DNA of 46,055 nucleotides, taken from Bacillota bacterium. Its GTDB lineage: Bacteria > Bacillota > Clostridia > UBA1381. The notes below the pieces were generated by a model. The model was not told the DNA's origin, did no database searches, and worked only from the letters and a program-made list of their open reading frames with translations. The translations under genes and the position numbers were made by a program. Numbering within the stretch: position 1 is the stretch's first letter; every line of letters begins with the position of its first letter. Shown piece by piece: positions 1-46,055 of the stretch. The DNA is taken from assembly GCA_024685565.1 (NCBI GenBank), contig JAIKVQ010000155.1, positions 1-46,055 on the forward strand. The letters run 5' to 3'.

Positions 1-815
1 ATTGCACCTGCCCTTGATACTACAATATCTGCCGATGCCAAAACATCGCTCATATTATTTATATACGGTACGATTTTCGTACCCTCAGGGATTTTTATAC
101 CCTCATCTTCAATTTTCTGCATTACTGCATCATAATTTCTGTCACCCGTGCCGAAAAGTATATCAAAGTCATGTCCTTTCATCAGCTTTAACACACCGAG
201 CATTGTTTCGTTTATCTTTGCAGCGCCGAGGCTTCCGCCGAAAACAAGCACAAATGGCTTGTCGGAAAGACCGAGTTTTTGTCTTGCCATTTTTTTATCC
301 GTATGCAAAAGCTCTTCTCTTATCGGATTTCCCGTAACGGCACATTTCCCCTTACAGTTCAAATGCTCTTTAGTTTCTTCGAAACTGATTGCAACAACCG
401 ACGCAATTCTTTGCGAGCCTTTAACGGTCAATCCGGGATACACATTCTGCTCGTGAATTAGAGACGGTATTCCGAGCTTTTTCGCCGCCATCATAACAGG
501 TCCCGAAACATATCCGCCTGTACATACTACCGCATCAGGAGCAAACTCTTTCATTATTTCTACGATGTCGCGCTTTGCTTTTTGCAATTTTACAAATACC
601 GAAATATTTTTCAGCACGTTTTTCCTGTCAATTCCCCGAACATCAACATATTTAATATCATAACCCTTGGCAGGGACAAGCTTTTTTTCAAGTCCGTGCT
701 CGGTACCGATAAAAAGCGCAGAAAAATCCTTCTCCTGCGCCTTTATATATTCGCAAATTGAAATGGCAGGATTTATATGTCCTGCCGTTCCTCCGCCTGC
801 AAAAATTATTTTCAT
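1..815 (-). CDS. murG: UDP-N-acetylglucosamine--N-acetylmuramyl-(pentapeptide) transferase MurG, 3' end truncated by window edge
   Basis: Minus-strand reading from ATG at 815 gives MKIIFAGGGTAGHINPAI...; the GGGTAGHINPA motif and position after ftsW are typical of MurG. Absent from the ORF track because the stop lies outside the window. Confidence 0.93.
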   Translation of the reverse strand, partial: MKIIFAGGGTAGHINPAISICEYIKAQEKDFSALFIGTEHGLEKKLVPAKGYDIKYVDVRGIDRKNVLKNISVFVKLQKAKRDIVEIMKEFAPDAVVCTGGYVSGPVMMAAKKLGIPSLIHEQNVYPGLTVKGSQRIASVVAISFEETKEHLNCKGKCAVTGNPIREELLHTDKKMARQKLGLSDKPFVLVFGGSLGAAKINETMLGVLKLMKGHDFDILFGTGDRNYDAVMQKIEDEGIKIPEGTKIVPYINNMSDVLASADIVVSRAGA

Positions 816-831
816 ACCAAATCTCCCCTTT

Positions 832-2064
832 TTAGAGCCTTGTGCGCGCGTTCCGCGATACATTAAGCACAACGCCCATTTCCATTAAAAGCATCATCAT
901 GGCGGTTCCTCCATAACTGAAAAACGGAAGCGTTACGCCCGTATTAGGCACAGACGATGTTACAACCGCAATGTTGAGGATTGTCTGTATAGCTATCTGT
1001 GACATTATCCCTGCAGTAAGAAGCATTCCGAAAGCATCGGGTGCTTCAAGTGCAATTTTTATACCCCTTATAACCAGACCTGCGAACAGAAGTATTATAA
1101 ATACCGCGCCAACAAAACCCAATTCCTCGCTGACAATTGAAAAAATAAAGTCATTATACGGTTCCGGCAGATACGAATACTTTTGCATACTCTGCCCTAA
1201 ACCTCTTCCGAACACTCCTCCCGAGCCTATTGCATAAAGAGACTGAATTATCTGATAACCCTTTCCCTGCGGGTCATCAAACGGGTGAATAAAGCTTATA
1301 AGACGCGCAGCTCTTGACGGGATTAAAAGCGCAACCGCCGTACCGCCTGCTAAAAGTCCTGCACCGCCCATAAAAATGTACTTCATATTTGCTCCGCCGA
1401 TTATCAACAGACATATGGCAATACCGCATATAACTATTGCACCGCTCAAATGGGTTTCAAGCATAATCGGGAAAGCTACTGCGATTATCCATACTCCGTA
1501 TTTCGCAAGACCCTGCAAAGTTCTTAAGTCGTAACGTCTTTCGGATATTGCCGAGGCAAAAAACAGCGCCATTAAAAATTTGACAAGCTCTGTGGGTTGG
1601 AAATCGGTTATTCCAAGACTTATCCAACGTCTGGAGCCGTTTCGTTCTATGCCTATATGCGGTATCAGTACAAGTATAAGAAGTACAATACCTATCAAAA
1701 TTCCCGTGTTTGCATACTTTTTATATGTATGGTAATCAACAAGGGAAATTGCATACATAAATACTATACCCATCACCGTAAAAATAAACTGTCGTATGAA
1801 AAAGTAATAGCTTTTTCCGAATTTTATATTTGCTGAAGGCGTTGACGCCGAAAGTAGCATAACAAGACCTATTATTGTCAAAACTACAGTAATAAGCAAA
1901 AATGTATAGTCAAGTTCACCTAAACCCTTTGATTTCTTTTGTATAGCCGATAAAACTCCGTTTCTGGTTTTGCTGACCTTTTTTTTCAAAGCCGTCTTTT
2001 TCGCTTTCCCTTTGGAAGCGCTTTTTTTAAGCGGTTTCCCCGTGCGAATAGCTTTTACTGCCAC
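832..2064 (-). CDS. ftsW: FtsW/SpoVE/RodA-family peptidoglycan glycosyltransferase
   Basis: Polytopic SEDS protein with ...LVDYHTYKKYANTG..., ...PEPYNDFIFSIVSEELGF..., ...TGVTLPFFSYGGTAMM...; dcw context. Confidence 0.93.
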   Translation of the reverse strand: MAVKAIRTGKPLKKSASKGKAKKTALKKKVSKTRNGVLSAIQKKSKGLGELDYTFLLITVVLTIIGLVMLLSASTPSANIKFGKSYYFFIRQFIFTVMGIVFMYAISLVDYHTYKKYANTGILIGIVLLILVLIPHIGIERNGSRRWISLGITDFQPTELVKFLMALFFASAISERRYDLRTLQGLAKYGVWIIAVAFPIMLETHLSGAIVICGIAICLLIIGGANMKYIFMGGAGLLAGGTAVALLIPSRAARLISFIHPFDDPQGKGYQIIQSLYAIGSGGVFGRGLGQSMQKYSYLPEPYNDFIFSIVSEELGFVGAVFIILLFAGLVIRGIKIALEAPDAFGMLLTAGIMSQIAIQTILNIAVVTSSVPNTGVTLPFFSYGGTAMMMLLMEMGVVLNVSRNARTRL

Positions 2065-2078
2065 CTTTTATCCTCCTT

Positions 2079-3101
2079 TTATATCCCACGCACATACGGT
2101 AAAATTGCTAAAATTCCAATTATGCAAAGTATTACCGTAGTCGCTGTAAACACGCCGACTATCTTATTCTCCTTCCAGCCGCACATCTCAAAATGATGAT
2201 GTATGGGCGTCATCTTAAATACTCTCTTTTTCGTAAGTTTATAGCCGGTAACCTGAATAATAACCGAAAGTGTTTCAAAAAGATAAACAAATCCAACAAT
2301 TATCAAAATGAGCGGCATTTTAAGACCAACTGCAAGCACCGAGACGCTGCCTCCCAAAAAGAGTGAGCCTGTATCTCCCATAAACATCTTTGCAGGGTGA
2401 GCGTTGAACATTAAAAATGCAAGGCATCCGCCCAGAACTGCTATTGAATACCACATTGAGTCCATATCCGAAAGCATAATCGATACCGCCGCAAAAAATA
2501 TCAAAACGACAACAGTTATACTTGTTGCAAGACCGTCTATGCCATCGGTAAGATTTACTGCGTTAACCGTACCCGTAACCACAAACAGAATAAGAATAAC
2601 ATACAAAACCCATGGCATCGCCACCGTTTTCCCCGCAAACGGAATAATGATATGGTTATCAAGATTGCCCGTTCTTGCCATAACAACCACATATATTACC
2701 GCAAGAATTGTCTGAAGTATAAACTTCTGGCGTGCCGTGAGACCCAAATTCCGTTTTTTTACAACTTTTATATAGTCATCGGTAAAACCGATAATACCAA
2801 ATCCCAGTGATATTACAAATATCATTAAAAGGGGCAGGCTGTATCTTACTAAAAGTGACAAAACCACTGCTACCGAAACGCCGCAAATAAATGCAATTCC
2901 GCCCATTGTCGGCGTTCCTTCTTTGCTTTTGTGCCAGCTTGGACCTATCTCCAGAATTTCCTGACCGAATTTCAGCTTCTTTAGCCACGGTATCAAAATG
3001 GGAGATATAAGCGCCGTAACCGCAAAGGATACTAAAAGCGGCATAACGCTGAGCCACAAACTGCCCGTCATATTTTCCGCTGCATCAATTAAATTTCCCA
3101 T
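2079..3101 (-). CDS. mraY: Phospho-N-acetylmuramoyl-pentapeptide-transferase
   Basis: GTPTMGGIAF, NLTDGIDGLA, NAHPAKMFMGDTGSL and MTPIHHHFEMCGWKENKIV motifs. Confidence 0.96.
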   Translation of the reverse strand: MGNLIDAAENMTGSLWLSVMPLLVSFAVTALISPILIPWLKKLKFGQEILEIGPSWHKSKEGTPTMGGIAFICGVSVAVVLSLLVRYSLPLLMIFVISLGFGIIGFTDDYIKVVKKRNLGLTARQKFILQTILAVIYVVVMARTGNLDNHIIIPFAGKTVAMPWVLYVILILFVVTGTVNAVNLTDGIDGLATSITVVVLIFFAAVSIMLSDMDSMWYSIAVLGGCLAFLMFNAHPAKMFMGDTGSLFLGGSVSVLAVGLKMPLILIIVGFVYLFETLSVIIQVTGYKLTKKRVFKMTPIHHHFEMCGWKENKIVGVFTATTVILCIIGILAILPYVRGI

Positions 3102-3107
3102 TGTTTT

Positions 3108-4466
3108 CTACCTTTCCTCCAAAGCCTCTACGATTTTTTCAAAATGCATGCCACGTGACGCCTTTATCAGAACATTATCATCGCTCTTTAGGAATTTATC
3201 CAAAAAGGTTATTGCATCATCAATCGTATTAAAGCTCTCAATAACCCCTGTTTCAGTCTTTTTTGCACCCTCTGCCAGAAAATGTGCATTTTCACCTACA
3301 GTTACAAGCGCATCAATACCCTTCATGTTTTCGCCTATTTTATAAAGCTCTGCCTCGGCAAATTTGCCCATTTCCAAAACATCACCCAAAACGGCAATTC
3401 TGCGACCTGATTTGGCGTTTTCAAGCACCGAGAGTGCCGCACGTATTGAGTCGGGGGCAGAATTATAGCAATCATTGATAACCGTTAAGCCGCCAAAACG
3501 CTTTATTTCCATGCGCATATTGGTAAGCTGAAACTCGCGTATACCGTCAATAATATCGGTAACGGGAATATTCATCAAACGCCCCACACAAATTGCCGCA
3601 AGCGCATTATACACATTATGCACCCCTGCAGCTCTTACCGTGACTTTGTGATACTCACCGTCAAGGAAAAATGTGAAACTGCTGCCTTCCATGCCCAAAT
3701 CCTGCACGTCCTGTGCCACAATGTCGCAATCTTTGTTTTCTATTCCGTAAGTTATTGTCCTTATACCATGCTGTTTTTTAGATAAAAACTCATCATCTCC
3801 GTTTACAACAAGCGTTCCGTTTTCATTAAAAAAGTCACAAATCTGCATTTTAGATCGGTAAATATTCTCTTTTGATCCAAGATTTTCTATATGGGACATT
3901 CCTATATTTGTTATTACCGCAATATCGGGTCTCGCAATAGATGCAAGATAGTGAATTTCCCCAAAATGTGACATTCCCATTTCCAGAACAGCCGCCTCAT
4001 GTTTATGCTCCAGCCTGAAAACCGTAAGCGGCAATCCTATATCATTATTAAAATTTCCCTGCGTTTTCAGGGTATTATATTTCATTGTAAGAACAGAAGA
4101 AATCATATCCTTTGTGGTCGTTTTCCCTACACTTCCCGTAATAGCAACAGTAGGAAGATTATACTTTTGCTTATAAAACCGAGCAATATCTCCCAACGCA
4201 ATCCGAGTGTCTTTCACACGGATTATACTTTTATCACTTCTTATAGGTATATCCCTGTGTGTAATCACCACATCCGCACCGTTTTCAAATGCGTTTCCGA
4301 TATAGTCGTGAGCATCGTTATTCTCTCCCACAATCGGCACAAACATCATATTGACTCCCGCTTTTCTTGAATCGGTTGTTATTTCCGATATGATAAAGTC
4401 GGGTTCTCCGCATATAAGCTGTCCGCCTGTTGCTTCAATTATGTCTGCTACATTCAATTTCTGCAT
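3108..4466 (-). CDS. murF: UDP-N-acetylmuramoyl-tripeptide--D-alanyl-D-alanine ligase
   Basis: Mur ligase P-loop GSVGKTTTKDM, ...INDCYNSAPDSIRAAL...; position between murE and mraY. Confidence 0.95.
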   Translation of the reverse strand: MQKLNVADIIEATGGQLICGEPDFIISEITTDSRKAGVNMMFVPIVGENNDAHDYIGNAFENGADVVITHRDIPIRSDKSIIRVKDTRIALGDIARFYKQKYNLPTVAITGSVGKTTTKDMISSVLTMKYNTLKTQGNFNNDIGLPLTVFRLEHKHEAAVLEMGMSHFGEIHYLASIARPDIAVITNIGMSHIENLGSKENIYRSKMQICDFFNENGTLVVNGDDEFLSKKQHGIRTITYGIENKDCDIVAQDVQDLGMEGSSFTFFLDGEYHKVTVRAAGVHNVYNALAAICVGRLMNIPVTDIIDGIREFQLTNMRMEIKRFGGLTVINDCYNSAPDSIRAALSVLENAKSGRRIAVLGDVLEMGKFAEAELYKIGENMKGIDALVTVGENAHFLAEGAKKTETGVIESFNTIDDAITFLDKFLKSDDNVLIKASRGMHFEKIVEALEER

Positions 4467-4467
4467 T

Positions 4468-5889
4468 CTATTTCTCCAAAAATTCTTTTACTATTTCACG
4501 CTCGTCAAAATGTATCTTTTCCGTACCCAATATCTGATACGTTTCCTGTCCCTTGCCTAAAAGAAGTACCACATCGTCCTTTTTTGCAATAGAAAGTGCA
4601 TATCCTATCGCCTCACGGCGGTCTGTTATGACCTTATAATTTTCAACTTTTGCGCCCTTTATTATATCGTCTATGATTTTTTCAGGGACTTCAGTTCTGG
4701 GATTATCCGAAGTTATAACAGCAATATCAGAAAGTCTTGTTCCTATATCTCCCATTATAGGCCGCTTTGTTGCGTCTCTGTCCCCACCGCAGCCAAAAAC
4801 GGCAATCAGCCGTCCTTTTTTGAATGAATTTACAGTACTTAGTACATTTTCAAGGCCGTCAGGCGTATGCGCATAGTCAATAATGACTGTGTAATCACTA
4901 TCTGTAGTCACTCTTTCCAATCTGCCTTTTACACCTTTGGCATTTTTCAGTCCCAACTTTGCCGTTTTTAGATCTATTCCGCAGGAAAGTGCTGTACCCA
5001 AGGCACACAGCGCATTATAAACACTGAACATTCCCGAAATTTCAAGCTCTATTTTTTGATTTTCGCCTTTATAATTTACCGAAAAAGCGACTCCATTTTC
5101 ATCAATGGATATATTCTCCGCCAAAAGTTCTGCGTCCTTTGTGCCGACGGAAAGCTTTTCGCTTTTTCCGAGTAGTTTCAATCTTTTTCCGTACTCATCA
5201 TCAGTATTTATTACGCCAACCTTACACATATCAAAAAGCTTTGCTTTGGCAAGGAAGTAGTTTTCCATGGTTTTATGATAATCGAGGTGGTCGCGCGTCA
5301 GGTTTGTGAAAACGCCCACATTATATTTAAGTCCATAAACTCTGTGCAGGTCAAGGGCATGCGAGCTTACCTCCATAACCGCGTATTCTGCGCCCATTTT
5401 TAGCATTTTTGCAAATATTTTATGCAGTTCCAAAGAGTTTGGCGTAGTAGGGGTTGAGGATTTTATCCCTACAGGCTCATCACCCACCAGAATTTCGTTT
5501 GTACCTATTATTCCGACTCTTTTACCTGCGGTTTCAAGTATGCTCTTTATGAGATAGCTTACCGTAGTTTTCCCGTTAGTTCCCGTAATTCCTATCAATT
5601 TCAGCTTCTTTTCAGGCTCTCCGTAAAACTTTGATGCAAGCTTTGCCATTTCAATCTTTGTATTCTCGCATATTATTACGGGGCAGGAGCAAGTAATTTT
5701 CTTTTCTGCAACCACTGCCACAGCACCACTTTCCGATGCTTGATTGGCAAAATTATGACCGTCCGTATTCTGACCTGTTATACAGATAAAAACACTGCCT
5801 CTTTTTACTTCCTTTGAATTTATTGTAATATCGGTGATTTCGACATCTTCCCATTTCCATTTTTCGCCGAACAATTCACTTGCGAGCAT
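4468..5889 (-). CDS. murE: UDP-N-acetylmuramoyl-L-alanyl-D-glutamate--2,6-diaminopimelate (or Lys) ligase
   Basis: GITGTNGKTTVSYLI, DYAHTPDGLENVL, SDNPRTEVPEKI motifs (DNPR resembles the mDAP-type signature). Confidence 0.95.
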   Translation of the reverse strand: MLASELFGEKWKWEDVEITDITINSKEVKRGSVFICITGQNTDGHNFANQASESGAVAVVAEKKITCSCPVIICENTKIEMAKLASKFYGEPEKKLKLIGITGTNGKTTVSYLIKSILETAGKRVGIIGTNEILVGDEPVGIKSSTPTTPNSLELHKIFAKMLKMGAEYAVMEVSSHALDLHRVYGLKYNVGVFTNLTRDHLDYHKTMENYFLAKAKLFDMCKVGVINTDDEYGKRLKLLGKSEKLSVGTKDAELLAENISIDENGVAFSVNYKGENQKIELEISGMFSVYNALCALGTALSCGIDLKTAKLGLKNAKGVKGRLERVTTDSDYTVIIDYAHTPDGLENVLSTVNSFKKGRLIAVFGCGGDRDATKRPIMGDIGTRLSDIAVITSDNPRTEVPEKIIDDIIKGAKVENYKVITDRREAIGYALSIAKKDDVVLLLGKGQETYQILGTEKIHFDEREIVKEFLEK

Positions 5890-5923
5890 ATTAAAATCCC
5901 CTTTTTAATAATAAATTAAGCCG

Positions 5924-8182
5924 TCAGTCTGATGAGCTGTGTCTGAATTCTACGCTGACAACCGTTGCGGGCTCTACAAGTGTTCCTTCCGGTATGCTCT
6001 GCCTGAACGCATATGCACCCTCAGCCGCCGCAAGTCCTGCGCCGCCCACTTCAAAGTTAAGACCTGCATCAGCTAAGCGTTTCTTCGCCTGCTCCGCAGT
6101 CAACCCCTCAAGATTAGGGACTGTGACCTTCTTGTTTTCGTCACGTTCCTGCGTATACACAATGATCGTAGAATTTTCAGCCACGCTGACGCCCGGCTTT
6201 GGCAGTTGGTCCATAACGGTTTCGCCGTTTCCCGAAACCTTTATATTAAGTCCCTTTGCAGCAATCATTTCCTTTGCAGAATTTACCGACTGTTCGCGTA
6301 CATCAGGCACTGTAACTGAAACACTTTGTGCCTCCGCCTCGGTATACTGCCTGTCTATGCCCATATATTCAAGCGTTTCCTCAATTATAGAGCCTACTAA
6401 AGGTGCGGCTATCGTTCCGCCGTATTTATTTGCAACCTGAGGTTCATCAAGCATTACAAGGCATATTATCTGCGGGTCGTCTGCAGGCGCAAAACCTACA
6501 AAAGATGCGATACGTTTGCCGTTATTTCTTCCTTTTTCCGACGTCCCTGTCTTTCCGCCTATTCTGTAACCCTTAATATAAGCATTCTTTCCCGTACCGT
6601 TAGGGTCTGCAACGACTCGCTCTAAAATATTTCTCATAGTAGCCGACGTCTGCTCGGAAATAACCTTATTTTCAACCTGCGGATAAAAGCTCTTGACAAT
6701 TCCGCCTGCATTTCGTATTTCCTTCACTATCTGCGGTCTCATAAGATTTCCACCGTTTATGACAGCCGAAATTGCCGTAATAAGCTGAATAGGCGTTATG
6801 CTGAAACCTTGACCGAATGAACTTGTTGCTATGTCGGTTTCTGACATTCTGTTTTTATAGTATACGCTTCCCGACTCTCCGATAAGCTCAATACCCGTCT
6901 TTTTCGTAAGTCCGAACGCCTTAAAGTATTCCTGAAATTTTTCGCTTCCTATTCTAAGTCCCAGCTCCATAAATACAACGTTACAGGAGTTTATAACACC
7001 TCTTGCAAAGTCCTCGGCGCCGTGTCCCGCAACCTTATGGCACTTGATTTTGCGGTCCGCCACCTGCTTTGAGCCGCTGCAGTAGAATTGTGAATTTAAA
7101 TCCGCCGCACCCTCTTCAAGAGCTATGGCAGCTGTCAGAATTTTAAAGGTAGAACCAGGCTCATATGTGTCGGAAATTGCCTTGTTACGCCACATTTTGT
7201 TACGGATTTGGGCTATTGCCTCATTTCTTTCCTCCGTGTTTTCGGATTTTGTCTTTGCTATGACATCGTCCATACCTATTGCAAATTTTTCATATTGTGC
7301 AAGCGCGGTAGGGTCATTTAAATCAAAGTCGGGTTTAGTTGCCATGGCGAGTATTTCACCCGTTTTCGGATTCATTATAATTCCGCAGGCGCCCTCTTTT
7401 AGCACATTTTCAACGCAAGCCTGCTCCAGATACTTTTCTAAAATGGACTGTATAGTTTCGTCGATAGTTAAAACTATATCGTCGCCCTTTTGCGCGTCAA
7501 TATCCGCCTCATACTGCTTTTCCGCAGTTGTTCCGCCTGCATTCCTTGCAGAGAGGACAGTGCCCGCTCTGCCCGAGAGATAGTTATTGAAGGTCATTTC
7601 TATACCCTGCATACCGTCATTATCATATCCCGTGAAACCTATGATGTGCGATGCAAGATTGTATTGATAATAGCGTTTTGAATCCTCTTCAAAGTAAACA
7701 CCCGAAAAAAGCTTAGCCGTTTGTTTATCGACTGAGCTGTCCTTTAGTTTCTTTATTGCGTCCGCTTCCTCAACGGTAACACGCTTTTTTATGTACTGAA
7801 ATTTATTTTCCTTTGTTATCTTATCAAAAACGTCGTCCTCATTCAAATTCAGAATTTCCGCAAGTGTTGATGCTATAAGCCTCAAATCGCTTTTTCGTAC
7901 ATTCCCTTCTTCATCCCTGCAGTCCTTCTCTATCTGCTGAGGATTGCACACAACGGTATTAACAGTTGCACTTTCTGCCAAAACATTTTGATTTCTGTCA
8001 TAAATGGTGCCGCGCCTTGCATTTATGGCGGTCTGATTTGTCTGCTGGCGTTCTGCCGCCTCCTTCATCTGGTTGCCGCGTACAACCTGCCAATAGAAAA
8101 GGCGCGATATGATTATTACCAAAAGCGCCATAAAAAACACAAATAATCTTATTGACCGTTTACGCATCTTGCCTAAAGTCAT
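5924..8182 (-). CDS. Class B penicillin-binding protein with two C-terminal PASTA domains (SpoVD/FtsI-like)
   Basis: N-terminal TM segment, transpeptidase SxxK (EPGSTFKI), SCN (INSCNVVF), KTGTSEK; two C-terminal PASTA-like repeats (VTVPDVREQSVNSAKEMI..., VTVPNLEGLTAEQAKKRL...). Confidence 0.92.
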   Translation of the reverse strand: MTLGKMRKRSIRLFVFFMALLVIIISRLFYWQVVRGNQMKEAAERQQTNQTAINARRGTIYDRNQNVLAESATVNTVVCNPQQIEKDCRDEEGNVRKSDLRLIASTLAEILNLNEDDVFDKITKENKFQYIKKRVTVEEADAIKKLKDSSVDKQTAKLFSGVYFEEDSKRYYQYNLASHIIGFTGYDNDGMQGIEMTFNNYLSGRAGTVLSARNAGGTTAEKQYEADIDAQKGDDIVLTIDETIQSILEKYLEQACVENVLKEGACGIIMNPKTGEILAMATKPDFDLNDPTALAQYEKFAIGMDDVIAKTKSENTEERNEAIAQIRNKMWRNKAISDTYEPGSTFKILTAAIALEEGAADLNSQFYCSGSKQVADRKIKCHKVAGHGAEDFARGVINSCNVVFMELGLRIGSEKFQEYFKAFGLTKKTGIELIGESGSVYYKNRMSETDIATSSFGQGFSITPIQLITAISAVINGGNLMRPQIVKEIRNAGGIVKSFYPQVENKVISEQTSATMRNILERVVADPNGTGKNAYIKGYRIGGKTGTSEKGRNNGKRIASFVGFAPADDPQIICLVMLDEPQVANKYGGTIAAPLVGSIIEETLEYMGIDRQYTEAEAQSVSVTVPDVREQSVNSAKEMIAAKGLNIKVSGNGETVMDQLPKPGVSVAENSTIIVYTQERDENKKVTVPNLEGLTAEQAKKRLADAGLNFEVGGAGLAAAEGAYAFRQSIPEGTLVEPATVVSVEFRHSSSD

Positions 8183-8221
8183 TTTGTATCATTCCTATCC
8201 GTATACATTTAACTATATTTA

Positions 8222-8686
8222 TTATCTTTTGCAGGCAAATATGTCAAAAAAGCTTTTTATTCCCTCCGCGTCCTTCGCCGTCACCTCTGTAACGTCGTCC
8301 TGTTTTACGTTTACATAAACTGTCTGATACTTTTCAGGTCTTACCATATTAAGACGGGTTTTTGCTTCACGCTCAATTGCCTCGCGGTCTATGCTTTTAT
8401 CAAGCTCAAATGCCTTTTGGCTTGAATATTCTTTGAGACTGTTAAGCTCCTTTTGAAGTTTTGCGACATTACGCTTGCTTTCATATGCCGTAACATTTCT
8501 CGAAATCATAAAACCCGCACAGAGCGCAAATATACTTATGCAGCACACTATAGTACGGTGAAGTCTTGCTTTTGCAGCTCTTGCCTTTGCTTTATTCTCT
8601 CTTTTGGTTTCCTTTACTTTCTTTTCTATTCTTGCGGCATTCGCCTCAAAATCCAAATCATAAGCAAGGTTATTGTTATATGGCAT
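8222..8686 (-). CDS. ftsL: FtsL-like septum formation initiator protein
   Basis: Small protein with single TM segment then coiled-coil, located between rsmH and the PBP in the dcw cluster. Confidence 0.75.
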   Translation of the reverse strand: MPYNNNLAYDLDFEANAARIEKKVKETKRENKAKARAAKARLHRTIVCCISIFALCAGFMISRNVTAYESKRNVAKLQKELNSLKEYSSQKAFELDKSIDREAIEREAKTRLNMVRPEKYQTVYVNVKQDDVTEVTAKDAEGIKSFFDIFACKR

Positions 8687-8704
8687 CGGCTTTTTCTCCC
8701 TCTT

Positions 8705-9637
8705 TTATAATTTCTCACATACTCTTAGTTTTGCGCTTTTCGACCTTGAATTAACTTTAAGTTCCTCCCCATCCGGAAGGATTGGTTTCTTTGTTATTAT
8801 TTTTATCTGCGGTTTTTTTCCACAAACACATACAGGAAAATCCGCAGGACACGTGCAGCCTTTTGCAAGATTTAAAAATGTCTGCTTTACTATTCTGTCC
8901 TCAAGCGAATGGAAAGTTATTATGGCAAGTCTTCCTCTGCTTGAAAGTCTGTCTATCGCATCTGTAATAGCATTTTTAAGAATTTCAAGTTCTCCGTTAA
9001 CTTCAATTCTTACTGCCTGAAAAACCCTCTTTTCAGGATGTGCAATTCCCTCTCTTGCGCCCATCGGAATTGCTTCTTTTACTATTTTTGCAAGCTCTCC
9101 TGTGGTTTTTATAGGTGATACTTTTCTCTTACCAGCTATAAACTTTGCTATACGCTTTGACCATTTTTCCTCGCCATAGGAAAAAAATATTTCCGACAGC
9201 CTGTCCTCGCTGTACCCATTCACTACATCATACGCAGTCTTTCCGTCGTCTCTGTCCATTCGCATATCCAGCGGCGCGTCTGCAATATAGGAAAACCCGC
9301 GCTCACTGTTGTCAAGCTGATATGATGAGACTCCCAAATCCAAGATCATACCGTCAATCTTGCTTATACCAAGTCCGTCAAGTATAGACGCTATATTGCT
9401 GAAATTGTCGTGAACAAATGTTACATTTGAGCCAAAACCCTCAAGGCGTTTTTTTGCCGCAGAAATGGCATCAGTATCGCGGTCTATTCCGATAAGGCGC
9501 ACATTTTCTGCTCTTTTTAAAATTTCTTCGGAATGTCCGCCGCCGCCGAGCGTACCGTCAACATAAATGCCGCCGTTTTTAACGCAAAGCGCGTCAACCG
9601 TGCTATTCAGCATAACAGAATAATGCTTGAATTCCAT
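8705..9637 (-). CDS. rsmH: 16S rRNA (cytosine(1402)-N(4))-methyltransferase
   Basis: [59 protein letters not shown] motifs. Confidence 0.96.
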
Positions 9638-9640
9638 TAT

Positions 9641-10084
9641 TTAAATCCTTATTTCGTACTCGGAAATACCCTCGAGCATCATATCTGTATCAAAAGCACT
9701 GTCCGCTTTTCTCCACTTTTCGCTATCCCAGATTTCAAACTTGGAATTTACACCGACAAGCACAATATCCTTAGTCATACCTGCGTGATTTATCAAATCT
9801 TCATTGAGCGGAATACGTCCCTGCTTATCAATTTCACAGGACATCGCCTTTCCGAAAAGTCTCCGCTGAAGTGCCGCTGCGCTGCGGTTTGTAACCGTCG
9901 GAAGAGCGCTTACCTTTTCGGCTATAGTCTGCCATTCCTCTTCAGGATAAAGATTTAAACATTCATCAATCGGCGAGGGCGCTATATATACCGTACCTGA
10001 CAGTTTTTCTCTTATCTTTGCGGGCAAAATAAACCTTCCGCGTTCGTCAAGCTGCCGCGGATATTCGCCTAAAAAACTTATCAT
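9641..10084 (-). CDS. mraZ: Transcriptional regulator MraZ (start corrected from the 10165 ORF start)
   Basis: MISFLGEYPRQLDERGRFILPAKIREKL; ATG at 10084 is preceded by AAGGAGGGCGTAGA, while the longer ORF start lies inside the promoter/operator. Confidence 0.93.
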   Translation of the reverse strand: MISFLGEYPRQLDERGRFILPAKIREKLSGTVYIAPSPIDECLNLYPEEEWQTIAEKVSALPTVTNRSAAALQRRLFGKAMSCEIDKQGRIPLNEDLINHAGMTKDIVLVGVNSKFEIWDSEKWRKADSAFDTDMMLEGISEYEIRI

Positions 10085-10130
10085 TCTACGCCCTCCTTCC
10101 TGAAAAGGTATAATATTTCGGCAAATTCTA

Positions 10131-10165
10131 CCAATTCTCTCCCATCTGCTCCAATACACTCCCAT
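10131..10165 (-). promoter_or_regulatory. Putative MraZ operator: four TGGRN-type repeats at exact 10 bp spacing
   Basis: Plus-strand blocks CCAATTCTCT / CCCATCTGCT / CCAATACACT / CCCATTATAC starting at 10131, 10141, 10151, 10161 (minus strand TGGG/TTGG repeats), between the mraZ promoter and its RBS. Confidence 0.75.
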
Positions 10166-10192
10166 TATACATCATACTTTACCAATGTGCAA
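10164..10192 (-). promoter_or_regulatory. Sigma-A-type promoter for the mraZ/dcw operon
   Basis: Minus strand TTGCAC (10192-10187) - 17 bp - TATAAT (10169-10164). Confidence 0.75.
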
Positions 10193-10253
10193 TAGTTTTT
10201 AAGAAAAAAATTAAAATTTTTTTTATTTTTTGTTACAAATATTATACATTTTA

Positions 10254-10282
10254 TTGTAAAACTCTTTAAAAAGCGGTATAAT
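10254..10282 (+). promoter_or_regulatory. Sigma-A-type promoter for lgt
   Basis: TTGTAA - 17 bp - TATAAT, 32 bp upstream of the lgt ATG. Confidence 0.65.
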
Positions 10283-10314
10283 CTTACTGATTTTAGAATT
10301 AAGGGGTTGTTTCT

Positions 10315-11103
10315 ATGACAAATCAAATAGGTTTCCCTGCGTTTAATATAAACCTTACGGTAAACCGCGTTGCTTTTACGGTTTTCGGGCGTGAAATATA
10401 CTGGTATGCACTATGTATTCTGTCGGGTTATCTTTTAGGACTTTTGTTTGTGACAAAAACGTGCAGAAAAAGAGGCGTAAACCCTGACGACATCTTTGAT
10501 ATATGCTTTTGGGGACTTATTATTTCAATAATTTCCGCAAGAATTTATTATTGCATATTTGACTGGAAGGGCATAGGCGGATTTTGGGGTATTTTCAAAA
10601 TATGGGAGGGCGGTATAGCCATATACGGTGCACTAATCGGCGCTATTGCCACTGCATATTTTATCTGCAGGAAAAGAAATCTGAACACTCTTAACGTTTT
10701 TGATGTATGCACTCCGGGACTTTTGATAGGTCAAATTATCGGCAGGTGGGGAAATTTCTTTAATGCTGAGGTTTACGGACACGAAACAGACAGTATTTTT
10801 GCTATGACGATAAACGGAGGAAAAGGTGTTCACCCATTATTTTTATATGAGGGGATATGGAACTTCTTAGGGCTTTTGCTAATTCTCATTTTCAGGAACA
10901 AAAAACGAACTGACGGGCAGGTGTTTTTCTTCTATATATTCTGGTACAGCCTTGGAAGACTGTTTTTAGAGGGTATGCGAAACAGCGAATATATCCTCTA
11001 TCTTATTCCGGATGTTTTGGGAATTTCACAGCTTGTTGCATTTTTAGGTATAGTTTTGGGCATTTTTGCAAGCGTTTTTCTTGTAAAACGTAAAAAAATG
11101 TAA
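10315..11103 (+). CDS. lgt: Prolipoprotein diacylglyceryl transferase
   Basis: GQIIGRWGNFFNAEVYG and HPLFLYEGIWNFLG motifs, polytopic. Confidence 0.95.
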   Translation: MTNQIGFPAFNINLTVNRVAFTVFGREIYWYALCILSGYLLGLLFVTKTCRKRGVNPDDIFDICFWGLIISIISARIYYCIFDWKGIGGFWGIFKIWEGGIAIYGALIGAIATAYFICRKRNLNTLNVFDVCTPGLLIGQIIGRWGNFFNAEVYGHETDSIFAMTINGGKGVHPLFLYEGIWNFLGLLLILIFRNKKRTDGQVFFFYIFWYSLGRLFLEGMRNSEYILYLIPDVLGISQLVAFLGIVLGIFASVFLVKRKKM

Positions 11104-11141
11104 AAATTTTGAATTTGTTATAAATTTATAGATTTTGGTTA

Positions 11142-11170
11142 TTGATTTTGTTTTTAAAAAGTGTTATTAT
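11142..11170 (+). promoter_or_regulatory. Putative promoter for the PFOR gene
   Basis: TTGATT - 17 bp - TATTAT, followed by an ~75 nt leader and AGGAGGAG RBS. Confidence 0.5.
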
Positions 11171-11251
11171 AGTAAGGTATGGATTTTATTCATTACCTAT
11201 GAATAATGGATTGTTTAATCCCTAACAATAAATCAAGGAGGAGATTTTTCT

Positions 11252-14200
11252 ATGGCAAGAAAAATGAAAACTATGGACGGTAACAACGCCGCCGCTTATG
11301 CGTCCTACGCATTTACCGACGTCGCTGCTATCTATCCTATCACGCCGTCGTCTACAATGGCAGAAGTAACTGATAAATGGGCGACTGCAGGACAAAAGAA
11401 CATTTTCGGCAGAACTGTTCAGGTTACCGAAATGCAGTCTGAGGCAGGTGCTTCAGGTACAGTTCACGGCTCACTGGCAGCAGGCGCTTTAACTACTACC
11501 TACACAGCATCTCAGGGACTTTTATTGATGATTCCGAATATGTATAAAATCGCGGGCGAGCTTTTGCCTTGCGTATTCAACGTTTCGGCACGTGCTTTAG
11601 CATCACACGCACTTTCTATCTTCGGCGACCATCAGGACGTTATGGCTTGCCGCCAGACAGGCTTTGCAATGCTTGCTTCCTCAAATCCGCAAGAGGCTAT
11701 GGATTTGGGCGCTGTTGCACATCTTACAACAATTAAAGGTCGTGTTCCTTTCATTCACTTCTTTGACGGTTTCAGAACAAGTCATGAATACCAGAAAGTT
11801 GCTTGCTGGGACTATCAAGACCTTGCAGAAATGGTTGACTGGGACGCAATTGCAGATTTTAGAAAGAATGCCCTAAATCCTGAGCACCCCGCTCAGCGCG
11901 GTACTGCTCAAAACCCTGATGTATTCTTCCAAGCAAAGGAAGCTTCAAACAAATTCTATGAGGCAATTCCTGCTCTGACACAGGAGTATATGGATAAGGT
12001 TAATGCTAAAATCGGTACAGACTACAAGCTCTTTAACTACTACGGAGCAGAGGACGCTCAGACGGTTATAATCGCTATGGGTTCGGTAAATGACACTATT
12101 TCCGAAACAGTTGATTATATGAACGCTAAGGGCGAAAAGGTTGGTATGATTAAAGTACGTCTTTACAGACCTTTCTCTGTTTCTCACTTTATTGATGCTA
12201 TTCCGGCGAGTGCTAAGAAAATTGTTGTTCTTGACAGAACAAAAGAATCAGGCTCTGTCGGCGAGCCGCTTTATCTTGATGTTGTTGCAGCACTTGAAAG
12301 CTCAAAATTTGCAGGTATCCCTGTATTCGGCGGACGCTACGGCTTAGGCTCAAAGGATACAACTCCTGCACAAATTATCGCTGCATTTAAAAATAGCGAT
12401 AAAAAGCACTTCACAATCGGCATAAAGGACGATGTTACAAACCTTTCGCTTGATATTGCTGAAAATCCTGACACAACTCCAGAGGGTATCAAGAGCTGTA
12501 AATTCTGGGGCTTGGGAGCTGACGGTACGGTTGGTGCAAACAAGAACTCAGTTAAGATTATCGGCGACCATACCGATATGAACGTTCAGGCATACTTTGA
12601 CTATGACTCCAAAAAGTCAGGCGGTCTTACCGTTTCACATCTGCGTTTTGGTCACGCAAAGATTACTTCTACCTACCTTATCAACAAGGCTGACTTTGTT
12701 GCCTGCCATAAGGCTTCATATATAAGACAGTATGATATGGTACAAGACGTAAAACCGGGCGGTGTATTCCTTTTGAACTGCTCATGGGACAAAGACGAGC
12801 TTGAAACACATCTTCCCGGTCAGGTTAAGAGATATATTGCCGAGAATAATATTCAGTTCTACACAATCGACGGTGTTAAAATCGGTAAGGAAATCGGTCT
12901 TGGAAACAGAATTAACACAGTACTGCAGTCCGCTTTCTTTAAGCTTGCAAACATTATCCCCGCAGAAGATGCAATTAAGTATATGAAGGACGCAGCTACC
13001 GCATCCTACTCCAAGAAGGGTGACGCTGTCGTTAAGATGAATCACGACGCTATCGACGCAGGCGCAAAGGCCATCGTTAAGGTAGATGTTCCTGAAGATT
13101 GGAAGAATGCAAAAGATGAAGACTTATCAGTTAAGCACGAGGGCGAGGGTAAACTCGTTGATTATGTAAACAACGTGCTTGTTCCTATTAACGGATTCCG
13201 CGGAATGCAGCTTCCCGTTTCAACATTCGTTCCTTACGCAAACGGCGAAGTTCCGCTTGGTTCTGCCGCATTTGAAAAGCGCGGTATCGCAATAGATGTT
13301 CCTACATGGAACGGCGATGTATGTCTCCAGTGCGGACTCTGTTCATACGTTTGTCCTCACGGCTGTATCCGTCCTGTAGTTCTTACAGAGGAAGAACTTA
13401 AAAATGCTCCCGAGGGTATGAAGTATGTTAATATGAAACAGCTTGACGGATATTACTACGGTATGTCAATCTCCGTTTTAGACTGTACCGGCTGCGGTTC
13501 ATGTGTTAACGTTTGTCCTGAAGTTAAAGGCACAAAAGCGCTTTCAATGTCGCCGCTTGACAATAATTTAGACGAGCAGAAGGGCTTTGACTATGGCGTA
13601 AAACTCGCTCAAAAACCGTCTGTACTTGAGAAGTTCCCAATTACAACGGTTAAAGGCTCACAGTTCAGAATGCCTTACCTTGAGTTCTCAGGCGCTTGCG
13701 CAGGCTGCGGCGAAACACCATACGCAAAATTGATAACCCAGCTCTTTGGCGACAGAATGTATATCGCAAACGCAACAGGCTGTTCATCAATCTGGGGCGG
13801 TTCATCACCTTCAACACCTTACACAACCGATAAGGAAGGCAAAGGTCCTGCTTGGGCTAACTCACTATTTGAGGATAACGCAGAATACGGATATGGTATG
13901 TTCTTAGGACAAAAAGCTATCCGCGAAAAGAATATTGAAAAGCTTGAAAAACTTGCAGAAACTGAGCCATCGGTTAAAGGCGCAGTTGATAAATTCCTTG
14001 AAACAAAGGAAAACGGCACTGCAAACCGCGTTGCAACAGAAGAGCTGTTAAAAGCTGTTGCAAGCCTCAACTCTACCGAGGCAAAAGAAGTTTTGGCTGA
14101 CAAGGATTTCTTAAATAAGAAGTCTGTTTGGATATTCGGCGGCGACGGCTGGGCTTACGATATCGGCTTTGGCGGTCTTGACCACGTTTTGGCATCGGGC

Positions 14201-14764
14201 GAAGACGTAAACATTATGGTATTTGATACCGAGGTTTACTCAAATACAGGCGGTCAGTCATCAAAATCAACACCTACAGGCGCTATCGCACAGTTTGCAG
14301 CTGCAGGTAAGGCTGTTAAGAAGAAAGATTTAGCTGCAATCGCTATGAGCTATGGCTACATCTATGTTGCTCAAATCGCTCAGGGTGCTGACTATAACCA
14401 GTGCTTAAAGGCACTTTTGGAGGCTGAAAGCTACAACGGTCCGTCACTAATCATCGGTTATGCTCCTTGTATCAACCATGGTATTAAGGGCGGTATGAGC
14501 ATCGCTCAGACCGAAGAGAAGAAAGCCGTTGAGGCAGGTTACTGGCACCTCTTCCGTTTCGACCCAAGACGTGCTTTGGAAGGCAAGAACCCATTCCAGC
14601 TTGACTCAAAAGAGCCAAAGGCAAGCTATGAAGACTTTATTATGGGCGAAGTTCGTTATAACTCACTTGCAAGGTCTAATCCTGAAAGAGCAAAACAGCT
14701 CTTTGAAAAGGCTCAAGCCGATGCAAAGGCTAAATACGACAAGCTCGTTAAGCTGGCTGAATAG
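11252..14764 (+). CDS. nifJ: Pyruvate:ferredoxin (flavodoxin) oxidoreductase, single-chain
   Basis: 1170 aa; YPITPSSTMAE, two ferredoxin motifs (CLQCGLCSYVCPHGC; CTGCGSCVNVCP), TPP-binding domain GDGWAYDIGFGGLDH. Confidence 0.97.
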   Translation: MARKMKTMDGNNAAAYASYAFTDVAAIYPITPSSTMAEVTDKWATAGQKNIFGRTVQVTEMQSEAGASGTVHGSLAAGALTTTYTASQGLLLMIPNMYKIAGELLPCVFNVSARALASHALSIFGDHQDVMACRQTGFAMLASSNPQEAMDLGAVAHLTTIKGRVPFIHFFDGFRTSHEYQKVACWDYQDLAEMVDWDAIADFRKNALNPEHPAQRGTAQNPDVFFQAKEASNKFYEAIPALTQEYMDKVNAKIGTDYKLFNYYGAEDAQTVIIAMGSVNDTISETVDYMNAKGEKVGMIKVRLYRPFSVSHFIDAIPASAKKIVVLDRTKESGSVGEPLYLDVVAALESSKFAGIPVFGGRYGLGSKDTTPAQIIAAFKNSDKKHFTIGIKDDVTNLSLDIAENPDTTPEGIKSCKFWGLGADGTVGANKNSVKIIGDHTDMNVQAYFDYDSKKSGGLTVSHLRFGHAKITSTYLINKADFVACHKASYIRQYDMVQDVKPGGVFLLNCSWDKDELETHLPGQVKRYIAENNIQFYTIDGVKIGKEIGLGNRINTVLQSAFFKLANIIPAEDAIKYMKDAATASYSKKGDAVVKMNHDAIDAGAKAIVKVDVPEDWKNAKDEDLSVKHEGEGKLVDYVNNVLVPINGFRGMQLPVSTFVPYANGEVPLGSAAFEKRGIAIDVPTWNGDVCLQCGLCSYVCPHGCIRPVVLTEEELKNAPEGMKYVNMKQLDGYYYGMSISVLDCTGCGSCVNVCPEVKGTKALSMSPLDNNLDEQKGFDYGVKLAQKPSVLEKFPITTVKGSQFRMPYLEFSGACAGCGETPYAKLITQLFGDRMYIANATGCSSIWGGSSPSTPYTTDKEGKGPAWANSLFEDNAEYGYGMFLGQKAIREKNIEKLEKLAETEPSVKGAVDKFLETKENGTANRVATEELLKAVASLNSTEAKEVLADKDFLNKKSVWIFGGDGWAYDIGFGGLDHVLASGEDVNIMVFDTEVYSNTGGQSSKSTPTGAIAQFAAAGKAVKKKDLAAIAMSYGYIYVAQIAQGADYNQCLKALLEAESYNGPSLIIGYAPCINHGIKGGMSIAQTEEKKAVEAGYWHLFRFDPRRALEGKNPFQLDSKEPKASYEDFIMGEVRYNSLARSNPERAKQLFEKAQADAKAKYDKLVKLAE

Positions 14765-14774
14765 GTTAAACGAT

Positions 14775-14815
14775 AAAAACAGGAATTGTCAGATTGACAA
14801 TTCCTGTTTTATTAT
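14775..14815. terminator. Intrinsic terminator hairpin after PFOR (copy 1 of a duplicated 40 bp hairpin)
   Basis: AAAACAGGAATTGTCA-GAT-TGACAATTCCTGTTTT immediately after the PFOR stop; T-rich 3' flank; identical 40 bp recurs at 15316-15355. Confidence 0.85.
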
Positions 14816-14874
14816 CAAAAATATTTCTTACTCTTCTTTTATAAGCAAAAAAGTTTTGTTTGTAGTTTTTATAT

Positions 14875-15185
14875 GTACTTTGTTTTGCCACAAAGTACCA
14901 AAAGGCACATAAGGGGATAGCCCCTTATGTATCCCCAATTTTTGCGGCTTCAAACATCACGCAGGTTCGCTACGCAAACTTCGTGAACTCGCCTTAAATA
15001 CCATATTCTGCCTTCAGCAGAGGCAAGTTCGTGGACACACAGGCGAAATTCACTGCCTCTCCAAAGAATACACCATTTGAGCAAGGGGATTTTTAAGGGG
15101 AGTATCCCCTTAAACGGTTTGTGGAGGGTTTGGGAGGGAATCCGACCCTCCCAACGCTTTTGGTACTTTTCACGCTGAAAAGTAC
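14875..15185. repeat. Hairpin-rich non-coding element with terminal inverted repeats (MITE-like interspersed repeat or structured RNA)
   Basis: Exact 13 bp inverted pair AAAGTACCAAAAG (14892-14904) / CTTTTGGTACTTT (15157-15169); local hairpins at 14875-14898, 14907-14930, 15092-15114, 15130-15154, 15163-15185. Confidence 0.6.
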
Positions 15186-15202
15186 GAATAAATGCAAAAA
15201 AA

Positions 15203-15256
15203 GTTGGACAATGTCCTGCGTCAACGGCTCAAAGGCCATACAGGACATCTTCCAAC
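15203..15256. other. 16 bp-arm inverted repeat (possible structured RNA stem)
   Basis: GTTGGACAATGTCCTG ... CAGGACATCTTCCAAC, 14/16 paired. Confidence 0.6.
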
Positions 15257-15310
15257 AACAACAGAGTAACACAAAAAACACCTGTTGTCAATACCTATAA
15301 TACGCAAAGC

Positions 15311-15355
15311 ATAATAAAACAGGAATTGTCAGATTGACAATTCCTGTTTTATTAT
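15311..15355. terminator. Intrinsic terminator hairpin overlapping the miaA 3' end (copy 2)
   Basis: Perfect 21 bp inverted repeat ATAATAAAACAGGAATTGTCA-GAT-TGACAATTCCTGTTTTATTAT; miaA stop codon lies in the stem. Confidence 0.85.
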
Positions 15356-16249
15356 GTCTATTGCATTTTCTAACATATTTTCATCGGGTTTAAGCCAGTA
15401 AATTTTATCATTCCTGCGAAACCAGCTTAGCTGTCTTTTAGCATACCTGCGTGTTCCTTGTTTTATTTCCTCTATAACCTCTGAAAGTGTCTTTTTTCCC
15501 TCGAAATAATCAAAAAACTCCTTATAGCCTATACCTGCAAAAGCCGTAAAATTCTGTCTGCCATACTCGTCATACAGCGTCCTCGCCTCATTTTCAAGCC
15601 CTGATGCAATCATTTGGTCAACTCTTTTATTTATGCGGCTATATAGCGTTTCTCTGTCCCAGTCTATGCAAAAATATACGCTTTCATAAATCTGTGTTTT
15701 AGGCAATAGGTTATGCTCCGTAACCGTCATACCCGTTGTTTTATAAAGCTCTATTGCCCTTATAACACGTTTTAAGTTATTCGGGTGGACAGTTTTTGCA
15801 TACTCGGGGTCGATTTTTAAGAGAATTTCATAAACTGCGTCTTTTCCCTTATTCTCGGCTATCGCAAAAAGCTTATCTCTTATTTCCGATTTGCCCGTTT
15901 CTTCGGCAAAATCAATATTATTTATAAGCGAATCGATATAAAGTCCCGTTCCGCCCGTTAAAATCGGCAGTTTTCCGCGGTTTGCAATATTGGAAATAAC
16001 AGTCCTTGCCATAGTGCAAAAATCAGCAACCGAAAAGTTTTTGGACGGCTCCAAAATATCAATCATATGGTGCGGTATGCCTTGCATTTCTGTTTTTGTC
16101 GGCTTTGCAGTACCTATATCCATCCCCTTGTAAACTTGCATACTGTCGCAGGACACAATTTCGCCCGAAAGCCTTTTTGCAAGCTCTATTGAAAGCGCTG
16201 TTTTTCCCGACGCAGTTGCCCCTGCTACTACAACTATCGGTATCATCAC
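15329..16249 (-). CDS. miaA: tRNA dimethylallyltransferase
   Basis: VAGATASGKTALSIELA, SCDSMQVYKGMDIGTAKP, LTGGTGLYIDSLI, RRYAKRQLSWFRR motifs. Confidence 0.96.
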   Translation of the reverse strand: MMIPIVVVAGATASGKTALSIELAKRLSGEIVSCDSMQVYKGMDIGTAKPTKTEMQGIPHHMIDILEPSKNFSVADFCTMARTVISNIANRGKLPILTGGTGLYIDSLINNIDFAEETGKSEIRDKLFAIAENKGKDAVYEILLKIDPEYAKTVHPNNLKRVIRAIELYKTTGMTVTEHNLLPKTQIYESVYFCIDWDRETLYSRINKRVDQMIASGLENEARTLYDEYGRQNFTAFAGIGYKEFFDYFEGKKTLSEVIEEIKQGTRRYAKRQLSWFRRNDKIYWLKPDENMLENAIDIIKQELSI

Positions 16250-18189
16250 ACAATCCTCTTGAACTCTTTTTCAAGCTCTTTTTTCGACATAGTAATGATT
16301 ATCGGTCTTCCGTGCGGACAGGTGTTTATATTCTTAAGCGCAAGGATTTCTTTTAAAAGTGCTTCAAGCTGAACGGTATCAAATTTATGATTTGCCTTAA
16401 CCGCCGCCTTGCAGGCTATTGTATATAACGCTCTTTGCATTTTTTCCGAAATAATCTCCTGCTTATTATCTGCAAATTGGTCTAAAAGCTCTATTACAAG
16501 TCCCTTTAATCCCTCTTCGTCCAAGGTTTCGGGTGTTGCCCGCAAAAGGAGGGTATTGCTTCCAAACTCCTCAAGCTCAAATCCCATATCGCTAAAATTT
16601 TGTGCATTTTCCGAAAATACTGCCATTTCACCGGCAGTTAAATCTATAACAACAGGCACTAACAAAATCTGTGAGGTGACTTCGCGTTTTTCCAGTTCTT
16701 TTTTAAGCTCTTCATATTTTAGGCGCTCATGTGCCGCGTGCTGATCGGCAATTATCATAGTGTCGCCCGACTGAGCTATTACATATGTGTTAAAGGCTTG
16801 TCCTATAATCCTTACATCTTCTGCGTCAAAGCCCCAGTTTTGCTCAGAAGCAACACTCCCTGCGGAGTTTTCCTCCTCTATTTTAGTCAGTATATCAATT
16901 TTAACGCTGTCACCCGTCATTTCGGACACCTTTTGTTCCTTTAAATCTTCAATGCCCTGAAATGCCTCAACTATCTCCTCCTGCTTTTTTACAAAATATT
17001 CGTTATCATTCTTCACGGCATATTCTGATTTTACGTTGCCTTTCGGCTTTGGCTCTTCCGATTTTAACTTCTGTATAATTTGTGGCTTTATATCCTGTAC
17101 ATTCGGCTCAGACTTTATTATTTCCTGTGCGTTTACAGTAATTTTATCCCTTAAAAATTCACTTTTTTCGGGTTTTTTGCTTTCTATTTTAGGAACATTC
17201 GGGATTGTATAGAGTGCATTTTGCACACAGTGATATATTGCGCGCAAAACCTCCTCCTCGTTTGAAAACTTGACTTCAAGTTTTGTGGGATGGACATTCA
17301 CGTCTGTAAATTTCGGATTTATTTCAATATTTAAAATCGCCATCGGGTGCTTGCCGATCATTATCTGATTTTTGTACGCCGCCTCTAATGTGTTTGAAAT
17401 TTTAAGACTTTTTATGTAACGCTTATTTACAAAAAAGCTCTGGTAATTTCTGTTAGGTCTTGCCGCGTCACCCTTTCCTATCGCACCGCTTATTTTAAGC
17501 GACTCTGTTTCATATTCAATAGGAATAATGGAATTTACATAGTTCTTACCATAAACGGCATATACCGCTCCTTCCAGTTTTCCGTCGCCTGCAGTAAAAT
17601 ACTTATCCCTTGTGTCAATGATATATCTAAAGGATATTTCTGGGTGTGATAAAATAAACCGTTCCATAATATCGGTTACGAGCGCAGCCTCACTCGCATC
17701 GCGTTTTAAAAATCTCATTCTTGCAGGCGTATTGTAAAACAGATTATTTACTACTATTGTCGTGCCGTCGGGCATACCCTTAGCGTCTGTCCTATTCACA
17801 GTACCGCCGCTTATATTAACATATGTACCTTCGTTATCCTCTTGCCTCTTCGTATATAAATCCACCTGTGCAACCGCTCCGATACTTGAAAGCGCTTCGC
17901 CGCGGAAACCGAGCGTATAAATAGCGTCTAAATCCTCTTCCCTTTTTATCTTGCTCGTCGCGTGCCGCAAGAACGCAATCTCTGCGTCATCGCGTGCCAT
18001 ACCGCGTCCGTTGTCGGTTACTCTGATATAAGTCACTCCGCCCTTTTTTATCTCTACATTTATGACAGTTGCGCCCGCATCAATGGCATTTTCCACAAGT
18101 TCCTTAACCACCGACGCCGGTCTTTCAACCACTTCGCCCGCGGCAATTTTATTCGAGATTTCGGTAGGAAGAATATTTATAATACCCAT
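16246..18189 (-). CDS. mutL: DNA mismatch repair protein MutL with C-terminal endonuclease motifs
   Basis: IAAGEVVERPASVVKELVENAIDAGA, TDNGRGM; C-terminal DQHAAHERLKYEE, ACKAAVKA, CPHGRPI. Confidence 0.96.
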   Translation of the reverse strand: MGIINILPTEISNKIAAGEVVERPASVVKELVENAIDAGATVINVEIKKGGVTYIRVTDNGRGMARDDAEIAFLRHATSKIKREEDLDAIYTLGFRGEALSSIGAVAQVDLYTKRQEDNEGTYVNISGGTVNRTDAKGMPDGTTIVVNNLFYNTPARMRFLKRDASEAALVTDIMERFILSHPEISFRYIIDTRDKYFTAGDGKLEGAVYAVYGKNYVNSIIPIEYETESLKISGAIGKGDAARPNRNYQSFFVNKRYIKSLKISNTLEAAYKNQIMIGKHPMAILNIEINPKFTDVNVHPTKLEVKFSNEEEVLRAIYHCVQNALYTIPNVPKIESKKPEKSEFLRDKITVNAQEIIKSEPNVQDIKPQIIQKLKSEEPKPKGNVKSEYAVKNDNEYFVKKQEEIVEAFQGIEDLKEQKVSEMTGDSVKIDILTKIEEENSAGSVASEQNWGFDAEDVRIIGQAFNTYVIAQSGDTMIIADQHAAHERLKYEELKKELEKREVTSQILLVPVVIDLTAGEMAVFSENAQNFSDMGFELEEFGSNTLLLRATPETLDEEGLKGLVIELLDQFADNKQEIISEKMQRALYTIACKAAVKANHKFDTVQLEALLKEILALKNINTCPHGRPIIITMSKKELEKEFKRIV

Positions 18190-18203
18190 TTTAATCCCTT
18201 TCC

Positions 18204-20777
18204 TTAATTCTTGGCACGCTTCGCCATTTCGTAAAGTTTGTTAAGCGCCTCAATCGGCGTGTAAGTCGTGACATCCATAGCCTTTAATTCCTTAAAAATA
18301 TCCAAAGCCGTCTGCTCTTCAAATCCGATTTGCGGCTCGGTCTCCACTCTTTTATGCGTATTTTCAGGCTTGGCATCTTCACTTTCAATCATCTTTAAAA
18401 TTTTCTTCGCCCGTTCTATTACGCTCTTTTTTACACCCGCAAGAGCCGCAACCTCTATACCGTAGCTGTCGTCTGCGCCTCCTCTTATAATTTTTCTAAG
18501 AAAAGTTATGTCGTCACCGTGCTTTTTAACCGCAACAGAATAATTTTTAATTGAGTTAAAGTTGTTTTCAAGACCCGTAAGCTCGTGATAGTGTGTTGCA
18601 AAAAGCGTCTTTGCCTTTACATTTTCTGCCATATATTCAGCAACCGCCCACGCGATTGCAAGCCCGTCATAGGTTGATGTTCCCCTGCCTATTTCGTCCA
18701 AAATTACAAGCGATTTTGACGTCGCATTTTTCAGAATATTTGAAACCTCTACCATTTCAAGCATAAAGGTGCTTTGCCCCTGCGCAATATCATCAGATGC
18801 GCCGACGCGCGTAAATATTTTGTCAACTACGCCGATTTTGGCATAGCTTGCGGGAACAAAACTGCCCACCTGTGCCATAAGCATTATCAGCGCGACCTGA
18901 CGCATATAGGTAGATTTTCCTGCCATATTCGGTCCCGTTATAATAAGCTCACGATTCTCAAAATCGTCCATTTCGGTATCATTCGGGACAAAAATCGTAT
19001 CCTTTAACGTACGTTCTACAACCGGATGTCTACCGTCCTTTATAGTAATTCCGCCCTTTTCCGAAATTTCCGGCATAACATACCCAAGCTTAAACGCGAC
19101 TTGCGCAAGCGACTGCAAGACATCAATCGTGGCTATTATATCGCACACCTTTTTAAGCCTGTCAATTCTATCACCAATTTTTTGTCTTATTTCATCAAAC
19201 AACCGTATTTCAAGTGCGGCAATCCTCTGCGATGCACCTAAAACCTTGTCCTCCATTTCCTTGAGCTGCGGGGTTATGTAGCGTTCTGCATTGACTAAAG
19301 TCTGCTTTCTTATGTAATAATCGGGCACCATATCAGAATTGGATTTAGTGACCTCTATGTAGTATCCGAAAACCTTGTTATAGCTTATCTTAAGGTTTTT
19401 AATGCCTGTTCTTTCCTTTTCCTCCGCTTCCGTTCCCAAAATCCACGCGCGTCCGTCCTTGCTTATACGCCTCAGCTCGTCGAGCTCGCTGTTATACCCG
19501 TCCTTTATAACATCCCCATCCCTTAAAGATACAGGTGCATCATCATTTATGCTCTCCGCCAAAAGAGTTGCTATATCAGACATAATATCAAAATTTTTAT
19601 TAAGTTCAGAAAGCATCGGCGATGTTGTTTTTGAAAGAAGATAATTAAGCTCAGGAAGTACCAAAAGTGAGTTTTTGAGCGCAACTAAGTCTTTGGGTGC
19701 TGCCGTATTTAATGATATTCTGTTTGTAATTCTGCCAATATCGTAAATTTTAGAAAGTACGGCAGCAAAATCATCTGCAAGCATTATGTTGTCCTTGAGC
19801 TCACCTACTGAATAAAGCCTGTTATTTATCGTAACTGCATTTACAAGCGGTTTTTCAAGCCACTGCTTTAATTTTCTTGCACCCATTGATGTCTTTGTTC
19901 TGTCCAAAACCCACAAAAGCGAATACTTTTTTGCTTTGTCGCGCATTGTTTCGGTTATTTCAAGATTTCTGCGTGCCCAGAAATCCATTTCCAAAAATTC
20001 GTCTGCCTGATAAACTGAAATTTCATCAATGCAGTCCACATGTGCTTTTTGCGTATGCTCTAAGTAGCGTATCATAGCGCACACGGCGGATTTTAGTGTA
20101 ATGCTTTTAAGTACAGACTCCGGCACGCCCTTTTTAAACTGGTCTTTTATACGATTTTCGTCCGACTCAAAAAATGCATCGTCGTACTCCGTTACAGCCT
20201 CTGTTATACGGGAGGATATTTCTCTCTCAAAGGCAGCTTTTGCATCAGAATTTAATATTACTTCGCTTGGTGCGTACCTGGAAATCTCATTTAAAACGGC
20301 GCTGTCCTTTAAAAGCTCACAGGCAAAAACCTCACCTGTTGAAATATCACAAAAAACAAGCGCTGTATTTTCCTTTTTGCAGACAGTGACAAAATAGTTG
20401 TTGCTTTTATCATCGAGCATACTTTCAAAGGTGCGTGTTCCTGCGGTAATAACTCGTATAACACCCCTGTCTACAAGACCTTTGGCGTCCTTGGGGTCTT
20501 CAAGCTGTTCGCAGATTGCCACCTTATACCCCTTGGAAACAAGCCTTTCGATATAAACATTGGCACTGTGAAAAGGTACACCGCACATCGGTGCGCGCTC
20601 TTCAAGTCCGCAGTTTTTACCCGTCAAGGTAAGCTCCAATTCACGCGATGCAGTTTTTGCATCATCAAAAAACATCTCGTAAAAATCGCCCAGACGGTAA
20701 AACAATATACAGTCGCTGTATTCTTTTTTTGTTTCCATATACCGCCTCATCATAGGCGATAATTTATCAGTCTGCAT
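18204..20777 (-). CDS. mutS: DNA mismatch repair protein MutS
   Basis: N-terminal YRLGDFYEMFFDDA; ITGPNMAGKSTYMRQVALI, DEIGRGTSTYDGLAIAWA. Confidence 0.97.
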   Translation of the reverse strand: MQTDKLSPMMRRYMETKKEYSDCILFYRLGDFYEMFFDDAKTASRELELTLTGKNCGLEERAPMCGVPFHSANVYIERLVSKGYKVAICEQLEDPKDAKGLVDRGVIRVITAGTRTFESMLDDKSNNYFVTVCKKENTALVFCDISTGEVFACELLKDSAVLNEISRYAPSEVILNSDAKAAFEREISSRITEAVTEYDDAFFESDENRIKDQFKKGVPESVLKSITLKSAVCAMIRYLEHTQKAHVDCIDEISVYQADEFLEMDFWARRNLEITETMRDKAKKYSLLWVLDRTKTSMGARKLKQWLEKPLVNAVTINNRLYSVGELKDNIMLADDFAAVLSKIYDIGRITNRISLNTAAPKDLVALKNSLLVLPELNYLLSKTTSPMLSELNKNFDIMSDIATLLAESINDDAPVSLRDGDVIKDGYNSELDELRRISKDGRAWILGTEAEEKERTGIKNLKISYNKVFGYYIEVTKSNSDMVPDYYIRKQTLVNAERYITPQLKEMEDKVLGASQRIAALEIRLFDEIRQKIGDRIDRLKKVCDIIATIDVLQSLAQVAFKLGYVMPEISEKGGITIKDGRHPVVERTLKDTIFVPNDTEMDDFENRELIITGPNMAGKSTYMRQVALIMLMAQVGSFVPASYAKIGVVDKIFTRVGASDDIAQGQSTFMLEMVEVSNILKNATSKSLVILDEIGRGTSTYDGLAIAWAVAEYMAENVKAKTLFATHYHELTGLENNFNSIKNYSVAVKKHGDDITFLRKIIRGGADDSYGIEVAALAGVKKSVIERAKKILKMIESEDAKPENTHKRVETEPQIGFEEQTALDIFKELKAMDVTTYTPIEALNKLYEMAKRAKN

Positions 20778-20801
20778 ATTAAACGCTCCCGTTTTAAAAT
20801 A

Positions 20802-21179
20802 TTAGTGACAACCCCCGCAGGTTGAACAGTCGTGTTTGCAGCCTTGCTGTTCGCCCATTATATATACATTTATGACACTGTTTACGCTGTTTACCAGGTT
20901 ATCAAACTTCTTTTTTGCCTCAACATAATCGGATATAACCTGCGATTTTTCAACCATCTCTGAAAATGCGTCATTATTCTTCTTGATTGCCTCTTCCTCG
21001 GTAATCTTTCCGCTTTGAATTTCGCGGGCTAAGTTTAATCTTTTAATATTAAAGTCTGCAATAAGCTGCTGTGCGTCGCCGTCCTCCTGTTGTGCCTTTT
21101 CGGCAACAGAAAGCGCCTCCATTTCCTTGCTTGCCTTAATCATTTCTCCAAGCTCGTGTGCTTTTTCGATAATTGTCAT
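20802..21179 (-). CDS. ylbF: YlbF/YmcA-family protein with Cys-rich C-terminal tail
   Basis: 125 aa helical protein (EKAHELGEMIKASKEMEAL...) with C-terminus CKHDCSTCGGCH. Confidence 0.75.
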   Translation of the reverse strand: MTIIEKAHELGEMIKASKEMEALSVAEKAQQEDGDAQQLIADFNIKRLNLAREIQSGKITEEEAIKKNNDAFSEMVEKSQVISDYVEAKKKFDNLVNSVNSVINVYIMGEQQGCKHDCSTCGGCH

Positions 21180-21237
21180 TTTTATTAACTCCTTTCACAA
21201 CTGAAAGACTGAAAGAAAAGTGATGCTGTGGGCAGTT

Positions 21238-22662
21238 TTATTCAGTCTTCGCTAATTCGCCGTTTAAGCTCCATGTATGAGCCTCAGTAATTTTTACATC
21301 AACATATTTCCCTGTTAGGGATTTATCGCCTTTAAAATTCACTATTTTACCCGTATCCGTCCTGCCTGACAGCACTTGTTCATTATTTTTACTTGTGCCG
21401 TCAACCAAAACGGAGTAGGTTTTGCCTACATAAGTATCATTTTTCCTTTTGGAAATCTCGTTTTGTACCTCCAAAAGCCTGTCAAAATTTTTGTGTATTT
21501 CCTCATTTGTAAGCACAAAATCCATTTTAGCAGCGGGCGTACCCTCGCGTCTTGAGTAAATAAAAGAAAAAATCGTGTCAAATTCAACCTTTCTCAAAAC
21601 ATCAAGAGTGTCCTCAAAATCTTCATTCGTTTCGGTAGGAAAGCCAACTATAACATCTGTTGAAAGTGCTATATCGGGAATTGCCCGCTTTACCCTTTCG
21701 ACTTTTTCAAGATATTCTTCCTTTGTATATTTCCTGTTCATTTCGGAAAGTACGCGGTTATTGCCTGCCTGAAACGGAAGATGCAGCTGATGGCAAACCT
21801 TTTCACATTCGGTCATGGTTTTTATCAGCTTGTCCCCAAAATCTTTCGGGTGCGAGGTCATAAACCTTATACGTTTGACTCCGTCAAGCTCATTTACCAT
21901 ATGCAAAAGGTCGGAAAAATCGCAGGTTTCTGCTAAATCCTTACCGTAAGAGTTTACATTCTGTCCCAAAAGACAAATTTCGGAAACACCGCTTTTTACC
22001 AAATCCTTTATTTCGGACAGGATTTTTTCAGGTTCACGGCTTCGCTCCCTGCCCCTAACATACGGGACTATGCAGTAGGAACAGAAATTGTTGCAGCCGT
22101 ACATAATGCTTACCCATGCTTTGTTATGCGAGTCGCGTAAAATCGGTAAATCCTCACATATACTTCCGTCAGAATTTTCGACGCTGGTTACCGATTGGTT
22201 TTTCTCCAAAACCTCACACAAAAGCTCAGGCAGTTTATATAGTGCATGTGTGCCGAAAATCAAATCGACATGATTATGCACCTTGCGTATTTTCTCCGCC
22301 ATATGCTCCTGCTGAACCATACAGCCGCAAAGTCCGATAACAAGCTCCGGACGGCTTTCCTTTATATGCCTTAAAATTCCAAGCCTTCCATAGACCTTAT
22401 CCTCTGCATTTTCACGTACAGCGCAGGTGTTATATATAACCAAATCCGCATCCTCTGCCCTTTCGCAGAAATCGTAGCCCGCCTCGCATAGAATACCGCG
22501 TATGCGTTCGGTATCATTCTCATTTTGCTGACAGCCGTAGGTTTCGGTATTGCAAAGAGGTTTACGCCCGTTTTCTTTGCAAAAATCATCATTTATTTTC
22601 TTTATACGCGAAAGAAATCCTGCTTGCCGCTCTTTTTCTTCTTCACTTATATAATTTGCCAT
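21238..22662 (-). CDS. miaB: tRNA-2-methylthio-N6-dimethylallyladenosine synthase (start corrected to MANYISEEEKERQ)
   Basis: TYGCQQNENDTERI, GCNNFCSYCIVPYVRGRERSR radical SAM motif, C-terminal TRAM-like domain. The extra ~105 N-terminal residues of the track ORF look non-native. Confidence 0.94.
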   Translation of the reverse strand: MANYISEEEKERQAGFLSRIKKINDDFCKENGRKPLCNTETYGCQQNENDTERIRGILCEAGYDFCERAEDADLVIYNTCAVRENAEDKVYGRLGILRHIKESRPELVIGLCGCMVQQEHMAEKIRKVHNHVDLIFGTHALYKLPELLCEVLEKNQSVTSVENSDGSICEDLPILRDSHNKAWVSIMYGCNNFCSYCIVPYVRGRERSREPEKILSEIKDLVKSGVSEICLLGQNVNSYGKDLAETCDFSDLLHMVNELDGVKRIRFMTSHPKDFGDKLIKTMTECEKVCHQLHLPFQAGNNRVLSEMNRKYTKEEYLEKVERVKRAIPDIALSTDVIVGFPTETNEDFEDTLDVLRKVEFDTIFSFIYSRREGTPAAKMDFVLTNEEIHKNFDRLLEVQNEISKRKNDTYVGKTYSVLVDGTSKNNEQVLSGRTDTGKIVNFKGDKSLTGKYVDVKITEAHTWSLNGELAKTE

Positions 22663-22786
22663 AGTTCTCCCTACAAAATAACAAGAAATTATTGTTATAA
22701 TTCTATCACAAATTGCAAAAAAATACAATATATATTTGCCTTTTGCCAAAAAAAATGATAGAATGAAAAAAGAGGTGGAAATTCCT

Positions 22787-23581
22787 ATGAATATGAAACA
22801 GTTCCTCGGTATCCGTCCTGAGATTACCGAATACACCATACAATCTGACAAAATCCCAAAAAGCTTTGATGGATTTCGTATTGCACATATTTCCGATACC
22901 CATTCTCGACCTGCTGAAGGGATTTTTGAACTTGTCAGCGGCTCAAATCCCGATATTATTTGCATAAGCGGTGACATGTTCCACGATGATGACTCAGATG
23001 CTCCTGAATTTTGGTCTCTTTTTGATAATCTCTTAACCCTCGCCCCCGTATACTTAGTAACGGGAAATCACGATGTATGGCACACAAACTATGCCTCATT
23101 TTTAAGAAAACTCGCCGATTTAGGCGGTATTTTGATGGACTCAAAAATGGAAATCATAGAACGAAACGGCGAAAAACTTGCTCTTTTCGGAGTGGGCGAC
23201 CCATTTTCAAAGGTTCCCGATTTGATAGAAAAGTCTGTAAATTACGCATTTTCAAGCCTGCCTCAATTTGAAGGCTATAAAATTCTGATGTTCCACAGAG
23301 CAAATTTGTTTGACAAAATAAAGGATTTTGGTTTTGATCTAATTTTGTCAGGGCATATGCACGGCGGACAAATTCGCATTCCGTTTTTTGGCGGTGCTTT
23401 TGCGCCCACCTCTTCTATCCTGTCGGGAAGAATGATTTTTCCGCACTATACAGGCGGAAAATATGAATACAAAAACTCCTGCATGATAGTAAACAGAGGC
23501 GCAAGCAATACCTTGTCAGTTCCGCGTTTTGCAAATCCCCCTGAAGTCGGTATAATTACATTATTTTCTAATATAAAATAA
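22787..23581 (+). CDS. Calcineurin-like metallophosphoesterase (YkuE/LpxH-like)
   Basis: RIAHISDTHS, ISGDMFHDDD, VTGNHDVWH, LSGHMHGGQIR motifs; ATG at 22787 preceded by AGAGGTGG. Confidence 0.85.
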   Translation: MNMKQFLGIRPEITEYTIQSDKIPKSFDGFRIAHISDTHSRPAEGIFELVSGSNPDIICISGDMFHDDDSDAPEFWSLFDNLLTLAPVYLVTGNHDVWHTNYASFLRKLADLGGILMDSKMEIIERNGEKLALFGVGDPFSKVPDLIEKSVNYAFSSLPQFEGYKILMFHRANLFDKIKDFGFDLILSGHMHGGQIRIPFFGGAFAPTSSILSGRMIFPHYTGGKYEYKNSCMIVNRGASNTLSVPRFANPPEVGIITLFSNIK

Positions 23582-23610
23582 TAAGGCTTGAATTCTCAAG
23601 CCTTATTATT
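23577..23610. terminator. Bidirectional terminator shared by convergent metallophosphoesterase and xre genes
   Basis: AATAATAAGGCTTGA-ATTC-TCAAGCCTTATTATT, 15 bp stem; both stop codons overlap the stem. Confidence 0.85.
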
Positions 23611-23812
23611 TATCAAAATCCCATTTAAACAATTCATTTGGTGTAATATTAAAAAATATACACATAGCCTCAATATTTTCATAACGAATAGAGGCTGTTT
23701 TGTTATTTATCATATTACTGTAATTCTGATAACTCATTCCTAACTGTTTATAAAGTGAATATTTTGACAGCCTGCGCTCTTCTAAAAGTTCATTTACTCT
23801 TAATTTTAACAT
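23606..23812 (-). CDS. Small Xre-family helix-turn-helix regulator (YozG-like)
   Basis: 68 aa: LRVNELLEERRLSKYSLYKQLGMSYQNYSNMINNKTASIRYENIEAMCIFFNITPNELF; GGAGGGG RBS. Confidence 0.85.
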   Translation of the reverse strand: MLKLRVNELLEERRLSKYSLYKQLGMSYQNYSNMINNKTASIRYENIEAMCIFFNITPNELFKWDFDK

Positions 23813-23823
23813 AATGCCCCTCC

Positions 23824-23900
23824 GATATCTTATGCTTTTTTATAATTTTAATACATAAGATATCTTGACAAGACTATTGCATTATATAATGTAATAGTCT
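23824..23900. promoter_or_regulatory. Putative divergent regulatory region: 11 bp inverted repeat plus 30 bp near-palindrome
   Basis: GATATCTTATG (23824-23834) / CATAAGATATC (23854-23864) perfect inverted repeat; TTGACA at 23865-23870; AGACTATTGCATTAT|ATAATGTAATAGTCT (23871-23900), 14/15 matched. Confidence 0.65.
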
Positions 23901-23916
23901 ATATGGGAGGTCGCCT

Positions 23917-23985
23917 ATGAAACTACTTATAGTCGGTTCTTTTATCCCGTTATTATTCCCTTTATTAAATCCGCCAAAATCTTGA
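23917..23985 (+). CDS. Possible micro-ORF (22 aa, MKLLIVGSFIPLLFPLLNPPKS) with strong SD; may be a gene remnant
   Basis: GGGAGG 6 nt before ATG at 23917; stop at 23983-23985; overlaps the 3' end of dacF antisense. No homology evidence. Confidence 0.25.
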   Translation: MKLLIVGSFIPLLFPLLNPPKS

Positions 23986-25084
23986 AAAATCCCTTTTTCT
24001 CAATATCTTCTCCTGCCACTATATCCACCGTTTTTACCACTTTTCCGTCTTGAGTAAAGGTGATTTCGCCCAGTTTATCACCTTTTTTTACAGGCGCGCC
24101 TACCCGGCTTTTCATTTTGACCGATTTTTCAGTTTGCTTCGGTTCAGACTTCTTATTAAGTACATCATAGCCTTCTTTTGCCTCTGCCTGCACGGTCTTT
24201 TGCTGTCCCCACGATACGTTTACCGTACCCATAGGCTCACCGGCTTCAACCATTTTATCTATTTCATAGTTTGAATATCCGTAATCAAGCAGTTTACTTG
24301 CCGACGAAAAACGTGTATCGCTGTCCTTTGCTCCTAAAACCACTGCGATAAGCTCCATTCCGCCTCTTGACGCTGTAGCGCTTAAACAACAGCCCGCTTT
24401 GGTTGTTGAACCCGTCTTAAGTCCTGTTGCCCCCTGATAATTACGAATCAGTTTATTAGTATTTGCAAGCAGGAACTTTCCGTCCCTTAATGAATCGGTC
24501 CATATCGTAGTATAATCAAATATCTTTTTGTGCTTTACAAGTTCGGCTGACATTTTCGCAACATCTCTTGCGGTAGAATGAGCCTCACTTACGTCAACAT
24601 CATCATCAAGACCGTTACAGTTCGCAAAATGGGTATTTTCCATACCAAGCTCCTCGGCGCGTTTATTCATCATTTCCACAAACGCTTCCTCGTTGCCCGC
24701 AATATGTTCTGACATCGCAATACAGCCATCATTTGCACTCGCAACAGCTATACCTTTCAGCATATCGTTTACTGTAAATTCCTCGCCTGCCTCCAAAAAC
24801 ATAGTAGAACCGCCGTAGCTTTGGGCATTTTTACTTGCCGTAACAATGTCGGTAAGCGCAAGCTTGCCCTCATCAATTCGCTCCATAACAAGTAGCATTG
24901 TCATAATCTTGGTAACACTTGCTATCTGCAGCTTTTCATCTGCGTTTTGTTCATATATAACCGTACCCGTTGACGGCTCTATCAAAATGGCAGACTTTAC
25001 ATCAGGTGCAAGGTCTTCTGCAAAAACGGGAGAAACTCCCGTAAAAATCAAAAATACTGCCAGTAAAAATGCTATTTTTTTCAA
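23942..25084 (-). CDS. dacF: D-alanyl-D-alanine carboxypeptidase, DacF/PBP5 family
   Basis: Signal peptide, SVTKIMTMLLVMERI (SxxK), SANDGC (SxN), LKTGSTTKAG (KTG). Confidence 0.92.
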   Translation of the reverse strand: MKKIAFLLAVFLIFTGVSPVFAEDLAPDVKSAILIEPSTGTVIYEQNADEKLQIASVTKIMTMLLVMERIDEGKLALTDIVTASKNAQSYGGSTMFLEAGEEFTVNDMLKGIAVASANDGCIAMSEHIAGNEEAFVEMMNKRAEELGMENTHFANCNGLDDDVDVSEAHSTARDVAKMSAELVKHKKIFDYTTIWTDSLRDGKFLLANTNKLIRNYQGATGLKTGSTTKAGCCLSATASRGGMELIAVVLGAKDSDTRFSSASKLLDYGYSNYEIDKMVEAGEPMGTVNVSWGQQKTVQAEAKEGYDVLNKKSEPKQTEKSVKMKSRVGAPVKKGDKLGEITFTQDGKVVKTVDIVAGEDIEKKGFFKILADLIKGIITG

Positions 25085-25112
25085 AGCGGCACATCTCCTT
25101 TTTTATTATGCA

Positions 25113-25141
25113 GGAAATTACCTCAAAATGAGATAATTTCC
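25113..25141. other. Inverted repeat in the dacF 5' region
   Basis: GGAAATTA-C-CTCA-AAA-TGAG-A-TAATTTCC, 12 paired positions with one mismatch; ~30-57 nt upstream of the dacF start. Confidence 0.6.
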
Positions 25142-25239
25142 GAAATAACAAAACTGCTACCTTATACCCACGCCCGCAGGCGGGGCTTTTATCAAAGGCT
25201 TTTTTATATATTCTATTCGGCACGTCCAAGTTTTATGAC

Positions 25240-26538
25240 TTAAAGCTGCTTTTTGTAGTATTTTAATATTAAATCGACAAATTCCCTGTGCGTATCGGTA
25301 TTTTTTAAAAACTGCAAAATTCTTGCCATTGTGTCATAAGTGTTCTGCGCACTCAAACTGCGCCTGATCGCCCATACCGCCTCCGTTTCTCTTTCGGAAA
25401 GCAACTCTTCTTCTCTTCTGGTACCTGACTTTAATATGTCAATGGCAGGGAATATTCTGCGTTCCTGAAGTCCCCTGTCGAGTTTTAGTTCCATATTTCC
25501 CGTACCCTTAAACTCCTCGAAAATAACCTCGTCCATTCTTGAACCTGTTTCCACAAGAGCAGTTGCAAGTATGGTCAGACTTCCGCCCTCCTCAATGTTA
25601 CGCGCTGCACCAAAGAATTTTTTAGGTTTTATGAGCGCATCAGGGTCAAGTCCGCCCGAAAGCGTTCTCCCTGTCGGGGTTACCGTCAGGTTATATGCTC
25701 TTGCAAGTCTCGTTATGGAATCCAAAAGTATCACAACGTCATTCTTTTGCTCTACAAGGCGCATAGCGCGTTCAAGCACCATTTCCGCACACTTTGTGTG
25801 ATTTGCGGGGGTCTGGTCAAAGGTTGATGCAACAACCTCACCGCAGATAGAACGCCGCATATCGGTTACCTCTTCGGGACGTTCGTCAATTAAAAGAACT
25901 ATCAGCTTTGCCGATGGATAATTTTTTGATACAGACTGGGCAATCTGCTTTATAAGCGTCGTTTTTCCCGCCTTAGGCGGTGCAACAATCATTCCGCGCT
26001 GCCCTTTTCCGATAGGCGCTATGACGTCCAAAAGTCTTGATGCATACCTTTCCTTCTCACCTGTATCCAAAATGAGTTTTTCCTTTGGATATATGGGCGT
26101 CAGCTTTTCAAAGCTTTTTCTTTTAAGCGCAACCTCGAGGCTGTCGCCATTTATTTTTTTTACAAACAGCAGAGGCGAATACTTATCCTCCTCCTGCGAC
26201 GGGCGGGCATCTCCCGTTATTTCATCGCCCGTTTTTAAATTAAACCGTCTTATCTGTGTAGGCGATACGTAAATATCACCCTCGCTCGGTTTGTATCCGT
26301 CAATTCGCAAAAAGCCGAACCCGTCCGCCATAACGTCCAAAACTCCGCAGACTTCTATAACCTCCTGCGGTCTTTGTCTTTTTTGCGGTTTGGCTTTTTC
26401 CTCTGTTTCCTCTTGCTTTTTCAAAATTGCAGAAATAAGCTCGTCTTTTTTTAAAGCCGATATTTTTTCTATTCCAAAACCTTGCGCAATCTGTTTTAAC
26501 TCTTCTTTTGTTTTTTCTTTAAGCTCTCTATTTTCCAT
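25240..26538 (-). CDS. rho: Transcription termination factor Rho (start corrected to [14 protein letters not shown])
   Basis: [60 protein letters not shown] before 26538. Confidence 0.95.
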
Positions 26539-26549
26539 ACCTATCACCT

Positions 26550-27242
26550 CTAAACAAACAGTGACATTAAAAGATTGTTTTCGTAAAAATACTTGAGCAG
26601 ATATGTACTTTTTACGGTTTCCTCGATTAGCGTGAGCTTTTCGGCGGGCGCAAAAAGACTTACCGCTGCACATACTATGTAGACAATCAGAAGTGCATTT
26701 ATTACGCCTAATACCGCGCCTAGGCTTCTGTTTATCGTTTTGAGTCCCGGAAGTTCAAACAGGCTTTCCAGTAATTTTAAAATCAGGAATACAAAAATTC
26801 TGACAAGCAAAAATACCAAAAGCATAGCGATAACCTTTAAAATCATAAGCGTTACAGCATCTGTTATGACCTCCATAACATTATTTTTAATTTCTGTCAT
26901 ACCGCTTACGGTTTTTCTTATACTGTTTTCCATAAAACTCGGAAATCCCAAAGATGCGCATATCTTTTCAGTATTTTGCGTATCGGTTGTGTCAACATCT
27001 TCAGGAAGCTGCTCCTTTTGATATGCAGATGTTATATTTTTAGATACCATATTTCTTATGCCGCCGCTTACTGCTGTGCTTTGCAAAAATCCAAGTACTT
27101 GAGGCTGCATTGATGAAAACAAAACTGCGGTCAGAATAAGTGCAAGTATGCTCTTTGAAGCACTTATGAAACCCTTTTTCATAGAAAAACCTATGCATAA
27201 GACAATGGCAAGAATAAGTATGCCGTCCCAGATATAATTCAT
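26550..27242 (-). CDS. CvpA-family membrane protein
   Basis: N-terminal MNYIWDGILILAIVLCIGFSMKKGFISASKSILALILTAVLF; C-terminal TM hairpins with GLKTINRSLGAVLGVINALLIVYIV. Confidence 0.75.
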   Translation of the reverse strand: MNYIWDGILILAIVLCIGFSMKKGFISASKSILALILTAVLFSSMQPQVLGFLQSTAVSGGIRNMVSKNITSAYQKEQLPEDVDTTDTQNTEKICASLGFPSFMENSIRKTVSGMTEIKNNVMEVITDAVTLMILKVIAMLLVFLLVRIFVFLILKLLESLFELPGLKTINRSLGAVLGVINALLIVYIVCAAVSLFAPAEKLTLIEETVKSTYLLKYFYENNLLMSLFV

Positions 27243-27259
27243 AAAATCTGTCCTCTCTT

Positions 27260-28600
27260 TTATTCGGACTCCTTAGGTGTTACCTTTGGCAACTTTTTAA
27301 GCGTCTTCTCCTGCACGCTCGCGCCATATACACAAAAAACCTTGTCCGAACCCGTTATATAAATTTGTCTGATATCCCCGCTGCATTCAGCAGTAAACAC
27401 TCTTGTGGCGCTATAATTGGTTAAAACTGCATTTCTGCCGTTATTATATGCCACATATCTTGATTTAATGTTAATCGTATCAGGCATATTTTCCGTTTTT
27501 ATCGGCGGATATGCCTTTCCGTTTGCTTTTAACACAACAATTTCGCCTATTCCGTCATCATCAAAAAGAATGGCCCTGTTGCCGTTTTCAGCACGGCTAC
27601 ACATTTTTATTCTTCCGCCAAAATCATATTCCCACTTGATTTTGCCCCTAATGTTCATACTAATACACTTGTTTTCAGAAAGAAGTGACAAAGTTTCGCC
27701 GCTAAAGTCAGTTTCAAAGAAAACAGTATCCGAAAATGCATCTGTTTTGCAAATATTATTCCCTTTTACATCAAAAATCTGTATTATACTGCTTGCACCC
27801 TCATCTACACTTAAAAGTGAAATTGCAACTCTTCTCTTTTTTGATATGGCGGCATCAAGAATACCGTAAGACCCTGAATCCCAGACAAATATCTTCTTCC
27901 CGCTTTTGTTGAAAACCGCAACCTGTCCTTTATAATATTCCTTTTGAGTTACCGCAATAACGTCGCCCTTTTCCGATAAATCCGCTGTCAGAATATTTCC
28001 CTCCGTTTCAGCGGTAAACATAAGCTTTTTGCCTTTATACAGACTTATTTTCTTTCCCCCTGTTTCACTTATAAGCACATAATCGCCCTTTGTTTTAAGA
28101 ACGGGCTCCTGCATTTGTATTTTTTCACTCCACAAAAGCTTGGCTTCATTTGAAAAACGTGCATAAACGGTTTCATTAGCGCATATAATGCCGTCTTGAT
28201 AGATTTCAAATCTTGTATTTGCCGCCGCAGGAAATGCTGTAGGCAAATTCTTTGCAGCATTTGTTTCCTCCCTTACGGTCAGCTCATCATCGCCCTCCTT
28301 TGCAGAAATGGTCTCTTCTTCATAATCGGCATTTTTCTCATTTTCTGCATCTTCTAAATATGCGGGCGTCATCTGAGGCTTTGGCTCCGGCTCGGACATA
28401 TCGTCCAAATAAAGCTGTGTTTCTATCGGCAGCTTGATATTCAAAAATCCGCATATTCCGCTTATATTTCTCTTAAAATTGTTCTTATATGCGGTTATAA
28501 AAGCAGGCGGCTCACCAGATTCGATAAGTGCAAATACGGACACGAAAAAAAGACAGAATATAACCAAAATAATCTTCAAAAATCCGCTTTTCTTATTCAT
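27260..28600 (-). CDS. Membrane-anchored PQQ/beta-propeller-like protein (DUF5711-like)
   Basis: Single N-terminal TM, acidic linker, then repeated beta-strand blades (GDYVLISETGGKKISLYKGKKLMFTA..., EKGDVIAVTQKEYYKGQVAVFNKSGKKIFVW...). Confidence 0.6.
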   Translation of the reverse strand: MNKKSGFLKIILVIFCLFFVSVFALIESGEPPAFITAYKNNFKRNISGICGFLNIKLPIETQLYLDDMSEPEPKPQMTPAYLEDAENEKNADYEEETISAKEGDDELTVREETNAAKNLPTAFPAAANTRFEIYQDGIICANETVYARFSNEAKLLWSEKIQMQEPVLKTKGDYVLISETGGKKISLYKGKKLMFTAETEGNILTADLSEKGDVIAVTQKEYYKGQVAVFNKSGKKIFVWDSGSYGILDAAISKKRRVAISLLSVDEGASSIIQIFDVKGNNICKTDAFSDTVFFETDFSGETLSLLSENKCISMNIRGKIKWEYDFGGRIKMCSRAENGNRAILFDDDGIGEIVVLKANGKAYPPIKTENMPDTINIKSRYVAYNNGRNAVLTNYSATRVFTAECSGDIRQIYITGSDKVFCVYGASVQEKTLKKLPKVTPKESE

Positions 28601-29333
28601 CGTAATACACCTCCGTCAAAAATAATCCCTGCGGCGGAGCAGTTATGCCTGCTCTCTTGCGGTCACGCGATTCTATTATTTCTGGGATACTGTCAGGATT
28701 AATCTTCCCGCAGCCCGAAAAGGCAAGCGTTCCTGCGATAATACGCACCATATTATATAAAAAACCATTTCCCGTTACGGTAATTTTAATTAAATCTCCG
28801 CTTTTTTCAACATTTAATGAATAGATTTCGCGTACAGTTGTTGCTGCTGAAAAACCGCTTGCGGCAAAGCCGGCAAAATCGTGCCTGCCTATAAATGCTT
28901 TGGCTGCCTTTTTCATTTTTTCTATATCGATTTTATAGGGAAAATGCCATGAATAGTCGCATAAAAATGCATCAGGCATTGGGGAATTAAAAATGTAGTA
29001 GGTATAGCACTTTTTCTTTGCAGAAAACCGTGCATTAAAGTTTTCATCACAATCCTCTGCGCCAAGACAGACTATATCTTTTGGAAGATATGTGTTCAGC
29101 GCCAACGGAAGGCGTTCGCAAGGGATCCCGGATTCCGTTTTGAAGTTACAAACAAACTTTTTTGCGTGAACTCCTGCATCAGTTCTGCTTGAGCCCGTTA
29201 TCTGCGGTTTTGTACCCGTTATTCTGCTTACGGCAAGGCTTAGCGTTTCCTGTACGGTAGGCGCATTCTTTTGCACCTGCCAGCCATGATACATAGTGCC
29301 GTCATATTGTATAATGAGCTTTATATTACGCAT
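28593..29333 (-). CDS. truA: tRNA pseudouridine(38-40) synthase
   Basis: IQYDGTMYHGWQVQ, SSRTDAGVHAKKF, FLYNMVRIIAGTL motifs. Confidence 0.96.
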   Translation of the reverse strand: MRNIKLIIQYDGTMYHGWQVQKNAPTVQETLSLAVSRITGTKPQITGSSRTDAGVHAKKFVCNFKTESGIPCERLPLALNTYLPKDIVCLGAEDCDENFNARFSAKKKCYTYYIFNSPMPDAFLCDYSWHFPYKIDIEKMKKAAKAFIGRHDFAGFAASGFSAATTVREIYSLNVEKSGDLIKITVTGNGFLYNMVRIIAGTLAFSGCGKINPDSIPEIIESRDRKRAGITAPPQGLFLTEVYYDE

Positions 29334-29346
29334 TTTCTCCAGCCTC

Positions 29347-30156
29347 TTAAACTCTTTGAATAGCTACTACTGCTACACAAAACACAACCATAACCGCCGC
29401 AGCTACAGCGTCAAGCCACGTCATCTTCATTTGTTTCATACGAGTACGCTTATTTGCACTGTTATAGCATCGTGAATCCATCGCAATCGCCAAATCATCC
29501 GCACGCTTAAACGCGCTTATAAACAGCGGTACAAGTATCGGCACCATAGCCTTTGTACGCTTGAAAATATTTCCGCTTTCAAAATCTGCGCCCCTTGCCA
29601 TCTGAGCTTTCATAATCTTTTCAGTTTCCTCCGAAAGCGTAGGTATAAATCTTATTGCAATCGTCATCATCATCGCAATTTCGTGCGATGGCACCTTTAT
29701 AATTTCAAAAGGTTTTAAAAGTTTTTCTATTCCGTCGGTCAGCATAATCGGCGTTGTGGTAAGTGTTAAAAGCGATGTTCCCGTAACCAAGAATACCAGC
29801 CTTAAAATCATCTGCACAGCCGCTAACGTACCCTCTTTTGTTATTTTAAGCGAACTCCACAGCGCAGACCTCCATAAAACTGTATTGCCGCCCGTCATAA
29901 AAAGATTTATAACCGCTGTAAAAATCAAGATATACAGCATTGGTTTAAGACCTTTTATAATGTATCTTGGCGGAACTTTTGAAAGAAAAATAAGTGCCAG
30001 CGTGAAAGCTCCAAAAACCACATAAGCCTTAAGCGAATTTATTACGAAAAGGATTATGATATACACTATGGACAAAAGTATTTTCACACGCGGGTCCATT
30101 TTATGAATTGCGGAATTTCCGTCAACATACTGACCGATTGTTATATCCTTAAACAT
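29347..30156 (-). CDS. ecfT: ECF transporter transmembrane component EcfT
   Basis: DPRVKILLSIVY; AQMARGADFESGN (ARG motif), ADDLAIAMDSRCY; adjacent ATPases. Confidence 0.93.
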   Translation of the reverse strand: MFKDITIGQYVDGNSAIHKMDPRVKILLSIVYIIILFVINSLKAYVVFGAFTLALIFLSKVPPRYIIKGLKPMLYILIFTAVINLFMTGGNTVLWRSALWSSLKITKEGTLAAVQMILRLVFLVTGTSLLTLTTTPIMLTDGIEKLLKPFEIIKVPSHEIAMMMTIAIRFIPTLSEETEKIMKAQMARGADFESGNIFKRTKAMVPILVPLFISAFKRADDLAIAMDSRCYNSANKRTRMKQMKMTWLDAVAAAVMVVFCVAVVAIQRV

Positions 30157-31018
30157 TTTCCGCCTCCTTTATAAGCCTTGCATATAATTCGGAAGCAAAC
30201 CCTAACGTATAAATATCGGGACGTATGTCTATACCTCGGTTTATAAGCCTATGTGTAAGCTCAGTAATCTGCGGCACATCAAGACCTATTTTTCTAAGCT
30301 CATCGCTTTTTGCAAAAATTTCTGCCACCTCTCCGTACATCGCAATATGACCGTGATCCATAACAAGCACATGCTTTGAGAGTCTTGCCACGTCCTCCAT
30401 AGAATGTGATACAAACATAATTGTCATCTGCGGGTTTTCCTTGTGAAGAATAGAGAGCCTTCCCAAAATATCGTCGCGTCCCTTCGGGTCAAGTCCTGCC
30501 GTAGGCTCGTCCAGAATAAGCACCTTTGGTCTCATTGAAAGCACTCCCGCAATAGCGGCGCGCCTTTTCTGACCACCCGAAAGCTCAAACGGAGATTTTT
30601 CAAGCAACTCCTCCGAAATTCCCACCATTTGTGCGGCTCTTAAAACTCTATCCCTTATTTCTGCCTCTGAGAACCCCATATTTTTAGGACCGAACGCTAT
30701 ATCCTTATATACCGTCTCTTCAAAAAGCTGATGTTCGGGATACTGGAAAACAAGACCCACATTTTTTCTTATCTGCATAAGATTTGTTTTTGGGTCGGTT
30801 ATGTCAACACCGTCTATTTCTATTTTCCCTGACGTCGGCTTTAAAAGAGCATTAAAATGCTGTACCAAGGTGGATTTCCCTGAGCCTGTATGACCTATTA
30901 CAGCCAAAAAATCACCTGTCGGTATTTCAAAACTGACATTATCTAACGCTTTTTTTTCAAAGGGCATACCCTGTTGGTAAATATACGTAAGCCCCGATAC
31001 TTTAATCATTTTTGTCAC
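30149..31018 (-). CDS. ecfA2: ECF transporter ATPase EcfA2
   Basis: Walker A GHTGSGKSTLVQHFNALLKP, LSGGQKRRAAIAGVL, LILDEPTAGLDP. Confidence 0.93.
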   Translation of the reverse strand: MTKMIKVSGLTYIYQQGMPFEKKALDNVSFEIPTGDFLAVIGHTGSGKSTLVQHFNALLKPTSGKIEIDGVDITDPKTNLMQIRKNVGLVFQYPEHQLFEETVYKDIAFGPKNMGFSEAEIRDRVLRAAQMVGISEELLEKSPFELSGGQKRRAAIAGVLSMRPKVLILDEPTAGLDPKGRDDILGRLSILHKENPQMTIMFVSHSMEDVARLSKHVLVMDHGHIAMYGEVAEIFAKSDELRKIGLDVPQITELTHRLINRGIDIRPDIYTLGFASELYARLIKEAENV

Positions 31019-31847
31019 CTTTTATTTTTTCAATAATTGCCTCTTCGCACTCTTCAACCGTTATCACATCGCCAGGCAGATCAATTCCCTGCTTTCTAAG
31101 TTCAAAAATAAGCTCAGTTACCTGCGGTACGTCAAGACCGAATCTCTTTATTTTTTCTACCTCTGAAAAGATTTTCTTTGGCACATCATCCATAACGATT
31201 TTTCCGTGGTCAATAACTACAACTCTATCGGCAAGCGCTGCCTCTTCCATAAAATGTGTTATCAAAACAACCGTCATATTGCGCGTTTTATTGAGTTTTT
31301 TTATTGTTTTTATAACCTCGCGTCTGCCCTTTGGGTCAAGCATCGCCGTAGGCTCGTCTAAAATAATGCACTCAGGCTCCATGGCAAGGACTGCGGCTAT
31401 TGCTACACGCTGTTTTTGACCTCCCGAAAGTCTTGAAGGCGAGCTTTTTGCAAATTCCGACATGTTGACAACAGAAAGACATTCATCAACGCGCTTTCTT
31501 ATCTCGTCCGGCGCAACGCCAAGGTTTTCGGGAGCAAAAGCCACCTCGTCCTCTACTATTGCCGCAACCATCTGATTGTCAGGATTTTGAAAAACCATGC
31601 CGGCGGTACTTCTTATATCAAAAATCTTTTCTTCGTCCTTTGTGTCCATGCCCATAACATAGACTGCCCCGCCCTGAGGCAGCAAAATACCGTTAAAGGT
31701 TTTTGCAAGTGTGGATTTTCCAGAGCCGTTATGCCCTAAAACAGCCACAAAGCTTCCCTTTTCAACGTGCAGACTCAAATCCTCTATAGTATAACGTCTC
31801 GGCTCATCTTCATCATAACTAAAACTTATATTCTTTGCATCAATCAT
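31002..31847 (-). CDS. ecfA1: ECF transporter ATPase EcfA1 (start corrected to MIDAKNISFSYD)
   Basis: GHNGSGKSTLAKTFNGIL, LSGGQKQRVAIAAVLAM, ILDEPTAMLDP; start overlaps upstream gene stop. Confidence 0.92.
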   Translation of the reverse strand: MIDAKNISFSYDEDEPRRYTIEDLSLHVEKGSFVAVLGHNGSGKSTLAKTFNGILLPQGGAVYVMGMDTKDEEKIFDIRSTAGMVFQNPDNQMVAAIVEDEVAFAPENLGVAPDEIRKRVDECLSVVNMSEFAKSSPSRLSGGQKQRVAIAAVLAMEPECIILDEPTAMLDPKGRREVIKTIKKLNKTRNMTVVLITHFMEEAALADRVVVIDHGKIVMDDVPKKIFSEVEKIKRFGLDVPQVTELIFELRKQGIDLPGDVITVEECEEAIIEKIKGDKND

Positions 31848-32722
31848 AATAATCCGTTTCCGTTCCAGCGACAGCTTATTCCGCATGGCAAAACCATATT
31901 TTTATCCTGCATAATAAGTCCGATTTCATCACAGCTTAAAGCTCCGCCAAATTTTTTCTTTAAGGTAAGCTCCAGCGTATTTTCCAAAACAGTCTTTGAA
32001 AATCCTGTTGTATACGAGTTTATAAGAAAAAACAACGGGTTATCCGAAAGTATTTTCATACAATCCTCAACAAGCGGATAAAGCTCGTCCTCTATCTTCC
32101 AAAGCTCGCCCGACGGACCTCTTCCGTAAGACGGAGGGTCCATAATTACCGCATCATATTTTTTCCCGCGCCTCACTTCGCGCGCAACAAACTTTTTAAC
32201 ATCGTCAACTATATATCTTACCGGCTTTCCCGAAAGTCCTGAGCTTTCAACATTCTCCTTTGCCCAAGAAACCATTCCGCGGGACGCGTCAACATGGCAG
32301 ACCTGTGCGCCTGCGGCTAAAGCCGCAACGGTGGCGCCTCCTGTATAGGCAAATAAATTCAGCACATTGACGGGCTTTTCCGCTTTTTTTATTAACTCCG
32401 AAAACCAGTCCCAGTTCACCGCCTGTTCAGGAAAAAGTCCCGTATGTTTAAAGCCCATAGGCTTTATGTTAAAGGTCAGATTTTTATAGCTTACCTGCCA
32501 GCGCTCGGGCATTTTCTTGTTGAAAATCTCCCAATGCCCGCCTCCCGTACTGCTCCTTCTATATGTGGCATCTGTCTTATTCCAAAGCCTCTCATTTGAT
32601 TTCTCAGACCAGATTGCCTGCGGCTCGGGACGGCGCAATAAAACATTTCTCCAATATTCAAGCTTTTCTCCGCCTGCTGCGTCTATTAAAGTGTAGTCTT
32701 TCCATTCATCTGCACACCACAT
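31844..32722 (-). CDS. Class I SAM-dependent methyltransferase (RlmI/COG1092-like)
   Basis: NLFAYTGGATVAALAAGAQVCHVDASRGMVSWAKEN, DAVIMDPPSYGRGPSGE. Confidence 0.85.
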   Translation of the reverse strand: MWCADEWKDYTLIDAAGGEKLEYWRNVLLRRPEPQAIWSEKSNERLWNKTDATYRRSSTGGGHWEIFNKKMPERWQVSYKNLTFNIKPMGFKHTGLFPEQAVNWDWFSELIKKAEKPVNVLNLFAYTGGATVAALAAGAQVCHVDASRGMVSWAKENVESSGLSGKPVRYIVDDVKKFVAREVRRGKKYDAVIMDPPSYGRGPSGELWKIEDELYPLVEDCMKILSDNPLFFLINSYTTGFSKTVLENTLELTLKKKFGGALSCDEIGLIMQDKNMVLPCGISCRWNGNGLL

Positions 32723-32734
32723 AGCGTTCCCCTA

Positions 32735-33322
32735 CTATTTTTTTATCTTTAGAAGTCTTACGATAATAGGAGTGAAAAAGATATTTATACCCATCTCAAC
32801 CAAAAAGTTTACGCCGACAAAGGCAATTATTATAAATTGTCCAATGCTGCCTTCCCAGCCCGCCGACTGTGCGATTTGTGACACTGTATCCATAAAAAAC
32901 ACCAAACATCCAATCAGGAAAATCCCCGTATTTACAACAGGGCAGACAACAGCAGCAGCTATAACCGCTAAGTATTCATTTGAAACTTTTCTTACAGCAT
33001 TATACACAATTCCTGCTGCCAAACCACAGCCAATACCTTTTAGAAGTACCGTTATGATTGTACCAGGAACGTTGACAGCTAAGAATATTGCCGCATCTCC
33101 GCTTGCAAGCACAGCGACTCCGAAAACAAATCCAAGCCATGCCGCCACCCATGAACCGCAGGTTGCCGCTCCGATAACTATCGGAATAAGTACTGTCGAT
33201 ATTGAAAATGTTCCGAACTTAATCACACAGCCGAAATATTGCAGAACAAAAACTATCGCTGTAAGTATTGATGCAAGTGTAAGCTCTTTTGTTGTCATTT
33301 TTGTTGTCATTTTTGTTGTCAT
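32735..33322 (-). CDS. ECF transporter S component-like membrane protein
   Basis: Six-TM-type protein, LTLASILTAIVFVLQYFGCVIKFGTFSISTVLIPIVIGAATCG...; near ecfA1A2T. Confidence 0.6.
   Translation of the reverse strand: MTTKMTTKMTTKELTLASILTAIVFVLQYFGCVIKFGTFSISTVLIPIVIGAATCGSWVAAWLGFVFGVAVLASGDAAIFLAVNVPGTIITVLLKGIGCGLAAGIVYNAVRKVSNEYLAVIAAAVVCPVVNTGIFLIGCLVFFMDTVSQIAQSAGWEGSIGQFIIIAFVGVNFLVEMGINIFFTPIIVRLLKIKK
33287..33322. repeat. Three perfect tandem 12 bp repeats each containing an in-frame ATG
   Basis: Plus strand (TTTTGTTGTCAT)x3 = minus strand (ATGACAACAAAA)x3, encoding MTTKMTTKMTTK at the N-terminus. Confidence 0.97.
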
Positions 33323-33358
33323 TTTAATCTCTCTCCTCTAAAAATTATAGACAGACGT

Positions 33359-33387
33359 ATTTTATCACAGTTTTACGGCAAGGTCAA
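33359..33387 (-). promoter_or_regulatory. Sigma-A-type promoter for the ECF S-like gene operon
   Basis: Minus strand TTGACC (33387-33382) - 17 bp - TAAAAT (33364-33359). Confidence 0.6.
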
Positions 33388-33439
33388 GGCACAAAATGCA
33401 AGTAATTTCCAGAGCAATGGCGCTTTTTTTGTACAATTA

Positions 33440-33468
33440 TTGAAAAAAAACGAAAAAAGTAATATAAT
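33440..33468 (+). promoter_or_regulatory. Sigma-A-type promoter for rluA-like gene
   Basis: TTGAAA - 17 bp - TATAAT, then GAGGTGG RBS and ATG at 33490. Confidence 0.65.
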
Positions 33469-33489
33469 AAAAGTATCTGAGGTGGATTT

Positions 33490-34371
33490 ATGCGTGAATT
33501 TATACTGACCGTCCCCGAAAATCTTGCAGGACGTGACATAAAATACATACTGAAAAACCATTTTGAATTTTCATCATCTTTAATTACTGCACTCAAAGAG
33601 GGTGACGGTATAATGCTTTGCGGAAAAAAAGAGTTTGTGAACAAAAAAGTTGCTTTGGGCGATATTTTAAAAATTACCCTTTTTGATAAGGCATCGGAAA
33701 ATATAACCCCTCAAAATATACCACTCGACATTTTATATGATGACGAGGACTTGCTTGCAGTAAACAAACCTCCGAAAACGCCAACACATCCCAGCATTTA
33801 CCATACAAAGGACACAGTCGCAAACGCTGTTTTATACTATTTCAAGGGCACTCCCTTTACTTTTCGTGCACCGTCACGGCTTGACCGTGACACCTCAGGT
33901 GTTTTAATTGTGGCAAAGAATGCCTGGTGCGCCGAGCGAATTTCACGGGCAATAAAAAATGGTGAATTTAAAAAGGAATATATGGCCGTATGTGTTGGCA
34001 CTCCAAAAGATATGCGCGGTACAATTTCCGCTCCGATAAAGCGTGAAAAGCAAGGAATTATAAAAAGGGTTATTTCCCCCGACGGAAAAAATGCAGTTAC
34101 TGATTATGAAGTCATTAAAACTCTCGGAAACCTTAGTCTTTTAAAATTATGCCCAAAAACAGGCAGAACGCATCAGATACGTCTGCACCTGTCACATATC
34201 GGAACACCGATTTATGGGGATTTTCTATATGGAGAAGAGGTTTTGGGAGAAAGGATACGCCTGCATTGTAAAAGCGTCAGTTTTGCTCATCCGCTAACTA
34301 AAAAACCAATCACAATAACCGCCCCTCTGCCCCATGATATGAGACTTGAAGAAATATACAAAAAATTATAG
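33490..34371 (+). CDS. RluA-family pseudouridine synthase
   Basis: APSRLDRDTSGVLIVAKN (RLDxxTSG), CPKTGRTHQIRLHLSHIGTPIYGD. Confidence 0.93.
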   Translation: MREFILTVPENLAGRDIKYILKNHFEFSSSLITALKEGDGIMLCGKKEFVNKKVALGDILKITLFDKASENITPQNIPLDILYDDEDLLAVNKPPKTPTHPSIYHTKDTVANAVLYYFKGTPFTFRAPSRLDRDTSGVLIVAKNAWCAERISRAIKNGEFKKEYMAVCVGTPKDMRGTISAPIKREKQGIIKRVISPDGKNAVTDYEVIKTLGNLSLLKLCPKTGRTHQIRLHLSHIGTPIYGDFLYGEEVLGERIRLHCKSVSFAHPLTKKPITITAPLPHDMRLEEIYKKL

Positions 34372-35511
34372 GATTTTAAATTCTTCTTCAATTTTTTTGC
34401 GTGCAGTATAAAAATGACCTTCTGCGGTATCGCCTCTGCCGCCGCCTTTTCCCGAAAGTGCGGCATTTAACTTATTGACGCTCTCCGAAACACCGTTATT
34501 TGCGGTTATTATATAGGAATATCCGTTTTCATCATCGCCTGAGAGTAGTGCAAATACTCCCCCTACGCGTTTTTTTGCCTCATTTACTATCATTCTTTGG
34601 ACATTTCTATCGCATACAGCAGAAAAAACAATAAAATTCTCCTCGGTTTTGGGTATGCTTTTAATCTCGTAAAGCGCAAGCTCGTTCAAAAGCTGTGCGT
34701 TTTTTCTTTTTTGGTCTGAAATCTGTTCCGAAAGCTTTAAAACTGCTCCAAAGACCTCATTCTGAGGTGCAGAAAGCATTCTCGAAATTTGGGCTACACT
34801 TTTTTGCTTTTGGCAGTAATCCAAAAGCGCATCCTTTCCGCAAATCATTCTTATTCTGACTCCGCCCCTGTGACGCATCATATCGGTAAATTTGATAATG
34901 CCTATTTCTCCTGTATGTTTTACGTGCGGCGCACAGCAAGCACAAACATCAACGCCGGGGATTGTCACAATCCTTATTCTTCCCAAAATCTCTTTTTTAC
35001 TTCGGTAATTTATATTTTCAAGTTCGTCCGCTTTTGGATAGCTTGCCGATATTTCAAGATTTTTATAAACAACCTCATTTGCAAGGTTTTCAAGCTCGCA
35101 AAGCTGCTCTTCGGTAATTTCCGCTCCGTAGTCTATTGTTACATCATCTTTTCCCAAGTGAAATCCTGTGTTTACAAGACTGAACCGCGAAAAGGCAAGT
35201 CCCGACACTATATGTTCGGCACTGTGATGCTGCATCTTCCGAAATCTTTCCTCAAAATGAAGCTTGCCTGTTACAGTTTTGCCTTCTTCAATGGGATTTT
35301 TTACAAGGTGATATATTTCATCATTCTCGCAAATGACCGACAAAACCTCTTCATTGTCAATCGTTCCGCTGTCGCATTCCTGACCGCCTGCCGTTGGAAA
35401 AAATGCCGTTTGGCTAAGCGTAACAAGGTATCCGTCATCTGCTTTAGTACACCTTTCTACCCTTGCCGAAAATTCACTTATATAGCTGTCCTCATAAAAT
35501 AATTTTATCAT
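34366..35511 (-). CDS. Alanyl-tRNA editing protein AlaX with DHHA1-like C-terminal domain
   Basis: FPTAGGQECDSG, MQHHSAEHIVSGL, CACCAPHVKHTGEIGIIK zinc motif, C-terminal LSGKGGGRGDTAEGH. Confidence 0.9.
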   Translation of the reverse strand: MIKLFYEDSYISEFSARVERCTKADDGYLVTLSQTAFFPTAGGQECDSGTIDNEEVLSVICENDEIYHLVKNPIEEGKTVTGKLHFEERFRKMQHHSAEHIVSGLAFSRFSLVNTGFHLGKDDVTIDYGAEITEEQLCELENLANEVVYKNLEISASYPKADELENINYRSKKEILGRIRIVTIPGVDVCACCAPHVKHTGEIGIIKFTDMMRHRGGVRIRMICGKDALLDYCQKQKSVAQISRMLSAPQNEVFGAVLKLSEQISDQKRKNAQLLNELALYEIKSIPKTEENFIVFSAVCDRNVQRMIVNEAKKRVGGVFALLSGDDENGYSYIITANNGVSESVNKLNAALSGKGGGRGDTAEGHFYTARKKIEEEFKIL

Positions 35512-35512
35512 A

Positions 35513-36880
35513 TCAGAGTCCTTTTACTGCCTTATCTACCTGTATCATTATGGCACATTCCATACGCTTTTTAAACAGCTCACAGCCGTATTCGTAAATC
35601 TTTCCTATATCGCCTGCCGCGTGATATGCGTTTGCAGCGCAGCCTCCCGAACAATAAAGCTTTGCCCAGCAATTTTTACATTCTTCTCTTGAATATGCAT
35701 TACATTTCCTGAATTTTTCGCGTAGGCTTGTGTTTGTGACACCGTCCCAGATGTCGCCCATACTGTAGCTTTCATCACCAACAAACTGATGACATGGGTA
35801 AAGTTCGCCCCATGGTGTGACTGCCATATATTCTGTCCCGGAGCCGCAACCGGAAATGCGTTTATATATACAAGGACCGTTTTCCAGGTCTATCATATAG
35901 TGGTAGAATGTAAATCCCCTGCCCTCACGGTTGCGTTTTATCATCTCATCTGCAAGAATTTCATACTGACGGAAAAGAGTCGGCAAATCCTCTTTTGTCA
36001 GGGCACATTCATCATCGGGCGCACAAACGACAGGCTCCATACTAAGTTCTTTAAATCCCAAATCCGCCATATGCAGAATATCATTTGTAAAATCGGTGTT
36101 TTTATGTGTATATGTTCCGCGTATGTAGTAGCTCTTATCACCGCGCTTTTTCACAAAATCCAAAAATTTCGGCACAATCACATCATAGCTTCCGCGGCCT
36201 AAATAATCCTTTCTAAAACGATCGTGTACCTCTCGTCTTCCGTCAAGGCTCAAAACAACATTGTTCATCTCCCTGTTGCAAAAGTCGGTTACCTCATCAT
36301 CAAGCAAAATACCGTTTGTAGTAAGCGTAAAACGGAAATTCTTTCCGTTTTCCTTTTCCTTACTTCTTGCGTATTTCACTATTTCCTTTACGACCTCAAA
36401 ATTCATAAGCGGTTCTCCGCCGAAAAAGTCAACCTCTAAATTCTTTCGGTCTCCCGAATTTTCTATAAGAAAATCTATGGCGCGCTTGCCCGTCTCAAGG
36501 CTCATAATCGCACGGTCGCCCTTATATTTCCCCTGACCTGCAAAACAATAACTGCAGTTTAGATTACAGGTATGTGCGACGTGCAGACAAAGTGCCTTTA
36601 TAACATTGTTTTTCCCCTTTAAAACATCTGCTTTATCAGCGTAAATGTCCTCACAGAAAAGCTGTTTTTGTTCCTTTAGTTTCTCTATGTCAGAAAGGCA
36701 CAAAAGGACATCATTTTCAGTTATTCCGTATTTTTTAGTGATTTCCTTTAATATTTCATCTTTTTCATTTGTTTCGTACATTCCGATAATGTCATATGCA
36801 ACGTCGTCTACCGAATGTACCGAACCGCTGAATGCATCTATTACAATGTTGTATCCGTTTTGCTTATACTGATGTATCAT
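35513..36880 (-). CDS. scfB: SCIFF-type radical SAM/SPASM thioether maturase
   Basis: RRE-like N-terminus (MIHQYKQNGYNIVIDAFSGSVHSVDDVAYDII), CNLNCSYCFAGQG (CxxxCxxC), GGEPLMNF, SPASM Cys cluster (ECKNCWAKLYCSGGCAANAY...CELFKKRMEC); adjacent SCIFF precursor. Confidence 0.93.
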   Translation of the reverse strand: MIHQYKQNGYNIVIDAFSGSVHSVDDVAYDIIGMYETNEKDEILKEITKKYGITENDVLLCLSDIEKLKEQKQLFCEDIYADKADVLKGKNNVIKALCLHVAHTCNLNCSYCFAGQGKYKGDRAIMSLETGKRAIDFLIENSGDRKNLEVDFFGGEPLMNFEVVKEIVKYARSKEKENGKNFRFTLTTNGILLDDEVTDFCNREMNNVVLSLDGRREVHDRFRKDYLGRGSYDVIVPKFLDFVKKRGDKSYYIRGTYTHKNTDFTNDILHMADLGFKELSMEPVVCAPDDECALTKEDLPTLFRQYEILADEMIKRNREGRGFTFYHYMIDLENGPCIYKRISGCGSGTEYMAVTPWGELYPCHQFVGDESYSMGDIWDGVTNTSLREKFRKCNAYSREECKNCWAKLYCSGGCAANAYHAAGDIGKIYEYGCELFKKRMECAIMIQVDKAVKGL

Positions 36881-36895
36881 CTAAAATCCCTTTCT

Positions 36896-36921
36896 AAAAA
36901 ATAACGGCTGAATTTCAGCCG
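36896..36921 (-). terminator. Intrinsic terminator/attenuator between SCIFF precursor and maturase genes
   Basis: Minus strand CGGCTGAA-A-TTCAGCCG followed by TTATTTTTT, between the scfA stop (36941) and scfB start (36880). Confidence 0.75.
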
Positions 36922-36940
36922 ATATTTTACGCATTCTCTA

Positions 36941-37201
36941 TTATCTTTCGCAGGGCTGATTTGCAACTCCGCATGATGTCTTGCAAGCTGACTGGCATGA
37001 TGTCTGGCACTCGCCGCAGCCACCCTCACAGTTTGTCAAATTTCTTGTTGTAAGCGTTACAATCCTTGAACTGTTTTCACAAGGCTGATTTGCAACCCCG
37101 CACGATGTCTTGCAGGCTGACTGGCATGATGTCTGACACTCGCCGCATCCGCCCTCACAGTTTGTCAAATTCCTTGTTATAAGTGTTTTAATTCTGTTCA
37201 T
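36941..37201 (-). CDS. scfA: SCIFF-family ribosomal peptide precursor, tandemly duplicated (two 43-aa units, 14 Cys)
   Basis: MNRIKTLITRNLTNCEGGCGECQTSCQSACKTSCGVANQPCENSSRIVTLTTRNLTNCEGGCGECQTSCQSACKTSCGVANQPCER; AAGGAG RBS; next to maturase. Confidence 0.93.
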   Translation of the reverse strand: MNRIKTLITRNLTNCEGGCGECQTSCQSACKTSCGVANQPCENSSRIVTLTTRNLTNCEGGCGECQTSCQSACKTSCGVANQPCER

Positions 37202-37237
37202 TTTATTATCTCCTTAAAAGCAATTTAGGCTACCGAT

Positions 37238-37266
37238 ATTATATAGTTTTTTCATCTTCTTGTCAA
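37238..37266 (-). promoter_or_regulatory. Consensus sigma-A promoter for the SCIFF precursor
   Basis: Minus strand TTGACA (37266-37261) - 17 bp - TATAAT (37243-37238). Confidence 0.85.
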
Positions 37267-37275
37267 GCAATTTTG

Positions 37276-38649
37276 CTATTTAATGACAAGTATTTCATTA
37301 TCCTTTATATTTCCGCCAAGCTCTATCCCGTTTTCTTTATACTCGTGTAATTTTTCAAGGACTTTACGTGAAATCATTTCGCCGGGTACAATCACAGGCA
37401 CTCCCGGCGGATACGCCCATACATATCCCGCAGAAATTCTGCCCTCTGCCTCCTCCGTTTTGCAAAAAATATTGTCACTTTTTAATGCTTTCCTGAAAGA
37501 TGTTGCACCGTTTTTCCCACACCACGCAAAATTGCGCGGTTTTATACTGACTTTTTCTATTTTATCCGCCTTGCAAAGCGCATTTGCAAGCCTTGTAAGG
37601 CTCTTCTTTGTATCCCCCGCGCCTGTCATACAGATAACATAACCGGAAGCAGTCATTTCAGGCTCGATATTTTCACTCCTCAGCATTTTTGCAAGCTCGG
37701 CTCCGCTTTGATTTTTCGGAAAAATTACAATTTTACTCCTGTCAAAACCGAAAAAACCACTTTCTCCTTTCAACACTTCAATATTTTTAAGCGGCTTTAC
37801 CTTGTCATAAAAAAAGTCAAGACTTTTGTTCCAATTCTTAAAAATATCATCGTTTTCATTTACCGTCTTTATACAGCCGTCTATTGAAGAAAGCAATATA
37901 TATGACGGGCTGCTGGTTTCAAAAACAGAAAGTTTTTCCGAAACCTTATCTTTTTTGACAAGATTTCCCGAAACATAGCAAACCGCTGTCTGCGTAAGAC
38001 TTGGGAGTGTTTTGTGCAGACTTTCTACGCATATGTCTGCGCCAAGGCTCACCGCACTTTCGCAAAATCCGCAAAATCCCAAATGCGCTCCGTGTGCTGC
38101 ATCTACCAAAACAGGGATATTCCTTTTATGCGCCTCCCTGCATATCCCCTCAATATCGCTTATGACTCCCTCATATGTGGGGCTTGTAACTATAACAAGC
38201 TTTGCGTCAGGATTTTCTTCAATTTTTGAGGCAACATCGCAAGGATTTACCGAGCGTGAAATCCCGTACCTATCGCTTATTTCGGGATATACAAAAACTG
38301 GTTCTGCACCTGCAAGCTCAATCCCGTTATAAACCGATTTATGGCAGTTGCGAGCCACTATTACTTTATCATTCTCTTTTAAAACAGCACAAACAGCCGC
38401 AAGTATTCCGCAAGTCGTACCGTTTACAAGGTAGAATGCGGCATCTGCTCCCCGATACTTTGCCGCATTTCCCATTGAATTTTTGAGTATACCTGAGGCA
38501 TTATGCAGATTATCAAACCCGTCGATTTCAGTTATGTCAATATCCGCAAAATCCTTAAGATAAGGGAATTTCTTCCCGTTTCGCTTATGCCCCGGCATAT
38601 GCATAGGAATTTTATTTATTCTTTTCAGCTTTTCAAGTAATGTTTCCAT
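37276..38649 (-). CDS. Orn/Lys/Arg decarboxylase-family PLP enzyme (start corrected to METLLEKLKRINKIPMHMPGHKRN)
   Basis: MHMPGHKRNGKKF, FLVNGTTCGILAA, VDAAHGAHLGF, ESLHKTLPSLTQTA; C-terminal YPPGVPVIVPGE. Confidence 0.9.
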   Translation of the reverse strand: METLLEKLKRINKIPMHMPGHKRNGKKFPYLKDFADIDITEIDGFDNLHNASGILKNSMGNAAKYRGADAAFYLVNGTTCGILAAVCAVLKENDKVIVARNCHKSVYNGIELAGAEPVFVYPEISDRYGISRSVNPCDVASKIEENPDAKLVIVTSPTYEGVISDIEGICREAHKRNIPVLVDAAHGAHLGFCGFCESAVSLGADICVESLHKTLPSLTQTAVCYVSGNLVKKDKVSEKLSVFETSSPSYILLSSIDGCIKTVNENDDIFKNWNKSLDFFYDKVKPLKNIEVLKGESGFFGFDRSKIVIFPKNQSGAELAKMLRSENIEPEMTASGYVICMTGAGDTKKSLTRLANALCKADKIEKVSIKPRNFAWCGKNGATSFRKALKSDNIFCKTEEAEGRISAGYVWAYPPGVPVIVPGEMISRKVLEKLHEYKENGIELGGNIKDNEILVIK

Positions 38650-38666
38650 ATTACCCCGTCCTATTA

Positions 38667-38690
38667 AAAAAACCGCCGTCCTCGGGCGGA
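38667..38690 (-). terminator. Intrinsic terminator downstream of mgtC
   Basis: Minus strand CCGCC-CGAGGAC-GGCGG followed by TTTTTT. Confidence 0.65.
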
Positions 38691-38693
38691 ATT

Positions 38694-39368
38694 TTATATT
38701 GAAAAGTAATGAACGCACTCTGTTCCTCTAAACGCATCAAGAAGGTTGTTGTAATCTATATCGGCATCAATCGATATGTCCATCTCAACCTCGATGAGTC
38801 CCGCTTCCTTTTTTCTGCACTTCATGCCGCCCACGGCTATATTATATTCTGCAAGCATATTATTAAGAAAGTCCATCGCCTCTTGGCTGTCGTCTATTGT
38901 CACTGACAGAATTTCCTCACTTGGCATATGCAGAAATTTATAGTTTTTATGTAAAAATATCTGGCATAAAACAATGATGAGTGTCGAAAATATTCCCACA
39001 AGATAAAGTCCCGAACCTACAGCAAGGCCTACGCCTGCAGTTGCCCATACTCCTGCTGCGGTTGTTAATCCCTTTACCAGATGGCGGTTAAAATAAATCA
39101 TTCCCGCACCCAAAAAACCGACTCCGCTTACAACCTGCGCTGCAATTCTCGCAGGATCTGCACTGTGCAGTCCCGGGAAGTTCTCCAAATCAGCAAATCC
39201 GTATTTTGAAACTATCATCATCAATGCCGACGCAAGCGCAACAATAGTGTGCGTTCTTATTCCTGCACCCTTACCTCTATTTTTCCTCTCATAGCCTATA
39301 ACTGCACCGCATGCGCAAGCAAGTAAAATTCTTAGAAAAAATATCAGCTGTAACATTACAAGCCTCAT
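38694..39368 (-). CDS. MgtC/SapB-family membrane protein
   Basis: GAVIGYERKNRGKGAGIRTHTIVALASALMM, VVSGVGFLGAGMIYF, VKGLTTAAGVWATAGVGLAVG. Confidence 0.9.
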   Translation of the reverse strand: MRLVMLQLIFFLRILLACACGAVIGYERKNRGKGAGIRTHTIVALASALMMIVSKYGFADLENFPGLHSADPARIAAQVVSGVGFLGAGMIYFNRHLVKGLTTAAGVWATAGVGLAVGSGLYLVGIFSTLIIVLCQIFLHKNYKFLHMPSEEILSVTIDDSQEAMDFLNNMLAEYNIAVGGMKCRKKEAGLIEVEMDISIDADIDYNNLLDAFRGTECVHYFSI

Positions 39369-39482
39369 TTTACCGCCTCCAAAATTATCATTTCACCTCA
39401 TCTATTTTACCACAAACCCATACCAGTGTCAAGCAATATGCTTGCCTGTTTTTTTGACGGTTGAAAGACACACAAAAAAACA

Positions 39483-39510
39483 GCGGACCTTGGGAAATCC
39501 CAAGGTCCGC
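39483..39510. terminator. Strong intrinsic terminator after nhaC-family gene
   Basis: GCGGACCTTGGG-AAAT-CCCAAGGTCCGC perfect 12 bp stem; on minus strand followed by TGTTTTTTTG. Confidence 0.92.
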
Positions 39511-39525
39511 CCAAAATCTCATTCT

Positions 39526-41175
39526 TTATGCTGTCTTTTTACCTGTTATAGCTTTTATAACCAGTAATGTAGCAATCATGAGAAGAATTGATACAGGAAG
39601 TACAATCCATATTGTCTGAACAAAGCCTGCAAATATGTAGCTTACAAAGGATACCGCCGCAACCGTCAGCGCATAAGGAAGCTGTGTTGAAACGTGGTTA
39701 ATGTGATTTGACTGTGCGCCAGCAGAAGACATAATAGTGGTATCGGAGATAGGTGAACAATGGTCACCGCAAACAGCACCCGCCATACAAGCAGATATTG
39801 CAACTATTGTTATATCGCCCTTGTCAAAGCCAAATACCGCTATAACAATCGGGATTAAAATTCCGAACGTTCCCCATGAAGTTCCCGTTGCAAAGGACAT
39901 ACCAACCGCAATCAGGAAGATTATTGCAGGAAGCAGGTTCATAAATGATGATGCAGAACCTCTTACAACACCGTCAATAAATTCCTGTGCGCCAAGACTC
40001 ATTGTAATAGTCTTGAGCGTCCATGCACATACCAATATCAAAATCGGTGCAACCATTGCCTTAAAGCCCTCAGGAATACATTCCATACATTCCTTAAAGC
40101 TCATAACTCTTCTGCACATAAAGAAGATAACCGTAAGTATCAAAGTGATGAAAGAGCCGTAAACCAAGCCTACCGACGCATCGGAATTAGAGAATGCTGT
40201 TATAAAGTTTCTGTAACCCTCTTCGCCCTCTGTGAAGAATCCGCCGGAATAAATCATTCCGATTACGCAAGCAATAATAAGTACTATAACAGGAAGAATC
40301 AGGTCGATAACCTTACCTTTTTTATTCTCCTGTCTTTCTTTGATCTCTTCAATCATTTCTTTGCCGCGTGTGAATAAATCACCATTTTCAGCATTCTGCT
40401 CGTGCTTTTTCATCGGGCCGTAATCAAATTTCATAAGAGTTATTGTAATCATCATAACTATCGTCAAAATAGCATAGAAATTGTACGGTATTGCACTTAT
40501 GAACAGCTTAAATCCGTTCATTCCCGAGCCCTCTGCAAATCCGCTTACTGCTGCCGCCCAGGATGAAATAGGAGCGATTATACAAACGGGAGCTGCAGTT
40601 GCGTCAATCAAATACGCAAGTTTTGCACGGGATATTTTCTGCTTGTCTGTAACAGGACGCATAACGCTTCCTACAGTTAAGCAGTTGAAATAGTCGTCAA
40701 TGAATATAAGTACGCCAAGCGCAACCGTTGCAAGCTGTGCGCCCACTTTTGAATGAATTCTCTTTGATGCCCAACGTCCGAAAGCAGCACTTCCGCCCGC
40801 CTTATTCATCATTGCAACCAATATTCCCAGAACCACAAGGAATATCAGAATTCCTACATTATAGGCATCTGCAACACTTGCGATAAACCCATCGTTAAAA
40901 ACATGAACTATTGTCGTTTCAAAATTGAAGTTTGCATAAAGAAGTCCGCCTGCCAAAATACCAATAAACAGCGAGGAATAAACTTCTTTTGTGATAAGCG
41001 CCAAAGCTATTGCGATAATCGGCGGCAAAAGTGACCAAAAAGTGCTGTCAAATCTGCTGACCGCCTGCGCTGCGTCCTCTCCCTCTGCAAAAGCAACTAC
41101 TGCCGTTACTGCCATAAACAAAACAGTAAAAAGTATTAAAAGGGCGCTTTTCTTTTTTGTTTTGAGATTAAACAT
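39526..41175 (-). CDS. NhaC-family Na+/H+ antiporter-like transporter, likely lysine-responsive (candidate lysine transporter)
   Basis: Polytopic, IDDYFNCLTVGSVMRPVTDK, GTSWGTFGILIPIVIAV, CGDHCSPISDTTIMSSAGA; downstream of a lysine riboswitch. Confidence 0.85.
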   Translation of the reverse strand: MFNLKTKKKSALLILFTVLFMAVTAVVAFAEGEDAAQAVSRFDSTFWSLLPPIIAIALALITKEVYSSLFIGILAGGLLYANFNFETTIVHVFNDGFIASVADAYNVGILIFLVVLGILVAMMNKAGGSAAFGRWASKRIHSKVGAQLATVALGVLIFIDDYFNCLTVGSVMRPVTDKQKISRAKLAYLIDATAAPVCIIAPISSWAAAVSGFAEGSGMNGFKLFISAIPYNFYAILTIVMMITITLMKFDYGPMKKHEQNAENGDLFTRGKEMIEEIKERQENKKGKVIDLILPVIVLIIACVIGMIYSGGFFTEGEEGYRNFITAFSNSDASVGLVYGSFITLILTVIFFMCRRVMSFKECMECIPEGFKAMVAPILILVCAWTLKTITMSLGAQEFIDGVVRGSASSFMNLLPAIIFLIAVGMSFATGTSWGTFGILIPIVIAVFGFDKGDITIVAISACMAGAVCGDHCSPISDTTIMSSAGAQSNHINHVSTQLPYALTVAAVSFVSYIFAGFVQTIWIVLPVSILLMIATLLVIKAITGKKTA

Positions 41176-41244
41176 AATCTCCCTCCTCTTAAAAATAAAA
41201 AAATGTGACAGGCTAAAAGCAAATCACAACAAAAAAACATTATG

Positions 41245-41408
41245 CCGCGATAGCTCTCCACCTACGGTGACAGTACGGCACATATTCTGTGCCGTCCCAG
41301 AAAGTACCTTCGGCAAAAGGAACTTTCTTCGGCAGTATTCCCTTTCATTGCTTTATGTATTGCCGTGTAAAAAACAACTACTTATGAATACCGCACCTCT
41401 ATACACGG
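41245..41408 (-). ncRNA. Lysine riboswitch (L-box)
   Basis: Minus strand contains conserved core: CCGTGTATAGAGGTGCGG...AGTAG...GAAAGGGAATACTGCCGAAG...TTTCTGGGACGGCACA...TGTGCCGTACTGTCAC...GTGGAGAGCTATCGCGG, with P1 pairing CCGTG(T)ATAG/CTATCGCGG; T7 tract at 41231-41237. Confidence 0.93.
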
Positions 41409-41423
41409 GGATATGATACCATA

Positions 41424-41476
41424 ACAGCAAAAAAAATGCAACAAAAATATGTTTTTTTTGTGCATTTTTTTACTGT
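41424..41476. terminator. Long A/T-rich terminator hairpin between glgD and the lysine riboswitch
   Basis: ACAG-C-AAAAAAAATGCA-A-CAAAAA...TTTTTTTG-TGCATTTTTTT-A-CTGT. Confidence 0.6.
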
Positions 41477-41501
41477 TTTCTTATAAAACATGTCCAAAAT
41501 A

Positions 41502-42617
41502 TTAAATAACCGTACCTTTTGCGACAGGAAGGGGGTAGCTGTCCTGACCGATAAGGGTCTTATTCGCACTTATCTTTACCATCTTATCAAGTACAACATA
41601 TTCAAGATGTGCATCTTCTTCAACGGTAACTCCCGGCATAAGAACAGAATTTTTGACCACTGCACCTTCTTTTACGGTAACACCGCCTGATAGAACACTG
41701 TTAATTACCGTTCCGTATATATTACAACCGTCAGCTATATATGAATTCTCCACAATTGCTTCTTTCCCGTATTTGGTGGGGGGTAAATCCCTGTTCTTAG
41801 TATATATGGGAAGATTGGAATGCAGCATTTCCTTTTGCATATCAGCATCTAAGAATTTCATATTATTGTTGAAATATGAAACCATACTATCTATCTTGTC
41901 AAAATAACCCTTATGCTCAAATCCGTAAACTCTGAGACCTGACATCTTTTTTGCTATTGCATCCTTTACAAAGTCGTGGTTGCCTTTTGAGGAACATTCA
42001 TCTACAATACTCTCCAAAAGCGCCTTTTCCATAACGAAAACATCTGCACTTGCGCAAGTCCATTTTGGATAATACGGACAGACCTCTATATCTTTTATAC
42101 CCTGCTCTTCGTCAAGCTCCAAAAGCGTAAATCTGGAAAGCTCAGTCTGGTCAACGTTTTTCATATCCTTATATATTATCGTTATATCTGCCTGCTTGTC
42201 TATATGCTCCTTTATTATTTCTCTGAAATCTATGTTATAAATAGCATTTCCAAGCGAAAGAACAACATATGTCTCGCTTGAACGCTTTAAAAACTCCCTT
42301 ATTCCTGTAAGAATATCCAAATCACCGCGTATTTCATAGAAATTTTTATTTGCAAAATTTGGTGGCAAAAGTGTAAGGCCCCTATCTTTTCGATGTAAAT
42401 CCCACGGTGTACCCGATTTAATATGATCCATAAGCGAAGAATAATTTGCCTCGGTTGCAACACCTATATTCTGAATTCCTGCGGTTGCCATATCGGAAAT
42501 GACAAAGTCAATAATCCTATAGCCTCCTGCAATAGGAAGCGCCGACGCACTGCGTACATCTGTAAGCGGAGGTATATTTAAGTTACTTGCTATAATTACT
42601 CCCATTGTGTCTATCAT
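41502..42617 (-). CDS. glgD: Glucose-1-phosphate adenylyltransferase regulatory subunit GlgD
   Basis: GVIIASNLNIPPLTDVRSASALPIAGGYRIIDFVISDMATAGI; divergent GlgC paralogue adjacent to glgC. Confidence 0.93.
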   Translation of the reverse strand: MIDTMGVIIASNLNIPPLTDVRSASALPIAGGYRIIDFVISDMATAGIQNIGVATEANYSSLMDHIKSGTPWDLHRKDRGLTLLPPNFANKNFYEIRGDLDILTGIREFLKRSSETYVVLSLGNAIYNIDFREIIKEHIDKQADITIIYKDMKNVDQTELSRFTLLELDEEQGIKDIEVCPYYPKWTCASADVFVMEKALLESIVDECSSKGNHDFVKDAIAKKMSGLRVYGFEHKGYFDKIDSMVSYFNNNMKFLDADMQKEMLHSNLPIYTKNRDLPPTKYGKEAIVENSYIADGCNIYGTVINSVLSGGVTVKEGAVVKNSVLMPGVTVEEDAHLEYVVLDKMVKISANKTLIGQDSYPLPVAKGTVI

Positions 42618-42631
42618 TTATATCGCCCCCT

Positions 42632-43840
42632 CTACTTTAATTCCACCATAGAGCCTTTTGGAATATCGGCATTTTCCGATACCGTAACTCCGCCCTCTAT
42701 TAAAACCAAACCATGTGTGCACATTCCTGAAATATATTCACTTTCCGCGTCCTCATTCACTCCCAGAACCGCACCGTCTTCTATTACTGCACCTGTACCG
42801 ATAAGCGTTTTCTTTGCGATTACGTTTTTGCCTATTTTGACATCAGGCATAATCACACAATCGCTTATCTTTGAGCCTTCGCCTATTTCCACATTGGAGA
42901 AAACCACCGAATGTGTTACCTTTCCGCAAATTGTACAGCCCTGCGAAACAGTGCTATTTGAAATTTTTGCATTTTTTCCTACATACTGAGGGGCAAGCGC
43001 TGTGTTTCTGGAGTAAATATTCCAGCTTTTATTACTGATTTCAAAATTCGGAGGAAAATCCAATAAATCCATATTTGCCTCCCAAAGGCTATGGATTGTT
43101 CCCACATCCTTCCAGTAGCCTTCAAACCTGTAGCTTACCATCTTTTCCCCGTTTTTAAGCATCTCGGGGATTATATTTTTGCCAAAATCGTTTGAAGATT
43201 CGGGATTGCGTTCATCATCCGTAAGGTATTTCTTCAAAAGCGAATAATTAAAGATATATATGCCCATTGATGCAAGATTGCTTTTCGGATTCTTTGGTTT
43301 TTCTTCAAACTCCACAATATTGCCGTCTGTATCGACATTCATAATACCGAATCGACTTGCCTCCTCCCAAGGAACAGGCATAACTGCGATTGTAACAGCT
43401 GCATTACTGTTTAGATGTGTTTCAAGCATTTTACCGTAATGCATTTTATATATATGGTCGCCTGAAAGAACCAAAACTGTGTTTGGATTGAACCTGTCCA
43501 AAAAACCGAGATTCTGATAAATTGCATTTGCTGTTCCCTTATACCATTCTCCTGTTTTTGCGCTTTGGTACGGAGGCAGAACATATACACCGCCGTGATT
43601 TCTGTTCAAATCCCATGGATTTCCGTTACCGATATAGGTATTGAGGTCAAGGGGCTGATACTGTGTAAGCACGCCCACCGTGTCAATGCCCGAATGGACA
43701 CAGTTTGACAGAGGAAAATCTATAATTCGGTACTTTCCGCCAAACGGTACCGCTGGTTTTGCGACATTTTTGGTGAGCGCGCCGAGTCTGCTGCCCTGAC
43801 CGCCCGCTAAAATCATCGCCACACATTTCTTTGAATTCAT
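42632..43840 (-). CDS. glgC: Glucose-1-phosphate adenylyltransferase
   Basis: [40 protein letters not shown]; left-handed beta-helix C-terminus. Confidence 0.97.
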
Positions 43841-43846
43841 TTTAAC

Positions 43847-45751
43847 CTACTTCTCCTTTTTTGTTTTCTTAAGATAAATGGCTGTTAAGCCGGGTAAATC
43901 AATTTTTATTCTGTACTTAGAGTCTTTGCCTCTTTGAACAGATTCCGCTTTATACAGGGACTTTTCTATTTCCGAACCGCCGCCGAAAAATTCCCAGTCG
44001 GAATTTAATACTGTTTCATATTCACCCAAAAGCGGTACCTCTAATGTATAGTCTGCCCTGCGGACAGGCGTGAAATTGGCACATACTATGACTTGCTCGC
44101 CGTCCTTTGAAGTTCTGATATACGACAAAACAGAATTATCCCTGTCCTCTGCATTTATCCATTTAAACCCGTCCCAACTGTTATCAATCTGCCACATCGG
44201 TTCATTTTCAAGATAAAACCTGTTGAGCTGTTTTACATAATTTTGCAGTTTTTTGTGCATTTCTATATCAAGAAGATGCCATTCAAGTCCCTCGTAAAAC
44301 CGCCACTCTATAAACTGCGCTATTTCTCCTCCCATAAACATAAGTTTTTTCCCCGGAAGAGACATATAATATGCTAAAAGCGTACGATAATTTGCAAATT
44401 TCTCCTCATAACTTCCGTACATTTTATCAATAAGCGATTTTTTGCCGTGTACCACCTCATCATGCGAAAGGGGAAGAATGAAGTTCTCGGAATATGCATA
44501 GCACATAACAAAGGTCAAAAGTTCGTGATTGGGTTTTCTGAAATACGGGTCCATAGACATATATCTTAAGGTATCATTCATCCAGCCCATATTCCATTTA
44601 TAATTAAATCCAAGTCCGCCCTTGTCCACATCGCCCGTGACCATGCTCCAGGCGGTTGATTCTTCGGCTATCATCAAAATATTCGGAAAATGTGCAAACA
44701 TAATTTTATTCAAATTGCGCAGGAAATCTATTGCCTCAAGATTTTCATTCCCGCCGTAAATATTTGCTATCCATTCCCCGTCTTTTCTGCTGTAATCACG
44801 GTAGAGCATAGAAGATACAGCATCAACCCTTAGTCCGTCAAAATGATATTCTGAAAGCCAAAAATACGCAGAAGATAAGAGGAAGGATACTACCTCGCTT
44901 TTTGAGTAGTCAAAAACCATAGTCCCCCAGTCTTTATGTTCTCCGAGCCTTGAGTCCGCATACTCATATGTTGCTGTTCCGTCGAACATATAAAGTCCAT
45001 GCAAATCCCTCGGAAAATGTGCGGGAACCCAGTCCATAATTATTCCTATTCCGTTTTTATGACATTCGTTTACGAGATACATAAGTCCCTCAGGATCACC
45101 AAACCGCGAAGTCGCGGAAAAATAGCCCGTCACCTGATACCCCCAGGAGCCGTCGAAAGGATACTCTGTAAGAGGCATAACCTCAATGTGTGTATATCCC
45201 ATTTCCTTTACGTACGGAATAAGCTCGTCCGCCATTTCACGATAGGAAAAAAGAGTTCCGTCAGCATGCATTTTCCAGGAAGCAAGATGCACTTCGTAAA
45301 TATTCATCGGTTTATTGTAAATTGGTGTGTTCTCCCGATTTTTAAGCCACTTAGCGTCTTCCCATAAGAAACCCGGTATGTCTTTTACAACTGATGCAGT
45401 TGCAGGGCGAAGTTCATTATAAAACGAAACAGGGTCCGCTTTTAGTACAGTTTTGCCTGTTTTGTCAGTTATAGCATATTTGTAAAGCATACCCTCTTTG
45501 ATGTCTTCAAAAAAACCGTACCATATTCCTGTCGTTGTAATTTTTTCAAGAGGTTTTGTGCCTTGCCAGCAATCAAAATCACCCGTGAGGCACACGCTTT
45601 GCGCGTTGGGCGCCCATACGGCAAAACGCCAGCCATTATCTATCCTATGGGGACCAAGCATTTGGTATGACTGAAAATTCGTCCCCTCGTTATAAAGATA
45701 CATCTGAAATTCATCAATGCCTGCCCACTGCTGTCTGTTTTTCCCCGACAT
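43847..45751 (-). CDS. glgB: 1,4-alpha-glucan branching enzyme (start corrected to MSGKNRQQWAGIDEF)
   Basis: VHLASWKMHADGTLFSYREMA, DGLRVDAVSSMLYRDYSR, PLSHDEVVHGKKSL; AGGGAGG RBS. Confidence 0.96.
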   Translation of the reverse strand: MSGKNRQQWAGIDEFQMYLYNEGTNFQSYQMLGPHRIDNGWRFAVWAPNAQSVCLTGDFDCWQGTKPLEKITTTGIWYGFFEDIKEGMLYKYAITDKTGKTVLKADPVSFYNELRPATASVVKDIPGFLWEDAKWLKNRENTPIYNKPMNIYEVHLASWKMHADGTLFSYREMADELIPYVKEMGYTHIEVMPLTEYPFDGSWGYQVTGYFSATSRFGDPEGLMYLVNECHKNGIGIIMDWVPAHFPRDLHGLYMFDGTATYEYADSRLGEHKDWGTMVFDYSKSEVVSFLLSSAYFWLSEYHFDGLRVDAVSSMLYRDYSRKDGEWIANIYGGNENLEAIDFLRNLNKIMFAHFPNILMIAEESTAWSMVTGDVDKGGLGFNYKWNMGWMNDTLRYMSMDPYFRKPNHELLTFVMCYAYSENFILPLSHDEVVHGKKSLIDKMYGSYEEKFANYRTLLAYYMSLPGKKLMFMGGEIAQFIEWRFYEGLEWHLLDIEMHKKLQNYVKQLNRFYLENEPMWQIDNSWDGFKWINAEDRDNSVLSYIRTSKDGEQVIVCANFTPVRRADYTLEVPLLGEYETVLNSDWEFFGGGSEIEKSLYKAESVQRGKDSKYRIKIDLPGLTAIYLKKTKKEK

Positions 45752-45788
45752 TACCTGTTTTCCTCCCTGTACTGTATGTAATAGCATT

Positions 45789-45817
45789 ATTATAGCACAT
45801 ATCATTTTGTCAGTAAA
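45789..45817 (-). promoter_or_regulatory. Putative promoter of the glgBCD operon
   Basis: Minus strand TTTACT - 17 bp - TATAAT. Confidence 0.5.
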
Positions 45818-45959
45818 CACTAAAAAAGTAAATTTTTTACATGTATTTTTGTGTATTTTATATATTATATTATATCCCTGTTTTGGACTTTTAATTTAAC
45901 ATCATAGAAGATTAAAAATTTTACAAAGATTACAGTTATGTAAATTTTTAATATTTTCT

Positions 45960-45988
45960 TGACATAAATATTAAAATAAGTTAAAATA
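45960..45988 (+). promoter_or_regulatory. Putative sigma-A promoter reading out of the right window edge
   Basis: TTGACA - 17 bp - TAAAAT in an AT-rich intergenic region. Confidence 0.5.
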
Positions 45989-46055
45989 TATGTATGCTTG
46001 TTATTTCTTAAACTATTTTTTGGGAATGTTGAATTCTTCATAATAGTTTGTAAAA

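Follow-up and report, generated by a model that had tools for sequence, protein, structure and literature searches.

The window, by which we mean the whole stretch of 46,055 nucleotides analysed here, carries on its reverse strand a SCIFF locus whose features are collected in Table 1. The precursor gene, scfA, is a single ORF that begins with ATG, has a ribosome-binding site (AAGGAG) 8 nt upstream of its start, and encodes the protein MNRIKTLITRNLTNCEGGCGECQTSCQSACKTSCGVANQPCENSSRIVTLTTRNLTNCEGGCGECQTSCQSACKTSCGVANQPCER, that is, two in-frame SCIFF units of 43 residues each; the second unit, which lacks a Met, is made within the same chain as the first. At the DNA level the arrangement appears as a direct repeat of 121 nt, 88% identical, with a spacing of 129 nt. 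The profiles TIGR03973 (NCBIfam; 124.4 bits in total, cut-off 50, E = 1.1e-36) and PF13165 (Pfam; 126.3 bits, cut-off 27) both match the protein in two stretches. The leader is repeated (RIKTLITRNLTN / RIVTLTTRNLTN), and in each unit the cysteines follow the pattern C-x3-C-x2-C-x3-C-x3-C-x3-C-x6-C (7+7 = 14 in all), six of them belonging to the core and one to the leader, such that every unit contains the six cysteines within about 45 residues expected of a SCIFF. An earlier note, made from the DNA alone, had described the two units, their cysteine pattern and the leader-like repeat, and in these respects it was exactly right.

The maturase gene, scfB, starts 60 nt downstream of scfA. Its product scores 756 bits against TIGR03974 (cut-off 425), also matches PF04055 and PF13186, and aligns with CteB (PDB 5wgg; 1e-167) over positions 1-448, the RRE region included, with the cysteines of the radical SAM (CX3CX2C) and SPASM motifs in register. 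The identification as a SCIFF precursor beside its maturase, also proposed in the earlier note, is thus upheld; no solved structure of the scfA precursor was found among PDB sequences. SCIFF peptides are nearly universal in Clostridia and usually consist of a single unit. The typical layout of one unit of about 45 residues, which is no formal requirement, is not that of the 86-residue protein encoded here. Judged by profile, core and adjacent maturase, scfA is a member of the SCIFF family that departs from it in the number of units and in the residue equivalent to Thr37.

Table 1. Features of the SCIFF locus in the window. Ratios are amino-acid/synonymous codon difference ratios within the window's genus.
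Feature	Coordinates	Strand	Basis or remark
AlaX-like alanyl-tRNA editing protein, directly downstream of scfB	34366..35511	-	PF07973; context only
scfB, SCIFF maturase, 455 aa, RRE + radical SAM (CNLNCSYC) + SPASM	35513..36880	-	TIGR03974; CteB/5wgg alignment
Hairpin + T-run between scfA and scfB, possible partial terminator	36905..36921	-	inference
scfA, two-unit SCIFF precursor, 86 aa	36941..37201	-	two TIGR03973/PF13165 stretches in one ORF
Core 2 (C62-C84)	36950..37018	-	Thr34-equivalent T75, Thr37-equivalent Gly78; ratio 0.00
Leader 2 (R46-G61, RIVTLTTRNLTNCEGG)	37019..37066	-	without own start codon; ratio 0.31
Linker ENSS, 4 residues	37067..37078	-	fast-evolving; ratio 2.08
Core 1 (C19-C41, CGECQTSCQSACKTSCGVANQPC)	37079..37147	-	Thr34-equivalent T32, Thr37-equivalent Gly35; ratio 0.02
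Leader 1 (M1-G18, RIKTLITRNLTNCEGG)	37148..37201	-	sequence; motif RIxTLxTRxL; ratio 0.58
Sigma-70-type promoter TTGACA-N17-TATAAT, perfect	37238..37266	-	ends 36 nt upstream of scfA
Orn/Lys/Arg decarboxylase-family gene, syntenic upstream neighbour	37276..38718	-	PF01276, 187 bits

An artefact in the second unit is conceivable, since nearly all of the doublets described below stem from metagenome-assembled genomes, and an assembly artefact was among the findings that the earlier note had named as fatal to its claim. The two 25-codon core segments of scfA differ at 8 codons, all of them synonymously, and the doublet recurs at the same 129-nt spacing in 8 of the 9 species-level genomes of the window's genus (scfA and scfB are both missing from the ninth, which is 97% complete); for these reasons the doublet is not an assembly copy. 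Synonymous differences between the units are found in nearly all genomes, the doublets come from independent assemblies representing several hosts and studies, and some lie on long contigs, for example one of 508 kb (L079), so that we consider an assembly or binning artefact virtually impossible.

Outside the genus, each of the 75 other genomes of the family and order that gave a match contains exactly one full unit; extra rows in G069 and G147 are sub-threshold fragments, the second row of G069 having an internal stop. A sample of 391 genomes of the class yielded two more doublets (G098 and G250). A tandem-motif search had been suggested in the earlier note, and when 84,980 species genomes were scanned with a DNA pattern describing two SCIFF cores in succession behind a single ATG, the residue that follows the fifth core Cys being left free, 29 further two-unit loci came up, although divergent doublets may be missed by a pattern that needs an ATG start and exact core spacing. 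With the window there are therefore 30 doublet genomes, nearly all of the scanned ones being MAGs and many coming from ruminant-gut Clostridia. Each of the 29 loci is one in-frame ORF holding two units and no more (one of them is cut by a contig end), and no three-unit SCIFF was seen among the doublet loci of the scan. No description of a doublet or tandem-core SCIFF came up in the open literature that was searched; the variant singled out by the earlier note as the strongest candidate for an undescribed one may still be called that, but it is not unique to this genome. One doublet (L078, in genome G250) resembles those of the window's genus, while three other searched members of its own genus have neither SCIFF nor ScfB; its presence may be due to horizontal transfer or to misbinning of the contig (6% contamination).

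What the earlier note missed, besides this wide phylogenetic spread of the doubling, is the Gly at the Thr37 position and the maturase clade that matches it. For the same SCIFF peptide the cross-link has been placed between Cys32 and Thr37 in vitro and between Cys32 and Thr34 in E. coli (PMC8326336, PMC8172795): the thioether donor is Cys32, the fourth Cys of the precursor, and the acceptor is Thr37 according to Bruender 2016 and Grove 2017 (PMC8326336, PMC8172795), or Thr34 according to Hudson 2019 (summarised in PMC8326336, PMC8172795). Counting from the donor Cys, Thr34 is position +2 and Thr37 position +5. Both units of the window's scfA have the Cys32 equivalent and a Thr at +2, with Gly at +5. 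The same Gly is present in every readable unit (59/59) of the 30 doublets, and the 122 sampled singles have Thr (81) or Gly (41) at this position, 41/122 not being a frequency, as the singles were partly picked for Gly. Thr34 is kept in all 181 units sampled. In the even sample of the class a Gly37 core occurs in 69 genomes versus 322 with any SCIFF (approximately a fifth), and 65 of the 69 are single-unit; the Thr37Gly replacement is thus neither unique to doublets nor a product of doubling. On these counts Gly37 is a widespread SCIFF subtype, inside which alone doublets are found. Since Thr37 is replaced by Gly, the link in the Gly type most likely runs from the Cys of CKTSC to Thr34. The natural loss of Thr37 in about a fifth of SCIFF genomes and in all doublets, with Thr34 never missing, argues for Thr34, and the Gly37 precursors are ready-made substrates with which the Thr34/Thr37 dispute becomes testable.

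The maturases divide in the same way. A tree of 108 ScfB proteins gathers the Gly37 systems in a single clade (support 100; one change over the tree) that includes no Thr37 system, and clade membership matches precursor residue 37 exactly (loci L018-L177). At position 328 (CteB numbering) all Gly-type rows have Tyr and all 45 Thr-type rows Phe (F328Y); other near-fixed differences between the types are F330Y, D106T and E438F, of which D106T adjoins the CX3CX2C motif, with Thr in 90% of the Gly clade. None of the ScfB alignment columns separates doublet from single Gly-type maturases, and we have accordingly rejected the notion of doublet-specific maturase residues. A bolder reading, which we consider unlikely, is that SCIFF comprises two systems of different chemistry, one with Thr37 and one with Gly37 whose ScfB active site has co-evolved; the Gly37 cross-links would then differ (either Cys32-Thr34 alone or an alpha-carbon bond to Gly37), and a two-headed precursor, active as a joined double product, would exist only in the Gly37 type.

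With respect to origins, the window's genus belongs to the Gly clade, the other members of its family being Thr-type. The decarboxylase gene stands ahead of scfA in the majority of main-clade doublets and in some Gly-type singles, and in none of the family's Thr-type singles that were examined. Because a Gly-type genus sits inside a Thr-type family whose examined singles have no decarboxylase gene at this place, the decarboxylase-scfA-scfB block appears to have been gained horizontally by the window's genus, as the simplest reading. It can also be noted that the decarboxylase gene travels with scfAB (window; L057-L097), as a possible functional or transfer unit. A single origin of the doublets is rejected by the AU test on ScfB trees (p 9.4e-5): doublets arose at least twice, the number being unsure, as a quick tree suggests three changes and a careful one two. 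The clearest independent origin is that of L064 and L073, which are nested among LC-type singles and have a different neighbourhood. The doubling of the SCIFF gene is old.

The seventh cysteine of each unit, on which the earlier note had laid weight, does not hold up as the key novelty. An extra Cys is present in 22 of 56 tabulated doublet units and in 15 of 42 Gly-type singles, and is therefore neither shared by all doublets nor restricted to them: it is missing from most doublets outside the window's genus, and many Gly-type singles have it. In the NCEGGC form it is confined to the window's genus and L078; in other Gly-type SCIFFs the leader Cys is often elsewhere (LCESA, LCDSA).

The promoter upstream of scfA matches the consensus perfectly, as it does (score 12/12) upstream of 20 of the 30 doublets. 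A best upstream score of at least 11/12 is reached by 24/30 doublets, 20/40 Gly singles, 3/82 Thr singles and 10/600 random windows, where the scores represent consensus matches only and the scored rows are related by descent and thus phylogenetically non-independent. The score climbs from Thr singles to Gly singles to doublets; two doublets (L067 and L070) have a weak promoter (9/12). A hairpin with a T-run is found in 13 of the 30 doublets, the window included, and, as a putative partial terminator between scfA and scfB, could provide for more precursor than enzyme. Among the other neighbours, the AlaX-like gene has the same position in L058 and L063. Elsewhere in the window (33287-33325) there is a perfect 12-nt repeat in 3.2 copies that encodes MTTKMTTKMTTK at the start of a 195-residue membrane-like ORF, whose N-terminus is possibly phase-variable or mis-started.

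Within the window's genus, 17% of codons show synonymous differences between the two units of one gene, versus 47-51% when the same unit is compared between species, and orthologous and paralogous comparisons of units give equal distances; on this evidence the two units undergo concerted evolution there. The ratios of amino-acid to synonymous codon differences (Table 1), which are raw pairwise counts uncorrected for relatedness, are lowest in the two cores and highest in the linker. In these terms leader 2 is under no weaker constraint than leader 1, which is what a role in docking would predict. The motif RIxTLxTRxL is present, with few substitutions, in both units of 30/30 doublets. Its residue x in RIxTL (K/T/N/Q in unit 1, V/K/R in unit 2) differs between the units in 29 of the 30 genes, and stays unit-specific even though homogenisation has made the units alike elsewhere.

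These observations can be interpreted in terms of what is known of CteB, whose RRE holds the bound leader as a beta-strand (PMC6231123, PMC8326336). The reading that we favour, and regard as fairly probable, is that the gene specifies a stable two-unit precursor on which one maturase docks twice, once per leader, with a higher yield of core per translation. One mRNA, usually from a near-consensus promoter, would be translated into one chain with two leader+core units and a short linker; ScfB, which has one RRE, would dock on each leader in turn and form in each core the customary thioether from Cys to Thr, with Thr34 the most likely acceptor; doubling would provide more modified core per translation event, and recombination between the repeats would keep the units alike. 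Conservation of leader 2 next to a drifting linker supports the use of each leader for docking, and hence the suggestion in the earlier note that one maturase may act twice; its other suggestion, cleavage into two products, is compatible with the GG that precedes 175 of 182 cores.

Dosage as the reason for the doubling is challenged by two observations: a pure dosage gain should sometimes yield three or more units, yet there are exactly two in 30/30 doublets, and the difference at x in RIxTL suggests that the units are not strictly interchangeable. Both fit the main rival, in which the cores stay joined and the active product is a bivalent (two-headed) ranthipeptide, copy number two being a question of geometry and not of yield. 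The shortness of the linker agrees with such a product, as does the finding of no dedicated protease beside scfA or scfB; a C39 peptidase is above cut-off in only 4 of the 9 genomes of the genus, which are incomplete, and a dedicated C39 protease/transporter was rejected for this inconsistency. Nevertheless, the linker drifts freely in sequence and length, the GG ahead of most cores would permit cleavage, and a fused product would have no obvious need of a conserved leader 2 except for docking, so that a joined product seems to us possible but rather improbable. Direct repeats of 129 bp also recombine easily, and homogenised units are what would be expected had the doubling been a neutral repeat expansion, by slippage or unequal crossing-over, that was then fixed by drift. 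The recombination that homogenises the units would, however, also delete one of them, and yet both persist, in each of the 8 species of the genus that have a SCIFF and over wide divergence, with purifying selection on both cores and on leader 2; we therefore give neutral expansion only a slight chance. Double docking on a two-unit precursor is the reading that we retain.

All ScfA peptides have been assumed to be functionally equivalent (PMC5300114), an assumption that the Gly37/Thr37 split calls into question. The SCIFF product, the position of its cross-link and its role are disputed; a bacterial RiPP precursor of the form leader-core-leader-core is also useful for asking how a radical SAM maturase handles two substrates per chain. 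Compared with the classical ScfA (TIGR03973/PF13165; Tte1186a; CteA/thermocellin), the window's scfA shares the layout leader-GG-CGECQTSCQSACKTSC core, the adjacent ScfB and the equivalents of Thr34 and Cys32, but has two units per chain, Gly for Thr37 in both, a leader of the TRxL type and, in the window's genus, an extra leader Cys. Its ScfB has the same length, domain order and radical SAM and SPASM cysteines as CteB (TIGR03974, PDB 5wgg/5why), and differs in belonging to the Gly-type clade with its near-fixed changes, nothing being tied to the doublet itself. Several cores in one precursor are called rare in RiPP biosynthesis in a study of a microviridin precursor (PMC5934393). Such precursors likewise carry several cores per polypeptide, presumably served by one enzyme, but scfA repeats the leader with each core, has exactly two units and is paired with a radical SAM thioether synthase; since the leader motif is in both units of every doublet, the single-leader multi-core arrangement does not describe it. 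Finally, ranthipeptides are defined by a non-alpha-carbon thioether in the product. One of them, freyrasin/PapA, is Cys-rich and receives six thioethers from a SPASM enzyme (PMC8172795). It resembles scfA in its richness in Cys and in having a related SPASM enzyme, although the window's maturase scores 284 bits against the PapB profile, below the cut-off of 340; PapA repeats Cys-x3-Asp motifs inside one core, whereas scfA duplicates the whole leader+core.
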